A stretch of DNA of 64,000 bases from Eubacteriales bacterium (GTDB taxonomy: Bacteria; Bacillota; Clostridia; Lachnospirales; Lachnospiraceae), in contig JAUNHC010000002.1 in NCBI GenBank assembly GCA_030524175.1, forward strand, positions 155,977 to 219,976, written 5' to 3'. Below, piece after piece: positions 1 through 64,000 of this stretch. Numbering within the stretch: position 1 is the stretch's first letter; each line of letters begins with the position of its first letter. Under the pieces are notes generated by a model that was given only the letters and a program-made list of their open reading frames with translations, was not told the origin of the DNA and did not search any database. The translations under genes and the position numbers were made by a program.

Positions 1-11
1 TACTACCTGAC

Positions 12-78
12 AAAGGCGTCAGAAGCAGACTCCGGAGGAAGCATCATTCCCCGGCACCCCTGCTTTTGACGCCTTTTT
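12..78 (+). terminator. Long hairpin with T-tract upstream of pyrG
   Basis: Bases 12-28 pair with 60-76 over 17 bp (one G-T wobble), and T bases run on to 78. An outer CTGACA/TGTCAG pairing (7-12 with 81-86) could lengthen it past the T-run. It is either the terminator of a gene left of the window or an attenuator in the pyrG leader. pyrG attenuation is known in Gram-positives, but no pyrG promoter is visible in the window, so the choice is open. Confidence 0.6.
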
Positions 79-93
79 CTTGTCAGGGAATTT

Positions 94-114
94 AAGCGGA
101 CTTGTCCACTTTGT
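94..114 (+). repeat. Fragment of dispersed intergenic element
   Basis: This 21-bp stretch, with core GGACTTGTCCACTTTGT, recurs at the 3' end of two longer elements at 33913-34034 and 52467-52591. Here only the tail is present. It lies in the pyrG leader, 35 bases before the pyrG start. Confidence 0.5.
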
Positions 115-148
115 TTTGTATATGACCCAATGGAGGAGGAAATCAGAA

Positions 149-1756
149 ATGGCAGTGAAATATGTATTTGTCACAGGCGGAGTGGTATCCGGCCTGGGAA
201 AAGGGATTACTGCGGCATCTCTTGGAAGGCTTCTGAAAGCAAGAGGCTGCCGGGTGACCATGCAGAAATTTGACCCTTATATCAATATAGATCCGGGAAC
301 TATGAATCCCATTCAGCACGGAGAGGTGTTTGTCACAGAAGACGGAACAGAGACTGATTTGGATTTGGGACATTATGAACGTTTTATTGATGAAAATCTG
401 GACAAAAATTCCAATGTGACAACAGGAAAAATTTACTGGTCTGTTCTCCAGAAGGAGCGGCACGGGGATTTCGGCGGAGGGACTGTGCAGGTGATCCCTC
501 ATATCACAAATGAGATCAAGAACAGATTTTACCGCGGAAAGTCGCCGGAGGAAGACAGGATCGCCATCATCGAGGTTGGCGGTACAGTGGGAGATATTGA
601 AAGTCAGCCGTTTCTGGAGTCCATCAGGCAGTTTCAGCATGAGGTGGGACGAGAAAACGCAGTTCTGGTTCATGTGACCTTAATACCGTATCTTAAGGCT
701 TCCGGTGAGATGAAAACCAAACCCACCCAGGCAAGTGTGAAGGAACTTCAGGGGATGGGGATCCAGCCGGATGTGCTGGTGTGCCGAAGCGAGTATCCTG
801 TATCGGAAGAGCTGAAGGAGAAAATTGCATTGTTCTGTAATGTCCCTGTCAGCCATGTACTGCAGAATCTGGATGTAGAATATTTATACGAAGCTCCTCT
901 GGCCATGGAAAGAGAACGGCTGGCAGATGTAGTCCTGGAAAGTCTCAGACTGGAAAACCGTAAGCCTGATTTAAGTGAATGGGAGACTATGGTAAACAAT
1001 CTGAGGAACCCGGACAAGACGGTCAGGATTGCAGTGGTAGGAAAATACACTCAGCTTCATGATGCTTATTTAAGTGTTGCGGAGGCTTTGAAGCACGGCG
1101 GGATTTCCTGTAAGGCCAAGGTGGAGCTGCTCTGGGTAGATTCTGAAGAGCTTGAGGAGAAGACCCTTGACCAGCAGTTATACAGTGCAGATGGGATACT
1201 GGTGCCCGGAGGCTTTGGAAACAGGGGCACGGAAGGCATGATCCTGGCTGCCTGGTATGCAAGGACGCATAAAATACCATACCTGGGGATCTGCCTGGGA
1301 ATGCAGATGGCAATAGTGGAATATGCCCGTCATGTGCTTGGATATGAGGATGCCAACAGCATGGAACTGGAACCAGATACAAAGCATCCGGTCATTGCCC
1401 TTATGCCGGACCAGGAGGACATAGAAGATTTAGGCGGTACACTCAGGCTTGGAAGTTACCCCTGTGTGCTGTCTGAGAATTCCATATCTTACACTTTATT
1501 CGGCGAGAAAGAGATCAGGGAGAGACACAGACACCGCTATGAAGTAAACAACGAATTCCGGGAAGCACTTCAGGAAAAAGGGATGGCTATTGTAGGTACT
1601 TCTCCTGATGGCCATATTGTGGAGATGGTGGAAGTGCCCGGACATCCGTTTTTTGTGGGAACCCAGGGGCACCCTGAATTTAAGTCAAGACCTAACCGGG
1701 CACATCCATTGTTCCGCGGGTTTGTCCAGGCAGCAGTGGAAAAGATAAACAGATAG
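149..1756 (+). CDS. pyrG: CTP synthase
   Basis: CTP synthase makes CTP from UTP, ATP and glutamine, the last step of pyrimidine nucleotide synthesis in the cytoplasm. The 535-residue product has the usual length. It has an N-terminal synthetase domain (starting [18 protein letters not shown]) and a C-terminal class I glutamine amidotransferase domain. That domain has the nucleophile Cys in GICLGMQ and the His/Glu pair in GHPEFKSR. The reading frame is open back to base 80, but the ATG at 149 is preceded by GGAGGAGGA at 132-140 and matches the family N-terminus. It is followed after 15 bases by gltB on the same strand, so co-transcription is likely. Confidence 0.97.
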
Positions 1757-1771
1757 GAAAGGATGAGGAAC

Positions 1772-4700
1772 ATGGCAGAGATGAAAAGAGAACAAAAAGG
1801 ACTTTATTGTCCGGAATTTGAACATGATAACTGCGGTATCGGTGCGGTGGTCAACATCAAAGGAAAGAAGAGCCATGACACAGTGGCAAATGCTCTCAAG
1901 ATTGTAGAGAATCTGGAGCACCGGGCAGGAAAAGATGCTGAGGGAAAAACAGGCGACGGTGTAGGGATCCTTCTGCAGATATCCCACAAATTTTTCAAAA
2001 AAGCCTGTAAGAAGGAAGGAATTGAGCTTGGACAGGAAAGAGAATACGGTATCGGCCAGTTCTTTTTCCCTCAGCATGAGATCAAGCGTGCCCAGGCAAA
2101 AAAGATGTTTGAGATCATCCTGAAAAAAGAAGGGCTTCAGCTTTTAGGCTGGCGTACAGTTCCTGTGTTTCCCCAGGTGCTGGGAAATAAGGCAAAGGAG
2201 TGTATGCCCTGCATCATGCAGGCATTTATCCGCAAGCCGGACGAAATGGAGAAAGGCCTTGATTTCGACAGGATATTATATATTGTACGGAGGGAATTCG
2301 AACAGAGCAATGACAATACTTATGTAGTTTCCATGAGCAGCCGTACCATTGTATATAAAGGAATGTTTCTGGTAGGACAGCTCCGTACCTTTTTTGAGGA
2401 TTTGCAGAGTCCTGATTATGAGTCAGCCATCGCACTGGTGCATTCACGTTTCAGTACCAACACCAATCCAAGCTGGGAACGGGCTCATCCCAACCGATTT
2501 ATGGTACATAACGGAGAAATCAATACCATACGGGGAAATGCAGACAAGATGCTTGCAAGAGAAGAAAACATGGAGTCGCCTTATTTAAAAGGTGAGCTTC
2601 ACAAAGTACTTCCCGTAGTAAACCGCAATGGATCTGACTCCGCAATGCTGGATAATACCCTGGAATTTCTTGTCATGAGCGGTATGGAGCTGCCCTTAGC
2701 TGTAATGATAACCATTCCGGAGCCGTGGGCAAACAATGACACCATTTCCCAGGAAAAGCGTGATTTTTACCAGTATTATGCCACTATGATGGAGCCATGG
2801 GACGGTCCGGCATCCATTCTGTTCTCAGATGGTGATGTGATGGGGGCAGTCCTTGACAGGAACGGACTTCGGCCGTCCCGGTACTATATCACCTCAGACG
2901 GTTATATGATACTTTCCTCAGAAGTGGGCGTCCTTCCTGTTCCGGAGGAGAAAATAATACTAAAGGAACGCCTTCATCCCGGGAAAATGCTTTTGGTGGA
3001 TACGGTGCAGGGAAAGGTGATGGATGACGATGAACTGAAGGAAAGCTATGCGAAAAAGCAGCCATACGGAGAGTGGCTTGACAGCAATCTTCTTCAGCTT
3101 AAAGATATTAAAATCCCAAACAAAAAACCGCAGGAATATGGGGAGGAACAACGTTCCAGACTGCAGAAAGCATTTGGCTACACTTATGAGCAGTACCGTA
3201 CTTCTATCCGGAATATGGCATTAAACGGCAGTGAAAGTATAGGTGCCATGGGGGTGGATACGCCGCTGGCAGTGCTTTCCACACAGCATAGACCGCTGTT
3301 TGACTATTTTAAGCAGCTTTTTGCCCAGGTGACGAACCCGCCTATTGATGCTATCCGTGAAGAAATTGTCACCTGTACCAGTGTGTATGTGGGAAAAGAC
3401 GGAAACCTGCTGGAGCAAAAGCCGGAGAACTGTCAGGTACTTAAGATCAATAATCCCATTCTCACCAATACGGATATGATGAAAATCAAAAATATGAAGC
3501 AGGAAGGCTTCCAGGTAGCAGTTGTTTCTACCTTATATTATAAAAGTACGAAACTGGAGAGGGCAATTGACAGGCTGTTTGTGGAGGTTGACAAGGCATT
3601 TCGCGAGGGCGCCAATATCCTGGTGCTTTCTGACCGGGGTGTGGATGAAAACCATATGCCCATTCCATCGCTGCTGGCGGTATCCGCGGTGCATCAGCAT
3701 CTTGTAAAAACGAAGAAAAGCACTTCGCTGGCTATTATCCTGGAGTCAGGGGAACCCCGGGAGGTCCATCATTTTGCAGCATTGCTGGGATACGGGGCAA
3801 GCGCAGTCAATCCCTATCTTGCCCTGGAGACGATCCGTGAGCTGATTGACAATCATATGCTGGATAAGGACTATTATGCGGCAGTGGATGATTACAACCA
3901 TGCAGTGATCAGCGGTATTGTGAAGATTGCATCCAAAATGGGAATATCAACCATCCAGTCCTATCAGGGTTCCCAGATTTTTGAGGCGATCGGGGTGTCC
4001 CGGGAAGTGATTGAAAAATATTTTACAGGGACAGTGAGCCGGGTGGGAGGTATTACTCTGGAGGATATTGAGGATAATGTGGAGCGTCTCCATTCAGAAG
4101 CCTTTGACCCGCTGGGACTGAGTACAGACTTGACACTGGACAGTGTAGGCGCCCATAAAATGAGAAGCCAGGGGGAAGAACACCGTTATAATCCACAGAC
4201 TATCCATCTTCTCCAGGAATCCACCAGAAGAGGGAGCTATGAGCTTTTTAAAGATTATACAAAAATGGTGGACGAAGAAAACCATGGCAGTCTCAGAGGC
4301 CTGCTTGAGTTTCGCTTTGCAGAAAATCCTGTTCCTCTGGATGAGGTGGAGAGTGTGGAGGAGATTGTGAGGCGGTTCAAAACAGGAGCCATGTCTTACG
4401 GCTCTATTTCCCAGGAAGCACATGAAACACTGGCCATTGCAATGAACCATCTTCATGGGAAATCAAACACAGGCGAAGGCGGTGAGAGTGAGGAGAGACT
4501 TGACTCTCAGGGGACGGAAAATGACCGCTGTTCTGCTATCAAGCAGGTGGCAAGCGGCCGCTTCGGTGTCACCAGCCGGTACCTTGTATCAGCAAAAGAA
4601 ATCCAGATCAAGATGGCTCAGGGGGCCAAGCCCGGTGAGGGCGGACATCTTCCGGGGAAAAAGGTATATCCCTGGGTAGCCAGGACACGTCATTCCACCC

Positions 4701-6319
4701 CGGGGGTAAGCTTGATCTCCCCTCCCCCTCATCATGATATTTATTCCATAGAAGATTTGGCACAGCTTATATATGATTTGAAAAATGCAAATAAATATGC
4801 GGACATTTCTGTGAAGCTTGTGTCTGAAGCCGGTGTGGGAACTGTGGCGGCAGGTGTGGCGAAGGCCGGAGCACAGACAATTCTTATATCCGGTTATGAC
4901 GGGGGAACAGGAGCTGCCCCCAGAAGCTCCATCCACAATGCAGGGCTGCCCTGGGAACTGGGACTGGCAGAAACTCACCAGACACTTCTGATGAACGGCC
5001 TGAGAAACCGTGTGCGGATCGAGACGGACGGCAAGCTCATGAGCGGACGGGATGTGGCTTTTGCGGCACTTTTAGGCGCGGAAGAGTTTGGCTTTGCCAC
5101 GGCTCCTCTTGTGACTATGGGCTGTGTGATGATGAGGGTGTGCAACCTGGATACCTGTCCTGTGGGCGTGGCTACCCAGAATCCGGAGCTTCGTAAGAGA
5201 TTCCGGGGAAAACCGGAATATGTGGAAAATTTTATGCGTTTTATCGCTCAGGAATTAAGGGAATACATGGCAAAGCTGGGTGTACGCACCATTGATGAGA
5301 TGGTGGGCCGTACAGATCTTCTTGTCCCGTCTCCTCATATTGAAGAGCCTCATAAGAGTAAGGTGGATTTAAGTGCTGTTTTGGAAAATCCCTTTGCCGG
5401 AAAGGGACAGAAGGTCACCTTTGACCCGAAATGGGAATACAACTTCCAACTGGAAAAAACCTTGGATGAAAAGGTTCTTTTAAAGAAATGTACAAATGCT
5501 GTGATAAAAGGCGAAAAGCTGGAGCTTTCCCTGGAAGTGACAAACACAGACCGTTCCTTCGGCACCATCCTGGGTTCAGAGATCACAAGGAATCATAAAG
5601 AGGGACTTCCGGAAGACAGCATTATGATTCACTGTAATGGTGCCGGAGGACAGAGCTTCGGGGCGTTTATACCAAAAGGTCTGACTCTGGAGCTTACCGG
5701 TGACAGTAACGATTATTTCGGAAAAGGTCTTTCAGGCGGGAAACTGATCGTGCGTGTTCCCGAGAAGGCAGCCTACAAAGCCGAAGAGAATATCATTGTG
5801 GGAAACGTGGCACTTTACGGAGCCACAAGCGGTATGGCATTTATTAACGGCGTGGCAGGAGAACGCTTTGCTGTCCGCAATTCCGGCGTCTATGTAGTGG
5901 TGGAAGGCGTTGGGGAGCACGGCTGTGAGTATATGACAGGCGGCCGTGTGGTAGTTCTTGGAAAAACAGGGAAAAACTTTGCCGCTGGTATGAGCGGAGG
6001 TGTTGCTTATGTGCTGGACCTTGAAAATGAGTTGTACAAAAACGTAAATAAAGCTATGATTTCCATCGAAAAGGTGGAAAGCAAATACGACAGAAAAGAG
6101 CTTCGGGGCCTTATAGAAGCCCACGTAAAGGCCACAGGCTCCAGGCTGGGGGCAAAGATTGCAGCAGAATTTGACGCTTACCTTCCCCACTTTAAAAAGC
6201 TGATCCCTAATGAGTATAAGCGTATGGTAACTTTAAGCGCAAAGCTTGAGGAAAAAGGCCTGAACAGCCAGGAGGCACAGATGGAAGCCTTCTATGAAAG
6301 CGTTGGTGCAAAACATTAA
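1772..6319 (+). CDS. gltB: Glutamate synthase large subunit
   Basis: The large (alpha) subunit of glutamate synthase takes the amide of glutamine and moves it to 2-oxoglutarate. The product is 1515 residues, typical for GltB. The N-terminal amidotransferase has the conserved Cys of DNCGIGAVV behind a short propeptide, as in the class II family. The central and FMN domains follow. A 3Fe-4S site shows as CVMMRVC then C in NLDTCPVG. The C-terminal Gly-rich beta-helix domain (repeated GxxxG segments such as GGRVVVLG) is complete. ATG 1772 is preferred over ATG 1763 because GGAAAGGATGAGG then lies at a normal distance. gltD follows after 37 bases, and the pair forms the holoenzyme. Confidence 0.97.
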   Translation: MAEMKREQKGLYCPEFEHDNCGIGAVVNIKGKKSHDTVANALKIVENLEHRAGKDAEGKTGDGVGILLQISHKFFKKACKKEGIELGQEREYGIGQFFFPQHEIKRAQAKKMFEIILKKEGLQLLGWRTVPVFPQVLGNKAKECMPCIMQAFIRKPDEMEKGLDFDRILYIVRREFEQSNDNTYVVSMSSRTIVYKGMFLVGQLRTFFEDLQSPDYESAIALVHSRFSTNTNPSWERAHPNRFMVHNGEINTIRGNADKMLAREENMESPYLKGELHKVLPVVNRNGSDSAMLDNTLEFLVMSGMELPLAVMITIPEPWANNDTISQEKRDFYQYYATMMEPWDGPASILFSDGDVMGAVLDRNGLRPSRYYITSDGYMILSSEVGVLPVPEEKIILKERLHPGKMLLVDTVQGKVMDDDELKESYAKKQPYGEWLDSNLLQLKDIKIPNKKPQEYGEEQRSRLQKAFGYTYEQYRTSIRNMALNGSESIGAMGVDTPLAVLSTQHRPLFDYFKQLFAQVTNPPIDAIREEIVTCTSVYVGKDGNLLEQKPENCQVLKINNPILTNTDMMKIKNMKQEGFQVAVVSTLYYKSTKLERAIDRLFVEVDKAFREGANILVLSDRGVDENHMPIPSLLAVSAVHQHLVKTKKSTSLAIILESGEPREVHHFAALLGYGASAVNPYLALETIRELIDNHMLDKDYYAAVDDYNHAVISGIVKIASKMGISTIQSYQGSQIFEAIGVSREVIEKYFTGTVSRVGGITLEDIEDNVERLHSEAFDPLGLSTDLTLDSVGAHKMRSQGEEHRYNPQTIHLLQESTRRGSYELFKDYTKMVDEENHGSLRGLLEFRFAENPVPLDEVESVEEIVRRFKTGAMSYGSISQEAHETLAIAMNHLHGKSNTGEGGESEERLDSQGTENDRCSAIKQVASGRFGVTSRYLVSAKEIQIKMAQGAKPGEGGHLPGKKVYPWVARTRHSTPGVSLISPPPHHDIYSIEDLAQLIYDLKNANKYADISVKLVSEAGVGTVAAGVAKAGAQTILISGYDGGTGAAPRSSIHNAGLPWELGLAETHQTLLMNGLRNRVRIETDGKLMSGRDVAFAALLGAEEFGFATAPLVTMGCVMMRVCNLDTCPVGVATQNPELRKRFRGKPEYVENFMRFIAQELREYMAKLGVRTIDEMVGRTDLLVPSPHIEEPHKSKVDLSAVLENPFAGKGQKVTFDPKWEYNFQLEKTLDEKVLLKKCTNAVIKGEKLELSLEVTNTDRSFGTILGSEITRNHKEGLPEDSIMIHCNGAGGQSFGAFIPKGLTLELTGDSNDYFGKGLSGGKLIVRVPEKAAYKAEENIIVGNVALYGATSGMAFINGVAGERFAVRNSGVYVVVEGVGEHGCEYMTGGRVVVLGKTGKNFAAGMSGGVAYVLDLENELYKNVNKAMISIEKVESKYDRKELRGLIEAHVKATGSRLGAKIAAEFDAYLPHFKKLIPNEYKRMVTLSAKLEEKGLNSQEAQMEAFYESVGAKH

Positions 6320-6356
6320 GAAGATAGGCGCAGTGAATGCGCAACAGGAGGAAATC

Positions 6357-7841
6357 ATGGGAAAACCAACAGGATTTTTAGATTATAAGAGAGAGTCGGC
6401 AAAGGTTCAGCCGGCAAAAGTCCGCATTGCTCATTTCAATGAATTCCGGATTCCGTTAAAGAAGGAGAAACAGAAATTACAGGGAGCGCGCTGCATGGCC
6501 TGTGGCGTACCCTTCTGCCAGTCAGGCATGATGCTTGGAGGTATGGCTTCCGGCTGTCCCCTTCATAATCTGGTTCCGGAGACAAACGATCTGGTGTATA
6601 CGGGAAACTGGAAGCAGGCATATTTAAGGCTGAGTAAGACACACTGTTTTCCGGAGTTTACTTCCAGGGTTTGTCCGGCTCTCTGCGAGGCTGCTTGTAC
6701 CTGCAATCTGGACGGAGAACCTGTAGCAACGAAGGAGAATGAGCGGGCGATCATTGAGACTGCATTTGAGCAGGGCTGGGTACAGCCAAATCCCCCAAAA
6801 GTAAGGACAGGAAAGACAATCGCTGTCATTGGAAGCGGCCCGGCAGGTCTGGCAGCAGCCCAGCAACTGAATCACAGGGGGCATAATGTGACAGTGTTTG
6901 AGAGAAGTGACCGTATTGGCGGGCTGCTGCGCTACGGTATTCCCAATATGAAGCTGGAGAAATCCATTATTGACAGAAGAGTGAAGATCATGGAAGCCGA
7001 AGGCGTAACCTTTGTTACCAATACCAATGTAGGTACAGATATCAAGGCAGAGGAACTTCTGAAAAAGTTTGACAGAGTGGTTCTGGCCTGCGGAGCCTCT
7101 AACCCCAGAGATATCAAGGTGCCGGGAAGAGAGGCGAAGGGAATTTACTTCGCCGTGGATTTTCTGAAACAAGTGACAAAGACTCTTCAGGACTCTGATT
7201 TTGGGAAGGTACCCTACGAGCTGGCAAAGGGTAAGAATGTCCTTGTTATTGGCGGCGGTGATACGGGAAATGACTGTGTGGGAACAGTGATCCGCCTGGG
7301 TGCAAAGTCTGTAACCCAGCTTGAGATGATGCCCAAACCGCCTGCTGAACGGGCAGAGGATAATCCATGGCCCCAGTGGCCAAAGGTTTTGAAAACCGAC
7401 TATGGCCAGGAGGAAGCCATTGCTGTGTTCGGACATGACCCAAGAGTTTACCAGACAACAGTGACTGAATTTATACAAGATAAAAAAGGAAATGTCTGCA
7501 AAGCAAAGACAGTGAAGCTGAAAAGTGAAAAAGACCCTAAAACAGGCAGAGTGCAGATGGTTCCGGTGGAAGGAAGCGAAGAAGTGATTTTGGCTGATTT
7601 AGTCTTGATCGCCGCAGGCTTTCTGGGAAGCGAGAAATATGTAACCGATGCATTTAAAGTAGCTGTCAACGGGCGGACAAATGTAGAGACAAAACAAGAG
7701 GGATATGCAACAACGGTACCAGGAGTGTTTACTGCAGGTGACATGCACAGAGGCCAGTCATTGGTAGTGTGGGCGATCCGTGAGGGCAGGGAGGCTGCAA
7801 AGGCAGTAGACCAATCTCTTATGGGATATTCCAATTTATAG
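6357..7841 (+). CDS. gltD: Glutamate synthase small subunit
   Basis: The beta subunit feeds electrons from NAD(P)H through FAD and iron-sulfur clusters to GltB. The 494-residue product begins with a short region and a Cys-rich 4Fe-4S domain (CMACGVPFC, CPLHN, CPALCEAACTC). An FAD-binding fold follows (IGSGPAGLAAAQQL, about residue 150), then an NAD(P)-binding Rossmann motif (VIGGGDTGNDC) and a C-terminal GVFTAGDM FAD segment. The frame is open back to 6294, but ATG 6357 sits just after CAGGAGG and gives the family N-terminus. It follows gltB in the same operon. A consensus promoter for glnA starts 10 bases after its stop. Confidence 0.96.
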   Translation: MGKPTGFLDYKRESAKVQPAKVRIAHFNEFRIPLKKEKQKLQGARCMACGVPFCQSGMMLGGMASGCPLHNLVPETNDLVYTGNWKQAYLRLSKTHCFPEFTSRVCPALCEAACTCNLDGEPVATKENERAIIETAFEQGWVQPNPPKVRTGKTIAVIGSGPAGLAAAQQLNHRGHNVTVFERSDRIGGLLRYGIPNMKLEKSIIDRRVKIMEAEGVTFVTNTNVGTDIKAEELLKKFDRVVLACGASNPRDIKVPGREAKGIYFAVDFLKQVTKTLQDSDFGKVPYELAKGKNVLVIGGGDTGNDCVGTVIRLGAKSVTQLEMMPKPPAERAEDNPWPQWPKVLKTDYGQEEAIAVFGHDPRVYQTTVTEFIQDKKGNVCKAKTVKLKSEKDPKTGRVQMVPVEGSEEVILADLVLIAAGFLGSEKYVTDAFKVAVNGRTNVETKQEGYATTVPGVFTAGDMHRGQSLVVWAIREGREAAKAVDQSLMGYSNL

Positions 7842-7850
7842 AAAAAGGAG

Positions 7851-7879
7851 TTGACAAAGGGGTACCCTGTTGCTATAAT
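7851..7879 (+). promoter_or_regulatory. Vegetative promoter of glnA
   Basis: The -35 box is TTGACA (7851-7856) and the -10 box TATAAT (7874-7879), with a 17-base spacer, a perfect match to the housekeeping sigma consensus. The expected transcript start is near 7886. This leaves a 190-base leader before glnA. Confidence 0.9.
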
Positions 7880-7887
7880 ACCTGCAT

Positions 7888-7901
7888 GAACAAAGGCGTT
7901 C
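7888..7901 (+). promoter_or_regulatory. Hexaloop hairpin resembling an ANTAR RNA site
   Basis: GAAC (7888-7891) pairs with GTTC (7898-7901), leaving a six-base loop AAAGGC with A at position 1 and G at position 4. That is the loop signature known for ANTAR-protein RNA targets. The 3' half overlaps the 5' arm of the terminator at 7895-7938, so the two cannot form together. Only one such loop is clear, whereas known sites use two, so this is a candidate. An ANTAR protein is encoded just after glnA. Confidence 0.5.
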
Positions 7902-7938
7902 TTTTGAAAGGTAACTCTTCGAAAGTGCGCCATTTTTT
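7895..7938 (+). terminator. Intrinsic terminator in glnA leader
   Basis: Bases 7895-7907 pair with 7919-7931 in a 13-position stem (one T-T mismatch, two G-T wobbles) with an 11-base loop. Six T follow at 7933-7938. It sits about 10-50 bases after the predicted start of the glnA transcript, so glnA expression should require antitermination or read-through. Confidence 0.75.
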
Positions 7939-7961
7939 GTACTTGAAGCACAAAATGACAG

Positions 7962-8040
7962 TCCGTTTTAAGTGATGGATCGAGGAAAACGGAGCGGAAT
8001 TATCCGTCTCACAGCGATAACGGAAGAGCCTGGTACAGGC
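7962..8040 (+). promoter_or_regulatory. Structured second half of glnA leader
   Basis: TCCGTTTT (7962-7969) is an exact complement of AAAACGGA (7986-7993). TCCGT (8003-8007) is complementary to ACGGA both at 7989-7993 and at 8020-8024. The arms can therefore pair 1-2 plus 3-4, or 2-3. A separate hairpin AGCCTG/CAGGCT (8027-8032 with 8036-8041) follows, and the glnA ribosome site AAGGAG is at 8062-8067. The alternatives suggest a second control step, but no known riboswitch class was recognised. Confidence 0.45.
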
Positions 8041-8075
8041 TGTTTGGAATCCGGGAATGATAAGGAGAGATAACA

Positions 8076-9401
8076 ATGGGGAATTATACCAGAGACGAAA
8101 TTTTACAGATGGCGGAGGATGAAGACGTAGAGTTCATCCGGCTGCAGTTTACCGACATGTTTGGTACGCTGAAGAATATTGCCATCACTGCCCGGGAACT
8201 TCCCAGGGCGTTGAATAACGAATACATTGTGGACGGCTCTTTTATAGCCGGGATAGCCGGAGGGGAGATGGAGCCTGATATGTACCTCCATCCGGATCTG
8301 GATACCTTCAATATCCTTCCGTGGCGTCCCCAGCAGGGAAAGGTCGCCAGGCTGCTCTGTGATATTTACCGCCCTGACGGTACACCCTATGAGGGAAGCT
8401 GCCGGCAGCTGCTGAAAAATGTGGTGGAAGAGGCAGCGCAGGAGGGATATACCTGTTATATAGACCCAGAGTGTGAATTTTTCCTGTTCCACACGGACGA
8501 CAACGGTATGCCTACCACAGTCACACATGAGAAAGCAGGATATCTGGATATCAGTCCTTTGGATTTAGGCGAAAATGCAAGGCGGGATATGGTACTTAAT
8601 CTGGAGGATATGGGTATTGAGGTGGAATCCTCTCACCATGAGACAGCCCCGGCTCAGCACGAAATAGATTTTAAGTATGGCGAAGCAAAAAAAATGGCAG
8701 ACTGTATTATGACCTTTAAAATGGCAGTACGTACCATTGCCAAACGTCATGGTCTGCACGCCACCTTTATGCCGAAGCCAAAAGCAGAGGCAAACGGTTC
8801 AGGCATGCACATTCATTTTTCTTTATTTAAAAATGGGAGAAATATATTTGCAAATGCGGAAAATCCGGGAGAGTTAAGCGGGGAGGCATATTACTTTGTG
8901 GGCGGGCTTCTGGCGCACAGTAAGGAAATGGCCCTTATTACAAATCCTTTGGTGAATTCATATAAACGTCTTGTTCCGGGATATGAAGCACCCACGGAAC
9001 TTACATGGACAGTAAACAATCAGAATTCCCTGGTGAGAATACCAAACGCAAGAGGTGCGGAGACAAAAATAGAGTTAAGAAGCCCGGATGCGTCCTCTAA
9101 TCCCTATCTTGTATTTGCTGTGTGTCTTGCAGCAGGGCTTGACGGTATCCGGAGAAAACTGTTTCCCACAAAGTCCTCTGACCGCTCACTCTCCCCGTCG
9201 GATCAGAAGGCTATGAATATTGAGAATCTTCCTGAAAATCTGAAAGAAGCCATTGGATTTTTCGAGGAAAGTACCTGGCTTAAGGATATCCTGGGCAAGG
9301 AATTCTGTGAAGAATACGCAGCAGCTAAAAAGAAAGAATGGCTCCGGTATACAAGACAGGTGACACAGTGGGAGCTGGAGGAATACCTTTATCGTATTTA
9401 G
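8076..9401 (+). CDS. glnA: Glutamine synthetase, type I
   Basis: It condenses glutamate and ammonia to glutamine with ATP in the cytoplasm. At 441 residues it is the short GSI type found in Firmicutes. Visible landmarks are the N-terminal beta-grasp with FTDMFGTLKN, metal and substrate ligands in DPECEFFLF and HHETAPAQHEI, NGSGMHIHFS, and PGYEAPTELTW in the C-terminal catalytic half. The start at 8076 follows AAGGAGAG. The gene has its own consensus promoter and a long structured leader with an early terminator, and an ANTAR-domain gene follows. This suggests control at transcript elongation by nitrogen status. Together with gltBD it forms the GS-GOGAT ammonia assimilation route. Confidence 0.96.
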   Translation: MGNYTRDEILQMAEDEDVEFIRLQFTDMFGTLKNIAITARELPRALNNEYIVDGSFIAGIAGGEMEPDMYLHPDLDTFNILPWRPQQGKVARLLCDIYRPDGTPYEGSCRQLLKNVVEEAAQEGYTCYIDPECEFFLFHTDDNGMPTTVTHEKAGYLDISPLDLGENARRDMVLNLEDMGIEVESSHHETAPAQHEIDFKYGEAKKMADCIMTFKMAVRTIAKRHGLHATFMPKPKAEANGSGMHIHFSLFKNGRNIFANAENPGELSGEAYYFVGGLLAHSKEMALITNPLVNSYKRLVPGYEAPTELTWTVNNQNSLVRIPNARGAETKIELRSPDASSNPYLVFAVCLAAGLDGIRRKLFPTKSSDRSLSPSDQKAMNIENLPENLKEAIGFFEESTWLKDILGKEFCEEYAAAKKKEWLRYTRQVTQWELEEYLYRI

Positions 9402-9409
9402 TGTACTGA

Positions 9410-9449
9410 CAGTTACTATGCCCGGCCAATAGGACCGTAATAGTAACTG
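9410..9449 (+). other. Intergenic hairpin between glnA and ANTAR gene
   Basis: CAGTTACTAT (9410-9419) is a perfect inverted repeat of ATAGTAACTG (9440-9449), and an inner CGGCC/GG-CCG pairing is possible. No T-run follows, so it is not an ordinary terminator. It may be an RNA processing or stability element that sets the glnA/regulator ratio. Confidence 0.5.
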
Positions 9450-9491
9450 CTGACAGGATGAGGCATCAGGCGTAAGAGGAGTGAAAATTTT

Positions 9492-10046
9492 ATGAGCAGC
9501 AGTATTGTGATCGCATTGCCCAAAATTGAAGATGCAAAGAAAATCCGTACTATCTTAAGCAGGCATGGAATTTCGGTGGCTTCAATCTGCAGCTCAGCCG
9601 CACAGGCGTTGTCAAGCATATCAGAGCTTGACTGCGGTATCCTGATCTGCGGGTATCGTCTGCCGGATATGCCGTACAGGGATTTGGCAGAATGTCTGCC
9701 GAAATATTTTGAGCTTCTTCTTCTTGCTTCAGCCAGAGTGATCAATGAGGCACCGCCCTCTGTACTTACGGTGGAGATGCCGGTTAAGGTCAGTGATCTT
9801 ATAAACACAGTGAACATGATGCTCAGTCAGCAGGAGAGGCTGAGACGAAAAGAGAAAAATAAGCCTAAGCAGAGGTCATGGAAAGAGCAGAATTATATTT
9901 CCAATGCAAAGATGCTTCTCATGCAGAGAAATCACTTAAGCGAGGATGATGCTTACCGTTATATCCAGAAATGCAGTATGGATTCCGGCACCAATATGGC
10001 GGAGACGGCACAGATGGTGCTGAGGCTTATGTACGATGAAGTATGA
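9492..10046 (+). CDS. ANTAR-domain RNA-binding antiterminator, degenerate receiver
   Basis: A 184-residue protein. Residues 1-115 look like a receiver fold and residues 125-184 like an ANTAR domain (AKMLLMQRNHLSEDDAYRYI, then MDSGTNMAETAQ). ANTAR proteins bind paired hexaloop hairpins in nascent mRNA and stop terminators from forming. In the receiver part the usual phospho-acceptor Asp before YRLPDM appears to be Gly (ICGYRLPDM), so classical phosphorylation is unlikely. No histidine kinase lies beside it. It sits 90 bases after glnA, and a candidate hexaloop occurs in the glnA leader, so glnA is the likely target. The start at 9492 follows AAGAGGAG. The family call is firm; target and signal are inferred. 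Confidence 0.88.
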   Translation: MSSSIVIALPKIEDAKKIRTILSRHGISVASICSSAAQALSSISELDCGILICGYRLPDMPYRDLAECLPKYFELLLLASARVINEAPPSVLTVEMPVKVSDLINTVNMMLSQQERLRRKEKNKPKQRSWKEQNYISNAKMLLMQRNHLSEDDAYRYIQKCSMDSGTNMAETAQMVLRLMYDEV

Positions 10047-10106
10047 GACTGTTACAGTAATTTAATAATTGTTTGGGATTACAACGGTGTAATCAAAATA
10101 TCCAAT

Positions 10107-10148
10107 CCTGGCATACCTGGGCTTTTTCGGGTATGCCGGGATTTTTTT
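10107..10148 (+). terminator. Terminator after the ANTAR gene
   Basis: CCTGGCATACC (10107-10117) pairs with GGTATGCCGGG (10130-10140) with one wobble, followed by seven T after an A. It closes the glnA-regulator unit, 19 bases before aspS. Confidence 0.85.
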
Positions 10149-10166
10149 GAAATGGAGGATGAGGAC

Positions 10167-11498
10167 ATGGAATTTATGGATGGAACATGGAAAAAGGAAA
10201 TTTTAAGCTGGGATATGCTGATGGATGACAGGAGTCTGGATCAGGAGGCTGGTGTGGAGGGTATCATCCACAGTATACGTAACATGGGTGATGTGGTCTT
10301 TGTCATTCTCAGGAAACGGGAAGGGCTGTTTCAGACTGTCTGTGAAAATGCCCGGACAAATGTTTCCGTAAATGAATGGAAAGAAGGGATGGCTGTGTGT
10401 ATGAAGGGGATTCTCAGCAGTGAGCAAAGGGCGCCTCACGGCAGAGAACTGCATGTCACCCATATTGAGATTCTTTCATCCCCGGCAGCGCCTTTGCCTA
10501 TGGCCATTGACAAATGGAAGCTGGACACATCCCTGGAGGCAAAGCTTAATTACCGTCCCATTTCTCTCCGTAATATTCAGGAACGCTCAAAATTTAAAAT
10601 CCAGGAGGCACTGGTGCGGTCATTCCGTGATTATCTCTATGGACAGGGATTTACGGAGATACATACTCCCAAAGTAGGGGCGCGCGGCGCTGAAGGAGGT
10701 GCGAACCTGTTTAAGTTAAGCTATTTCCACAAGCCGGCTGTTTTGGCTCAAAGCCCGCAGTTTTATAAGCAGATGATGGTGGGAGTATTTGACAGGGTTT
10801 TTGAGACAGGCCCTGTATTTAGGGCCGAGAAGCATAATACAAAGCGTCATTTGAACGAATATACAAGCCTGGACTTTGAGATGGGGTTCATTGACAGCTT
10901 TGAAGAGATTATGGCAATGGAAACAGGGTTCCTACAATATGCTATGGAGCTTCTGAGAAAGGACTACCAAAAGGAATTGTCCATTTTGAAAATCCAGCTT
11001 CCTGATGTGGGGAAAATTCCTACAGTACGCTTTGACACTGCGAAAAAACTTGCAGCAGAAAAGTATGGGAGAAAAATCCGTAATCCTTATGATCTGGAGC
11101 CGGAGGAGGAAGCTTTGATCGGACAGTATTTTAAAGAGGAACATCAGGCGGATTTTGTATTTGTCACTCATTATCCCTCTAAAAAAAGACCTTTCTATGC
11201 CATGGACGACCCGGAGGATGAAAGATATACCTTAAGCTTTGATCTTCTTTTCCATGGTCTGGAGGTGACAACAGGAGGACAGCGTATCCACGATTACTCC
11301 AAGCTCACAGAAAAAATGGAGAAGCGGGGAATGACTCGGGAGGGAATGGAGCAGTATCTTGATACTTTCAAGCATGGAATGCCGCCTCACGGAGGTTTGG
11401 GAATCGGCCTTGAGCGTCTGACTATGCAGCTTCTGGGGGAAGACAATGTAAGGGAGGTTTGTCTCTTCCCGAGAGATATGACACGTCTGGAACCGTGA
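10167..11498 (+). CDS. aspS: Aspartyl-tRNA synthetase, archaeal-type (non-discriminating)
   Basis: A class II aminoacyl-tRNA synthetase of 443 residues, much shorter than the usual bacterial AspRS because the GAD insertion is absent. An N-terminal OB fold (VEGIIHSIRNMG) binds the anticodon. The catalytic core has motif 2 around FRAEKHNTKRHLNEYTSLD and motif 3 GIGLERL. This AspRS2 type usually charges both tRNA-Asp and tRNA-Asn. The following gatCAB genes supply the amidotransferase that turns Asp-tRNA-Asn into Asn-tRNA-Asn. ATG 10167 is preferred over 10152, because the earlier ATG lies in the ribosome site itself (GGAGG at 10154-10158). Non-discriminating specificity is inferred from type and neighbours. 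Confidence 0.9.
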   Translation: MEFMDGTWKKEILSWDMLMDDRSLDQEAGVEGIIHSIRNMGDVVFVILRKREGLFQTVCENARTNVSVNEWKEGMAVCMKGILSSEQRAPHGRELHVTHIEILSSPAAPLPMAIDKWKLDTSLEAKLNYRPISLRNIQERSKFKIQEALVRSFRDYLYGQGFTEIHTPKVGARGAEGGANLFKLSYFHKPAVLAQSPQFYKQMMVGVFDRVFETGPVFRAEKHNTKRHLNEYTSLDFEMGFIDSFEEIMAMETGFLQYAMELLRKDYQKELSILKIQLPDVGKIPTVRFDTAKKLAAEKYGRKIRNPYDLEPEEEALIGQYFKEEHQADFVFVTHYPSKKRPFYAMDDPEDERYTLSFDLLFHGLEVTTGGQRIHDYSKLTEKMEKRGMTREGMEQYLDTFKHGMPPHGGLGIGLERLTMQLLGEDNVREVCLFPRDMTRLEP

Positions 11499-11525
11499 GT
11501 AAAGAATGGCAGGGAGGTCAGGAAA

Positions 11526-11819
11526 ATGGCAGAAATGATTGATGACAGAACAATGGAAAACATATGTATTCTGGCTAAACTTTCCCTCACCGGGGAAGAA
11601 AAGGAAAAAGCAAAAGCAGATATGCAGAAAATGCTGGATTACGTTAATAAATTAGAGGAACTGGACACAGAAGAGGTAGAGCCTATGGTCCATATTTTTA
11701 AGGAAGTAAACGTATTCCGGGAGGATGAGGTGACAAACAGTGACAGCAAAGAAGCCATGCTTTTTAATGCGCCGAAAGAAAAAGAGGGACAGTATCAGGT
11801 TCCAAAAACAGTAGGATAG
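11526..11819 (+). CDS. gatC: Asp/Glu-tRNA amidotransferase subunit C
   Basis: GatC is the small scaffold that holds GatA and GatB together. The 97-residue acidic product carries the family pattern: an N-terminal helix (LAKLSLTGEEKEK), DYVNKLEELDTEEVEPM in the middle, and a C-terminal FNAPKEKEGQYQVPKTV tail. Start ATG 11526 follows GGGAGG with normal spacing. It lies 27 bases after aspS and 11 before gatA, consistent with one aspS-gatCAB operon. Confidence 0.95.
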   Translation: MAEMIDDRTMENICILAKLSLTGEEKEKAKADMQKMLDYVNKLEELDTEEVEPMVHIFKEVNVFREDEVTNSDSKEAMLFNAPKEKEGQYQVPKTVG

Positions 11820-11830
11820 GAGACAGGACA

Positions 11831-13303
11831 ATGGAGTTGGAAAAATTAACAGCCCTGGAATTGGGCGTCAAAATCAAACAACGTCAGGTCAGTGTCCTGG
11901 ATGGTGTGAAAGCAGTATTCGGCCAGATAGAAAAAAAAGAGGATAAGGTACATGCTTTCCTGGACATTTACAAAAAAGAAGCTTATGCACGTGCAAAGCA
12001 GGTGGAAAAAGGGATTTCAGACGGTACCTACAAGGGGCCTCTGGCAGGTATCCCTATTGCGGTAAAGGATAATATCTGCATTAAGAATAAAAAGACTACC
12101 TGTGCTTCGAGAATCCTTGGGGATTTCCGGCCTCAGTACCAGGCAGAGGTGATCAACAGGCTGGAGAAGGCAGGTATGATAATCATCGGCAAGACCAATA
12201 TGGACGAATTTGCCATGGGGAGTACCACGGAAACCTCGGCCTATGGAATTACAAGAAATCCTTGGAATCTGTCCCACGTGCCGGGCGGTTCTTCTGGAGG
12301 ATCATGTGCTGCGGTGGCGGCAGGGGAAACCTGTCTGGCCCTTGGATCCGATACCGGCGGCTCCATCCGCCAGCCAAGTGCTTTCTGCGGTGTGACAGGC
12401 CTGAAACCCACTTACGGCACGGTATCCCGCTATGGCCTTGTGGCCTATGCATCGTCTCTGGACCAGATAGGGCCTGTGGGAAGAGATGTGGCGGACTGCG
12501 CCGCACTTCTGGAGGTGATAGCAGGATATGACAGTAAGGACAGCACCTCCGTGAAACGGCGTGACCTGGATTTTTCAAAAGAGATGACAGACAGAATCAT
12601 GGGAATGAAATTCGGCGTTCCCAAGGAATATCTGGCAGAAGGATTGAACCCTCAGGTGAAAGGTGCTTTTATGGAGGCATTGAAGCATCTGACGAACATG
12701 GGGGCGATCGTAGAATTTTTTTCACTGAAAACAGTGGAATACATGATCCCGGCTTATTATATCATTGCCAGTGCCGAGGCCAGTTCCAACCTGGAACGGT
12801 TTGACGGGGTGAAATATGGATCCCGGGCAGAGAATTATGACAGCCTTCACGACATGTATAAGAAAACCAGGACAGAGGGCTTCGGAGAAGAAGTAAAACG
12901 GCGTATCATGCTGGGTTCCTTTGTGTTAAGCTCCGGTTACTATGATGCTTATTACCTGAAAGCCTTGAAGACAAAAGCTCTTATAAAAAGAGAGTTCGAC
13001 CATGCCTTTGGGAAATATGACGTGCTTCTTGCCCCTGCGGCACCCTATACAGCGCCGAAAATCGGGGAAAGTCTGAAAGACCCCCTTGCCATGTATCTTG
13101 GTGACATTTATACAGTGGCTGTGAATCTCTGCGGCCTGCCGGCAGTGTCTGTTCCCTGCGGCATAGACTCGCAAGGGCTGCCCATAGGTATCCAGATGAT
13201 CGGAGACTGCTTTATGGAAAAGAAAATCATACGGGCGGCACATGCCTATGAGACAAGCCGCGGCCCATACCCTACACCAGCACAAGGAGGCGGTCTGTCA
13301 TGA
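11831..13303 (+). CDS. gatA: Asp/Glu-tRNA amidotransferase subunit A
   Basis: GatA is the glutaminase of the complex and releases ammonia from glutamine. The 490-residue product is an amidase-signature protein. The catalytic Lys is in AVKDNI, and the cis-Ser/Ser pair lies in the glycine-serine-rich segment PGGSSGGSCAAVAAGE and DTGGSIRQPS. Ammonia travels to GatB, where Asp-tRNA-Asn or Glu-tRNA-Gln is amidated. Its stop overlaps the gatB start by four bases (ATGA), indicating translational coupling. Length and motifs are normal. Confidence 0.97.
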   Translation: MELEKLTALELGVKIKQRQVSVLDGVKAVFGQIEKKEDKVHAFLDIYKKEAYARAKQVEKGISDGTYKGPLAGIPIAVKDNICIKNKKTTCASRILGDFRPQYQAEVINRLEKAGMIIIGKTNMDEFAMGSTTETSAYGITRNPWNLSHVPGGSSGGSCAAVAAGETCLALGSDTGGSIRQPSAFCGVTGLKPTYGTVSRYGLVAYASSLDQIGPVGRDVADCAALLEVIAGYDSKDSTSVKRRDLDFSKEMTDRIMGMKFGVPKEYLAEGLNPQVKGAFMEALKHLTNMGAIVEFFSLKTVEYMIPAYYIIASAEASSNLERFDGVKYGSRAENYDSLHDMYKKTRTEGFGEEVKRRIMLGSFVLSSGYYDAYYLKALKTKALIKREFDHAFGKYDVLLAPAAPYTAPKIGESLKDPLAMYLGDIYTVAVNLCGLPAVSVPCGIDSQGLPIGIQMIGDCFMEKKIIRAAHAYETSRGPYPTPAQGGGLS

Positions 13304-14742
13304 AACAATACGAAACGGTCATCGGTCTGGAAGTCCATGTAGAGCTTTCTACAAAAACGAAAATATTCTGCGGATGCTCCACAGAATTCGGCGGTGCCCC
13401 AAACACCCATACCTGTCCTGTTTGCTCAGGAATGCCTGGCTCTCTTCCTGTTCTTAATAAGAAGGTGGTGGAATTTGCCCTGAAGGCCGGATTGGCCGCA
13501 AACTGCCAGATCAACCAGCACTGCAGGTTTGACAGAAAAAACTATTTTTATCCTGACAATCCTCAGAATTACCAGATTTCCCAGCTTTATCTTCCTATTT
13601 GTCATGACGGATGGGTAGAAATTGACACACCGGGAGGAAGTAAAAAAATCCGCATTCACGAGATGCACATGGAAGAGGATGCAGGTAAGCTGATACATGA
13701 TGAGTGGGAGGATTGTTCTCTGGTAGATTATAACCGAAGCGGTGTGCCTTTGATAGAAATCGTGTCTGAGCCTGATATGAGAAATGCAGAGGAAGTCATT
13801 TCCTATCTGGAAAAGCTCCGCTGTATGATGCAGTATCTGGGAGTTTCTGATTGTAAACTCCAGGAAGGCTCCATGCGGGCAGATGTAAACCTTTCCGTAC
13901 GGGAAGAAGGAAGCGGTACATTAGGAACCAGGACAGAGATGAAAAATCTTAACTCTTTTAAGGCAATTGCAAGAGCCATTGAAGGAGAACGGGAGAGACA
14001 GACAGAACTTCTGGAAGAGGGACAGGCGGTCATCCAGGAGACACGCCGCTGGGACGATAATAAGGAATCTTCCTATGCCATGCGTTCTAAGGAGGATGCC
14101 AAGGACTACCGTTATTTTCCTGATCCTGATCTGCCGCCTGTGTATATCAGCAATGAATGGATAGAGGAGATAAGAAGCTCGTTACCGGAACTGCGGGAAG
14201 AAAAAAAGCAGCGTTACCAGGATAAACTGGGGCTTTCCCCTTATGATGCAGGTATTCTTACGGAATCCAGACACCTGTCAGAACTTTTTGAGGAGACTGC
14301 AAGACTCTGCGGGAATCCGAAAAAAGCAGCCAACTGGTTTATGGTTGAGGTTCTCCGTCTGATGAAGGATAAGGGCACAGACCCGGAGGAGGTAAACTTC
14401 ACTCCCAAGCATGTGGCAGACTTGCTGAAAATGATTGAGAAAAGAACCATTAGCCCTCAGAATGCCAAAAAAGTTTTCCAAAAAATATTTGAAGAGGATT
14501 TAGAGCCGGAGAGCTTCATTGAACAAGCAGGGTTGAGGATTGTGGAGGATACAGGGCTTCTTACAGAAAAAATCAATGAAATCCTGGACAGAAATCCAGG
14601 TCCTCTGGAGGAACTGCTCAATGGAAAAGATAAGGTTTCCGGCTTTTTTGTGGGACAGATCATGAAGGAGATGAAAGGAAAAGCAGATCCCGCCGGAGTT
14701 CGGGAGGCATTGAATAAAGAAGTAGAGAAACGAAAAAACTAA
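13300..14742 (+). CDS. gatB: Asp/Glu-tRNA amidotransferase subunit B
   Basis: GatB activates the misacylated tRNA with ATP and adds the ammonia delivered by GatA. The 480-residue protein starts with the GatB signature YETVIGLEVHVELSTKTKIFC. It contains the Cys residues CGCSTEF and CPVCSGMPG of the zinc-binding cradle, and NRSGVPLIEIVSEPD. A helical and YqeY-like tail ends at about residue 480 and binds tRNA. It overlaps gatA by four bases and ends 33 bases before dapL. With AspRS2 upstream, its main job here is probably Asn-tRNA formation. Confidence 0.97.
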   Translation: MKQYETVIGLEVHVELSTKTKIFCGCSTEFGGAPNTHTCPVCSGMPGSLPVLNKKVVEFALKAGLAANCQINQHCRFDRKNYFYPDNPQNYQISQLYLPICHDGWVEIDTPGGSKKIRIHEMHMEEDAGKLIHDEWEDCSLVDYNRSGVPLIEIVSEPDMRNAEEVISYLEKLRCMMQYLGVSDCKLQEGSMRADVNLSVREEGSGTLGTRTEMKNLNSFKAIARAIEGERERQTELLEEGQAVIQETRRWDDNKESSYAMRSKEDAKDYRYFPDPDLPPVYISNEWIEEIRSSLPELREEKKQRYQDKLGLSPYDAGILTESRHLSELFEETARLCGNPKKAANWFMVEVLRLMKDKGTDPEEVNFTPKHVADLLKMIEKRTISPQNAKKVFQKIFEEDLEPESFIEQAGLRIVEDTGLLTEKINEILDRNPGPLEELLNGKDKVSGFFVGQIMKEMKGKADPAGVREALNKEVEKRKN

Positions 14743-14775
14743 TAGTTATGAATAATGGATGAGGAGGAGTAACCC

Positions 14776-15990
14776 ATGGTTACCGTGAATAAAAATTATA
14801 TGAAATTACCGGGAAGCTATTTGTTTTCCACAATTGCAAAAAAAGTAAATGCCTATCAGAAGGCTCATCCTGAGAGCCGTATCATACGTCTTGGCATCGG
14901 GGATGTGACCCAGCCCCTGGCTCCGGCCATCATCGAAGCACTTCATAAGGCTGTGGAGGAAATGGCTCATGCAGAAACCTTCCGGGGCTATGCTCCTGAT
15001 CTGGGCTATGAATTTCTAAGGAATGCCATAGTAAAAAATGATTATAAGGACAGAGGCTGCCGGATAGAGGCTGATGAAATCTTTGTGTCTGACGGGGCAA
15101 AAAGTGATTCGGGAAATATACAGGAGATATTCGGACTGGATAATAAGGTGGCTGTGTGTGACCCGGTGTATCCTGTTTATGCAGATACCAATGTGATGGC
15201 TGGACGTACAGGAGATTACAACAGTGCAAAAGAAAATTTTGACGGCATGATCTATATGGCCTGCCGGGAAGATAACGGGTTCTTGCCGGAATTTCCTGCA
15301 GAGGTGCCGGACTTGATCTATCTTTGTTTCCCAAACAATCCCACAGGCTGTGCCATAACAAAAGATCAGCTTCAGAAGTGGGTGGATTACGCCAATAAAA
15401 ATGGATCGGTGATCATATATGATGCTGCCTACGAAGCATACATCTCACAGGAGGATGTGCCCCACAGTATTTATGAATGCGAAGGGGCAAGAACCTGTGC
15501 CATAGAGCTTCGCAGTTTCTCTAAAAATGCCGGGTTTACAGGTGTCCGGTTAGGTTTCACCGTAATCCCCAAGGAGCTTAAGAGAGACGGAGTCTCCCTT
15601 CACAGTCTCTGGGCCAGACGTCATGGCACGAAATTTAACGGAGCACCCTATATTGTCCAGCGGGCAGGCGAGGCCGTATATTCCCCTGAAGGCAAAACAC
15701 AGCTCAAGGAGCAGGTTGCCGGATATATGAGAAACGCAAAGGTGATCTATGAAGGACTGAAGGAGGCCGGTTATTCTGTATCAGGAGGTGTCAATGCCCC
15801 ATATATCTGGCTGAAAACCCCAAAGGTAATGACTTCCTGGGACTTTTTTGATCATCTTTTGGAGAAAGCCAATGTTGTGGGAACTCCCGGCTCAGGCTTC
15901 GGAACTCACGGGGAAGGTTACTTCCGCCTTACTGCTTTTGGTACTTACGAAAATACAGCAGAGGCAATTGACAGAATCAGAAAATTGTGA
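14776..15990 (+). CDS. dapL: LL-diaminopimelate aminotransferase
   Basis: DapL turns tetrahydrodipicolinate directly into LL-diaminopimelate with glutamate as amino donor, a short route to lysine and peptidoglycan precursors. The 404-residue product is a class I/II PLP aminotransferase. It has the substrate region KLPGSYLFSTIAKKV at the start, CFPNNPTGC, and the PLP-binding Lys in SFSKNAGFTGVRLGF. Start ATG 14776 follows GAGGAGGAG. Its glutamate need fits the nitrogen-assimilation genes upstream, and it may be read from the same transcript as gatCAB (33-base gap). Confidence 0.95.
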   Translation: MVTVNKNYMKLPGSYLFSTIAKKVNAYQKAHPESRIIRLGIGDVTQPLAPAIIEALHKAVEEMAHAETFRGYAPDLGYEFLRNAIVKNDYKDRGCRIEADEIFVSDGAKSDSGNIQEIFGLDNKVAVCDPVYPVYADTNVMAGRTGDYNSAKENFDGMIYMACREDNGFLPEFPAEVPDLIYLCFPNNPTGCAITKDQLQKWVDYANKNGSVIIYDAAYEAYISQEDVPHSIYECEGARTCAIELRSFSKNAGFTGVRLGFTVIPKELKRDGVSLHSLWARRHGTKFNGAPYIVQRAGEAVYSPEGKTQLKEQVAGYMRNAKVIYEGLKEAGYSVSGGVNAPYIWLKTPKVMTSWDFFDHLLEKANVVGTPGSGFGTHGEGYFRLTAFGTYENTAEAIDRIRKL

Positions 15991-16060
15991 AATGATAAAA
16001 GAAGTCCGGAGAAGAAACAGAAATCTCCGGCAGACGGTTATAAGAATGGGAGGATATAAG

Positions 16061-16387
16061 ATGAATATCAGACGAGTAGAAAACATGTGTGACGGTTACG
16101 GTCATGTGATCATCAAGGAAATTCTGGAGGAAGAGCAGTTAAACGGTAAATGCGGCCTGTACGCAGAGGTTACTCTGGAACCGGGCTGTTCTCTTGGATA
16201 CCATGAGCATCATGGAGAAAGTGAAACCTATTATATTATCTCAGGCCAGGGCGAATACAATGATAACGGCACATACCGTCCGGTGCAGGCAGGAGATATC
16301 ACTTTCACCCCTGACGGAAAAGGCCACGGCCTTGCAAATACAGGAAATACAGATTTAGTATTTATGGCGCTGATCATCCTGGATTAA
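16061..16387 (+). CDS. Small cupin-domain protein
   Basis: A 108-residue single-domain cupin. Both cupin motifs are seen: GCSLGYHEHHGESETYYIISG (metal His/Glu set) and the second motif around PDGKGHGLANTG. Small cupins of this kind bind a metal and either isomerise or sense small molecules; the substrate cannot be read from sequence. The frame is open back into dapL, but ATG 16061 follows GGGAGGATATAAG. It starts 70 bases after dapL and ends at a strong hairpin, so it is probably the last gene of that unit. Confidence 0.8.
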   Translation: MNIRRVENMCDGYGHVIIKEILEEEQLNGKCGLYAEVTLEPGCSLGYHEHHGESETYYIISGQGEYNDNGTYRPVQAGDITFTPDGKGHGLANTGNTDLVFMALIILD

Positions 16388-16400
16388 TTAAAAATCAATG

Positions 16401-16439
16401 AACCAGAAAGCGGAGGTCTTTGGCCTCCGCTTTCTGGTT
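16401..16439 (+). terminator. Perfect 16-bp hairpin after the cupin gene
   Basis: Bases 16401-16416 are an exact inverted repeat of 16424-16439, with a 7-base loop. The downstream T-run is poor, so termination on the + strand may rely on stem strength alone. The next promoter's -35 box starts inside its right arm. Confidence 0.7.
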
Positions 16440-16466
16440 GCTACGGAATAGAAATTGGAGTATAAT
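16438..16466 (+). promoter_or_regulatory. Promoter of the solute-binding lipoprotein gene
   Basis: TTGCTA (16438-16443), a 17-base spacer and TATAAT (16461-16466). The -35 box overlaps the end of the upstream terminator stem. It drives the 16512 lipoprotein and probably the sensor gene behind it. Confidence 0.65.
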
Positions 16467-16511
16467 GGAAAATAATAATTGATAAGCCGCATAGTGAGAA
16501 GGAGAAAACAT

Positions 16512-17966
16512 ATGAAAAGAAAAATCTGTTTATGCATGGCAGGTCTGCTGGCAGTATCCCTGGCCGGCTGCAGCGGGAGCGGAAGCACTAAGCTTTTGGA
16601 TCCGAAGAATCCTATTACCTTAACGATCTGGCATTACTACAACGGGAATCAGCAGAGTGCCTTTGACAGTCTTGTAGATGAGTTTAATGAGACAGAAGGG
16701 AAAGATAAAGGGATATTTATACAGAGTTACAGTCAGGGTGCAGTGGATTCCCTTGAGGCGGCAGTCATGTCCTCTATCAAGGGGGAGGTGGGTGCAGATG
16801 AAGTCCCTGATATATTTTCCTCTTATGCGGACACGGCTTATTCCATTGAAGAGATGGGCAAGCTTGCAGACATCACTCAGTATCTTTCTGAGGAGGAACT
16901 GGATGAATATGTGGATGCCTACATAGAAGAGGGAAGAATCGCCAAGGATGGAAGTCTGAGGATTTTTCCCGTTGCAAAGTCCACAGAGATCATGATGGTA
17001 AATAAGACAGACTGGGATGCTTTTGCCAATGAGACAGGAGTTACCATGGAAGAGCTTGCTACCTTTGAAGGCGTGACGAAAGTGGCACAGCAATACTATG
17101 AGTGGACTGACGCCCAGACTCCGGATATTCCAAATGACGGGAAGGCTTTCTATGGAAGGGATTCCATGGCTAATTACTTTGTGATAGGCGTCCGGCAGCA
17201 GGGAAAAGAGATTTTTCAGGCGGACAAGGGCAAGGTCACATTAAATATAGATAAAGAATATATAAGGCGGCTGTGGGATAATTATTATATCCCATATATT
17301 AAAGGATACTTTGCGTCCTACGGAAAATTCCGTTCGGATGACGTGAAGACCGGAGATCTTTTAGCTTTTACAGGGTCGATTACTGCATCCATGTATTTCC
17401 CGGACCAGGTGGAGACAGGAACAGAAAGCTATCCCATTGATTATGCTGTCCTCCCGGCACCTGTTCTGGAAGGGGGAGAACCCTACATGGTCCAGCAGGG
17501 AGCTGGTATGGTGGTGAGCAAAAGTGATGAGGCACACGAGTTTGCCGCTGTCACTTTCCTGAAATGGTTTACTAAGGCAGAGAATAATCTTAAATTTGCA
17601 TGTTCCTCCGGATATCTGCCTGTTAAAAAAGAGGCGGTGGATAAAGAGAAGCTTGATCAGGTGATCGCCAAGGATAATCTGGAGATACCGGAAAAGACAT
17701 ATGATTGTCTCACCAGTATACTGGGAGAAGAAAATCCGGATCTGCTTTATACCACAAAAGCTTTTTCCAGCGGATTTGCGGCAAGAAAAGTGCTGGATTA
17801 CAATCTTTCCGATAAGGCGGCGGCAGACAGGGAAGTGATAAAGGAAGCTCTTGATAAGGGCGGCAGTCTGGAAGAGGTGTGTGCTCCCTATTTGACGGAG
17901 GAAGCCTTTGACAGTTGGTATGAAGGATTTAAAGACGCCTTGACAGAAATAATAGAACAAAAATAA
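16512..17966 (+). CDS. ABC-type solute-binding lipoprotein (family 1)
   Basis: A 484-residue extracellular sugar-type binding protein. The signal peptide MKRKICLCMAGLLAVSLAGC ends in a lipobox with the lipidated Cys at position 20. The mature part has the family-1 pattern (ITLTIWHYYNGNQ, later AAVTFLKWFTKAENN). The frame opens at 16479, but ATG 16512 follows AGAAGGAG and begins the signal peptide. No permease or ATPase gene is nearby. Instead a membrane sensor kinase follows after 26 bases, so it may present a ligand to that sensor or share its ligand. Substrate unknown. Confidence 0.85.
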   Translation: MKRKICLCMAGLLAVSLAGCSGSGSTKLLDPKNPITLTIWHYYNGNQQSAFDSLVDEFNETEGKDKGIFIQSYSQGAVDSLEAAVMSSIKGEVGADEVPDIFSSYADTAYSIEEMGKLADITQYLSEEELDEYVDAYIEEGRIAKDGSLRIFPVAKSTEIMMVNKTDWDAFANETGVTMEELATFEGVTKVAQQYYEWTDAQTPDIPNDGKAFYGRDSMANYFVIGVRQQGKEIFQADKGKVTLNIDKEYIRRLWDNYYIPYIKGYFASYGKFRSDDVKTGDLLAFTGSITASMYFPDQVETGTESYPIDYAVLPAPVLEGGEPYMVQQGAGMVVSKSDEAHEFAAVTFLKWFTKAENNLKFACSSGYLPVKKEAVDKEKLDQVIAKDNLEIPEKTYDCLTSILGEENPDLLYTTKAFSSGFAARKVLDYNLSDKAAADREVIKEALDKGGSLEEVCAPYLTEEAFDSWYEGFKDALTEIIEQK

Positions 17967-17992
17967 CAGAACAGTAAAAGGAACAGGGTATC

Positions 17993-18640
17993 ATGAAAAG
18001 AAACCGGAAAAAGACGATATTCAAACTGTTTCTCATACCCTTGACAGTTGTAATGCTGATACAGGGCGGAATTTCTTTCAGCACATTGATATTGACAAAA
18101 GCGTCAGGCGCACTGAGGGAATATTCAGTGGGCATGATGTACAAGACAGTGGAAAACCGCTCTGTGATTCTGCAGAATGATATGGTTCAGCGCTGGACCG
18201 CCATCAATGGCAGGACAGACAGCTTTCAGCAGTCGCTTGAAGAGTTGATGAAGAGAAACAATCTGTCTATAGATGAATTTCTTGCTTCGGAAGAAGCACA
18301 GAAGGAATACCTGGAGGATATTATCCGTGATTGTGTAGGCATATTGCGGAATAATACCACCACAGGTCTTTTTGTGGTACTTGCAAACGAAGATATCCCA
18401 TTTAATGACGGATCCTGCAACGGCTTTTATATAAGAGATGCAGACCCGTCCTCCAATCCCAACGATCTGTCAGATCTGTTGATGGAACGGGGAAACAAGG
18501 AACTTTCCAGAAATATAAATATCCCCCTGGACAGCTATTGGTCCACGGATTTTCACCTGAGCGGCGAAGGTGAACGTATGGAGGATGATTTTTTTATAAA
18601 CCTTATATTGCAGGTGTTAAGAACCCGGATGCACAGGTGA
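17993..18640 (+). CDS. Sensor kinase, N-terminal part (split by frame change)
   Basis: The frame codes for 215 residues, but only the first 201 look genuine. It has a short basic start, a membrane segment (about residues 12-35) and the first part of an extracellular double-Cache-like sensor region. At T18589-T18595 (seven T) the natural protein sequence continues in the -1 frame (reading YKPYIAGVKNPDAQ), while this frame ends at 18640 after unrelated residues. The rest is in the 18637 frame. Either one T was lost, by mutation or sequencing error, or a -1 slip on the U UUU UUU heptamer joins the parts into a 1310-residue protein. Confidence 0.7.
   Translation: MKRNRKKTIFKLFLIPLTVVMLIQGGISFSTLILTKASGALREYSVGMMYKTVENRSVILQNDMVQRWTAINGRTDSFQQSLEELMKRNNLSIDEFLASEEAQKEYLEDIIRDCVGILRNNTTTGLFVVLANEDIPFNDGSCNGFYIRDADPSSNPNDLSDLLMERGNKELSRNINIPLDSYWSTDFHLSGEGERMEDDFFINLILQVLRTRMHR
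18589..18595 (+). other. T7 run at a frame break (possible -1 slippery site)
   Basis: Zero-frame codons are GAT TTT TTT ATA. Slipping back one base after the two TTT codons gives TAT AAA CCT and the whole downstream sensor frame, which is open from here to 21924. The heptamer fits the X XXY YYZ rule with all U. A simple 8-to-7 T deletion explains it equally well. Confidence 0.6.
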
Positions 18641-21600
18641 AGAATCTGGGATACTGGTCAGAACCTTTTATCCTGGAAGCTGGGTTAAAAGGAGATACCT
18701 ATGAAATGATCACCTATTCCATACCTCTTATCTATAAGGATACGGTATATGGTGTGGCAGGTGTGGAGTTATCCGATGAATATCTTCAAGGGCTTCTTCC
18801 TGTCAAAGAATTAGATGACGGACTCCAGGCAGGATATATGTTTGCAAAGGAGCAGGAAGATGGTACCTGGCTTCTTATGGAGGGAAACGGAGTCCTCTAT
18901 GAGCGCCTCATGGAAAAAGGAGAGTCTGTAAAAGCCCGGGAGGCGGGATTCGAAGGTTTTTACCAGCTGGACTATGAAAATCAGGAGAAGCAGACACTTT
19001 ATGCAGTGGTGCGGCCCTTGAAGCTTTATAATACGAACACCCCCTTTTCCGCTGATAAATGGGCAGTGATAGGAGTGCGGACAGGAGATCAGCTTTTTGG
19101 CATTGGAAATCAGATGTATTTCCATATGGGAACTGCCATAGGCATAGGAATCCTGTTTGGAGTGGTGTGCATTTATTTTCTTATCCGTTATTTGACCAAG
19201 CCCATCAAACGTCTGATGGAATGTATTGGGAGCAGCTCCAGAAACGGACTGGAGAAATTCAAAAAGTCAGGTATTGTGGAGATTGACGGCCTTTACGAGG
19301 TAGTAAAGAATCTTACTGACCGCCAAAAAGATACAGAAGACAGCCTTATTGAAGAAAAAGAGAGATATCGCCTTGCCCTGGAAGGAAGTAAAGACACTTT
19401 TTTTACCCAGGATTTAAAATCAGGGAACCTGGATGTGTTCAATACGAATATCCTGGAAGGAAAATGGAATTATAAGAAAATAGACAATTTAATCGGTATT
19501 TTTAAGGAGGATGAAATCCATCCGGATGATAAAGCAAAGGTACAGAAGATTTTTGAAAACTTATCAGGAAGTGTTAAGACAGAACTTCGCCTGAAGCTTC
19601 ACGGATGGGAGGAATACAGGTGGATCGTCTTAAACGGTAAAGTTATTTATGATTCAGAGGGGAAACGTTCAAAATTTGTAGGCAGCCTGAGAGACATCCA
19701 GGAACAGAAGCTGAAGGAGATCAGAAGGCTGGAAAAAGCATCCATTGACCCTGTTACTTCATTATATACCTGTAAAGCGGGAATGAAAAAGATAAATGAA
19801 ATGCGGAAAAGCATACCTCAGGGTATCATGGTTTTTATGGATCTGGATAATTTCCGTGAAATGGATGAGCAGTATGGAATTGTTTTCGGCGATACGATTC
19901 TGGAAGAATTAGGCCGTATCATACAGGAATTGTGCCGGGAGGATAAGAGAAAAGGGAAAGAAGAAATCCTTCCTCTTCGTTTCGGGGGAGATGAACTGGT
20001 TTTATGGCTTCCCGCCTACACAAAAGAGGAGGGAAAGAACTTTCTGGATGAATGGTACAGAAGAATTTCCCGCATGTTTGGCGGCAGCAGGCTTCAGATC
20101 AGCATCACATCGGGAGCGGCAGTGGCAGGTCAGGGGCAGGATACAAAAATCCTTACAGGAAAAGCAATGTTTGCTCAGAGAGAGGCGAAACGTACCTCGA
20201 AGGGATATTACAGATTTTACAGCGATGTGGATGACGGCAGAAAGAAGTATCTTTCCGATACAAAGGGAAGTGAGATTGTTTCCCTTGGTTATGCGGAGAG
20301 GCTTAATATGGTATCTCTCACCCTTAATTTCTTTGACAAGAGCGGCGATGCAGATACTGTGATGACAGTGCTTCTGATGAAGCTTGGAAGATATTACGGA
20401 GCCAGTGATATCCTGATCACCACAGTAAACCGGGATTTCCGTTCCATTTATTTGGAATATCAGTGGCATGACAAAGCAGAGGACTGGATTGATTCGCCTG
20501 CAGATCATTACGCTGCCAGGGAATTGGATACCTTTACTTCCTGGTATAAGGAAGGTACCCGGGAGTTTGGGGTTGACGCTCCGTGCTCCGGGATGCTGTG
20601 CAAGTTTCTCATGGTACGACCGGGACAAAAGGGCGTGGCTGTTTCCATGGTGGATAATGGGGTTTATATGGGCACCATCAGCTTTGTGGGCGGAAGTGAT
20701 TCACTTCTGATGAACGGAGAAGAGAGAAAGAATCTCCGTGAGATCGGGACGATCATCCAGAACAGTATGAACCGTGAGCGCCATGATTCAGCCAGCAGGG
20801 CAAAAAGTGAATTCCTGTCAAGAATGTCACATGAAATCCGTACTCCTATGAATGGGATCATCGGAATGGTGCAGATCGCTCTGCAGGAAGGACAAAAGCA
20901 GGAAAGAGTATTGGATTGTCTTCAGAAGATTGAAAATTCGTCTCAATATCTGTTGGGTTTGATCAATGACATCCTGGATATGTCTAAGATTGAAAGCGGC
21001 AAAATGAAACTGGATCCTGTTGATTTTAATCTGCGTCATATGTTTGAAGATATTTCCGGCTTGATCGAGCCTCAGGCCAACGGAAAGAACATTACCTATG
21101 AACAGGAAATCAGTCTTAAGCATGATTGGTTTTTCGGGGACAGGCTTCGTATCAGCCAGGTTCTCATCAACCTTCTGGGAAATGCTGTAAAGTTCACTCC
21201 CGAAGGCGGAAGAGTCACGCTGAAGGCAAAGGAGAATGTTTTGGGTGACGGCAAGACAGAAGTTTATTTTGAGGTAAAAGACAACGGCATCGGAATAAGC
21301 AAGGAGAATCAGGAGAGGGTGTTCCATTCCTTTGAACAGGCGGAAGGAAACGGAATGAGCCAATCCAGCGGAACCGGGCTTGGCCTTGCCATAAGCAGCC
21401 GTCTGGTGCAGCTCATGGACGGGGAAATTAAACTGGACAGTGAAAAAGGCAAAGGAAGCTGTTTCTATTTCAAAATCCCCCTTAAGCCGGGAAAAATTGT
21501 AAACAGACAGGCAGCAGACCAGCAGGAGAATATTTCTTATAAGGGCAGGAATGTGCTTCTTGTGGAAGACAATGAGTTAAATGCAGAAATTGCCCAGCTA

Positions 21601-21924
21601 TTACTGGAAAACTATGGTTTTACAGTGGAGTGGGTGCAGAATGGCAAAGAGGCAGTGGATCGTGTAAGCTCCGCCCGGCCCGGCACTTATGATTTGATCA
21701 TGATGGATATCCGTATGCCTGTTATGGACGGATTGGAGGCCACAAAGGCAATAAGGCGCATGGACCGCCCTGACACGGCCTCTGTTCCCATCGTGGCAAT
21801 GACCGCCAACGCCTTTGACGAGGACATGAAGAAATCCATTGAATGCGGTATGAACGGACATCTGGCAAAGCCTGTGGATGTGCGTAAGCTGCAGGAAATA
21901 TTACATCAATTATTTAAGGAGTGA
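18637..21924 (+). CDS. Hybrid sensor histidine kinase with GGDEL domain, main part
   Basis: The nominal GTG start at 18637 is probably not a real start, since coding continues in frame from 18595. Order of parts, counted from 18637: rest of the extracellular sensor (1-160), membrane segment (about 165-190), PAS-like region (about 240-370), GGDEF-type domain with GGDEL (450-454), GAF-like stretch, HisKA with SHEIRTPMN (His732), ATPase boxes (NLLGNAVKF, DNGIGIS, GTGLGLAIS), and a receiver (VEDNELN, Asp1024 in MMDIRMP, Lys in AKPV). It likely relays a signal by phosphotransfer. The GGDEL core may or may not make c-di-GMP. The lipoprotein upstream is a probable partner. Confidence 0.85.
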   Translation: MKNLGYWSEPFILEAGLKGDTYEMITYSIPLIYKDTVYGVAGVELSDEYLQGLLPVKELDDGLQAGYMFAKEQEDGTWLLMEGNGVLYERLMEKGESVKAREAGFEGFYQLDYENQEKQTLYAVVRPLKLYNTNTPFSADKWAVIGVRTGDQLFGIGNQMYFHMGTAIGIGILFGVVCIYFLIRYLTKPIKRLMECIGSSSRNGLEKFKKSGIVEIDGLYEVVKNLTDRQKDTEDSLIEEKERYRLALEGSKDTFFTQDLKSGNLDVFNTNILEGKWNYKKIDNLIGIFKEDEIHPDDKAKVQKIFENLSGSVKTELRLKLHGWEEYRWIVLNGKVIYDSEGKRSKFVGSLRDIQEQKLKEIRRLEKASIDPVTSLYTCKAGMKKINEMRKSIPQGIMVFMDLDNFREMDEQYGIVFGDTILEELGRIIQELCREDKRKGKEEILPLRFGGDELVLWLPAYTKEEGKNFLDEWYRRISRMFGGSRLQISITSGAAVAGQGQDTKILTGKAMFAQREAKRTSKGYYRFYSDVDDGRKKYLSDTKGSEIVSLGYAERLNMVSLTLNFFDKSGDADTVMTVLLMKLGRYYGASDILITTVNRDFRSIYLEYQWHDKAEDWIDSPADHYAARELDTFTSWYKEGTREFGVDAPCSGMLCKFLMVRPGQKGVAVSMVDNGVYMGTISFVGGSDSLLMNGEERKNLREIGTIIQNSMNRERHDSASRAKSEFLSRMSHEIRTPMNGIIGMVQIALQEGQKQERVLDCLQKIENSSQYLLGLINDILDMSKIESGKMKLDPVDFNLRHMFEDISGLIEPQANGKNITYEQEISLKHDWFFGDRLRISQVLINLLGNAVKFTPEGGRVTLKAKENVLGDGKTEVYFEVKDNGIGISKENQERVFHSFEQAEGNGMSQSSGTGLGLAISSRLVQLMDGEIKLDSEKGKGSCFYFKIPLKPGKIVNRQAADQQENISYKGRNVLLVEDNELNAEIAQLLLENYGFTVEWVQNGKEAVDRVSSARPGTYDLIMMDIRMPVMDGLEATKAIRRMDRPDTASVPIVAMTANAFDEDMKKSIECGMNGHLAKPVDVRKLQEILHQLFKE

Positions 21925-21928
21925 CGGA

Positions 21929-23197
21929 ATGTATCAGGAGACTGCAAAACGATTATTGGAATTTATAAGAAAAAGTCCTACCGCTTTTCATGCAGTGGAG
22001 GAAATGGGGCAACGTTTTTTGGAAAGGGGCTTTAAGGAATTAAAAGAGGAAGAGCATTGGGAACTGTGCTGCGGGGGTAATTATTTTGTCACAAGGAACC
22101 ACTCTGCCATCATTGCTTTTTCTATTCCCAAGGAGGAGGTTTGGCAGTTCCGCATCATGGCAAGCCACAGCGATTCCCCTTCCTTTAAGATTAAAGAGAA
22201 CCCGGAAATTACTGTGGAAGATGCATATGTGAAGCTGAATGTGGAGAAATACGGAGGTATGCTGCTGGCACCTTGGTTTGACCGCCCATTGTCAGTGGCA
22301 GGACGTATGATCGTACGGGAAAACGGAAAATTCAAGGAAAAGCTTGTGTGTGTGGACAGGGATCTTCTGATGATCCCTAGCCTGGCAATCCATATGAACC
22401 GGGAGGTAAATGAAGGATACAAATATAATGTACAGACAGATCTGCTTCCTCTTTACGGCAGTTCAGAGGCTAAGGGGAGTTTCCTGTCTCTTATAGCCGG
22501 GGAGGCAGGAGTGAAGGAAGAGGATGTACTGGGACATGATCTGTTTCTCTATAACCGTACTCCCGGTACGATCTGGGGAGCAGAGAATGAGTTTATCTCC
22601 AGTTCCCGCCTGGATGATCTCCAGTGTGCGTTTTCCTCAATGGAGGGATTTCTCAATGGGGGGCGGAGCGAGAGCATAGCAGTCCACTGTGTCATGGATA
22701 ACGAAGAGGTGGGAAGCACCACGAAACAAGGGGCAGCGTCCACCTTCCTTAAGGATACCCTCATGCGTATCAATGCCGGACTTGGAAGAACCCAGGAGGA
22801 ATATTTAATGACTCTTGCAGGCAGCTTTATGGTGTCAGCTGACAATGCACATGCCCTCCATCCGAATTATACCGGGAAAGCAGATCCCGTGAACAGGCCT
22901 GTGCTCAATAAAGGTATTGTAATAAAATATAATGCAAACCAGAAGTATTGTACTGACGGATTGTCCGGTGCTGTGTTTAAGGATATCTGCCGGGAGGCGA
23001 AAGTTCCAGTACAGACCTTTGTAAATCGTTCTGACATAGCAGGAGGTTCTACACTGGGGAATATTTCCAATACCCAGGCTGCTATGAACACCGTGGATAT
23101 CGGCCTGCCCCAGCTTGCCATGCATTCTTCTTATGAAACAGCAGGGATTCAGGACACAGAGTATTTGATCAAGGCAGCAGAGGTGCTGTTCAGATGA
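21929..23197 (+). CDS. M18 family aminopeptidase
   Basis: A 422-residue zinc aminopeptidase of the aspartyl aminopeptidase (M18) family, acting on peptides in the cytoplasm. Metal and catalytic residues are seen in ASHSDSPSFKI (His, Asp), RLDDLQ (Asp), DNEEVGS (Glu pair) and the C-terminal AMHSSYETAG (His). The frame is open from 21878, inside the end of the sensor gene, but ATG 21929 follows AAGGAGTGACGGA and matches the family start. It begins four bases after the sensor stop. The closeness is probably not functional. Confidence 0.93.
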   Translation: MYQETAKRLLEFIRKSPTAFHAVEEMGQRFLERGFKELKEEEHWELCCGGNYFVTRNHSAIIAFSIPKEEVWQFRIMASHSDSPSFKIKENPEITVEDAYVKLNVEKYGGMLLAPWFDRPLSVAGRMIVRENGKFKEKLVCVDRDLLMIPSLAIHMNREVNEGYKYNVQTDLLPLYGSSEAKGSFLSLIAGEAGVKEEDVLGHDLFLYNRTPGTIWGAENEFISSSRLDDLQCAFSSMEGFLNGGRSESIAVHCVMDNEEVGSTTKQGAASTFLKDTLMRINAGLGRTQEEYLMTLAGSFMVSADNAHALHPNYTGKADPVNRPVLNKGIVIKYNANQKYCTDGLSGAVFKDICREAKVPVQTFVNRSDIAGGSTLGNISNTQAAMNTVDIGLPQLAMHSSYETAGIQDTEYLIKAAEVLFR

Positions 23198-23265
23198 CCG
23201 GGGGCTGCCGAGAGCAGCAGCAGGTTTAGGATAGTATCTCAGGTTACAACAGGAGTGGACAAAAG

Positions 23266-24072
23266 ATGGGAAAGAAGATTGTATTTTTTGATGCAGACGG
23301 AACCGTTTGTGACATAGAAAAGGGGGTGCCGGACAGTGCGGTAAGAGCCATAGCCGCCTTGCGGGAAAATGGTCATGAGGCCTGGCTCTGTACAGGGAGA
23401 AGCCGCGCTTTCGTGCCCTGGTATCTGGAACAGGTGCCCTTTACAGGTATGATAACTGCCTGCGGTGCCACAATTGAGAAGGAAGGGAAACGTCTTTTTA
23501 ATAAGGAAATGTCTCCTGAGGTTGCGAAAACCTCTGTCACAGTGCTTCGCCGTAACGGACTTGTGCCGGTAATGGAAGGTGCTGATTACATGTATTATGA
23601 CAAAGAGGAATATACTACGGAGGTAAACTGGTATTCCGGCCTGATCACAGAAGCCCTTGGAGAGAAGTGGCGGCCTATAACAGGGAATATGGATTGCATG
23701 AGGATCAACAAGATCAGCGCCAAAATGGTTCCGGGATGTAATGCAGACCAGGCCTGCGGGGAACTGTCCGCGTATTTTGATGTGATCCGCCATGAGAACA
23801 ATTCTTTTGTAGGGACTACCATAGAGATGGTTCCAAGAGGCTTTAACAAGGCTGTGGGAATAGCAGCAGTTCTCAAGAGCTTTGGAATCCCCTGGGAGGA
23901 CACGATAGTCTTCGGTGACAGCAACAATGACCTTTCTATGTTTGAGTATGCCCATACAAAGGTGGCAATGGGAAACGGTTCTGATAAGATTAAGGAGCTG
24001 GCGGATTATGTGACAACGGATATGTTTCATTACGGTATCCGTGAAGGACTTAAGCATCTGGCTCTGATTTAA
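23266..24072 (+). CDS. HAD-family phosphatase (Cof type)
   Basis: A 268-residue haloacid-dehalogenase hydrolase with a Cof-type cap. Motif I is FFDADGT (two catalytic Asp), motif II is LCTGRSR, motif III is the Lys in the NKAVGIAAV region, and motif IV is FGDSNNDLSMF. Such enzymes dephosphorylate sugar phosphates or cofactors; the substrate is not predictable. ATG 23266 follows AGGAGTGGACAAAAG. It is followed on the same strand by a small ArsC/Spx-like gene. Confidence 0.9.
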   Translation: MGKKIVFFDADGTVCDIEKGVPDSAVRAIAALRENGHEAWLCTGRSRAFVPWYLEQVPFTGMITACGATIEKEGKRLFNKEMSPEVAKTSVTVLRRNGLVPVMEGADYMYYDKEEYTTEVNWYSGLITEALGEKWRPITGNMDCMRINKISAKMVPGCNADQACGELSAYFDVIRHENNSFVGTTIEMVPRGFNKAVGIAAVLKSFGIPWEDTIVFGDSNNDLSMFEYAHTKVAMGNGSDKIKELADYVTTDMFHYGIREGLKHLALI

Positions 24073-24149
24073 ATCCAACAGGCATAACAGGGATGGCAGT
24101 CGGGCCAGCTGACCGGCAATTTCCTGATCATATAAGGAGGAAACAAGAG

Positions 24150-24506
24150 ATGACATTATTTATAGAATATCCTAAATGCACTACCTGCCAGAAGGCAAAG
24201 AAATGGCTCACGGAAAACGGGGTGGAATTTCAGGACAGACACATTGTGGAGGAAAATCCCACAAAGGAAGAATTGAAGGAGTGGATCGCCAGAAGCGGCC
24301 TTCCTATGAAGCGTTTCTTTAACACCAGCGGAATGAAGTACAGGGAGCTTGGACTTAAGGATAAGCTTCCCACCATGCCTGAGGATGAGCAGCTTGACCT
24401 GCTGGCCTCTGATGGAATGATCGTGAAACGGCCGCTGCTGGTGGGAGAAGATTTTGTTATCCCGGGATTTAAGGATGCAGCGTGGAGGGAAGCGCTGAAA
24501 TTATAA
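24150..24506 (+). CDS. ArsC/Spx-family protein
   Basis: A 118-residue thioredoxin-fold protein of the ArsC/Spx/YffB group. The N-terminal CxxC is seen in YPKCTTCQKAKKWL, the middle has RHIVEENPTKEEL, and the RP of KRPLLV lies near residue 90. Members are arsenate reductases, Spx-like redox regulators of RNA polymerase, or uncharacterised. The CxxC and the lack of an ars operon fit a redox role better than arsenate resistance. ATG 24150 follows AAGGAGG, and the longer frame to 24093 is rejected. It lies just before an oxygen-reducing flavodiiron gene, which may point to a shared stress response. Confidence 0.85.
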   Translation: MTLFIEYPKCTTCQKAKKWLTENGVEFQDRHIVEENPTKEELKEWIARSGLPMKRFFNTSGMKYRELGLKDKLPTMPEDEQLDLLASDGMIVKRPLLVGEDFVIPGFKDAAWREALKL

Positions 24507-24591
24507 GAAATAGGGCCGCAGATTTCAGGAAGGGATGATAAGTCCCTCATAATTTGCTGGTGCCCATGACAGTATATTTTAGAAAGAGAGG

Positions 24592-27126
24592 ATGAGAGGT
24601 TTGAAAACATTGAAATTAAGGGATGGGTTTTATTGGACAGGAATTGTGGATGACTCTTTGAGAGTTTTTGACATCATTATGTATACAGAATTCGGTACCA
24701 CCTACAATTCGTATGTGTGGAAGGCAGGGGATAAGATCGTACTGTTTGAGACTGCCAAAGTGAAATTTTTTGACGAATATCTGGAAAAGCTGAAAGAAGT
24801 CATTGATGTGACGAAAATTGACTATCTGGTGGTGGACCACACAGAGCCTGACCATGCAGGAAGCATTGAAAAGCTTCTTGATTACAGCCCTCAGATGAAA
24901 ATAATCGCAACAGGCTGTGCAGTGGGATTTTTAAAAGAAATTGTGAACAGAGACTTTTGTTCCATTGCAGTGAAGGACAACCAGTCTATGGAAATCGGAG
25001 GGAAGACCCTGCGGTTTTTAGTGGTACCTAATCTTCACTGGCCGGATACTATGTATACTTATATTGAAGAAGAGCAGCTTCTTGTCACCTGTGATTCCTT
25101 TGGTTCTCATTACGGGTTCCATGATGTGCTGGTGAGTAAAGTGGTGAATCATGAGGATTATATGAAAGCTGCCAAATATTATTTTGACTGTATCATAGGG
25201 CCTTTTAAGCCTTATATGTCAAAAGCCCTGGAAAGAGTGAGAGGCCTTGACGTATCCATGATCTGTCCCGGCCATGGCCCTGTGCTTGATGAAAAAATTG
25301 ATTTTATGTACAACACCTATGAACAGTGGTGTACAGTAAAAAATCCCAACACCCGCAAGACCGTGGTGATTCCCTATGTGAGTGCCTACGGCTACACGGC
25401 TCAGCTTGCCCAGGAGATAGCCAGAGGAATCAAGGACAGCGGTGATGTGGATGTGCGTTCTTATGACATGGTGGAGGCTGACCAGGAAAAGGTTCTTGAG
25501 GAGCTTGGTTTCGCAGACGGTTTCTTATTGGGAACGCCCACTATTGTAGGGGAGGCCCTGAAGCCCATATGGGATCTGACCACTTCTATTTTCGCAGGTA
25601 CTCACGGCGGGAAACTTGCCAGTGCATTTGGCAGCTATGGCTGGAGCGGCGAAGGTGTTCCTCATATCATAGAACGTCTGAAACAATTGAAGATGAAGGT
25701 GGTGGACGGCCTTTGCGTGCGGTTTAAGCCAAGTGAGGTACAGCTTCTGGATGCATATGAATATGGATATAATTTCGGCTGTATCCTCCAGGAGAAAGAG
25801 AATCCCAAGAAGGCCCAAGGCCCCCGTACACTTGTAAAATGTCTTGTATGCGGAGAAATCTTTGATTCTTCCCTGGAAATCTGTCCTGTCTGCGGAGTTG
25901 GCAAGGAAAACTTCGTGCCTGTGGATTCTGAGGAGACGGGATTCCGCAGAGATTCAGAGAATTTCTATGTGATCCTTGGGAACGGGACAGCAGGATTAAG
26001 TGCAGCCAAGGCGATCAGGGAGAGAGATAAAAAAGGTTCTGTTGTCATGGTTTCCAACGAGCCCTACAGCACCTATAACCGTCCTATGCTCACTAAGTCT
26101 ATGGTGGCTGAACTGGATGCAGGGGAGATTGCTGTGGAGCCGGAATCCTGGTATGAAGAGAACAGAGTGTACCAGGTGCTCGGCAAGGAAGTGAAAGCCA
26201 TCCATACAGATGATAAGGAAGTGGAGCTGGCTGACGGGACAAAGATGAAATATACCAAGTTAATCTATGCTCTTGGTTCCGAGTGCTTCATCCCGCCTAT
26301 CAAAGGAGCTGACAAGCCGGAGGTTGTGGCAATCCGCCGTATGAGTGATATTGAAAAAATTGAGTCACTTCTTCACCGGGTACAGAACGTGGTTGTCATC
26401 GGCGGAGGTGTCCTTGGACTGGAGGCTGCCTGGGAGCTGAAAAAGGCGCATAAGAATGTGACCGTGCTGGAAGCGGCGCCTCAGATCATGGGCCGTCAGC
26501 TGGACAGTGCTGCAAGTGAGATGCTTACCCTGATCAGTGAAGGCAATGGCATTGATATCCATGCAGGAGTTAAGATTACAGCTATCCAGGGAGATTCCTC
26601 TGTGACGGGAGTAGAGCTTGATGACGGAACTGTCTATCCGGCAGAGCTGGTGGTAGTGTCCGCAGGTGTCCGGGCCAACACATCAGTGGCTAAGGATGCA
26701 GGTGTCCTTCTGAACAGAGGGGTATTGGTCAATGCCCGTATGGAGACAAATATAGAAGATATTTATGCCTGTGGGGACTGCGCTGAGTATGACGGCATCA
26801 ACTATGCCATCTGGCCTCAGGCGTTGGAGCAGGGTAAGACAGCAGGTGCCAACGCAGCAGGGGAGGCCCTGGAATACACAACTGTTTCTGCAGGTCTTTC
26901 CTTCCACGGCATGAATACATCGCTTTATGCAATTGGTGACAATGGCAAAAATCCTAATCTTATTTACAGGACAGTGGAATTTAAAGATATGGGAAGAAAA
27001 CAGTATGAAAAATACTATTTCCTTAACAATCGTCTGTGCGGTGTGATTCTTATAGGGGACACTTCTAAGATGGCCAGCGTCACAGAGGCTGTGGAACAGA
27101 GAAAAACATTTAAGGAATTATTTTAA
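24592..27126 (+). CDS. Class F flavodiiron protein (FDP-rubredoxin-NADH reductase fusion)
   Basis: An 844-residue fusion that reduces oxygen (or NO) directly with NADH in anaerobes. Residues 1-250 are a beta-lactamase-like diiron domain with ligands in HTEPDHAG, LHWPD, CDSFGSHYG and CPGHGPV. Residues about 255-400 are a flavodoxin domain (VSAYGYTAQLAQE). A rubredoxin-like iron site (Cys417, 420, 431, 434) has only 10 residues between the Cys pairs, far shorter than in normal rubredoxin, as reported for the Clostridioides difficile class F enzyme. Residues about 460-844 are an FAD/NAD oxidoreductase (GNGTAGLSAAKA, VIGGGVLGLEAA). The start could also be TTG 24601. Confidence 0.93.
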   Translation: MRGLKTLKLRDGFYWTGIVDDSLRVFDIIMYTEFGTTYNSYVWKAGDKIVLFETAKVKFFDEYLEKLKEVIDVTKIDYLVVDHTEPDHAGSIEKLLDYSPQMKIIATGCAVGFLKEIVNRDFCSIAVKDNQSMEIGGKTLRFLVVPNLHWPDTMYTYIEEEQLLVTCDSFGSHYGFHDVLVSKVVNHEDYMKAAKYYFDCIIGPFKPYMSKALERVRGLDVSMICPGHGPVLDEKIDFMYNTYEQWCTVKNPNTRKTVVIPYVSAYGYTAQLAQEIARGIKDSGDVDVRSYDMVEADQEKVLEELGFADGFLLGTPTIVGEALKPIWDLTTSIFAGTHGGKLASAFGSYGWSGEGVPHIIERLKQLKMKVVDGLCVRFKPSEVQLLDAYEYGYNFGCILQEKENPKKAQGPRTLVKCLVCGEIFDSSLEICPVCGVGKENFVPVDSEETGFRRDSENFYVILGNGTAGLSAAKAIRERDKKGSVVMVSNEPYSTYNRPMLTKSMVAELDAGEIAVEPESWYEENRVYQVLGKEVKAIHTDDKEVELADGTKMKYTKLIYALGSECFIPPIKGADKPEVVAIRRMSDIEKIESLLHRVQNVVVIGGGVLGLEAAWELKKAHKNVTVLEAAPQIMGRQLDSAASEMLTLISEGNGIDIHAGVKITAIQGDSSVTGVELDDGTVYPAELVVVSAGVRANTSVAKDAGVLLNRGVLVNARMETNIEDIYACGDCAEYDGINYAIWPQALEQGKTAGANAAGEALEYTTVSAGLSFHGMNTSLYAIGDNGKNPNLIYRTVEFKDMGRKQYEKYYFLNNRLCGVILIGDTSKMASVTEAVEQRKTFKELF

Positions 27127-27138
27127 TATTTATATGAT

Positions 27139-28296
27139 ATGAAAAACAGACAGTATTATGAGGAAGAATTGATTAAGCTGCGCCGTTTTTTCCACCAGTA
27201 TCCGGAACTGAGTCTTAAGGAGGTAAAGACTTCCGCATATATTACGGAATATCTTAAGAACCTGGGGTACGAGATCACCCAGGTTCCGCCTACGGGCCTT
27301 TGGGCCGACCTTCCGGCTCACAAGGAAAAAGAGAAAAAAGTGGTGCTCCGGGCAGAGATGGACGGACTGCCTATCCAGGAGAAGACAGGCCTTCCATACG
27401 CCTCCCTTCATGAGGGCTGTATGCATGCCTGCGGCCATGATGCCATTTTGGCAGTGGCACTTGTAATGGCAAAAATAGCGGCAGAAGAGGGTGCGGATTT
27501 CCCAGTGGGAATCCGTTTCCTTTTTGAACCTGCAGAGGAAACAGGAGAAGGGGCCAGGCGTATGGTGGAAGCCGGTGCTCTTGATGATCCAAAAACAGAT
27601 GCTTTTCTCATGTTTCATTTTGCCGGTGACCAGTCCCTGGGAATGGCAGTTCATGAAGGACAGGCTTCTGCCATGATTGGCGGGATGCAGATACACATCC
27701 ATGGAAAATCCAGTCACTGGTGTGAGGCACATAAGGGAATCGACAGCATTTATGCGGCGTCCCTTGTAATCGGTGCAGTACATGATTTAAATGTCAGTTA
27801 TCAGGGACAGGCTCCTTGCCTGGTGGGGATTGGCTCTGTCCACGGCGGAGAGTATTCCAATATAATTGCCGACCATGTGGTCCTGGGAGGTAATATCCGT
27901 GCCTGCCGTGAAGCTGATTACAACCGTCTAAAAGAAGAACTGGAAATAGCTTTTGGCGGGATTGAGAGAAAAACCGGCACAAGGATAGAAATGGTATTTC
28001 CAAAAGAACCTGTACTTTCCTTTGAAAATGATTCCGCCCTTACCAGGCTTGCTGCCGATGCCGGGAGAAAAGTGTTCGGAGACAGATTTTTCCTGGAAGG
28101 GGAGGATGAATTGTTTCTTTCCGGGGACAATGCCTATCGCTATTTTCAGCGGACAAGAGGAGTGTTTCCGGTGTTTCTGGCGGGAATCCCGGGAGAAGAT
28201 CATCCTCTCCATCATCCAGAATTTCAGCTGGATGAGAGGATCCTGCCCCTTAGTCTGGAGGCATTATACGAGATTATCCACAGTATTGGGAAATAG
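27139..28296 (+). CDS. M20-family amidohydrolase
   Basis: A 385-residue metal-dependent amidohydrolase of the M20D group (hippurate, N-acyl amino acid or IAA-amino-acid hydrolase type). Metal-site motifs are HACGHDA, EPAEETGEGARRM and SHWCEAHKG, with the dimer domain between about residues 180 and 290. It removes acyl groups from N-acylated amino acids in the cytoplasm; the substrate cannot be named. The start ATG at 27139 has no strong ribosome site. It lies 12 bases after the flavodiiron gene and 16 before a LysR gene, so the regulator may control it. Confidence 0.87.
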   Translation: MKNRQYYEEELIKLRRFFHQYPELSLKEVKTSAYITEYLKNLGYEITQVPPTGLWADLPAHKEKEKKVVLRAEMDGLPIQEKTGLPYASLHEGCMHACGHDAILAVALVMAKIAAEEGADFPVGIRFLFEPAEETGEGARRMVEAGALDDPKTDAFLMFHFAGDQSLGMAVHEGQASAMIGGMQIHIHGKSSHWCEAHKGIDSIYAASLVIGAVHDLNVSYQGQAPCLVGIGSVHGGEYSNIIADHVVLGGNIRACREADYNRLKEELEIAFGGIERKTGTRIEMVFPKEPVLSFENDSALTRLAADAGRKVFGDRFFLEGEDELFLSGDNAYRYFQRTRGVFPVFLAGIPGEDHPLHHPEFQLDERILPLSLEALYEIIHSIGK

Positions 28297-28312
28297 CCTG
28301 GAGGTGAAGTTT

Positions 28313-29179
28313 ATGCTGGAAGAGTTAAAGACATTTATTGCAGTGGTAAAATACGGAAATTTCACAAAAGCCGGTGAGGCGGTAAATCTCTCCCAGCCGG
28401 CTGTAAGTACTCATATCAGCCGCCTTGAGAAACATTACGGAACTAAACTTGTGCTCCGCAACACAAAATCTATCCATATCACCGACAACGGCTGGATGCT
28501 CTACCGCAAGGCACAGGAAATCACTGCCCTCTTTGAGGAGGCAGAACGGGAACAGAAGGAAGCGGGAAAAGAGCTGAAAGGTTCTTTGAAAGTAGGCGGG
28601 ACTTATACAGTAGGGGAATGTGTAATGCCGGGAATCTTGTGCCGGTACAAAGAGAAATACCCTGGTGTTCAGGTGGAGATGGTAATCGCTAACACAGAAG
28701 AAATTTTACATCTTGTACGGAAGGAACAGATTCAGATAGGCTTTATCGAAGGCCTTCATCAGAGAGACGAATTTGTGGGAAAATATTTCATGGAGGATTC
28801 CCTGAAGCTTCTTGTTTCCAGGGATAATCCCCTTTCCAGGGAGCAGAAAATATGTCCCCGGATGTTAAAGCATCAGAACTGGATTTCCAGGGAGGAAGGT
28901 TCAGGCACAAGGGAGTATATGGACTTCTTCCTTACCAGATATCACATCGAGCCTGAGAATATTACGGTCATGGGCAGCAATTATGCCATCAGAGAGGCTG
29001 TCCGCCACAATATGGGCATTACAGTGGCTTCAGGGCTTCTTGTAAGGGATGAGGACGAAATCTATGCCATGGATTTTGAAGAACCTTATGTAAGGCCGTT
29101 CTCCTATGTACTCCACAAGGAAGCAGAGATTTCCAGAACAGGAAAAGCCCTGCTGGAAATCCTTGAAGAAAAGCAGTAA
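28313..29179 (+). CDS. LysR-family transcriptional regulator
   Basis: A 288-residue LysR regulator with an N-terminal winged helix-turn-helix (FIAVVKYGNFTKAGEAVNLSQ, then PAVSTHISRLEK) and a C-terminal effector domain from about residue 90. The frame is open back to 28022 inside the amidohydrolase gene, but ATG 28313 follows CTGGAGGTGAAG and gives the family start. It is co-oriented with the amidohydrolase and ends close to a convergent AEC transporter. The effector is unknown. Confidence 0.92.
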   Translation: MLEELKTFIAVVKYGNFTKAGEAVNLSQPAVSTHISRLEKHYGTKLVLRNTKSIHITDNGWMLYRKAQEITALFEEAEREQKEAGKELKGSLKVGGTYTVGECVMPGILCRYKEKYPGVQVEMVIANTEEILHLVRKEQIQIGFIEGLHQRDEFVGKYFMEDSLKLLVSRDNPLSREQKICPRMLKHQNWISREEGSGTREYMDFFLTRYHIEPENITVMGSNYAIREAVRHNMGITVASGLLVRDEDEIYAMDFEEPYVRPFSYVLHKEAEISRTGKALLEILEEKQ

Positions 29180-29226
29180 GAGGATCCGCTTCATGGCAGC
29201 GTGATATTTGTGCCTGTGGTGAGTAA

Positions 29227-30171
29227 CTAGATCAGCCCCATGTTCCTGCAGAGGAACAGCCAGAAGGTGAGGGTGAAAGCACTCAGCAGGGTAGTCAGGA
29301 GGATGACACCTGAGGAGAAGGAACCTTCATGGTCCATATTTTTAGCCATGATGAAACAGCTCACTGTGGTGGCGGAGCCCAGCATGATAATGATAGCCAC
29401 CAGTTTGTCCTTGGTAAAGCCAAGTGATACGGCCAAGGGCAGAAACAATGCCTCAAAGCCTATAAGCTTTAAAAACGTACAGGCAGCGGCTGCCTTGATT
29501 CTTGAGAAGGCTTTGCCAAGCTTGAGAGAGCCGCCCATTGCCATCAGACCAAGAGGAGTTGCGATCTTACCCAGATTATTGATTGTAGTATCCAGGATAA
29601 CAGGTTTGGGAAGTTTCAGGACTGACCAGATCATGCCTGCCAGGATACCCAGGATAATAGGGTTAGTCACGATTCCTCTTATTGTGTTTTTCAGCATACG
29701 TTTATTAAATTTATCCTGTCCCGGCCGGAAAAAGGAAAGGACAGTGACAGCCATGACATTGTACAGAGGGACACTGGCGATGATCATAAGCGGAGCCATG
29801 CCGGCATTGCCGTAAAGATTCTGGATCACAGCAATGCCGAGAAGGGCAGCGCTGCTTCTGTAGGAGGCCTGGATAAATTCTCCCTGGATATCCTTGGGCT
29901 TAAGGAAAAATGAAAGCCCCGTGGAAATGGCTATGCTGGCAAGTGTAGCAAGAAAGCAGAAAAGAACCATTCTGCCGTCCCATACATCATAGAAATCAGC
30001 GCTTGAAATATCCTGAAACAGAAGGGCAGGAAGGGCAGCGGCAAACACAAACTTATTCATCCTGCTTACAAAGGTATCATCAAAAAGCCCTATACGCCGG
30101 AACAGAAACCCTAAAACCAAGGTGAGGAATATGGGGATGGTGGCGTTAAGGCAGAAAATTAAATTCTCCAT
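29227..30171 (-). CDS. AEC-family transporter
   Basis: A 314-residue membrane protein of the auxin efflux carrier family, with about ten hydrophobic segments in two halves. It starts LNATIPIFLTLVLGFLFRRI, and the second half has GLMAMGGSLKLGK. Bacterial members move malate, malonate or other organic acids. The frame opens at 30228, but ATG 30171 follows AGAGAGG at a fair distance and starts directly at the first membrane segment. It diverges from the LacI gene at 30328 and converges on the LysR gene. Confidence 0.85.
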   Translation of the reverse strand: MENLIFCLNATIPIFLTLVLGFLFRRIGLFDDTFVSRMNKFVFAAALPALLFQDISSADFYDVWDGRMVLFCFLATLASIAISTGLSFFLKPKDIQGEFIQASYRSSAALLGIAVIQNLYGNAGMAPLMIIASVPLYNVMAVTVLSFFRPGQDKFNKRMLKNTIRGIVTNPIILGILAGMIWSVLKLPKPVILDTTINNLGKIATPLGLMAMGGSLKLGKAFSRIKAAAACTFLKLIGFEALFLPLAVSLGFTKDKLVAIIIMLGSATTVSCFIMAKNMDHEGSFSSGVILLTTLLSAFTLTFWLFLCRNMGLI

Positions 30172-30247
30172 GTGAAATTCAACCTCTCTTATATGGGAAT
30201 GGTATTTTACTTTTAACTCCCACATCATTATAGTCTTTTATGTGGAA

Positions 30248-30276
30248 TTGTCAAATTCCTGTATCTGTGCTACACT
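30248..30276 (+). promoter_or_regulatory. Promoter of the LacI-family gene
   Basis: TTGTCA (30248-30253), a 17-base spacer and TACACT (30271-30276). An operator copy begins eight bases after the -10 box, covering the expected transcript start, so the gene should repress itself. Confidence 0.65.
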
Positions 30277-30283
30277 TAAATAA

Positions 30284-30297
30284 GTGTAACGTAAAAC
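30284..30297 (+). promoter_or_regulatory. LacI-type operator, copy 1
   Basis: GTGTAACGTAAAAC differs by one base from two copies at 31369 and 31426. The copies form an imperfect palindrome around a central CG, as usual for LacI-family sites. Confidence 0.7.
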
Positions 30298-30327
30298 CAC
30301 GCAGTAAATTCCGGAGGAGATACAGCC

Positions 30328-31374
30328 ATGGCAACTATTAAAGATATTGCAAAACAAGCCGGGGTGAGTTTTACCACAGTGTCAAATGTCATCCATGGGA
30401 ATACAAAAAAGGTTTCTCCTGCCACCATAGAAAAGGTGGAGAAGCTTATGAAGGAAATGAATTATGTGCCTAATATGGGCGCCCGGATGCTGGTGCGGAG
30501 CTGTTCAAAGATCATAGGCGTCATTGCAAGTGATATGACAGAACCTCTGAAAGAAGGGATCCAGAGTCCCTTTATGGCGGAAATCCTGGGTACCATGGAG
30601 AGGGAAATCCGGACTGCCGGGTACTATATGATGCTGTGTTTTTCTGATTCTGCAGAAGAGATCGAGAAGCTTACAAGTACCTGGAACGTAGACGGGGTTA
30701 TAACCGTGAGCCTTGGCACTGTCCTGAGCCGCAGGCTGGCCAAAAAGGTCCATGTTCCGGCTGTATATACTGACTGCTATTTTGATGCCAGGGAACCTTA
30801 TATCAATGTGGGCACAGAGGATGAAAAAGGAGCCCGGGATATTACAGAATATCTTTTAGGCTTAGGGCACAGGAAACTTCTGTTCATCTCCGATGTGGAG
30901 AACCCTTCAGACCCTCAGACCTGCTGCGATGTGGGAAGAAAGCGGGAAGAAGGATTCCTGAATGCAATGAAAGACGCAGGGCTTGGCGATTGCAGCGGCA
31001 GGATTCTCCGCTGTGCAAATAAAAGAGAAGAAAAAGAACTCCTTTTCGAAAAAATAATTGCCAGAAAGGGAAAGGACACAGCCTTGGTTTTCTGTAATGA
31101 TTACTTTGCCATAGAGGGAATTGACTACCTCAGACATAAAGGGATCCATGTACCAAAGGACTTTTCCGTTACCGGATTTGATGATATCAACATGGCAGGT
31201 CTTATAAGTCCAAGGCTTACAACTGTCCATCAGGGTGTGAGCCAAAAAGGAAGGCTTGCGGTGAAGCATCTTCTGGCCCTTATAGAAAACAAGCCTCTTC
31301 CCGGAGAAATCCAGAGACTTCCTGTCAATATAGTGATTCGTGAATCTGCACAAAAAATCCAGGAAAAAGTTTAA
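30328..31374 (+). CDS. LacI-family repressor of the glucosidase locus
   Basis: A 348-residue regulator. The N-terminal DNA-binding domain (ATIKDIAKQAGVSFTTVSNV) is followed by the hinge (PNMGARMLV) and a periplasmic-binding-type effector domain (about 60-340, with TGFDDINMAGLISPRLTTV). ATG 30328 follows GGAGGAG. The same operator-like palindrome occurs at its own promoter and twice before the oligo-1,6-glucosidase gene; the second copy overlaps its stop codon. This fits a local repressor induced by an alpha-glucoside, by analogy with MalR-type regulators. Confidence 0.92.
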   Translation: MATIKDIAKQAGVSFTTVSNVIHGNTKKVSPATIEKVEKLMKEMNYVPNMGARMLVRSCSKIIGVIASDMTEPLKEGIQSPFMAEILGTMEREIRTAGYYMMLCFSDSAEEIEKLTSTWNVDGVITVSLGTVLSRRLAKKVHVPAVYTDCYFDAREPYINVGTEDEKGARDITEYLLGLGHRKLLFISDVENPSDPQTCCDVGRKREEGFLNAMKDAGLGDCSGRILRCANKREEKELLFEKIIARKGKDTALVFCNDYFAIEGIDYLRHKGIHVPKDFSVTGFDDINMAGLISPRLTTVHQGVSQKGRLAVKHLLALIENKPLPGEIQRLPVNIVIRESAQKIQEKV

Positions 31375-31382
31375 CGTAAAAC
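31369..31382 (+). promoter_or_regulatory. LacI-type operator, copy 2
   Basis: GTTTAACGTAAAAC, identical to copy 3. It includes the stop codon of the LacI gene and ends two bases before the -35 box of the glucosidase promoter. Confidence 0.75.
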
Positions 31383-31384
31383 CC

Positions 31385-31413
31385 TTGATTTTTTCCGGGC
31401 AATGCTGTATGAT
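31385..31413 (+). promoter_or_regulatory. Promoter of the glucosidase gene
   Basis: TTGATT (31385-31390), a 17-base spacer and TATGAT (31408-31413). Operators flank it on both sides (31369 and 31426, centres 57 bases apart). Confidence 0.7.
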
Positions 31414-31425
31414 CCTATCATAGAC

Positions 31426-31439
31426 GTTTAACGTAAAAC
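31426..31439 (+). promoter_or_regulatory. LacI-type operator, copy 3
   Basis: GTTTAACGTAAAAC, 13 bases after the -10 box, so bound protein would sit on the start of the transcript. Confidence 0.75.
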
Positions 31440-31522
31440 CATACCTGGACAGCAGCTTTAAAAGCACTGTCAGGTTAACCATGAATGTGTCAGTACAGGA
31501 AAAAAGAAAGGAAGTTATAACA

Positions 31523-33205
31523 ATGAACAAAACCTGGTGGAAAGAAGCGGTAGTGTATCAGATTTACCCAAGAAGCTTTAGGGACAGTAACGGAGACGGT
31601 ATCGGAGATTTAAACGGGATCACAGAGAAACTTGATTATTTGAAAGAGCTTGGAATTGACGTTATCTGGCTTTCTCCGGTATACCAGTCGCCCAATGACG
31701 ACAACGGGTATGACATTAGCGATTACAGAGGTATCATGAAGGATTTCGGCACTATGGAGGATTACGACAGAATGCTGGCAGCAGCTCATGAGCGGGGAAT
31801 CCGTATTGTCATGGATCTGGTGGTGAACCATACCTCAGATGAACATTCCTGGTTTGTGGAGAGCAGAAAATCCAAAGACAATCCCTACAGGGATTACTAT
31901 ATTTGGAGAGATGGCAAGGACGGAAAAGAGCCAAATAACTGGGGATCTTGCTTTTCTGGCTCTGCCTGGGAATATGATGAGACTACAGAGATGTACTACC
32001 TCCATCTTTTCTCTAAAAAACAGCCTGATCTAAACTGGGACAATCCCACAGTGCGGAAAGAAGTTTTCGACATGATGGACTGGTGGTGCCAGAAAGGAAT
32101 TGACGGATTCCGTATGGATGTAATATCCATGATCTCCAAGGTGCCGGGACTGCCTGACGGGGAAGTGGGAGAGAACGGCTACGGAGCCTTTGGACCCTAT
32201 GTGTGCAACGGCCCTCATGTTCATGAATATCTTCAGGAAATGAACAAGGAAGTCCTTTCGAAATACGATCTCCTTACTGTGGGAGAATGTTCCGGGGTCA
32301 CTGTGGAGGAAGCTAAGAAATATGCTTCTCTGGACGGAAAAGAACTGAATATGGTTTTCCAGTTTGAACATATGGACCTGGACGGCGGAGAAACCTTCAA
32401 GTGGAACGACAGAAAAATCGACCTGGTGGAGTTGAAAAAGGTTTTAACAAAATGGCAGGTTTCCCTGATGGGAGAAGCATGGAACAGCCTGTACTGGTGT
32501 AACCATGACCAGCCCAGAATGCTTTCCAGAATGGGAGATGATTCTCCTGAATACCGTGAGATTTCCGCTAAGATGCTTGCTACCTGTCTCCATATGATGC
32601 AGGGTACTCCCTATGTTTATCAGGGGGAAGAGCTTGGCATGACAAATGTGCCCTTTGAGAAGCTTTCTGATTTCCGAGATATAGAGAGTATCAATGCGTA
32701 CCACGAGCTTGTAGAGGGAGGCGTGCTTAACGGAGAGGATATGATGCGTTATCTCCGCTATAAGAGCCGTGACAACGCCCGTACCCCCGTACAGTGGGAT
32801 GACAGTGAAAATGCCGGCTTTACAAGCGGAAATCCCTGGATCATGGTAAATCCCAATTATAAGGAAATCAATGCTAAAGAGCAGCTGTCCAGAGAAGATT
32901 CTGTTTTCCGCTATTATCAGAAGCTGATCAATCTGCGCCACACCAATGAAATTATCGTGTATGGTTCCTATGAACTTCTGGCGCCGGAAGATCCTGCAGT
33001 TTATGCCTACACAAGAACATTAGAGAATGAAAAACTCCTGGTGATCTGTAACTTCACAAAAGAAAACCAGACCTTCCTGACACCGGAAGAATTTTCCGGA
33101 AAAGATGATATAAAAGTGATGATATCCAATTATAAAGATACGGAATGTGCCGCCAATATGGTGCTCCGTCCCTTTGAAGCAGTTGTATTTCAGCTGAAAG
33201 ATTAA
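31523..33205 (+). CDS. Oligo-1,6-glucosidase (GH13_31 alpha-glucosidase)
   Basis: A 560-residue cytoplasmic alpha-glucosidase that cuts isomaltose-type and short alpha-glucan oligosaccharides. The (beta/alpha)8 start is WWKEAVVYQIYPRSF, and region I is DLVVNHTSDEH. The nucleophile is Asp199 in GFRMDVIS and the acid/base Glu255 in TVGEC, the same numbers as in the Bacillus cereus enzyme. Val200 after the nucleophile is the residue linked to alpha-1,6 preference. The frame opens at 31481, but ATG 31523 follows AAAGAAAGGAAG and fits the family. It forms an operon with the acetyltransferase 18 bases on, under LacI-type control. Confidence 0.93.
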   Translation: MNKTWWKEAVVYQIYPRSFRDSNGDGIGDLNGITEKLDYLKELGIDVIWLSPVYQSPNDDNGYDISDYRGIMKDFGTMEDYDRMLAAAHERGIRIVMDLVVNHTSDEHSWFVESRKSKDNPYRDYYIWRDGKDGKEPNNWGSCFSGSAWEYDETTEMYYLHLFSKKQPDLNWDNPTVRKEVFDMMDWWCQKGIDGFRMDVISMISKVPGLPDGEVGENGYGAFGPYVCNGPHVHEYLQEMNKEVLSKYDLLTVGECSGVTVEEAKKYASLDGKELNMVFQFEHMDLDGGETFKWNDRKIDLVELKKVLTKWQVSLMGEAWNSLYWCNHDQPRMLSRMGDDSPEYREISAKMLATCLHMMQGTPYVYQGEELGMTNVPFEKLSDFRDIESINAYHELVEGGVLNGEDMMRYLRYKSRDNARTPVQWDDSENAGFTSGNPWIMVNPNYKEINAKEQLSREDSVFRYYQKLINLRHTNEIIVYGSYELLAPEDPAVYAYTRTLENEKLLVICNFTKENQTFLTPEEFSGKDDIKVMISNYKDTECAANMVLRPFEAVVFQLKD

Positions 33206-33223
33206 GAATATAAGGAGACTATT

Positions 33224-33835
33224 ATGAACCAGAAGGAAAGAATGCTCTCCGGTCTGCCCTATAAAGCATGGATGGACGGATTAGAGGAAGAACGGTTAGA
33301 GGCAAGAAAGAAGGTCCATGCCTATAATCATATGGAACCAGACAGTTATGATGAGTTAGGGGCAGCAATCAAGAAAATTCTGGGGAAAACCGGAAAGAAT
33401 ATTATGATAGAACCTCCCTTTCACTGTGACTACGGTACAAATATCCAGGTAGGAGAAAATTTCTATGCCAATTTTAACTTTGTCGTCCTTGATGTAGGCC
33501 GGGTGACCATCGGAGATAACTGTATGATGGCGCCGAATGTGTCGATCTACACAGCAGGACATCCCATTCACCCTGACAGCAGAAACAGCGGATACGAGTA
33601 TGGTATTGGCGTTTCCATCGGCGATAATGTTTGGGTTGGGGGAAATGTTGTGATCAATCCGGGGGTACATATCGGCAATAATGTTGTCATTGGCTCCGGA
33701 AGTGTGGTGACAAAGGATATTCCTGACAATATGGTTGCAGCAGGGAATCCTTGCCGTGTGCTCAAGGAGATCACAGAAGCGGACCGGGATTTCTATTTCA
33801 AAGACCGCAGATTTGATGTGGACGATTACCGGTAA
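33224..33835 (+). CDS. Maltose/galactoside O-acetyltransferase
   Basis: A 203-residue left-handed beta-helix acetyltransferase that uses acetyl-CoA to acetylate sugars. It has the N-terminal MERMLSG-like cap ([16 protein letters not shown]), hexapeptide repeats from about residue 60 to 185 ([34 protein letters not shown]), and the catalytic His in AGHPIHP. ATG 33224 follows AAGGAG. It is the second gene of the glucosidase unit. Acetylation may discard excess or non-usable sugars. Confidence 0.92.
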
Positions 33836-33912
33836 GAAGCATTTTTTTAAAATTCCGAAAAACAGTTCCTCATTTCCTCAATCTATGGTATGATAATTTT
33901 ACTGTTGCCGAA

Positions 33913-34034
33913 CCTCCCGGGGGGATGTGTACAATATGCGGGGAAAGCTGTGTGGCAGTCTCATACCGGTGCAATAAGTGTACAGATCCCTTATCAGAGG
34001 AATGAGGAAACAGAAGCGGACTTGTCTGCTTTGT
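33913..34034 (+). repeat. Dispersed intergenic element, copy A
   Basis: About 122 bases that align along their length with 52467-52591. Shared blocks are a CCTCC-GGGGGATG start, CACAAT-TGC-like, GGAA-GCTG, GTACA-TCCCT and the GGACTTGTC tail, which itself forms an inverted repeat. It ends 16 bases before the phosphatase gene. No reading frame is conserved, so it is either a mobile palindromic unit or a structured RNA. The rest of this 215-base gap shows nothing else. Confidence 0.65.
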
Positions 34035-34050
34035 AATTTGGAGGAATTTT

Positions 34051-35103
34051 ATGAAATACGGAAAGATACGCATTGAAGACGGTTACCTTGTATTTACAAA
34101 ACATATGATGATGAACAGTCTTCCGTGTAAAGATATCATGTGGGCTTACATGCGCCGTGAGGGCATGGACAGCGATGCACGCAAGCAATTGATCGTGAAT
34201 TATCTGGTGATAGTCACAAGAAGAAAGAAACGATATAAATTTGATATGACAGAGCGGGAGGTGCATGACTGCATCCGCCTTCTTAAAGTGCTCAATCCTG
34301 AGATGGCTGTAGGTTTCCCCAAAGGAGGCCGTCTTCCCCTGCAGAGTCTTCCCAATACTAGGGATCTCGGCGCCCTGATGACAGAGGACGGAAGGCATAT
34401 ACTGCCCCGTAGGCTTCTGAGAAGCGGGGAACTGTATCATGTGTCCCTGGCTGACCAGGAGACTCTGAAGGAAGAATACAAGCTGAAGAAGGTGATCGAC
34501 CTCCGTACTTCCGCTGAGAGAACCGGCAAACCTGATACTGTAATGCCGGGAGTGGAGTATTACCGCCTCCCTATCCTTGATGAGGAAACAGTAGGTATTT
34601 CCCATGAGGGCGGGCTTACAGAGATGCTCATGAATTTCAGCGGCAATGCAGAAGCATATATGGAAAAGCAGTACGAAAGCCTGATCCGGGACAAGTATTC
34701 CGTGAAGCAGTACGCCCGTTTCCTCGATATACTTCTCCATCACGGGGACGGGGCTGTTCTCTGGCACTGCAGTGCTGGCAAGGACAGAGTGGGAGTGGGT
34801 ACCATTCTTCTTCTGTGCGTCTTAGGTGTTCCAAGGGAAATCATTCGGGAGGATTTTCTGCGTACAAATATGTATCTTGAGACTGAGCTGCAGTACATGA
34901 TACGGATGCTGGAGGCAAGGATGGATCTCACTGCGGAGATGGCAGAGAATATCAGCATTATGTTTCATGTGAAGGAGACCTATTTTGATGCGGTTTTCCG
35001 CGCCATTGACCAGGATTACGGCTCTGTGGACCGTTTCCTCCGGAAAGCCCTGTACCTCACACCAAAAGCCATTGAGGACATGCAGGAGAAGTACCTCATA
35101 TAA
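34051..35103 (+). CDS. Tyrosine/serine protein-phosphatase-like protein
   Basis: A 350-residue protein. The C-terminal 250 residues are a bacterial dual-specificity phosphatase domain, with LPNTRDLG at its start and a P-loop HCSAGKDRVG with Cys240 and Arg246 (Cx5R). Relatives remove phosphate from phosphotyrosine or phosphoinositides. The N-terminal 90 residues (KYGKIRIEDGYLVFTKHMM) are rich in charged residues and not recognised; they may form a separate PH-like or regulatory module. ATG 34051 follows TTGGAGGAA. It stands alone between the sugar genes and an ABC importer. Confidence 0.87.
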   Translation: MKYGKIRIEDGYLVFTKHMMMNSLPCKDIMWAYMRREGMDSDARKQLIVNYLVIVTRRKKRYKFDMTEREVHDCIRLLKVLNPEMAVGFPKGGRLPLQSLPNTRDLGALMTEDGRHILPRRLLRSGELYHVSLADQETLKEEYKLKKVIDLRTSAERTGKPDTVMPGVEYYRLPILDEETVGISHEGGLTEMLMNFSGNAEAYMEKQYESLIRDKYSVKQYARFLDILLHHGDGAVLWHCSAGKDRVGVGTILLLCVLGVPREIIREDFLRTNMYLETELQYMIRMLEARMDLTAEMAENISIMFHVKETYFDAVFRAIDQDYGSVDRFLRKALYLTPKAIEDMQEKYLI

Positions 35104-35170
35104 CCGATAACATGATGTCGGCCCTGAGTCCCTTTTGAACCTGGCATCAAAATATTTTTTGACAAAATAA

Positions 35171-35200
35171 CCCCCCTACGGGCTTGTAGGGGGGATTTTT
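35171..35200 (+). terminator. Terminator after the phosphatase gene
   Basis: CCCCCCTAC (35171-35179) pairs exactly with GTAGGGGGG (35186-35194) around a six-base loop, followed by ATTTTT. Confidence 0.85.
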
Positions 35201-35212
35201 CATGGTTATAAT
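35184..35212 (+). promoter_or_regulatory. Candidate promoter of the ABC importer
   Basis: TTGTAG (35184-35189), a 17-base spacer and TATAAT (35207-35212). The -35 box lies in the right arm of the upstream terminator and matches only partly. Confidence 0.45.
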
Positions 35213-35224
35213 GGTAACATGTTA

Positions 35225-35262
35225 ATCTGGCACACAGAGATAGACGTATCTCTTTGCCAGAT
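35225..35262 (+). promoter_or_regulatory. Two-part perfect hairpin in importer leader
   Basis: ATCTGGCA (35225-35232) pairs with TGCCAGAT (35255-35262), and inside it AGAGATA (35236-35242) pairs with TATCTCT (35247-35253) around loop GACG. A small 3/1 internal loop separates the stems. It lies at the predicted 5' end of the transcript. It could stabilise mRNA, act as a ligand-sensing element, or be a palindromic operator. Confidence 0.6.
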
Positions 35263-35322
35263 ATAAGCCGGCAAAAAATATTTTCACTGAATTTATAACA
35301 ATCATAAAAGGAGTAAAAACAT

Positions 35323-36912
35323 ATGAAAATCAAAAAAATTACAAGCTTGTTGTGTGCCTTTGCCATGGCAGCTTCTTTATTCGCTTTGCCAGCAGCAAAT
35401 GTAAAAGCAGACAGTTCTGACAAATCCGTTGTTGTTACCATGCCAACCACTTCAGAGCCTGAGTCAGGCTTTGACCCTGCCTTTGGCTGGGGAGCCGGAG
35501 AGCATGTACATGAGCCTCTGATCCAGAGTACCCTTGTGCGTACCACCAAGGATCTAACAATTGAAAACGACCTTGCAACAGAGTATTCCAGCAGTGAAGA
35601 CGGCCTCACCTGGACGGTGAAAATCCGTGATGACGTGAAATTCACGGACGGCGAACCTCTCACAGCACAGGATGTTGCCTTTACTTATAATAACTGCCGT
35701 GATTTAAGCACTGTAAATGATTTTACAATGCTTAAGGAAGCCAAGGCAGTGGATGACACCACTATTGAGTTTACAATGAATGAGCCCTATTCTATCTGGC
35801 CCTACACTATGGCTATTGTGGGAATCGTACCGGAACACGCATACGACGAAAATTACGGGCAGAACCCCATTGGCTCAGGCCGCTATATTATGAAACAGTG
35901 GGATAAAGGACAGCAGGTGATCTTCGAAGCCAACCCTGATTATTACGGGGAAGCGCCGAAAATCCAGAAGCTTACCATTCTCTTTATGGAAGAGGATGCA
36001 GCCCTTGCAGCAGCTATGGCAGGACAGGTTGACGTGGCCCACACAGCAGCCGCTTACAGTGACCAGGAGCTTGACGGTTACAGCCTGATGCAGGTGGAGA
36101 CTGTTGACAACCGCGGCTTTAACCTTCCTGTGACAGAGCCGGAAGAAAAAGACGGCATTACATACGGGAATAAGTTTACCTCAGATGTGAATGTGAGACG
36201 TGCCATTAACCTTGCCATTGACAGAGAAGAGATGATCGAAAACGTGCTGAACGGTTACGGAACTGTAGCTTACAGCGTATGTGACAAAATGCCATGGTAC
36301 AATGATGAGGCAGTGACAGAATATGATCTTGAAGAAGCCAAGAAGCTGATGGACGAAGCAGGCTGGGTGGAAGGCAAGGACGGCATCCGTGAAAAAGACG
36401 GTGAGAAGGCCGGATTTACTCTGATGTTCAACAATGGTGATTCTGTACGCCAGGCCCTGGCAGAGGACACTGCCAATCAGTTAAAAGAGCTTGGCGTTGA
36501 GGTAAAAACAGAAGGTGTGGGCTGGGATACTGCCTATGACCGTGCCCAGTCAGACGCTCTTGTATGGGGATGGGGCGCACATACGCCAATGGAGCTTTAT
36601 AACATTTATCACACAATGAATGATACAGGACTTGCACAGTATTCCCCTTATGCCAACGGGACAGTAGATAATTATATGGATGAAGCCCTGAAGAGCGACA
36701 ACCTTGAAGATTCCTATGATCTTTGGAAAAAAGCACAGTGGGACGGCACCACAGGCATTACTCAGGAAGGAGATATCCCCTGGATCTGGCTGTGCAACAT
36801 AGACCATCTCTACTTTGTAAGGGAGGGCTTAAAAGTGGCTGACCAGAAAATCCATCCTCATGGCCACGGATGGTCAATTGTTAACAATATTGATGAATGG
36901 GAATGGGAGTAA
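35323..36912 (+). CDS. ABC importer substrate-binding protein (peptide/nickel family)
   Basis: A 529-residue secreted binding protein of the SBP_bac_5 (OppA/NikA) family. It has a signal peptide (MKIKKITSLLCAFAMAASLF, cut near ANVKA-DS) but no lipobox, unusual for a Gram-positive binding protein. The family core is seen in YSSSEDGLTWTVKIRDDVKFTDGE and NVRRAINLAIDREEM. The C-terminus has a His-rich KIHPHGHGW. With the ATPase's His cluster, this hints at nickel or another metal, although peptides cannot be excluded. It begins a five-gene unit: binding protein, two permeases, two ATPases. Confidence 0.9.
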   Translation: MKIKKITSLLCAFAMAASLFALPAANVKADSSDKSVVVTMPTTSEPESGFDPAFGWGAGEHVHEPLIQSTLVRTTKDLTIENDLATEYSSSEDGLTWTVKIRDDVKFTDGEPLTAQDVAFTYNNCRDLSTVNDFTMLKEAKAVDDTTIEFTMNEPYSIWPYTMAIVGIVPEHAYDENYGQNPIGSGRYIMKQWDKGQQVIFEANPDYYGEAPKIQKLTILFMEEDAALAAAMAGQVDVAHTAAAYSDQELDGYSLMQVETVDNRGFNLPVTEPEEKDGITYGNKFTSDVNVRRAINLAIDREEMIENVLNGYGTVAYSVCDKMPWYNDEAVTEYDLEEAKKLMDEAGWVEGKDGIREKDGEKAGFTLMFNNGDSVRQALAEDTANQLKELGVEVKTEGVGWDTAYDRAQSDALVWGWGAHTPMELYNIYHTMNDTGLAQYSPYANGTVDNYMDEALKSDNLEDSYDLWKKAQWDGTTGITQEGDIPWIWLCNIDHLYFVREGLKVADQKIHPHGHGWSIVNNIDEWEWE

Positions 36913-36918
36913 AAGACT

Positions 36919-37914
36919 TTGACTAAAAACAACCTTTTATTTGCAGGAAAAAATTTTATAAGAATGGTATTACTCCTGTTTGCAGTGAGCATTGTAACCT
37001 TTGCCCTGGTATCTGCCTCCCCCATTGACCCTCTCCAGGCCAATGTGGGGCAGGCTGCCCTAGGCAGTATGAGCGAAGCTCAGAAAGACAAACTGCGTTC
37101 CTACTGGGGTGTGGATACACCTCCGGTGGAACGCTATGTGAACTGGGCAAAAGACTTTATCAGGGGAGATATGGGAACCTCCCTTCAATACCGGCAGCCG
37201 GTTGCCAAAGTGATCGCTGTAAAATTAGCCAACTCCTTGTTTCTTATGGGGTTGGCTTGGATCATTTCCGGGCTTCTGGGTTTTGTACTGGGAGTCATTG
37301 CCGGAGTATTCCAGGGAAAGCCTGTCGACAAAGCTATTAAAGGATATTCCCTTGTAGTTGCCAGCACTCCGGCATTCTGGCTTGCGCTGCTTCTTCTTAT
37401 CATATTCAGTGTATGGCTTAAGCTGCTGCCCATCGGCCTCAGTGTTCCCATCGGCGTTGAAGCAAGCGGTGTCACATTTCTTGACCGCATCCGCCATGCC
37501 ATCCTTCCGGCAGTTACCTTAAGTATCACCGGAATTTCCAATATCACCTTACATACCAGGGAAAAAATGATAGACATTATGGAAAGTGATTATGTGCTCT
37601 TTGCCAGGGCAAGAGGAGAAAGCCTATGGAGCATTATCCGCCGCCATGGACTTCGTAATGTACTTCTTCCCGCAATGACTTTGCAGTTTGCCTCCATTAG
37701 CGAAATCATCGGAGGTTCCGTTCTTGTGGAGCAGGTGTTTTCCTATCCGGGGCTTGGACAGGCAGCAGTCTCGGCAGGCACAGGAAGTGATGTGCCCCTT
37801 CTTATGGGTATCACCCTGATCACGGCAGCCATTGTCTTTCTGGGCAATTTTATCGCAAACCTCCTCTACGGTGTCATAGACCCGCGGATGCGGAAAGGAG
37901 GGCGGAGAGGATGA
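36919..37914 (+). CDS. ABC importer permease, DppB/NikB type
   Basis: A 331-residue membrane permease with about six membrane helices. The long external loop after helix 1 (ASPIDPLQANVGQ) is typical of DppB, and the EAA loop is seen as ARARGESLWSIIRRHGLRNVLLP. It starts with TTG 36919, placed after GGGAGTAA, which overlaps the end of the binding-protein gene. The next permease overlaps it by four bases. It forms half of the membrane channel. Confidence 0.92.
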   Translation: MTKNNLLFAGKNFIRMVLLLFAVSIVTFALVSASPIDPLQANVGQAALGSMSEAQKDKLRSYWGVDTPPVERYVNWAKDFIRGDMGTSLQYRQPVAKVIAVKLANSLFLMGLAWIISGLLGFVLGVIAGVFQGKPVDKAIKGYSLVVASTPAFWLALLLLIIFSVWLKLLPIGLSVPIGVEASGVTFLDRIRHAILPAVTLSITGISNITLHTREKMIDIMESDYVLFARARGESLWSIIRRHGLRNVLLPAMTLQFASISEIIGGSVLVEQVFSYPGLGQAAVSAGTGSDVPLLMGITLITAAIVFLGNFIANLLYGVIDPRMRKGGRRG

Positions 37915-38735
37915 AGACCATCAACCAGAGACAAAGGGCAAAAATACTTCTGGCTGCTGCAGTCTTATTTCTGGCAGCGGTGGCTGTTGCAGGAGTGTTC
38001 TGCCATGATGCAGCCATGGAGACAGACTTTTCCAGAAAGAATCTGGCTCCAAGCCTAGCCTATCCCTTCGGAACAGACTGGCTGGGAAGAAATATGTTTT
38101 ACAGAACCCTGACAGGTCTTTCCATGAGTATCCTCATTGGTGTGTGCGCCGCAGGCGTAAGTGCTGTCATGGCCCTGGTATTAGGCCTTGCCGCCGCCAC
38201 ACTTGGAAAAAAAGCAGACTCTGTTATCAGCTTTCTCATTGACATGGTGATGGGAATCCCTCACATCCTCCTCCTTCTCCTTATTTCCTTTGCCATGGGA
38301 AAAGGGCTGAAGGGCGTGATCGTGGGCGTAGCCCTCACCCACTGGACCTCCCTGGCCAGGCTTATCCGTGGTGAGGTCATGCAGCTGAAGCAGAGTGAAT
38401 ATATCCAGATAGCACGCAAGCTGGGACACAGCAATTTTCACATAGCCAGAAAACACATGCTGGTGCATCTCTTTCCCCAGTTCGTGGTAGGTCTGGTGCT
38501 GATGTTCCCCCATGCCATCCTTCACGAATCCAGCATTACCTTCTTAGGTTTCGGACTCTCCACAGAGCAGCCCGCCATCGGAGTTATCCTTTCGGAAAGC
38601 ATGAAATACCTGATAATGGGGAAATGGTGGCTGGCATTATTTCCAGGCATCATGCTGGTCCTCACAGTTGTCCTCTTTGACATGGGCGGCACGGCACTCC
38701 GCAGGATCCTCGATCCAAATAGTGTACATAAATAA
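37911..38735 (+). CDS. ABC importer permease, DppC/NikC type
   Basis: A 274-residue permease. It has an N-terminal helix, a YPFGTDWLGRNMFYRTL segment characteristic of DppC/NikC, and an EAA loop (ARKLGHSNFHIARKHMLVHLFP). It overlaps the previous gene by four bases (ATGA), indicating coupled translation. The stop codon is directly followed by a tandem array of 52-base units that separates it from the ATPase genes. Confidence 0.92.
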   Translation: MKTINQRQRAKILLAAAVLFLAAVAVAGVFCHDAAMETDFSRKNLAPSLAYPFGTDWLGRNMFYRTLTGLSMSILIGVCAAGVSAVMALVLGLAAATLGKKADSVISFLIDMVMGIPHILLLLLISFAMGKGLKGVIVGVALTHWTSLARLIRGEVMQLKQSEYIQIARKLGHSNFHIARKHMLVHLFPQFVVGLVLMFPHAILHESSITFLGFGLSTEQPAIGVILSESMKYLIMGKWWLALFPGIMLVLTVVLFDMGGTALRRILDPNSVHK

Positions 38736-38921
38736 GCCGCAGCGGTTGCGGCACAGGAGGTAACAGTTTGCACTGTACCAGAATAAAGCCGCAGTAAATG
38801 CGGCACAGGAGGTAACAGGTTAACCTGTACCAGAATGAAGCCGCAGTAAATGCGGCGTGGGAGGTAACAGTTAGCACTGTACCAGAATGAAGCCGCAGTA
38901 AATGCGGTATGGGAGGTAATT
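38734..38921 (+). repeat. 52-bp tandem array with hairpins and ribosome sites
   Basis: Four units start at 38734, 38786, 38838 and 38890, exactly 52 bases apart; the last is cut off by the ATPase start codon. Each has a GCCGCAG...TGCGGC-type hairpin (weaker in the last), a GGAGGTAA ribosome-site sequence and, in units 1-3, a second inverted repeat. That second repeat is ACAGT/ACTGT in units 1 and 3 but ACAGG/CCTGT in unit 2, so both arms changed together. The ribosome site of unit 4 serves the 38922 gene. Confidence 0.9.
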
Positions 38922-39956
38922 ATGAGCTGTACAAGTAAGCGGCATATTTTGGAAATTGATGAGTTGTCGGTTTCTTTTCTTCAATATGAAAGCGGCAAGA
39001 GCAGCCGCCAGATCGAGCTGCCAGTCATATCGAAACTTTCTGTTTCCGTCCATGAAGGGGAGATTGTGGCTGTGGTAGGGTCCAGCGGATCGGGAAAGAG
39101 CCTTCTGGCCCATGCTATTTTAGGACTTCTTCCGTACAATGCAAAGGTGGCAGGGGATATGTATTTCGACGGTGAGCTTCTTGATGAAAAGAAGATAGCA
39201 GCTCTCAGAGGAAATAAAATAGCCTTTGTCCCCCAGAGCACCACATATCTTGACCCTCTCATGACGGTAGGGGCGCAGGTACGGGGCGGAAAAGAGGAAG
39301 ATAAGAAAAAGAAACAGAGAGGGCTTTTTAAGCGGTACGGCTTAAAGGAGGAAGTGGATGGGAAATATCCCTTTGAATGCTCCGGAGGAATGACCAGAAG
39401 GGTGCTGCTTACCACCGCACTTATGGGTGATCCGGAACTGATCATAGCGGACGAACCCACTCCGGGAATGGATTTGGCACTGGCAAAGAAATCCATGGAG
39501 GATTTCCGTACCTTTGCGGATGAAGGTAAAGGCGTACTGCTTATTACTCATGATATTGAATTGGCCCTTGAGGTGGCAGACAGAATTGCTGTATTCTACG
39601 CCGGAACTACCATTGAAGAAGCCTTAGTATCTGATTTCGGTTCTGAGGAAACTCTGCGCCACCCATATACCAAGGCATTGTGGAGAGCACTTCCTCAGAA
39701 TGGTTTCCAGCCCCTTCCGGGAATCCAGCCCTATGTGAAGGATATGCCCCAGGGCTGTCCCTTTGGCCCCAGATGCTCTCTCTATTCAGAAAAATGCCAG
39801 AAGGAAATCCCTATCCAGCGTGTGGGATGCGGTACGGTACGATGTGTACAGTATGCAGGAGAACCTCTGGCAGTACATTCCCACCATCATCACGTCAGGG
39901 AGATAAATGACCGGGAAATACTACCAAAGCGCAGGGCAGCAGGAGGTCAGCTATGA
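38922..39956 (+). CDS. ABC importer ATPase, DppD/NikD type
   Basis: A 344-residue ATP-binding subunit. Walker A is GSSGSGKS, the signature is the unusual CSGGMTRR (normally LSGGQ), and Walker B is LIIADEP. The DppD/OppD-type C-terminal Cys box CPFGPRCSLYSEKC is present. The tail carries HSHHHH, a possible metal site. Its start is set by the ribosome site in the last unit of the 52-base array. It overlaps the next ATPase gene by four bases. Confidence 0.92.
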   Translation: MSCTSKRHILEIDELSVSFLQYESGKSSRQIELPVISKLSVSVHEGEIVAVVGSSGSGKSLLAHAILGLLPYNAKVAGDMYFDGELLDEKKIAALRGNKIAFVPQSTTYLDPLMTVGAQVRGGKEEDKKKKQRGLFKRYGLKEEVDGKYPFECSGGMTRRVLLTTALMGDPELIIADEPTPGMDLALAKKSMEDFRTFADEGKGVLLITHDIELALEVADRIAVFYAGTTIEEALVSDFGSEETLRHPYTKALWRALPQNGFQPLPGIQPYVKDMPQGCPFGPRCSLYSEKCQKEIPIQRVGCGTVRCVQYAGEPLAVHSHHHHVREINDREILPKRRAAGGQL

Positions 39957-40549
39957 AGTTAGAAGGCAGAAATCTTACTTTTTCATATGAGGAAAAAGAG
40001 GGAGAGGTTTTTAACAATGTAAATCTGTCAGTGGAAAGTCATGAGCAGGTGGCAATTTTAGGACCAAGCGGTTTTGGAAAAACCACACTGTGCAAAATCC
40101 TGGCAGGATATCTGGAGCCTGATTCCGGACAGGTCCTCCTTGACGGAATCCCCCTTCCAAAGAAAGGATACTGTCCGGTACAGATGATCTGGCAGCATCC
40201 TGAGCGGGCGGTGAATCCAAGACTCCGTATGAGAGATACGCTGTCAGACGGTCAGGATGTGGAGAAGCGGATCATCAGTGAACTGGGAATAGAGGAAGAC
40301 TGGCTGAACCGGTATCCTCAGGAACTTTCAGGCGGTGAACTTCAGAGATTCTGCATTGCCCGGGCCTTAGGCAGAGGGACAAAATTTCTCATTGCAGATG
40401 AGATCAGCACCATGCTTGACCTTATCACACAGAGCCAGATCTGGAACTTCCTCATAAAAGAAGTAAAAGAGCGGGAAATCGGCCTGATCGTAGTGTCCCA
40501 CAGCGAGCCGCTGCTCCAGAGAGTGGCACAGCGGAGAATACAGTTTTGA
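39953..40549 (+). CDS. ABC importer ATPase, DppF/NikE type (short)
   Basis: A 198-residue ATP-binding subunit: Walker A GPSGFGKTT, signature LSGGELQR, Walker B FLIADEIS. It lacks the C-terminal extension of most DppF/OppF proteins (usually well over 250 residues), so it is a minimal nucleotide-binding domain, as in many NikE-like subunits. The start overlaps the previous gene. It presumably pairs with the 38922 product to drive import. Confidence 0.9.
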   Translation: MKLEGRNLTFSYEEKEGEVFNNVNLSVESHEQVAILGPSGFGKTTLCKILAGYLEPDSGQVLLDGIPLPKKGYCPVQMIWQHPERAVNPRLRMRDTLSDGQDVEKRIISELGIEEDWLNRYPQELSGGELQRFCIARALGRGTKFLIADEISTMLDLITQSQIWNFLIKEVKEREIGLIVVSHSEPLLQRVAQRRIQF

Positions 40550-40557
40550 TTTTTCGA

Positions 40558-40585
40558 TTGACAAAATCGTTCAACTTGCTATAAT
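40558..40585 (+). promoter_or_regulatory. Promoter of ilvN-ilvC
   Basis: TTGACA (40558-40563), a 16-base spacer and TATAAT (40580-40585). The leader to ilvN is only about 45 bases, too short for a T-box. Confidence 0.8.
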
Positions 40586-40635
40586 GGTAATCATATAAAT
40601 ATTTATTAGTTTAAAGTGGTGAAAGCAGGTGGGTT

Positions 40636-41133
40636 ATGCAAAAGAGAATTTTGTCCTTGTTAGTGGATAACACAGCAGGTGCATTGAGCCGGGTATCCGG
40701 ATTATTCAGCCGCCGCGGGTACAATATCGACAGTCTTACTGTAGGTGTGACAGCGGATGAGCGGTATTCCAGGATGACAGTAGTATGCAGCGGCGATGCC
40801 CTGATTCTGGAACAGATTACGAAACAGCTTGCGAAGCTTGTGGATGTACGGGATATTAAAGTGCTTGAGCCTGATGAGAGTGTCAGCCGTGAGCTGGTGC
40901 TTGTGAAGGTGGCGGCAAAACCGGAACAGCGTCAGGGAATCATTTCCGTGGCAGATATTTTCCGGGCCAAAGTTGTGGATGTGAGTAAGGATTCCCTTGT
41001 TGTGGAGATGACAGGAAGCAAGAATAAACTGGAAGCATTTATAGATCTGATGGATGCTTATGAGATCCTTGAACTGGCACGTACCGGTATCACAGGACTT
41101 TCCAGAGGAGCACAGGACGTACGTTTCCTGTAA
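40636..41133 (+). CDS. ilvN: Acetolactate synthase regulatory subunit
   Basis: The 165-residue small subunit of acetolactate synthase activates the catalytic subunit and carries valine feedback inhibition. An ACT domain fills residues 3-75 (LLVDNTAGALSRVSGLFSRRGYNI), followed by the ALS small-subunit C-terminal domain (ELVLVKVAAKPEQR). ATG 40636 follows GCAGGTGGG. No large subunit (ilvB) gene is next to it, so the catalytic partner is elsewhere. ilvC follows after 93 bases, with a small GGGAAG/CTTCCC hairpin in between. Confidence 0.95.
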   Translation: MQKRILSLLVDNTAGALSRVSGLFSRRGYNIDSLTVGVTADERYSRMTVVCSGDALILEQITKQLAKLVDVRDIKVLEPDESVSRELVLVKVAAKPEQRQGIISVADIFRAKVVDVSKDSLVVEMTGSKNKLEAFIDLMDAYEILELARTGITGLSRGAQDVRFL

Positions 41134-41214
41134 GCACAGCGTTATAAAGAGGTTTGCTAGGGGAAGCCTTCCCTTAACGATAAATTATTATGAAAAAATG
41201 ATGAAAATCAGTAG

Positions 41215-42246
<1,032 letters not shown>

Positions 42247-42260
42247 TTATAAGATACATA

Positions 42261-42300
42261 AAGCTGTCCAATCCGGGAGACCGGAGAGGGCAGCTTTTTT
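42261..42300 (+). terminator. Terminator after ilvC
   Basis: AAGCTGTCC (42261-42269) pairs with GGGCAGCTT (42288-42296), with an inner TCCGG/CCGGA stem and six T at 42295-42300. Confidence 0.85.
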
Positions 42301-42322
42301 GACAGTTCAGTCCTTTACCATA

Positions 42323-43201
42323 TCAGGCAATATCAAAGAAATCCCCAAGCAAGGGAAACTCCTCTTCTTTCTTTCTGCACACAAACCCAATTTCCCTGGA
42401 AGGAAAGTCAAATCCCATCGGAACCTCAATCAGACTGCCCTCGTCCAGCTCTTTCTGGACAAACTCACGGATCACACAGGCAATGCCAAGTCCTATCTTG
42501 GCAAAATCAATGAGAAGATCCATGGAGGTTACCTCCAGGATATGGCTTAATTCCAGACGATGCTCTTTAAGCTGAGTGTTTACAGACTGCCGTGTTATAT
42601 TTTCCTCGTCCAGCATCATGAAGGTTCCTGTCTGAAATAAAGGTTCATCGGGGAAAAGCTCCTGCTGTGTTTTCAGATACTGCCGGGTGGCTGCGAAGGT
42701 ATCACTGATACGGAGAATCGGCTTAAAATAGTATCCCTGAAGCTTTTTCGGTTTTCCGATAAGACCAAGGTCTATTTTTTTCTCATCCAGCAACGCCAAG
42801 GTCTGGTAGGTGGACTGGCAGGAAATGGTGATACGTACCTTAGGATTTCTGGCAATATAAGGCTTTAAGTGGGAGAGAAGAACATACTTGCTTAAAGTGG
42901 AGCTTGCGCCCAGCCTGAGCCTGGGAATTTCCCGGGAGCGGCTGCTGCGTATATTCTCTTCGCCCTCGGAAATCAGGGCAAAAGCATCTCTGACCCGCTG
43001 GAAGAGAGCAGTACCTTCAGGTGTAAAAGTAACTCCCCGGGAGCTGCGCTTAAAGAGAACCGTGCCAAGATTATCTTCCAGCTTACGGATAGCACGGCTG
43101 ATCGCCGGCTGGCTGATGTACAGCTCTTTAGCGGCCAGAGAGATATTTCCTGTCCGGCCCACAGTGTAAAATACATGATAGAGAGAAAGATTTTCCTGCA
43201 T
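42323..43201 (-). CDS. LysR-family regulator divergent from leuCD
   Basis: A 292-residue LysR protein with helix-turn-helix segment VGRTGNISLAAKELYISQPAISR and an effector domain beyond residue 90. ATG 43201 follows AGGAGG with close spacing. It reads away from leuC, with 247 bases between the two starts. That gap contains a 15-base palindrome of LysR type, so it probably activates leuCD and controls itself. The likely effector is a branched-chain pathway intermediate, which is inference. Confidence 0.9.
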   Translation of the reverse strand: MQENLSLYHVFYTVGRTGNISLAAKELYISQPAISRAIRKLEDNLGTVLFKRSSRGVTFTPEGTALFQRVRDAFALISEGEENIRSSRSREIPRLRLGASSTLSKYVLLSHLKPYIARNPKVRITISCQSTYQTLALLDEKKIDLGLIGKPKKLQGYYFKPILRISDTFAATRQYLKTQQELFPDEPLFQTGTFMMLDEENITRQSVNTQLKEHRLELSHILEVTSMDLLIDFAKIGLGIACVIREFVQKELDEGSLIEVPMGFDFPSREIGFVCRKKEEEFPLLGDFFDIA

Positions 43202-43259
43202 GATGCCTCCTTTTTGTACACCGGGATATTTATTGCCGGCCGCAGAGCAAGCAATAAAT

Positions 43260-43274
43260 ATAACTATAAGTTAT
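43260..43274. promoter_or_regulatory. Candidate LysR operator
   Basis: ATAACT-ATA-AGTTAT, a perfect inverted repeat containing the spaced ATAA/TTAT pattern common in LysR sites. It lies 59 bases before the divergent LysR start codon. Confidence 0.55.
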
Positions 43275-43448
43275 AATAACCATGAGTAATATGTATTAGC
43301 ATTATAGCAGAACTTATGATAAAATAGCAACATAGAAATCAAGAAAGACTGCTGAGAAAAGACAGGATATTGCCGGCGGACAGTAACAGGGGAAGTCTCC
43401 CGGGTCTGGCGCAGCAGTCACTAACAGGAAAAACAGGAGGATATGATA

Positions 43449-44717
43449 ATGGGAATGACAATGACGCAGAAAATTCTGGCTGCACATGCAGGACTGGATT
43501 ATGTAGAAGCAGGACAGTTAATCGAGGCGGATTTGGACCTGGTACTGGGAAATGATATCACCTCCCCCGTAGCCATTCATGAAATGGACAAAATGACAGT
43601 AGACACAGTTTTTCATAAAGATAAAATCGCACTGGTTATGGACCATTTCATTCCAAACAAGGATATTAAATCTGCTGAGCACTGTAAATGTGTGAGAGAA
43701 TTTGCCTGTAAGCATGAGATCACCAACTATTTTGATGTAGGAGATATGGGAATTGAACATGCTCTCCTTCCGGAAAAAGGACTGACTGTGGCAGGAGATG
43801 TGATCATCGGGGCAGACTCACACACATGTACCTACGGAGCTTTGGGAGCGTTTTCCACAGGTGTGGGAAGTACCGATATGGCAGCAGGAATGGCTACAGG
43901 AAAAGCATGGTTCAAAGTGCCTTCAGCGATCAAGTTCAATCTTGTAGGCGAACTGAAAAAATGGGTGAGCGGTAAGGATGTTATTTTACATATTATCGGA
44001 ATGATAGGAGTGGATGGAGCACTTTACAAATCCATGGAATTTGTGGGTGAAGGAATTAAGAACCTGACTATGGATGACAGATTCACCATTGCCAACATGG
44101 CAATTGAAGCCGGCGGAAAGAACGGAATCTTCCCTGTGGATGAGAAAGCTGTCGCTTATATGGAAGAACACTCCAAACGGCCGTATAAAATATATGAGGC
44201 TGATCCGGACGCAGTCTATGAGGCAGAATACACCATAGATTTAAGCAAGCTTGAACCGACCATCGCTTTCCCCCACCTTCCGGAAAACACGAAAACTATT
44301 TCCCAGATCAAGGAAGAGGTTGTCATTGATCAGTCAGTGATTGGTTCCTGTACAAACGGACGTATGGACGACCTGCGGGCTGCAGCAGAAATTTTAAAAG
44401 GCCGCAAGGTGAAAAAAGGTGTCCGCTGTATCGTGATCCCTGCCACTCAGGCAATCTACCTGCAGGCTATGGAAGAAGGCTTGTTGAAAATATTTATAGA
44501 AGCAGGAGCAGTTGTAAGTACACCTACCTGCGGACCATGTCTGGGAGGTTATATGGGAATCCTGGCAGCCGGAGAGAGATGTATTTCCACCACTAACCGT
44601 AACTTTGTAGGACGTATGGGCCATGTGGATTCTGAAGTTTATCTGGCAAGTCCGGCTGTGGCTGCAGCAAGTGCTGTGACCGGCAGGATTTCCGCACCGG
44701 AAGAACTGGGATTATAA
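43449..44717 (+). CDS. leuC: 3-isopropylmalate dehydratase large subunit
   Basis: A 422-residue aconitase-family subunit that, with LeuD, converts 2- to 3-isopropylmalate in leucine synthesis. The 4Fe-4S Cys are seen in SCTNGR and CGPCLGG, and the substrate motif is [14 protein letters not shown]. At about 420 residues it is the shorter archaeal/clostridial type. Of several in-frame ATGs, 43449 has the best distance from AGGAGG (43435-43440). leuD follows after 14 bases. Confidence 0.95.
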
Positions 44718-44731
44718 GGAGGAAGAAGAAT

Positions 44732-45220
44732 ATGCAGGCAAAAGGCAGAGTATTTAAGTATGGAGACAATGTAGATACAGATGTTATCATTCCGGCACGC
44801 TATCTGAATTCTTCAGATCCGGCAGAGCTGGCAACACATTGTATGGAAGATATAGACAAAGACTTTGTAGCAAAAGTACAGAAGGGTGATATCATAGTAG
44901 CTGAGAAAAACTTCGGCTGCGGTTCCTCCCGGGAGCATGCCCCCATTGCCATCAAAGCCGCAGGGGTAAGCTGTGTGATCGCAGAGACCTTTGCACGGAT
45001 TTTCTACCGCAATGCCATCAATATCGGACTTCCTATTATAGAGTGTCCGGAGGCCAGCAAAGGTATCGAGGCAGGAGACCAGGTAGAGGTGGATTTTGAT
45101 TCCGGTATGATCTACAACAAGACAAAAGGCACAGAATTTAAGGGTCAGGCATTCCCGGAATTCATGCAGAAAATCATTAAGGCAGAAGGTCTGGTTAATT
45201 ACATTAACAGCCAGAATTAA
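44732..45220 (+). CDS. leuD: 3-isopropylmalate dehydratase small subunit
   Basis: The 162-residue swivelling domain partner of LeuC. Typical motifs are [13 protein letters not shown] near residue 15 and [18 protein letters not shown] in the middle. ATG 44732 follows AAGGAGGAAG. The leuB gene that usually follows is absent here, where a reversed NuoE-like gene comes next. Confidence 0.96.
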
Positions 45221-45301
45221 AAATAGAAAAAGCGCATCAAAGCCGGAAAAGGCAATAGATACGCTTAATGATCAGCCAGCAATCCTATAAAAGATAAAAA
45301 G

Positions 45302-45772
45302 TTAACAGCGCAGCTTCCGGAGAAGATCCGGGAGCTGTTCTGATGTTACGGAAGATATCAGCTCACCGTCTACCAGAATATTAGGGGCTGTTTTGCAGTG
45401 CTTCAGACAATTGCGGGTAGAAAGATGAATTTTTTTGTCCTTGGAGATACCGTTCTTATCTGGTTCTAATTCCTTTTTCAGCATACGAAGGAGCTTAAGA
45501 CTATCCTTTTTTCCACATCTTGCACCTGTACACACGACAATTTCATGCTCGTATGCATAACGTCTGAGCTCAGGAGAAAACTTCACAAGACAGGAGAGAA
45601 AACTAGGCTTTACCTCCATCTCCTTTGCAATCCAATCCAGAAGATTTTCAGAAAGCCGGCCTGTGATCTCCAGGATTTCACGCAGCATTTCCAGATAAAC
45701 ATCCTGTTCTGCCGGCTGGGATTTATAATAGGATAGTATTTCTTTAATATGGTTCTCTGTTTCAGGTGTCAT
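45302..45772 (-). CDS. NuoE-like thioredoxin-fold 2Fe-2S protein
   Basis: A 156-residue protein with a helical N-terminal part and a thioredoxin-like ferredoxin domain. Four Cys (81, 86, 122, 126) have the C-x4-C ... C-x3-C spacing of NuoE and hydrogenase HydC subunits. Such proteins pass electrons between NADH-linked partners, but no NuoF or hydrogenase genes are adjacent, so it is a stand-alone copy. The frame opens at 45859, but ATG 45772 lies 11 bases after AAAGGAG and matches the family start. Function unproved. Confidence 0.82.
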   Translation of the reverse strand: MTPETENHIKEILSYYKSQPAEQDVYLEMLREILEITGRLSENLLDWIAKEMEVKPSFLSCLVKFSPELRRYAYEHEIVVCTGARCGKKDSLKLLRMLKKELEPDKNGISKDKKIHLSTRNCLKHCKTAPNILVDGELISSVTSEQLPDLLRKLRC

Positions 45773-46371
45773 AGTATAATAAACTCCTTTCGTGGAAATT
45801 ACTGAGGCGGGGGCATGGTAAAGAGTACAAAAAATATGTGTAATGAAATCAGTAGGCATTCATATCCATAGTCTTTCCGGTACAGAGGAAAATTATAATA
45901 CTCTGCACCGGAGAGCTTTATTTATCTATTGAAAAGCACAAAAAGAACTATATGTTGAGTCTTACAAGCTGTCACACTTTTTATGTTAAAAATTTACCAT
46001 TTTGGAACAAGACAAGCTTTCAAGAAGACTTGCATTGTTTCTATTTTAGTTCTGTCAATTTTAATTTTATTGTGTTTCAATTATATAGTAGTCTATGGGC
46101 CTACGTAAGTATACAGGGGTTGATGTGCGCTTTTTTTGTGCGTTACTGCCTCCGCGGTCCGGATAATAAGCGCATGAACAAAAGGGATTTGTAGCTGCAC
46201 CAGAAGCTTTTTCTTCTGTACTTCGGTCAGGCGTCTTTCCGACAATGTGGAGAAAATTTTCATCTTAATATGTGGGAAATGTTTAAATAGTCGGATGAAT
46301 ATTAGCCCGGATAAATTTAGCCGGCACCCCTGACAAACAGTTGTGCACTATTAGTAAAGATATGTTATTTG
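45773..46371. other. Gap without recognisable gene
   Basis: About 600 bases, AT-rich, between the NuoE-like gene and a BclA-like gene. It has only a weak 80-residue frame (45952-46194) with no ribosome site or family resemblance. No terminator, tRNA or riboswitch was recognised. Confidence 0.5.
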
Positions 46372-46836
46372 TCAGCAAATGGTATTTCTTATTTTGTGAA
46401 GCATAGTAACGGATATTATGCCGGATATGTCGATGCTTCGAACTGTATCCGGATAAGTTAAATAAAAAGAGAGCACAGTGTTGTCTCCGGATACAGGGAC
46501 AGTGAAGCTTCCGGACGCAGATGTGTTAGGTGACCCGGCTCCGGAGGGTGCTAAAAATGAATATAAAAGCCTGGGAATACTATCTATTTTCGGTGTGACC
46601 TGCATATAGCTGTTTACTCCCGGGGTTGCCAGAAAGATAAAATCTATAAGATATAAATAGCCTGGGGACAGGATTATTTTACTATCTGACAGGACAATCT
46701 CATTTCCTTCCTGAGACAAAACAAACATTGGTATATCTGTATTTGACGGCGGGTTAGATTGCACTCCGAATTGCCCGTAAGAATACTCCCTGCATGGTTT
46801 GACAGGGCTGCATCCACAATTATGAGAAGGATTCAT
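46372..46836 (-). CDS. Small surface/spore-type protein, BclA C-domain-like
   Basis: A 154-residue protein with a Cys-rich start (CGCSPVKPC) and no signal peptide. The rest is rich in small and hydrophobic residues in short strands (NEIVLSDSKIILSPGYLYLIDF, TVPVSGDNTVLSFYLTY). This resembles the jelly-roll C-terminal domain of BclA-like exosporium and collagen-like proteins. The collagen repeat itself is missing. ATG 46836 follows AAAGGAA. A spore or cell-surface role is possible but not shown; it stands alone. Confidence 0.55.
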   Translation of the reverse strand: MNPSHNCGCSPVKPCREYSYGQFGVQSNPPSNTDIPMFVLSQEGNEIVLSDSKIILSPGYLYLIDFIFLATPGVNSYMQVTPKIDSIPRLLYSFLAPSGAGSPNTSASGSFTVPVSGDNTVLSFYLTYPDTVRSIDISGIISVTMLHKIRNTIC

Positions 46837-47010
46837 ATTGGTAAATTCCTTTTTTATATAGTCTATGGAGTGCGATGAAAAATGCGACTCATATGATCAT
46901 GAAGTCATGTCGAAACTATGATGAACAGGAAAATCAAAAGGCTTTTCAGCAGCCAAATCTTACTTAGATTTGGAAAGGTTAAAAAAATTATATTTTTTTG
47001 AAAAAAACAG

Positions 47011-47039
47011 TTGAATTTTCTTCTGTGAATTGGTATAAT
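47011..47039 (+). promoter_or_regulatory. Promoter of tRNA-Pro
   Basis: TTGAAT (47011-47016), a 17-base spacer and TATAAT (47034-47039), ending 11 bases before the tRNA. Confidence 0.8.
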
Positions 47040-47050
47040 ACTATTCGTTA

Positions 47051-47124
47051 CGGGGTATGGCGTAGCTTGGTAGCGCGCACGGCTGGGGGCCGTGAGGTCG
47101 CAGGTTCAAATCCTGTTGCCCCGA
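47051..47124 (+). tRNA. tRNA-Pro (anticodon GGG)
   Basis: A 74-base cloverleaf. The acceptor CGGGGTA pairs with TGCCCCG plus discriminator A. The D arm is GCG/CGC, the anticodon stem CACGG/CCGTG with loop CTGGGGG (anticodon GGG), and the T arm GCAGG-TTCAAAT-CCTGT. The C1-G72 pair and A73 are the usual proline identity elements. CCA is not encoded. It has its own promoter. Confidence 0.95.
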
Positions 47125-47252
47125 TGAAATGCAGTAAATATAAGGGTTTCCGGTGCTTTTGTGGGTGCGGAGACTCTTATTTTTTTGAATGCCTTTTTTG
47201 TTAAAATCACTTGGCAATCGGTATTGCTCCACAGAGTCATTCATATTTATTA

Positions 47253-47900
47253 CTATTTAATATATTTTGTTCGGTTGGCTTTCGTATTTTTTCGCCACAC
47301 CAAAGAGGATTTTTTTTGAGTACCTACGAGTTTTTTTAGTTCACTGTTAAATTTGGCTTTTGAAACATTTTTGGAGTTAACGCTTCTAACTACACAATAG
47401 GTAGTGGTAAGCTTTCCATTCCGATCCACATCTACTTCTTCTTTGTAGGTTCTTAACTTTGTAATACCTTTATAGTTTGTAAGTTTATAATAGGTAGACA
47501 CAGTTACGCCCATTTGAAAATGGTTATCTGTGTAAATTCCTTTCTTTTTGTAATAAGAAAATTTTCTGTAATCCATAAAGAGGTTATTAACAAATCTAAG
47601 CTTACCATTTTTATATGTGTATAAAAGGGCAGAACCTTCTGCATGGCTTACAGCAGTATTGTTTGATATAAATAATTCCGGCACAGAATCATTGTCAACA
47701 TAAGCTAGCGAGAATTCACAGTCCTTTAAAGGAACTTTTCTGCTTCCGTCACCCCACTTTATTGTCTTTTGGGATAACAGTTTCTTGTACGCCTTCAGTG
47801 CATTTGATTTAGGCGTAGCTGCCTGTGCTGTCGTAGACACTAATAATACCATTGCAAAAACAGTGATACAAATCCATAAATGCTTCATTTTATTTCCCAC
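47253..47900 (-). CDS. Secreted protein of unknown function
   Basis: A 215-residue basic protein with a signal peptide (MKHLWICITVFAMVLLVSTT, cut near AQA-AT). The mature part has a YVDNDSVPELFI segment like those in secreted beta-rich clostridial proteins, and many Lys and Tyr. GTG 47900 is chosen because it lies seven bases after GGAGGG; ATG 47888 is a less well spaced alternative. A consensus promoter is found upstream on the same strand. The gene is clearly AT-richer than the biosynthetic genes around it, which may mean later acquisition. Function not recognised. Confidence 0.75.
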   Translation of the reverse strand: MGNKMKHLWICITVFAMVLLVSTTAQAATPKSNALKAYKKLLSQKTIKWGDGSRKVPLKDCEFSLAYVDNDSVPELFISNNTAVSHAEGSALLYTYKNGKLRFVNNLFMDYRKFSYYKKKGIYTDNHFQMGVTVSTYYKLTNYKGITKLRTYKEEVDVDRNGKLTTTYCVVRSVNSKNVSKAKFNSELKKLVGTQKKSSLVWRKNTKANRTKYIK

Positions 47901-47936
47901 TTCATATCCCTCCCTTGACTATAATTTACATTTTTA

Positions 47937-47965
47937 ATTATAGGTTATTATTCAGAGAGAGTCAA
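47937..47965 (-). promoter_or_regulatory. Promoter of the 47253-47900 gene
   Basis: On the minus strand, TTGACT (47965-47960), a 17-base spacer and TATAAT (47942-47937). Confidence 0.75.
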
Positions 47966-48122
47966 TGAAGAAGAGGAATCTATATGTTCTTATTCAATCT
48001 CTACATTTAACTCTTTCCATCCTTGGGGATAATCGTAAAGAGACCACACCCCCATCTTTTATACATTTATAATGTTTGTTCTTACACTGGATCAAATGCC
48101 AGCTGAACCGATAAAAATCTCA

Positions 48123-48151
48123 TTGACAAACCCCAAAAAACATGTTAACCT
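48123..48151 (+). promoter_or_regulatory. Promoter of the leuA T-box leader
   Basis: TTGACA (48123-48128), a 17-base spacer and a weak -10 box TAACCT (48146-48151), just before the T-box. Confidence 0.5.
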
Positions 48152-48179
48152 AATTATCAGTTAAAGCATATGAAAAATG

Positions 48180-48467
48180 CTGTGATGAGGAATAGTACAT
48201 AAGGACTGAAGCACAGAGAGCTGCTGGGTGGTGAGAAGCAGCGGTAAGAAATTGTGGAACTCGCCTCGGAGCATCTGCCCCAAATCTTTTACGGAAGAGA
48301 GTAGGCGCAGACGGCGTCCACCGTTACCTGGAGAGGATATAAGGATGTCTTTGATGTTCCGTATCCCGTGAGTGTATGAATCCGTTCATAAATGAGAGTG
48401 GTACCGCGTAGGACAGTAATAGTCTTTCGTCTCTTGCAAGTAATTGCAGAGTCGGGAGATTTTTTTG
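48180..48467 (+). ncRNA. T-box riboswitch (leucine) with terminator
   Basis: A tRNA-sensing leader. Stem I has the AGAGAGCTGCTGGGTGGTG distal segment (48215-48233). A likely specifier codon CTC (Leu) is at 48260-48262, inside GTGGAACTCGCC. The T-box GAGAGTGGTACCGCG lies near 48397. A terminator made of the TTGCAA/TTGCA and TCTC/GGGAGA pairings ends in a T-run at 48461-48467. Uncharged tRNA-Leu should favour the antiterminator and turn on leuA. Confidence 0.93.
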
Positions 48468-48521
48468 TGTATAAGAAAAACCAACAGTAACCAAAAATGA
48501 ATTGATTGGAGGAAATAAGTT

Positions 48522-50177
48522 ATGATGAATGCAAGCAAGTACAAGAGACAGTATTACATGCCCCCTGCAAAATGTATGAAATGGGCTGAGAAAGAGTATG
48601 TGGACAAAGCTCCCATATGGTGTTCCGTAGACCTTCGTGACGGTAATCAGGCACTTGTGATCCCTATGAGCCTGGAACAGAAAATTGAATTTTTTAAGCT
48701 GTTGGTAGAAATCGGATTCAAAGAAATAGAGGTTGGTTTTCCGGCAGCATCAGAGACAGAGTATACCTTCTTACGTACCCTGATCGAGCAGAAGCTTATC
48801 CCTGAGGATGTGACCATACAGGTGCTCACCCAGTCAAGAGAGCATATCATCCGTAAGACCTTTGAGGCTGTAAAGGGTGCGCCGAAAGCTATTATACATG
48901 TTTACAATTCCACCTCAGTGGCTCAGCGGGAGCAGGTGTTTAAGAAATCTAAAGAGGAGATTCTCCAGATCGCTGTGGATGGAGCTTCTCTTTTAAAAGA
49001 ACTGGCAGATGAGACGGACGGGAATTTCCAGTTTGAATACAGTCCTGAGAGTTTTACCGGTACAGAACCGGAGTATGCTTTGGAAGTATGCAATGCAGTG
49101 CTGGATGTTTGGAAACCCACACCGGATAATAAATGTATCATCAACCTTCCTGTGACAGTGCAGCTTTCCATGCCTCACGTTTATGCAAGCCAGATTGAGT
49201 ATATGTGTGAGAATATGAAGTACCGTGAGAATGTAATTGTATCTCTTCATCCTCATAATGACAGGGGATGCGGTGTGGCGGATTCTGAGATGGGACTGCT
49301 GGCCGGTGCAGACAGAATTGAGGGTACCTTGTTTGGAAACGGAGAGCGTACAGGAAATGTGGATATTGTCACATTGGGAATGAATATGTATTCTCAGGGA
49401 GTGGATCCGAAGCTTGATTTTACAGATATGCCTCATATCTGCGAGGTGTATGAGGAATGTACGGGAATGAATGTGGATGCGAGAAGTCCGTACAGTGGCG
49501 CCCTTGTGTTTGCTGCATTTTCCGGTTCACATCAGGATGCTATTGCAAAGGGAATGCACTGGAGAGACGAGAAGGATCCCAGCCGCTGGACAGTGCCTTA
49601 TCTGCCTATCGACCCTACAGATGTGGGCAGAAATTACGACGCAGATGTTATCCGTATCAACAGTCAGTCCGGCAAGGGCGGCGTAGGATATATCCTGGAG
49701 ACAAAATACGGTCTCAACCTTCCTGCAAGAATGCGGGAAGCAATGGGGTATGCAGCCAAAGCTGTTTCCGACCACAAGCACAAAGAGCTGCTTCCGGATG
49801 AGATTTTTGATATCTTTAAGAAGACCTTTGAAAATGTTACAGAGCCTTACAGCATCAATGAGGTACATTTCCAGCAGACGAACGAAGGAATTACTGCCCA
49901 GGTGACCTCCACATACAAGGGTGTGACAGTAACGACTGAGGCGGCAGGAAACGGACGTCTGAATGCTGTCAGCAAGGCCTTGAAGAAAGCTTATGGCCTT
50001 AAATTTGATCTTGTTACCTATCAGGAACATGCATTAGAACAGAGTTCCAGTTCCAAGGCTATCGCCTACGTGGGCATCCGTAAGCCTGACGGCGGCCTGG
50101 CATGGGGCGCAGGGGTTGATCCTGATATTATCCGCGCAAGTATTGATGCACTGGTGACTGCCATCAATAACAGATAG
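48522..50177 (+). CDS. leuA: 2-isopropylmalate synthase (LeuA type 2)
   Basis: A 551-residue enzyme that condenses 2-oxoisovalerate with acetyl-CoA, the first committed step to leucine. The HMG-like TIM barrel has SVDLRDGNQAL near the start, SLHPHNDRGCGVADSE and GNGERTGNVD. The C-terminal leucine-sensing domain covers about residues 430-550. The N-terminal YMPPAKCMKWAEKEYVDKAPIW marks the long, fungal-like LeuA2 class. ATG 48522 (or 48525) follows GGAGG. The T-box leader gives tRNA-Leu control on top of feedback inhibition. Confidence 0.96.
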   Translation: MMNASKYKRQYYMPPAKCMKWAEKEYVDKAPIWCSVDLRDGNQALVIPMSLEQKIEFFKLLVEIGFKEIEVGFPAASETEYTFLRTLIEQKLIPEDVTIQVLTQSREHIIRKTFEAVKGAPKAIIHVYNSTSVAQREQVFKKSKEEILQIAVDGASLLKELADETDGNFQFEYSPESFTGTEPEYALEVCNAVLDVWKPTPDNKCIINLPVTVQLSMPHVYASQIEYMCENMKYRENVIVSLHPHNDRGCGVADSEMGLLAGADRIEGTLFGNGERTGNVDIVTLGMNMYSQGVDPKLDFTDMPHICEVYEECTGMNVDARSPYSGALVFAAFSGSHQDAIAKGMHWRDEKDPSRWTVPYLPIDPTDVGRNYDADVIRINSQSGKGGVGYILETKYGLNLPARMREAMGYAAKAVSDHKHKELLPDEIFDIFKKTFENVTEPYSINEVHFQQTNEGITAQVTSTYKGVTVTTEAAGNGRLNAVSKALKKAYGLKFDLVTYQEHALEQSSSSKAIAYVGIRKPDGGLAWGAGVDPDIIRASIDALVTAINNR

Positions 50178-50256
50178 TCTGAAATGAATTATGGGAAAGT
50201 TCCGGGAATGCACATTTCCTGTTAATTATTCCGCCGGAGTTTATATCTGCATGAAA

Positions 50257-51132
50257 TTATTTTAACATCCGGAAAAGCTTCTCATATTCTTTCCGAAAGA
50301 TACTTTTTTTCCTGAAAACAAAGTTAAGATTGTGAGTCAAACAAAAACCATCAACTGGAAGTTCAAACAAAGTCTGCCGCAGGAGTTCTCCTTCGGCAGC
50401 TTTTTTATATAGAAAGGTAATGCCGCAGTTTTGTTCCACCAGTTTCTTTATGGCGCCGACACTGCCGTATTCCACCACACGGCTGAAATCCGTGAGTTTC
50501 AGATTGTGCTCAGCCAGGACGGATTCCAGGATGTCCCTTGTGCCGGAGCCTTTTTCCCGGGTGATCAAGGTATATGAGAGCAGATCTTCCAGGCAAAGGG
50601 GGGAAGTGCGGCATGCAAAGTCTCTTCCGCACACACCGATGTATGGTTCACGGCTGTACAGCAGGTAGTCGTAATGTTCTTTAGGAAAATCTCCTTCAAC
50701 TACAGCGAAGTCAATTTCGCCGGAATCAATTTCCCGCAGAAGCTCTGTTGTGTTCTGGGCGGTGATAGTCATATGACAGTCCGGATCATTTTTCAGGAAA
50801 TTCTTTATTTTATCCGGTAGGATATATTCTGCAACCGTGAGGGTTGCACCGAAATGATATTCTTTTACCGGATTTTCCGTGTCTGCCATTTTCCTCCGGA
50901 GGTGCAGTTCATCATCCTTCATGGTAAGTGCAGCACTGTGGAGAAGCTTTCCGGCTTCTGTGAGAAATATTTTTTTGCCCTGAGTGCCGAAGAGTTGTGT
51001 CCCATAGGTTTTTTCCAGATGACGGATGTGCTGGGACACGGCAGGCTGTGTCAGTCCCAGCTTTTTTGCGGCTTTTGTGTAATTTAATTCTTCACAGACG
51101 GTGAGAAAAGTATCCATACGGAAATCCTGCAT
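50257..51132 (-). CDS. LysR-family regulator divergent from YeiH-like gene
   Basis: A 291-residue LysR regulator with helix-turn-helix LNYTKAAKKLGLTQPAVSQHIR and an effector domain from about residue 90. The frame extends to 51189, but ATG 51132 is about 10 bases after GGGAG. It diverges from a YeiH-family membrane gene, the same pairing as yeiE-yeiH in enterobacteria, where YeiE responds to sulfite. Control of the neighbour is therefore likely; the effector is inferred from that analogy only. Confidence 0.9.
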   Translation of the reverse strand: MQDFRMDTFLTVCEELNYTKAAKKLGLTQPAVSQHIRHLEKTYGTQLFGTQGKKIFLTEAGKLLHSAALTMKDDELHLRRKMADTENPVKEYHFGATLTVAEYILPDKIKNFLKNDPDCHMTITAQNTTELLREIDSGEIDFAVVEGDFPKEHYDYLLYSREPYIGVCGRDFACRTSPLCLEDLLSYTLITREKGSGTRDILESVLAEHNLKLTDFSRVVEYGSVGAIKKLVEQNCGITFLYKKAAEGELLRQTLFELPVDGFCLTHNLNFVFRKKSIFRKEYEKLFRMLK

Positions 51133-51304
51133 TTTATGTAATCTCCCTTTCGGTATTTTGGTAAAAATATGACATTGTTTACGGGACATAGCCCGCTATT
51201 AATAGTATAATATATTTTTATGGTAAAATAAATATCTATAATTTTTCTTTATTGTTTTTCTGTGGTAATATAATCCAGAAAAGAAAAAGAAAAGGAGTAC
51301 GATC

Positions 51305-52333
51305 ATGAATTTTTTTGAGAAGACCTGGAAGGGACTGGCAGTCTGTCTGGCCATTGCCGTTCCCAGCTGGTATCTGGGGAAATTGCTGCCTGTTGTGGGC
51401 GGCCCTGTTTTTGCAATTTTAATCGGTATGGGGGTGACATTGCTCCTTAAGGACAAAACCCAGGTTCAGCCGGGAATCACATTTACCTCGAAAAAAATAC
51501 TGCAGTACGCAGTTGTGCTGCTGGGTTTCGGGCTTAATCTTTCCGTAGTTCTGGAAACCGGGAAACAATCTCTTCCTATTATTTTATCTACCATAACAGT
51601 TTCTCTTGTTATCGCCTACATACTTCACCGTGTTATGCATATTCCGGGAAAGATTTCCACACTTGTGGGTGTGGGCTCTTCCATCTGCGGCGGATCTGCC
51701 ATAGCAGCTACAGCCCCGGTCATTGAGGCTGACGATGAAGAGGTTGCACAGGCTATTTCTGTTATCTTTCTGTTCAATATACTGGCAGCCATTCTGTTTC
51801 CCGCTTTTGGGGCACTGATCGGGTTTGATACCCACAGCGGCCAGGCTTTCGGTATCTTTGCAGGGACGGCGGTGAATGATACCTCCTCTGTGACGGCTGC
51901 GGCTTCAACCTGGGATTCTCTATATCATCTGGGTTCTGCTACACTTGATAAGGCAGTTACGGTGAAGCTTACCAGGACCTTAGCCATTATCCCGATCACT
52001 CTTGTGCTGGCCTTTGTGAGGGCGAAGAATGCTAAAGGAGAGGGGAATAAGGTTTCTTTTAAAAAAATTTTTCCCTTCTTCATCCTATATTTTGTAGGAG
52101 CATCGATTATAACGACGGTGGCAGTGAGTCTGGGGGTTCCGGCAGAAATCTTCAGTCCTTTAAAGACGCTGAGTAAGTTTTTTATTGTCATGGCCATGGG
52201 TGCTATTGGTTTGAACACCAATATTGTAAAGCTTGTGAGAACAGGCGGGAAACCTATTTTTATGGGAGCATGCTGCTGGGCAGGAATTACCGGGGTAAGC
52301 CTGACGCTTCAGAGAATCTTAGGAATATGGTAG
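51305..52333 (+). CDS. YeiH-family (UPF0324) membrane protein
   Basis: A 342-residue protein with about ten membrane segments. YeiH-family features include [32 protein letters not shown] near residue 120, and [13 protein letters not shown]. Members are called putative sulfate or sulfite exporters, but direct evidence is thin. ATG 51305 follows AAAGGAG. The divergent LysR gene probably controls it. A terminator follows. Confidence 0.9.
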
Positions 52334-52363
52334 ACTTAATTTATTAGAAAAATAACCTGTTGA

Positions 52364-52401
52364 AAAGGCTGGTGCAGCTAAAGACTGTCATCAGCTTTTT
52401 T
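52364..52401 (+). terminator. Terminator after the YeiH-like gene
   Basis: GCTGGTG (52368-52374) pairs with CATCAGC (52389-52395), extended by AAAA/TTTT, with six T at 52396-52401. Confidence 0.75.
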
Positions 52402-52466
52402 ATATACTAGAAAAGCACTCCATTTTGATCTGACCAGAAGGTTATGACTTTCCTAGTATATAAAAA
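52397..52466. repeat. 14-bp inverted repeat pair around 42 bases
   Basis: TTTTTATATACTAG (52397-52410) and its exact reverse complement (52453-52466) bound 42 unremarkable bases. It sits directly before dispersed element copy B. It may be a long terminator on the other strand or the footprint of a small mobile unit. Confidence 0.5.
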
Positions 52467-52591
52467 CCCTCCGGGGGATGCACACAATGTGCAGAGGAAG
52501 GCTGCTTCGCAGCTGCACATTGGCGCACAAAGCGTACAAGTCCCTCATGAGTGAGGGATTCGGGGCGTTGAAGTGGACTTGTCCACTTTGT
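52467..52591 (+). repeat. Dispersed intergenic element, copy B
   Basis: About 125 bases aligned with 33913-34034. Here the inner stems are better: GGCTGC/GCAGCT and CCCTCA/TGAGGG type pairings, then the AAGTGGAC/GTCCACTT inverted repeat. Differences between copies often fall on both sides of a stem. The rest of the gap to 52790 is AT-rich, with no gene recognised. Confidence 0.65.
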
Positions 52592-52790
52592 TTTTCAGAC
52601 ATCATCAAGAAATATTGTTGACAGCGCAGTGAATAATAAAATAGTTCTTATAAATTAAAAATAGTATTATATATTATTCCATTATAACTGAAAGTATGGT
52701 AAAATTAGAGAAAATATAATATGGAATTTAACCTCAGGTTTCACATTCACCGCGAGGGTGGATTGTACGGCAAAGAGAACGGAGTAAACT

Positions 52791-53390
52791 TTGCTGACAT
52801 TGACAGGAAGGGGTGTGAGGAAGATTTATACTACATGTTTATGGCTTGGGTTTATATTTGCGGTGATACATCTGCTGTTTCATTTCTTAGGAGAGATAAC
52901 AGGCGCAGTATTGGAAATTTTTGATTTGGATTTTTTTGATATAGATATCGGGGATTTTGAGATTTGCCTTCTGCCTTTGTCTTTTAACAGTATAGGGGGT
53001 GGGCTGATCATCTTTGGCGGAGCAGGTATTCTTCTGGGGCAGTTCCTGCCGAAGACGCCTACACTGGTGGCGGCGGTTGTCTGTGGGTATATTACGGCTG
53101 TGCTCATTCAATCATTGATCCGGAGATTAAAGAAGTTTTCGGCAGAGTCAAATACCTTTGACACAGACCTGCTGACCGACTGTAAGGCAACAGTCATATC
53201 CCGGATTCCGGCAGAGGGGTTTGGGGTGATATCTGTCAAGGTTCAGGACTATGGAATCCTGCAGTATCCTGCAAAATCCTCAGGGGGTAAAGATATCTAT
53301 GCCGATACGGTGGTCAACATCGACCATTTTATAGACGGAGTGGCATATGTCCATGATGACAAGGAGATATATCTGCAGCTTAAGGAATAG
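52791..53390 (+). CDS. NfeD-like membrane protein
   Basis: A 199-residue protein with an N-terminal membrane helix, a second pair of hydrophobic segments (GGGLIIFGGAGILLGQF, TLVAAVVCGYITAVLI) and a C-terminal OB-like domain (GFGVISVKVQDYG). This fits the YuaF/NfeD partner of flotillins. The start is uncertain; TTG 52791 lies six bases after GGAG. The flotillin gene follows, as in yuaF-yuaG of Bacillus subtilis. Confidence 0.78.
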   Translation: MLTLTGRGVRKIYTTCLWLGFIFAVIHLLFHFLGEITGAVLEIFDLDFFDIDIGDFEICLLPLSFNSIGGGLIIFGGAGILLGQFLPKTPTLVAAVVCGYITAVLIQSLIRRLKKFSAESNTFDTDLLTDCKATVISRIPAEGFGVISVKVQDYGILQYPAKSSGGKDIYADTVVNIDHFIDGVAYVHDDKEIYLQLKE

Positions 53391-53517
53391 CATACGGTTA
53401 CTTTTTTTGAGGATGCAAGTTTGCCCCGGAAGAAGTGACTGAGCCGGCAAAACAGGGATAATTGCCTTCGGCGGCATTTATCATAGAGACTTTAAAGCTT
53501 AAAAGGAGGAAAAGTGT

Positions 53518-55179
53518 ATGCCAAGTAACTTGATTACAATAGCAGTGGTAGTAATCGGTATCATCATTATTCTTGGGGGAGTTTTCAGCATGTGGAAGAA
53601 GGTTCCCAAGGATAAAGCAATGGTGATTTCCGGTATGAGAAAGAAGCCTGTGGTAGTTACCGGAAAAGGTGCTTTAGTGGTGCCTGTTCTTGACAGGGTG
53701 GATTTTATATCCCTGGCTAATATCCAGCTTAATGTTATGACCCAGAATTCCATGTCGTCTCAGGGTGTTCCTATTAATGTGTCGGCAACTGCAGTCATAA
53801 AAGTAAAAAATGACACAGAATCCATACTTTCAGCCATTGAACAGTTCAATGGTAAAAATGAAGCTGAGATCGGAAGGACAATTGAATCCATAGCCACCAA
53901 TGTACTGGAAGGTAAGCTGAGAGAAATCGTGGCCTCCATGACAGTGGAAGAGATATACAAGGACCGTGAAGCTTTTACCTCCAAGGTGCAGGAGGTTGTG
54001 AGCAGTGAGATCGCAACCATGGGTCTTAAGGTTGGTACCTTTACGATCAATGAGATCAGTGATCCTAACGGATACATAGAAGCATTAGGTGTGGCGCAGA
54101 TTGCCGATGTGAAAAAGGCCTCTGAAATTGCCAAGGCGGATGCTCGCCGTGAGCAGGATACTAAGGTGGCAGAAGCAACCAAGCTGGGTGAGAAAGCCAA
54201 GCTGCAGTCCCAGACGGAAATTGCCGAGGCGAATAAGCAGAAATCCGTTCAGGAAGCTGAGTACCGCCGTGAGGAACAGGCTTCCAAGGCAAAAGCAGAC
54301 GCATCCTACGATATCCAGAAGGCCATCACTTCTAAGGAAGTCATTGATGCCACTGCAGATGCAACTCTTCTGGAGCAGGAGCGCCAAAAGGAAATCCAGG
54401 AAGCAAGAATACAGGTAGATATCATTGCAGAGCAGAAAAATATTGAGCTGGCCGAGAAACAGGCACTGCGCAAGAAGGCTGCCCTGCAGGCTGAAGTAGT
54501 AGAACCGGCATTGGCTAACAAGCAAAAGCTGCAGGCAGATGCAGAAGCGGAGAAGTTCCGTCAGATAGCGGAGGCAGAAGCACGGGCTGAGGCCAGCAAG
54601 CGGCAGGCAGAGGCGGATGCACATATTACTGAGATCAGCGCGAAAGCTGAGGCAGAAGCTGTGCGCAAAAAAGCACAGGCCGAGGCAGAAGCCACAAGAG
54701 AAGTGGCTGAGGCAGAGGCTGCCGGTATACGGGCCAAGGGTATAGCGGAGGCCGAGGCCATGGAAAAGAAAGCCGAAGCATACAAGAAATATTCCAGCGC
54801 AGCTATGACAGAGATGCTGATCAAAGTTCTGCCGGGTATTGCAGAATCCTATGCGAAACAGTTTGCACAGATTGGTAAGATCACCATTGTGGGCGGCGAT
54901 GCAAAAAGCGGTGTCAATTCTGTTATGAACAGCGTTCCTGCAGCCATGGCAGGTCTGATAGAATCCATGAAGGAAACAACAGGGATCGATATGACAGACT
55001 TGATGATGGCTGACAGCAAATCGGCCAAGACAGATAAAAACGTAAATGTGTCTTTGGACGAGGATGCTCTTCTTTCTCTGAAGAAGTTTAAAGAGATGGA
55101 AAAAGAAGAGAAAACTGAGTCCGGCTTAAAGGAAAACCAGACGATGAAAGAGAATGTATTTGAGGATGACACCTACTGA
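53518..55179 (+). CDS. Flotillin-like protein (FloT/YuaG type)
   Basis: A 553-residue membrane scaffold. It has one N-terminal membrane segment (LITIAVVVIGIIIILGGVF), an SPFH/band-7 domain to about residue 200, then a long Ala-Glu-rich coiled coil (repeated AEAEA/EAEA units, about 210-430), and a tail with few conserved parts. Flotillins gather proteins in rigid membrane patches. ATG 53518 follows AAAGGAGG. Its partner NfeD gene lies upstream, and the ABC transporter after it may be a client. Confidence 0.92.
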   Translation: MPSNLITIAVVVIGIIIILGGVFSMWKKVPKDKAMVISGMRKKPVVVTGKGALVVPVLDRVDFISLANIQLNVMTQNSMSSQGVPINVSATAVIKVKNDTESILSAIEQFNGKNEAEIGRTIESIATNVLEGKLREIVASMTVEEIYKDREAFTSKVQEVVSSEIATMGLKVGTFTINEISDPNGYIEALGVAQIADVKKASEIAKADARREQDTKVAEATKLGEKAKLQSQTEIAEANKQKSVQEAEYRREEQASKAKADASYDIQKAITSKEVIDATADATLLEQERQKEIQEARIQVDIIAEQKNIELAEKQALRKKAALQAEVVEPALANKQKLQADAEAEKFRQIAEAEARAEASKRQAEADAHITEISAKAEAEAVRKKAQAEAEATREVAEAEAAGIRAKGIAEAEAMEKKAEAYKKYSSAAMTEMLIKVLPGIAESYAKQFAQIGKITIVGGDAKSGVNSVMNSVPAAMAGLIESMKETTGIDMTDLMMADSKSAKTDKNVNVSLDEDALLSLKKFKEMEKEEKTESGLKENQTMKENVFEDDTY

Positions 55180-55262
55180 TATGAGTTTTTTCACAGGTGT
55201 AAGTTTTAACTGTTTTGAGATAAAGACAAATGGGAAACATGGTATCAGGATAAATTAGTCGG

Positions 55263-55304
55263 GGCGCTGCAAAGCAGATGAGTGGTCATCCGCAGAGCAG
55301 CGCC
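55263..55304 (+). other. GC-rich two-stem hairpin before ABC genes
   Basis: GGCGCTGC (55263-55270) pairs exactly with GCAGCGCC (55297-55304), with an inner GATGA/TCATC stem around GTGG. Only a weak T-rich tail follows. It may end the flotillin transcript or sit in the leader of the ABC genes. Confidence 0.55.
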
Positions 55305-55385
55305 TGTTCTGTCATAGCCGCAGATGGTGAACAGGGAAGAATCCCGGAATATTTTTCGGAAATAACAAATAAAAAGGAGCGGGTA

Positions 55386-56099
55386 ATGGAGTTAAAGTTA
55401 ACTAATATTAAAAAAGCATATGAAAGTAAGGAGGTATTGAAAGACTGTACGTTTACCTTCCAAAAGGGGAAAATCTATGGCCTGCTGGGCAGGAACGGTG
55501 CAGGAAAAACTACTCTGTTTAACTGTCTTACAGACGAAATACAGGCAGATGCAGGAAGCGCAATGATCTGTAAGGACAATGGAGATCAAGAACGGCTGGC
55601 GCCTGAGCAGGTGGGGTATGTGTTTTCTACGCCGGTGCTGCCGGATTTTCTTACAGGATACGAGTTTATTAAATTCTATATGGATATCAATGAGGAAAGA
55701 CTGGCCCCGGAAAAGACTATTGATGACTATTTTGATATGGTTAAAATCAACGCGGAGGACAGGCAGAGACTTATTAAAGGATATTCACATGGTATGAAAA
55801 ATAAAGTACAGATGCTTTGTTTTATTATTGCGCGGCCGCCTGTGATTCTCCTGGATGAGCCTCTTACCTCTTTTGATGTGGTTGTGGCTCTTGAAATCAA
55901 GCAGTTGTTGCGGGAAATCAAGCATGAACATATTATTATTTTTTCTACTCATATTCTTCAGCTTGCATCTGATCTCTGTGATGAGATCGTTGTTCTCAAT
56001 GAAGGCCGGCTGGGACAGGTGAACCAGGAGATGCTGCACAGCAAAGATTTTGAAGAAAAGATAATACAGCTTTTAAAAGATGAGGATGAAAATGAATAA
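55386..56099 (+). CDS. ABC transporter ATPase
   Basis: A 237-residue ATP-binding subunit: Walker A GRNGAGKTT, signature region SHGMKNKVQ in place of LSGGQ, Walker B VILLDEP, and a switch His in STHILQ. It belongs to the group that pairs with large multi-helix permeases for drug, peptide or bacteriocin export. The frame opens at 55278, but ATG 55386 follows AAAAAGGAG. It overlaps its permease gene at the end. Substrate unknown. Confidence 0.88.
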   Translation: MELKLTNIKKAYESKEVLKDCTFTFQKGKIYGLLGRNGAGKTTLFNCLTDEIQADAGSAMICKDNGDQERLAPEQVGYVFSTPVLPDFLTGYEFIKFYMDINEERLAPEKTIDDYFDMVKINAEDRQRLIKGYSHGMKNKVQMLCFIIARPPVILLDEPLTSFDVVVALEIKQLLREIKHEHIIIFSTHILQLASDLCDEIVVLNEGRLGQVNQEMLHSKDFEEKIIQLLKDEDENE

Positions 56100-57726
56100 A
56101 ACAAAGGCTCTGAAGCGAATTATAAACTTAAGGACAGTATTATGGGTAAATGCATTTTGCTATTATTTCAGCCGTCTTTGGCTCATTGGGAAGCTTCTTC
56201 CGGTGTCGGCCTGTTCCAACTATAAGCTGAAAAATAAGCTGTCAGTGATTGCCTTTATTGTTCGTCAGGTAATTGAATTTATTGGAAAACCTCTCTATCT
56301 TTTGACTGTGGCCGGATTGCCATTGGTGGGCATTATACAGAGAGAGCCTGGGCTTCACGGGCAGGAGTTTGCCCTCACCGTACAGATTTTGTTCTTCCTG
56401 AACTGCCTGCTTGGGGCTCTGGGAGAAAGCCAGATCCTCATGGTTACCAGGGATAAAATCACCTATATTAAATACATGAATATGAATGCCCGCAGCTATG
56501 TCCAGGGGGCTTTGATTTTAAAATATGTTCCTTTTTTTGTATTTTATCTGCCCTGGATCATTGTGGTTTCCAGATGTACAGGAGGAACTTTTCTGCAAGG
56601 ATTTTTTCTTTGGCTTATGCTGGTGTCATTCCGTATGATAGGGGAGGCACTGCAGCTTTCCATATTTGACCGGACCGAAAAAGTCATCTCACGCAATATG
56701 GCCTATTCGTGGATTCTTATAGGTATTTGTCTGGCTGGTGCATATGTTCCGCCATTGCTTGGGATAGGATGGGATTTTGATAAAATCATGCTGAATCCGC
56801 TCATGGTGATTGTCTATACTTTTGTGGGAGCTGTGTGCTGCTGGTATGTTTTTGCAGGATACTCCGGGTATGAGGAGAAGCTGCACCGGTCTATTGACAT
56901 TAATTTCCTTTTGTCAACAATAATGAAATCTTCAACAGGATCTTCTGCTGCTTATAAGGAAGTTGAGATTAAAGAGAAGGACAGAGAACTCTCTGCCAGA
57001 GAGAGGAATTCCTTTCAAAATTTAAAGGGCTATGCATATATGAATGCTTTGTTTTTCGCCCGGCATAAGCGTCAGCTTATCAAACCGGTTTATTATCGGC
57101 TTTTGGTGACAGGGGTTATCCTTGCGGCATCTGTATTTTTCTGCCGGACGAAACAGGACGCGGCTGTGGCATTGAGCCGTAATCTGACGGCATTGCTTCC
57201 TACCTTTGTGTTTGTGATGAGCTGTATGACTGTTGCAGACAAGGCGGCACGTGCCATGTTTTATAACTGTGATAAGGATATGCTTCACTATGCCTGTTAC
57301 CGGACACCGCAGGTGATCCTGAAGAATTTCCGGATCCGGTTGATGCGCATTTCCCTGTATAATATGATCATTGCCGGTGTATTGTGTGCTGTTGCGGCTA
57401 TTTTCTGTATCTTGTGCGGAACAGGGATTATGAGAGTGGATTTTGTCTTGTTTAGTATAACAATTTTGCTTTTATCAGTGTTGTTTACTGCCCATCATCT
57501 ATGCATGTATTACATTTTCCAGCCCTACTCAGACAGCTTGCAGGTGAAAAATCCATTCTTTTCCGTAATTAACTGGGGAGTGTATGTGCTTTGCTTTCTT
57601 TGCTTGGAAATTGAGACGGGAGGAGTGGTGTTTACTGTGCTCATACTTCTTTTCACCGTGATTTATATTGCTGCAGCATTAGCGCTTGTTTATAAATTGG
57701 CTCCCAAGACCTTCCGGGTGAAATAA
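56092..57726 (+). CDS. ABC transporter permease (multi-helix)
   Basis: A 544-residue membrane protein with about a dozen hydrophobic segments (for example AGLPLVGIIQ, FFVFYLPWIIVVS, CYLFLCLE-type at the end) and a charged internal stretch near residues 275-310. No family motif was recognised beyond its pairing with the ATPase. ATG 56092 overlaps the ATPase stop and follows GAGGATG; ATG 56080 is an alternative. It is probably an exporter, by its partner and layout. Confidence 0.8.
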   Translation: MNKTKALKRIINLRTVLWVNAFCYYFSRLWLIGKLLPVSACSNYKLKNKLSVIAFIVRQVIEFIGKPLYLLTVAGLPLVGIIQREPGLHGQEFALTVQILFFLNCLLGALGESQILMVTRDKITYIKYMNMNARSYVQGALILKYVPFFVFYLPWIIVVSRCTGGTFLQGFFLWLMLVSFRMIGEALQLSIFDRTEKVISRNMAYSWILIGICLAGAYVPPLLGIGWDFDKIMLNPLMVIVYTFVGAVCCWYVFAGYSGYEEKLHRSIDINFLLSTIMKSSTGSSAAYKEVEIKEKDRELSARERNSFQNLKGYAYMNALFFARHKRQLIKPVYYRLLVTGVILAASVFFCRTKQDAAVALSRNLTALLPTFVFVMSCMTVADKAARAMFYNCDKDMLHYACYRTPQVILKNFRIRLMRISLYNMIIAGVLCAVAAIFCILCGTGIMRVDFVLFSITILLLSVLFTAHHLCMYYIFQPYSDSLQVKNPFFSVINWGVYVLCFLCLEIETGGVVFTVLILLFTVIYIAAALALVYKLAPKTFRVK

Positions 57727-57777
57727 TAATATGTCGTAAATAGTCAATCGAAAAGCCGGCGAAAAAGGAGAAAAAAC

Positions 57778-57806
57778 TTGACGCCGAAGGAAAGGTTGTC
57801 TATAAT
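57778..57806 (+). promoter_or_regulatory. Strong promoter in a gene-free gap
   Basis: TTGACG (57778-57783), a 17-base spacer and TATAAT (57801-57806). The transcript would meet a terminator within about 50 bases (57840-57859). Confidence 0.7.
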
Positions 57807-57839
57807 CAAAGTACGTTAGAAATATACAGCGCAGCAAAT

Positions 57840-57859
57840 AGCGGAAAGGGCCGCTTTTT
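57840..57859 (+). terminator. Short terminator (end of a tiny RNA?)
   Basis: AGCGG (57840-57844) pairs with CCGCT (57851-57855) around six bases, with T at 57855-57859. Together with the promoter it defines an RNA of about 45 bases. Beyond it the gap to 58118 has further hairpins (57907-57923 competing with 57918-57938; 58022-58053) but no gene. Confidence 0.6.
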
Positions 57860-58118
57860 GTTTCAGGGAGTGTAATTAATAAAGGGGACACGCAAGATAC
57901 AGTTCTTTCTTTTAACAAAAGAAGTAAGTTACTTTTTTGAAGGGGAAGGCAGGTATGTTGTTGTGGTCCTTTTTTGTTTATTTATAAGCTGGCGAAGTAT
58001 CTCTCTGATTCAGCTTGAGAGCTGGCGGCTGCAGGGGAGAAGCCTCTTGCCAGAGCTGATTTCAGACATTCTTTTGTCTTAAGTATTGGCAAATTATGGA
58101 AAAATAAACAAAAATAGC

Positions 58119-58147
58119 TTGACATATTACCGCGTATTAAATATAAT
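58119..58147 (+). promoter_or_regulatory. Promoter of the SleB-type gene
   Basis: TTGACA (58119-58124), a 17-base spacer and TATAAT (58142-58147), a perfect housekeeping match. Confidence 0.85.
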
Positions 58148-58227
58148 TTTCTTATACATTACAGAATTATTACGAAACAAAGAACGAATGAAAAGAAAAA
58201 ATAATAAAAACGCAAGGAATGAAGAGC

Positions 58228-59184
58228 ATGAAAAATGAAAAAGATTTACAGCGCACAAGGAAGCGCGTGAGCAACGCAAAAACAGCAGGAGATTCCTTAC
58301 ATAGTTTTGTGTTCCTCACAGTATGTGCTTTGCTGGCAGTGATCATTGCCATTGGCTCCAAGGTTCTGGATAACGGCGACCACACTCAGGTTTATGCCGC
58401 TGCGGGATCGGAAGATGCCGGGGTATCCGCTTCTTCGGGAACTGCGCAGGCAGCAGAAGGTTATCTGCCCACGGGCATTGCCGGGGTGGTTTCGGGAGTG
58501 AGGGAGACACCGACGCCCGGCAGTACAGTGAAGCGTATTGGTACATCCTGTGAGACAGTGATGGTGGGACAGCGCGTAAAGACTGTGGAAGGCGGAGTTA
58601 CAGAGTTTAATGTAAGCTCATCCATGGAAACCACAGTGAATGATCTGGATTCCAAGTCCATCAGTCTGGCAGAGACACCGAAGATCATGTCAGATTCAGA
58701 CTACGACACACTCCTTCGTATTGTGGAGGCAGAAGCCGGCAGCGAAGATATCAAGGGCAGGACTATGGTGGCAAATGTTATCATGAACCGCGTGAGAAAT
58801 GAAGAGTTCCCCAACACAGTCACAGAAGTGGTGTGGGAATACTCCAACGGAGTGCCTCAGTTCTCACCTACCTACGACGGCCGCATCAGTCAGGTCACAG
58901 TATCAGATCTGACAAAGGAAGCTGTGAAGCAGGCTCTGGAGGGCGTTGACTATTCAGAAGGAGCACTTTTCTTTATCCAAAAATCTGCCGCTGAAGAGCA
59001 CAATGTATCATGGTTTGAGAAGGACTTAAAGAAATTATTCAAGTATGGCGTCCATGAGTTTTACACATACCCTGACGACAAAGACAGCAAATCCTCAAAA
59101 GACAAAAAGTCAGAAAAGGATAAAGACAAAAACAACACAGATGATAATACAGTCCAGATGGTGAAAAATGACATCTTGGAATAA
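58228..59184 (+). CDS. Cell-wall hydrolase, SleB/Hydrolase_2 family
   Basis: A 318-residue membrane-anchored enzyme. One N-terminal membrane helix (about 27-45) is followed by a low-complexity region. A SleB-type catalytic domain spans about residues 150-265 (LLRIVEAEAGSEDIKGR with the catalytic Glu, then VANVIMNRV and QFSPTYDGR). The tail is rich in Lys, Asp and Ser (KDSKSSKDKKSEKDKDK). SleB enzymes cut spore cortex peptidoglycan. This copy's housekeeping promoter and membrane anchor suggest it may act in growing cells. ATG 58228 is preferred to 58219 because AAGGA lies too close to the latter. Confidence 0.87.
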   Translation: MKNEKDLQRTRKRVSNAKTAGDSLHSFVFLTVCALLAVIIAIGSKVLDNGDHTQVYAAAGSEDAGVSASSGTAQAAEGYLPTGIAGVVSGVRETPTPGSTVKRIGTSCETVMVGQRVKTVEGGVTEFNVSSSMETTVNDLDSKSISLAETPKIMSDSDYDTLLRIVEAEAGSEDIKGRTMVANVIMNRVRNEEFPNTVTEVVWEYSNGVPQFSPTYDGRISQVTVSDLTKEAVKQALEGVDYSEGALFFIQKSAAEEHNVSWFEKDLKKLFKYGVHEFYTYPDDKDSKSSKDKKSEKDKDKNNTDDNTVQMVKNDILE

Positions 59185-59197
59185 GGGGTTGAAAAGG

Positions 59198-59227
59198 CTG
59201 TACAGGAGAATTCCTGTACAGTTTTTT
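59198..59227 (+). terminator. Terminator after the SleB-type gene
   Basis: CTGTACAGGA (59198-59207) pairs exactly with TCCTGTACAG (59212-59221) around four bases, followed by six T. Confidence 0.92.
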
Positions 59228-59295
59228 CTATATAAAATCCACAAAAAAGGCTGAAAGTATTCCATTATTTTATTATGGTATTTTACTAAAGCCCA

Positions 59296-59304
59296 TGATA
59301 TAAT
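59296..59304 (+). promoter_or_regulatory. Extended -10 promoter of thrC
   Basis: TGATATAAT: a TATAAT box with the TGn extension. No -35 match is seen 17 bases upstream. The leader to thrC is about 80 bases. Confidence 0.5.
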
Positions 59305-59392
59305 GAAGATTAACCGCTAGGTCAAGCAGATACCTTAAGGGTTATTTAGGTTATACATTACATAAAGGAAATATAGAAAGGTAGGAATAACA

Positions 59393-60883
59393 ATGCAGGT
59401 ATTGTACAAAAGCACAAGAGGGAATGAAGAGACAGTGACCGCCTCCATGGCAATATTGAAGGGTCTTTCTGAAGACGGAGGATTGTTTGTGCCCACTGCT
59501 GTCCCTAAGCTGGATGTGCCTGTGGAGAAGCTGGCGCAGATGAGCTACCAGGAGACTGCTTATGAAGTGATGAGCCGCTTTCTGACAGATTTCACAGAGG
59601 AAGAGTTAAAGGATTGTATCAATAAGGCTTACGATTCAAAATTCGATACAGACAAAATTGCACCGATCCATGAAGCCAATGGTACGTTTTTCCTGGAATT
59701 GTTCCACGGAGCCACCATCGCTTTTAAAGATATGGCTTTATCCATTCTGCCTCATCTTATGACAACTGCAGCCAGGAAGAACCAGGCTAAGAATGAGATT
59801 GTTATTCTGACCGCAACCTCCGGTGATACAGGGAAAGCCGCAATGGCAGGTTTTGCCGATGTGCCGGGGACAAGGATTATTGTATTCTACCCTAAGAACG
59901 GTGTCAGCCCCATCCAGGAAAAACAAATGGTGACACAAAAGGGTGCTAATACATATGTTGTGGGTATTACCGGAAATTTTGATGATGCACAGACAGCAGT
60001 CAAGAATATGTTTAATGACAGGGTATTAGCCAAAGAGCTTGATGAGGCAGGATTTCAGTTTTCCTCTGCCAATTCCATTAATATCGGACGTCTTGTTCCC
60101 CAGATCGTATACTATGTTTATGCTTATGCAAGCCTTGTACGGGACGGCAAGATCAAGGACGGACAGGAAATCAATGTGGTAGTGCCCACCGGAAACTTCG
60201 GCAATATTCTGGCTGCTTATTATGCAAAGCAGATGGGTCTGCCTATACACAAACTTATCTGTGCGTCTAATGAAAACAGAGTGCTTTATGATTTCTTCCG
60301 TACAGGTATTTATGACAGAAAACGTGAGTTTATTCTTACAAGCTCACCTTCCATGGATATTCTCATTTCCAGTAATCTGGAGCGCCTGATCTACCGTTTG
60401 ACAGGGGATGATTCCAAGAAATGCGCTGAGCTTATGCAGTCTCTCAGCCAGGGCGGAGAATACTCCATCACAGAAGATATGAAAGCTCAGTTAAGTGATT
60501 TCTACGGAAATTTCTGCAGCGAGGGCGAGACAAGAGAAGCCATCAGCGCCACTTACTATGGGGGAGGCTATGTCATTGATCCACACACGGCAGTGGCAGC
60601 AGGAGTATACCAGAAATACCTCCGTGAGACCGGGGATACGGCGCCTGCTGTAATCGCCTCAACGGCAAGCCCTTATAAATTTACAAGAAGTGTGATGAAT
60701 GCACTTTCCGACCGTTATGAGGGACTGGATGATTTTGGCCTTGTGGATGCTTTGTCATCAATGTCAGACATTGCGGTGCCTAAAGCTGTGGAGGAGATCC
60801 GTACTGCTCCTGTACTTCATGACCGTGTTGTAGATGCCGCAGACATGCCTTCTGCTGTAAAAAATATATTAGGAATTCAGTGA
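59393..60883 (+). CDS. thrC: Threonine synthase
   Basis: A 496-residue PLP enzyme that converts O-phosphohomoserine to threonine. It is the long (about 500-residue) fungal-like type. The start is VLYKSTRGN, the PLP Lys is in GATIAFKDMALS, TATSGDTGKAAMAGF follows, and the glycine loop is PTGNFGNILAAYYAK. ATG 59393 follows AAAGGTAGGAA. The next gene overlaps it by four bases, an odd pairing without a clear link. Confidence 0.96.
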   Translation: MQVLYKSTRGNEETVTASMAILKGLSEDGGLFVPTAVPKLDVPVEKLAQMSYQETAYEVMSRFLTDFTEEELKDCINKAYDSKFDTDKIAPIHEANGTFFLELFHGATIAFKDMALSILPHLMTTAARKNQAKNEIVILTATSGDTGKAAMAGFADVPGTRIIVFYPKNGVSPIQEKQMVTQKGANTYVVGITGNFDDAQTAVKNMFNDRVLAKELDEAGFQFSSANSINIGRLVPQIVYYVYAYASLVRDGKIKDGQEINVVVPTGNFGNILAAYYAKQMGLPIHKLICASNENRVLYDFFRTGIYDRKREFILTSSPSMDILISSNLERLIYRLTGDDSKKCAELMQSLSQGGEYSITEDMKAQLSDFYGNFCSEGETREAISATYYGGGYVIDPHTAVAAGVYQKYLRETGDTAPAVIASTASPYKFTRSVMNALSDRYEGLDDFGLVDALSSMSDIAVPKAVEEIRTAPVLHDRVVDAADMPSAVKNILGIQ

Positions 60884-62319
60884 TCAATATGGAATGGAAC
60901 AGATTGCTTTCCCCAAAACGTCCGGGGAATTATGGAAAGAGCAGCAGTAACCGTTCCGGTGATCTGAGAAGTGAATTTGAGAAGGACTACCATAGGATTA
61001 TTGGTAGTTCTTCTTTTCGAAGGCTACAGGATAAGACACAGGTTTTTGCCTTGGATAAAAGTGATTTTATCCGCACCAGGCTGACTCATTCCCTTGAGGT
61101 GTCATCCTTTGCCAGGTCGCTGGGACAGAATATTGCTCAGTATATAATTGAAAATAAAATTGACGGGTCATTTAATCTACAGACTAAGTCCGACATTTGT
61201 GATATCCTGCAGTGTGCAGGCCTGATCCATGATCTGGGAAATCCGCCCTTCGGCCATTTTGGGGAGGAGGCGATCCGTGACTGGTTTTTACGGAAAATGG
61301 GTGAACTGAGGTTTCAGGATAAGCCTGTGACAGAACTTTTTACCGGGCAGATGTTGGAAGATTTTTATCATTTTGAGGGAAATGCCCAGGCACTGCGGCA
61401 GGTGAGCAAGCTGCATTTTCTTGTAAATGAGTATGGTATGAATCTTACCTATGCATTGCTCAATACAATCATTAAATATCCGGTTTCTTCTGAGAATATT
61501 AACCCAAAGAGCGGTGATATTAAAGATAAAAAGATGGGATTTTTCTATGCAGAACAGCCCCTTTATGAGATGATTTCCACAGAAATGGGAACAGAGGGAG
61601 TGCGTCATCCTCTCACATATATTCTGGAGGCAGCAGACGATATTGCATACAGGACTGCTGATATAGAGGATGCGTTTAAGAAGGGATGTATTTCCTACGA
61701 AAAGCTGCGGGAAGAGCTGGTAAAGGCCCAGAAGAAAGCAGATGATTCATTCTGCGATATTTCCAGGCTGGATCCTGTGGGAATGCTGGATCACCAGTTT
61801 GACAATGCCATGAAACGAGAAGTGGAAAATCCTCAGCTTTATGCTGTGCAGAATTTCCTGGTGCGCCTGCAAAGTGCTTTGATCTTCTGTGCAACATCCG
61901 GATTTACCTCAAACTATGTCTCTATTATGGACGGGACTTGGAAGCATGATCTTTTTTATCATACCTATGGTGAATGGGTGATAAAAGCCCTGGGAGATAT
62001 TGCCTTTCAGTATGCTTTTCTCTCAAAGCCTATACTGCAGATGGAAGTGTCTGCGGGCACGATCCTTGATTTTCTTATGGACCGTTTTGTACCGGCTATC
62101 ATGAATTATGATACAGAGATTCCTCTTAAAATGCTGGACAAAAAGCTTGTGTCCCTTATCTCTGAGAATTACCGCCAGATTTATCATCTGTACGCCCGAA
62201 ACTGTACCAATGATGCGGAAAAGCTGTATTTAAGGTTTCTGCTTGTAACTGATTTTGTAAGCGGTATGACAGACAGCTATGCAAAGGATTTGTACCAGAA
62301 GCTTAATGGTATCAGCTAG
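60880..62319 (+). CDS. dgt: dGTPase-like HD-domain triphosphohydrolase
   Basis: A 479-residue HD-domain enzyme of the Dgt family, which splits dGTP into deoxyguanosine and triphosphate. An N-terminal SEFEKDYHRIIGSSSFRRLQDKTQVF segment precedes the HD residues: His in RLTHSLEVS, His-Asp in LIHDLGNPPFGHFGE, and Asp in EAADDIAYRTAD. GTG 60880 lies five bases after AGGA and overlaps the thrC stop (GTGA); ATG 60889 is the alternative. Exact nucleotide preference is not readable. Confidence 0.92.
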   Translation: MINMEWNRLLSPKRPGNYGKSSSNRSGDLRSEFEKDYHRIIGSSSFRRLQDKTQVFALDKSDFIRTRLTHSLEVSSFARSLGQNIAQYIIENKIDGSFNLQTKSDICDILQCAGLIHDLGNPPFGHFGEEAIRDWFLRKMGELRFQDKPVTELFTGQMLEDFYHFEGNAQALRQVSKLHFLVNEYGMNLTYALLNTIIKYPVSSENINPKSGDIKDKKMGFFYAEQPLYEMISTEMGTEGVRHPLTYILEAADDIAYRTADIEDAFKKGCISYEKLREELVKAQKKADDSFCDISRLDPVGMLDHQFDNAMKREVENPQLYAVQNFLVRLQSALIFCATSGFTSNYVSIMDGTWKHDLFYHTYGEWVIKALGDIAFQYAFLSKPILQMEVSAGTILDFLMDRFVPAIMNYDTEIPLKMLDKKLVSLISENYRQIYHLYARNCTNDAEKLYLRFLLVTDFVSGMTDSYAKDLYQKLNGIS

Positions 62320-62441
62320 GATAAATTATATAGACAGTAAATGAAAATTGTGTGAAGTGCATAAAAAAGATGGCAAACTGACGTTTTTCAAGGCAATAAA
62401 CCGGTAAAATATACAAAAAATGAAAGTTGGTCATATTCTGG

Positions 62442-62471
62442 TTGACAATTATAGGGAGTGCGGTATATACT
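62442..62471 (+). promoter_or_regulatory. Promoter of the riboswitch leader
   Basis: TTGACA (62442-62447), an 18-base spacer and TATACT (62466-62471), about 25 bases before the riboswitch. Confidence 0.7.
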
Positions 62472-62492
62472 TAAAATACAAATTAAATCAAA

Positions 62493-62577
62493 TATTCGAT
62501 AATAGTAAACCTGTCGAAAGGCAGTGACACAAAGCTATAGGGTCTAACGTTGAGAGACTATGACAGCCAGTTGCCGT
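62493..62577 (+). ncRNA. c-di-GMP-I (GEMM-I) riboswitch
   Basis: The core matches the class: AAACCTGTCGAAAGGCAG with the GAAA tetraloop, then GACACAAAGC, GGGTCTAA, and the GACAGCCAGTTGCCG end. Usual GGC/GCC helix bases are replaced here by AGT/GCT on both strands (A-U, G-C, U-G), a compensating change. GACACAAAGC differs by one base from the common GACGCAAAGC. TTGCCG (62571-62576) can pair with CGGCAA (62637-62642) in the terminator arm, linking ligand binding to termination. Confidence 0.92.
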
Positions 62578-62630
62578 ATTATTTATTATGCAGGAATAAG
62601 TGTTTTATCTTGCTCTTGTTTTTGTACATA

Positions 62631-62662
62631 AACTGTCGGCAATTTTAGCGGACAGTTTTTTT
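62631..62662 (+). terminator. Riboswitch expression-platform terminator
   Basis: AACTGTC (62631-62637) pairs with GACAGTT (62651-62657), extended by GC/GC across a mismatch, followed by T to 62662. It overlaps the CGGCAA segment that can pair with the riboswitch 3' end. Confidence 0.85.
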
Positions 62663-62738
62663 GTGTTTTAAAGAATTAGCATTTTATAGGGCTTTTTATA
62701 GTAAGTATATAAAGAGTTTGGGAAAGGTTCGTATTATT

Positions 62739-63359
62739 ATGAGTGAGGAAGAAAAGGAATACGGCGAGGACAATTCATCGCCTGACATAAAAAATATAAA
62801 ATCTGCAGATGCCTTGAAAGCCGCGGCAAAGCTTCAAAAAGCGGTTATTCGCCAGAAAATCATGATTGGCGCGCTTGCAGGTATGATTGTAGTAGGCGGC
62901 ATAGGAGCGGTGGCTTATCAGAGAGGGTGGATTGGAAACAAGTCGGCCTCTGTAGATTCTCAGACAGACCCGGCTAGTCCGGACATTGACCCAAATGCGG
63001 GAGACTGGGACGGCAAAATCCCGGAGGCGCCGAAAGGCGACCCGGATAATAAAAATATAACCTTACCCGGATATCCCAAAATATATATACCTGCAGGGCA
63101 GACGGATGTGGATGTTGCATTTTCAAATCCGGAAGGAAACCCCTGTTACTTTACGTTTCAGCTTGTTTTGAAGGATTCGGGGGAAGTGCTTTACGAGTCC
63201 AAACAGGTTCCGCCGGGAGAAGCCATCACGAAAGCGAGCCTGTCCCGACCACTGGAAGCAGGAGAATATCCCGCTACCTTGAAAATTGTCACCGCCAGCA
63301 TTGTAGACTTGTCTGCAATGAACGGTGCGAATATGGAAACCGTACTGGAAGTGAAATAG
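62739..63359 (+). CDS. Single-pass membrane protein, riboswitch-controlled
   Basis: A 206-residue protein. It has an acidic cytoplasmic part (SEEEKEYGEDNSSPD), one membrane helix (about 41-61, IMIGALAGMIVVGGIGAVAY), and an external beta-rich domain (about 105-206, YPKIYIPAGQTDVDVAF, GEYPATLKIV). The external part looks like an Ig-type or accessory domain of surface-protein assemblies; no family name is certain. ATG 62739 lies 11 bases after GGGAAAGG, and the longer frame to 62661 runs into the terminator. It is the first gene behind the c-di-GMP riboswitch and probably acts with the next gene. Confidence 0.75.
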   Translation: MSEEEKEYGEDNSSPDIKNIKSADALKAAAKLQKAVIRQKIMIGALAGMIVVGGIGAVAYQRGWIGNKSASVDSQTDPASPDIDPNAGDWDGKIPEAPKGDPDNKNITLPGYPKIYIPAGQTDVDVAFSNPEGNPCYFTFQLVLKDSGEVLYESKQVPPGEAITKASLSRPLEAGEYPATLKIVTASIVDLSAMNGANMETVLEVK

Positions 63360-63373
63360 GGGGAGGGATTTTT

Positions 63374-64000
63374 ATGAAAGTTCATCACCGGGCAAACAAA
63401 AAAATCCCGGTGTTCCTGTCCGCAGCACTTCTGGCCTCTGCTGTGACTACGACGAGGGCCAATGCTGAAGAAGTAATATATGTTTTCCAGGAAGAATCCT
63501 TCCTTGAAGGGGACTGTGAGGAGTTGTTTGATGATGGAACGTCAATGCTCAACGAATCCAGTGAACAGATAGTATACCCCGGCGGCAGTCAACACGATGC
63601 TTGCTGTGGATATAGAGAGGCACAGCCCGAAATCCCCTGCGACCATAATTGCGTGGATGCAGACGGAGACGGTATAATTGACCATTGTCCGGAATGTGCC
63701 TTCCGGCCCGCTGTATTGGGAAATCCATGTACTTGCGGAATGGGAGAAGTAAATGATGGGAGGCAGGATGAAACCGTAAACGTGCAGACGGAAACAGTGG
63801 AGTCCACAGGGTTCTCAATATCAACGGTAACGCCGGAACCCATAACGGTGTCAGAGCTAACAGCAACACCAGAACCAACGGAAACACCGGAGTCAACGAT
63901 AATTCCGAGGCCGACTGAAATGCCGGAAGCAACCATATCTCCGACAGCACCCCCAGAACCGACTGAGATACCAGAGCCGACGGTGACGCCAGAACCAACT
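63374..64000 (+). CDS. Large secreted surface protein (partial, 3' end outside window)
   Basis: Open from ATG 63374 (after GGGAGG) to the end of the window, 209 codons so far. A signal peptide (MKVHHRANKKIPVFLSAALL, cut near ANA-EE) is followed by a Cys-rich stretch with CDHNCVDADGDGIIDHC, a Ca-binding-like DxDxDG loop of the thrombospondin-3/dockerin kind. From about residue 140 it is rich in Pro-Glu-Thr repeats (TPEPT, EPTETPE), typical of a wall-spanning stalk. It may be an adhesin made under c-di-GMP control. The end (anchor or further domains) is not visible. Confidence 0.8.
   Translation, partial: MKVHHRANKKIPVFLSAALLASAVTTTRANAEEVIYVFQEESFLEGDCEELFDDGTSMLNESSEQIVYPGGSQHDACCGYREAQPEIPCDHNCVDADGDGIIDHCPECAFRPAVLGNPCTCGMGEVNDGRQDETVNVQTETVESTGFSISTVTPEPITVSELTATPEPTETPESTIIPRPTEMPEATISPTAPPEPTEIPEPTVTPEPT

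Follow-up and report, generated by a model that had tools for sequence, protein, structure and literature searches.

A probable single-hexaloop ANTAR attenuator in the glnA leader of a Lachnospiraceae genome and a candidate glutamine regulon

In a 64 000 nt stretch of a Lachnospiraceae genome (Eubacteriales bacterium, GCA_030524175.1; contig JAUNHC010000002.1, positions 155 977–219 976 of the forward strand; hereafter the window) we found that the leader of the glutamine synthetase gene glnA carries one small hexaloop hairpin with the marks of an ANTAR target, the 3′ half of which doubles as the 5′ arm of an intrinsic terminator. We consider it likely that this single-hexaloop attenuator controls glnA and the adjoining ANTAR gene by antitermination; the same ANTAR protein probably also acts on pyrG–gltBD, purF and glnN. 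The case is built from properties of the sequences, namely conservation, covariation, mutual exclusion of the two structures, the presence of a single loop, the themes of the downstream genes and co-occurrence with ANTAR genes. Control of glnA by antitermination had been suggested in an earlier note on this DNA, and the comparative sequence evidence, which is of this one kind, speaks for it.

The promoter of glnA is of the sigma-A type and lies on the + strand at 7851–7879, with TTGACA at 7851–7856, a 17 nt spacer, TATAAT at 7874–7879 and a TG before the − 10 element. Previously described as perfect, it indeed matches the consensus at 12 of 12 positions, and is the only one to do so among 22 promoter-like sites in the 15 kb scanned; the same layout is also present in the loci of relatives. 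The transcript start deduced from the − 10 element, as opposed to a mapped one, falls at about 7886, which would place the start of the hairpin at approximately nt +3. This hairpin (7888–7901, +) reads GAAC-AAAGGC-GTTC, with arms at 7888–7891 and 7898–7901 and a loop at 7892–7897 that has A at position 1 and G at position 4 (A1 and G4), the loop marks described in the earlier note. An intrinsic terminator stem-loop with one U·U mismatch, recognized by folding and covariation, occupies 7895–7931 (+), and is followed in the sequence by a T6 tract at 7933–7938 (+). The proposal that the 3′ half of the hairpin forms the 5′ arm of this terminator also held, with nt 7895–7901 common to both; as each structure needs these nucleotides, the two are mutually exclusive. 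Pfam matches upheld both of the genes named beforehand: glnA, encoding a type I glutamine synthetase of 441 aa (8076–9401, +), and after it a gene for an ANTAR protein of 184 aa (9492–10046, +). Between them, a strong hairpin with no T-run (CAGTTACTAT...ATAGTAACTG, 9410–9449) was observed; a 59 nt stretch containing it folds at − 20 kcal mol− 1 (z − 3.8), and it may determine how much of each protein is made relative to the other.

Folding of 7886–7940 gave − 18.7 kcal mol− 1 against a shuffle mean of − 9.12 (z − 4.24, one of 200 shuffles as good), whilst the energy of a piece holding only the hairpin (7886–7912) was unremarkable at − 2.8 kcal mol− 1 (63 of 200 shuffles as good). Folding energy thus backs the terminator and not the hairpin, such that the argument for the latter rests on conservation and covariation. 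A simple terminator scan did not list the glnA-leader terminator. At the gathering score, no Rfam family covers the hexaloop sites in the window or at six other loci, and the reading of these sites as riboswitches known to Rfam was rejected for want of a family match. Elsewhere in the window, a T-box leader (48173–48437) and a c-di-GMP-I riboswitch (62494–62578) were matched above the gathering score.

The ANTAR protein was matched in 59 of 64 genomes of the genus, from which 40 loci were taken; two of these (L097 and L100) end before the leader, leaving 38 with enough upstream sequence. The succession of TTGACA, TATAAT, hairpin and terminator was present in 35 of the 38 and absent from L093, L098 and L101, the last being a distant pair with GlnA 39 % and ANTAR 27 % identical. 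In named collections, the locus has close relatives in Blautia and other Lachnospiraceae. An alignment of leaders from related glnA–ANTAR loci had been put forward by the earlier note as a check, and in it both the A1/G4 loop and the terminator that overlaps it are kept; the absence of conservation in relatives, which the note had named as grounds for refutation, was thus not seen. Across 32 rows (the window and 31 others, near-identical rows omitted), the loop reads AARGGC/T or AAGGAC, and towards its tip the terminator is free to vary in both length and sequence. The terminator stem was paired in 96.1 % of cells, with a covariation score of 0.455 (0.213 in shuffles) and 50 cells changed on both sides (11.7 in shuffles). 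For the hairpin, 100 % of cells were paired with just two compensated. Two of the related loci (L094 and L095) have variant hairpin stems, GGAC/GTTC and AGAC/GTCT, and residue 155 of their ANTAR proteins is His.

More variation in the hairpin stem was available outside these leaders. Model R2, built from 51 sites, models the terminator and not the hairpin; applied to 66 of the 69 loci L252–L320 it returned 75 matches, or 72 after removal of three identical to training rows. Among these 72, which still include a small number of shadows on the opposite strand and of near relatives of the training rows and were found by a model that rewards consensus letters as opposed to covariation, the four hairpin pairs were standard in 96.2 % of cases. 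The figure was 79.0 % in shuffles, 5000 of which never reached the observed value, and 35–51 % when the same pairs were slid. The loop had A1 in 72 of 72, A2 in 72 of 72 and G4 in 71 of 72. This is a fairer test than the counts from a set of 123 sites used below, as the descriptor that chose them demanded both pairing and an A1/G4-like loop, and pairing and loop counts are therefore partly built in. The hairpin pairing test was weak on the genus leaders plus 80 loci found with model R1 (97.9 % vs 97.2 %, a value reached by 125 of 2000 shuffles), because the stem shows little variation in these loci; in alignment A4, with rows chosen for pairing, hairpin covariation was 0.395 vs 0.202. Most sites close the loop as AC-loop-GT, thus with A–U and C–G pairs, and a minority have a GC closing.

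The glnA site on which the earlier note had centred stands, but a second attenuator, before pyrG–gltB–gltD, and a hairpin before gatCAB had been overlooked in the same window. The order of genes is pyrG, gltB, gltD, glnA, the ANTAR gene, a class II tRNA synthetase (D/K/N type), gatC, a gatA-type amidase and gatB, where names follow Pfam matches except for gltD and the amidase subunit, which were named by position. At 7–22 (+), the descriptor scan and model R2 found the hairpin CTGAC-AAAGGC-GTCAG, the loop of which (12–17) is identical to that of glnA; folded alone it reached − 6.4 kcal mol− 1, with four of 200 shuffles as good. Here, too, the 3′ half of the hairpin doubles as the 5′ arm of a terminator, a long one at 13–75 (+) that shares 13–22 with the hairpin and has a T-run at 74–78. 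The promoter, TTGACA-17-TATAGT, lies approximately 50–22 bases before the window, as seen in L246. The genes that follow are pyrG (CTP synthase, 80–1756, +; Pfam) and gltB (glutamate synthase large subunit, 1763–6319, +; Pfam), both encoding glutamine users, and a gltD-like oxidoreductase subunit (6294–7841, +). The longest open frame of pyrG begins with TTG inside the leader region, and its start is likely the ATG at 149.

A third hairpin with A1 and G4, GATTAC-AACGGT-GTAATC (10077–10094, +), is situated between the ANTAR gene and the tRNA synthetase–gatCAB genes, and its stem covaries in relatives. The terminator scan placed a terminator 3′ of it, at 10104–10143 (+), and as the two do not overlap, exclusion of the terminator was not found at this site in the window. 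This terminator begins approximately 9–14 nt downstream in the window and in several relatives, and overlaps the hairpin in L155 and L156. By our own reading, a hexaloop hairpin occurs in this gap in 11 of 80 loci, with the stems TGATCAC, GATTAC, GGTCAC, GGTTAC, GGCTGC or TGATTAC and the loop AANGGC or AAAGAC. The stretch directly after the third hairpin (10095–10116, TATCCAATCCTGGCATAC) is kept in relatives beyond the needs of a terminator and might fold as CC-AATCCT-GG, giving a hexaloop that has A1 and, at position 4, C.

Searched with model R2, the genome yielded the glnA and pyrG sites plus one upstream of purF, 3.9 kb before the window. A further site, that of glnN (a type III glutamine synthetase, Pfam GSIII_N), is divergent from and adjoining purF, just outside the window; scoring was confined to 150 of 811 candidates, so this search did not list it, and the site count is thus a lower bound. 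Weak R1 matches in the same genome (L104–L106) were rejected as having no hexaloop, as was a match in the window to ACAAGGGTGT at 49915, which has no surrounding hairpin and looks coding. In two loci, tandem model matches were seen in one leader region: L278 (1303–1349 and 1425–1473, minus strand) and L316 (1726–1775 and 1801–1865).

In order to describe the genes downstream of the sites, 99 model-match loci were examined, of which 78 fit the descriptor, 75 of them with a downstream open frame. The remaining 21 fell outside the hairpin-plus-terminator descriptor; L262 has too short an upstream region, and others resemble plain terminators. Downstream genes were assigned via blastp clusters to a Pfam-scanned representative, and glutamine synthetases, glutamine amidotransferases or P-II accounted for 55 of the 75 site/ORF pairs, in a sample that consists of model matches as opposed to random loci and counts some sites under two handles. 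These comprised 23 glutamine synthetases of type I or III, 13 class II amidotransferases (asnB, purF and glmS types), six pyrG, five of the gltB type, four carA, three P-II and one class I amidotransferase read as guaA. The remainder include PPDK_N proteins (four), family 3 solute-binding proteins (three), aminotransferases (three), alanine/sodium symporters (two) and an NAD synthetase (one), as well as some genes with no evident nitrogen link, e.g. peptidyl-tRNA hydrolase. Elsewhere in the class, other families have sites before genes for glutamine synthetase, a class II amidotransferase, SAICAR synthetase and an ammonium transporter.

In these sites, a stem of at least 3 bp carries a hexaloop with A1 and G4; the closing pairs are mostly A–U and C–G, and at glnA the hairpin overlaps a terminator. 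All of these features mark ANTAR targets. As two hexaloops separated by a short linker were not found, we kept the sites out of the two-hexaloop ANTAR-target class. The earlier note had raised the possibility of a one-loop variant, in keeping with which a second A1/G4 hexaloop near the first was no more frequent in glnA leaders than expected by chance (7 of 36, compared with 28 % of shuffles). That these are nevertheless ordinary two-hexaloop sites, the second loop of which has been overlooked, seems improbable. All characterized ANTAR attenuators described in the relevant passages of PMC3369931 and PMC8934654 have two loops, some second A1/G4 hexaloop precedes the T-run in 25 of the 123 sites (20 %, slightly above the 10.7 % of shuffles), and the conserved CC-AATCCT-GG of the third site could be a second hexaloop that lacks G4. 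Against this, and in addition to the counts from the glnA leaders, the extra loops of the 123-site set have no sequence or position in common, terminator stems by themselves raise hairpin frequency above that of shuffles, and the apical part of the terminator is freely variable. Furthermore, there is no upstream space for one in most sites: a sigma-A promoter (at least 9 of 12 matches) was present in 114 of the 123 compared with nine of 121 control windows, and in 102 of these 114 the hairpin arm starts at nt 1–10 of the transcript, as judged from the − 10 element. The pyrG leader of the window is an exception in that its hairpin lies 28 nt after the − 10 element; a scan of it gave no second A1/G4 hexaloop.

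Read as DNA, GAAC-N6-GTTC is a perfect dyad at approximately +3, and one might ask if the inverted repeat is an operator for a repressor near the transcription start, with the terminator incidental. We regard this as very unlikely. In 33 of the 123 sites the 4 bp arm contains a G–U pair, which breaks the symmetry of DNA whilst keeping the pairing of RNA; moreover, 16 arm pairs occur whilst the asymmetric loop stays nearly constant, and in the aligned sites this loop overlaps the terminator arm. Attenuation of glnA by a leader peptide (ATG at 7886, M-N-K-G-V-L) can be set aside, for although 42 of the 123 sites have an ATG where transcription is inferred to begin, three of 35 glnA leaders and most other sites lack one, and the frames, where present, stop at varied positions or run on beyond 21 codons.

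The putative regulator, the 184 aa protein, has a C-terminal ANTAR domain (PF03861, E-value 1 × 10− 15) preceded by a basic stretch, and is the sole ANTAR match in the genome sequence searched. A structural model (pLDDT 89.3, pTM 0.65) predicts a receiver-like fold for the N-terminus, and the best match in the PDB was the EutV–RNA complex (6ww6, TM 0.73), with AmiR and Rv1626 also matched. Asp was found in none of 17 aligned proteins at column 54, which we assigned ourselves to the end of predicted strand 3, Gly or Ser standing there instead; the receiver-like domain is probably not phosphorylated. Met163 (EutV Met172) is invariant in the 17 proteins, and Tyr155, the counterpart of EutV Tyr164, which stacks on loop G4 in EutV, is kept in 14, with His or Phe in three. 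In our alignment, the RNA-contacting R142, K143 and K147 of EutV correspond to Q133, N134 and N138.

The sites and ANTAR genes tend to occur together. Within the family (150 genera, one genome each), sites were found in 87 of 131 genomes with an ANTAR gene and one of 19 without (Fisher P = 3 × 10− 7), and within the class (291 genomes) in 46 of 145 and four of 146, respectively (Fisher P = 5 × 10− 12); these tests ignore phylogeny. At the cut-offs used, an ANTAR gene without a site was seen in 44 of the 131 family and 99 of the 145 class genomes. In the genus, model R1 had matches in 38 of 64 genomes, all of which, by our own reading, belong to the group of 43 that have a close ANTAR orthologue, and model R2 found sites in 52 of 64, one of these (G040) having no detected ANTAR gene. 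Both G040 and G258 have hexaloop sites with no ANTAR gene detected, for which loss, an assembly gap or another reader may account. ANTAR was likewise undetected in four of 50 site-bearing genomes of the class (G309, G481, G505 and G536) and one of 88 in the family, where completeness of 81–99 % suggests that assembly gaps may be responsible. Such genomes are what favours a hairpin read by some other RNA-binding protein or by a small ligand, e.g. glutamine; this is a slim prospect given that the hairpin has the A1/G4 marks and the closing pairs of an ANTAR target, that sites and ANTAR genes co-occur strongly, that glnA and the ANTAR gene adjoin in the relatives examined, and that a hairpin of 14 nt is small for an aptamer.

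Antitermination by the ANTAR protein would then operate as follows. Transcription would start at approximately 7886, and with the protein inactive the nascent RNA would fold the terminator and transcription would stop before glnA. Once active, we infer, the ANTAR protein would bind and hold the hexaloop hairpin, block the terminator and so allow glnA and its own gene to be transcribed; a nitrogen or glutamine signal would presumably reach it through the receiver-like domain. One hexaloop could suffice: placed at the extreme 5′ end of the RNA, with no recruitment hairpin upstream, it would act as the antiterminator and so take the part that the second (antitermination) hairpin plays in the eut system. 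In this genome the same protein would probably control pyrG–gltBD, purF and glnN, which together with glnA would make a glutamine regulon. We also think it likely that Clostridia possess a broad glutamine regulon governed by single-hexaloop ANTAR attenuators at mRNA 5′ ends, the transcript start taking the place of the recruitment hairpin. A bolder extension would be that the receiver-like domain may sense glutamine via glutamine synthetase itself.

If this is true, the many naturally occurring attenuators of this kind would demonstrate that a single loop can be enough and would provide substrates with which to learn why, putting directly to the test the claim that two loops are needed. For the abundant Lachnospiraceae of the gut, they would also offer an element to search with and a candidate regulator of how glutamine is made and used. 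ANTAR control of glnA is already an idea in the literature, since a covariance search in which two hairpins were required placed ANTAR targets upstream of nitrogen genes, including those for glutamate/glutamine synthesis (PMC3369931, as its text reports), and the antiterminator protein NitR has been linked to glnA control in Clostridium acetobutylicum (PMC4676874, in a citing passage). As far as a search of open-access texts reaches, the single-loop form appears to be new, and so does a glutamine regulon based on it. The targets from the covariance search resemble ours in their nitrogen/glutamine theme and terminator overlap, and differ in the two hairpins required. NitR resembles our case as an antiterminator protein tied to a clostridial glnA; there, however, an antisense RNA is also cited, and the citing passage names no RNA element and no hexaloop. 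The Sac/Bgl RAT antiterminators, as summarized in PMC3369931, likewise use a single protein-stabilized hairpin that excludes a terminator, but belong to another protein family with an RNA site of 29–30 nt. AmiR of Pseudomonas aeruginosa (1qo0) is an ANTAR protein with an unphosphorylated receiver-like domain, controlled by the partner protein AmiC, according to the account in PMC8934654. In form, EutV of Enterococcus faecalis and the eutP leader are a close likeness, and with them our system shares the A1/G4 hexaloop, the A–U and C–G closing pairs, the terminator overlap (PMC3369931, PMC8934654) and a response-regulator-like ANTAR protein of the same fold. In the passages of these papers that deal with the requirement, EutV needs two loops in vitro and in vivo (PMC3369931, PMC8934654) as well as the A–U and C–G closing pairs (PMC3369931); the EutV–RNA structure has its contacts on one loop, yet both must be contacted to prevent termination, and single-loop sites are foreseen only where the time limit set by a moving polymerase is lifted (PMC8934654). 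Thus, whereas the eutP leader has two hexaloops with a short linker and the receiver domain of EutV is phosphorylated by EutW, the leaders described here have one hexaloop at the 5′ end and a protein with Gly or Ser in place of Asp at the corresponding column.
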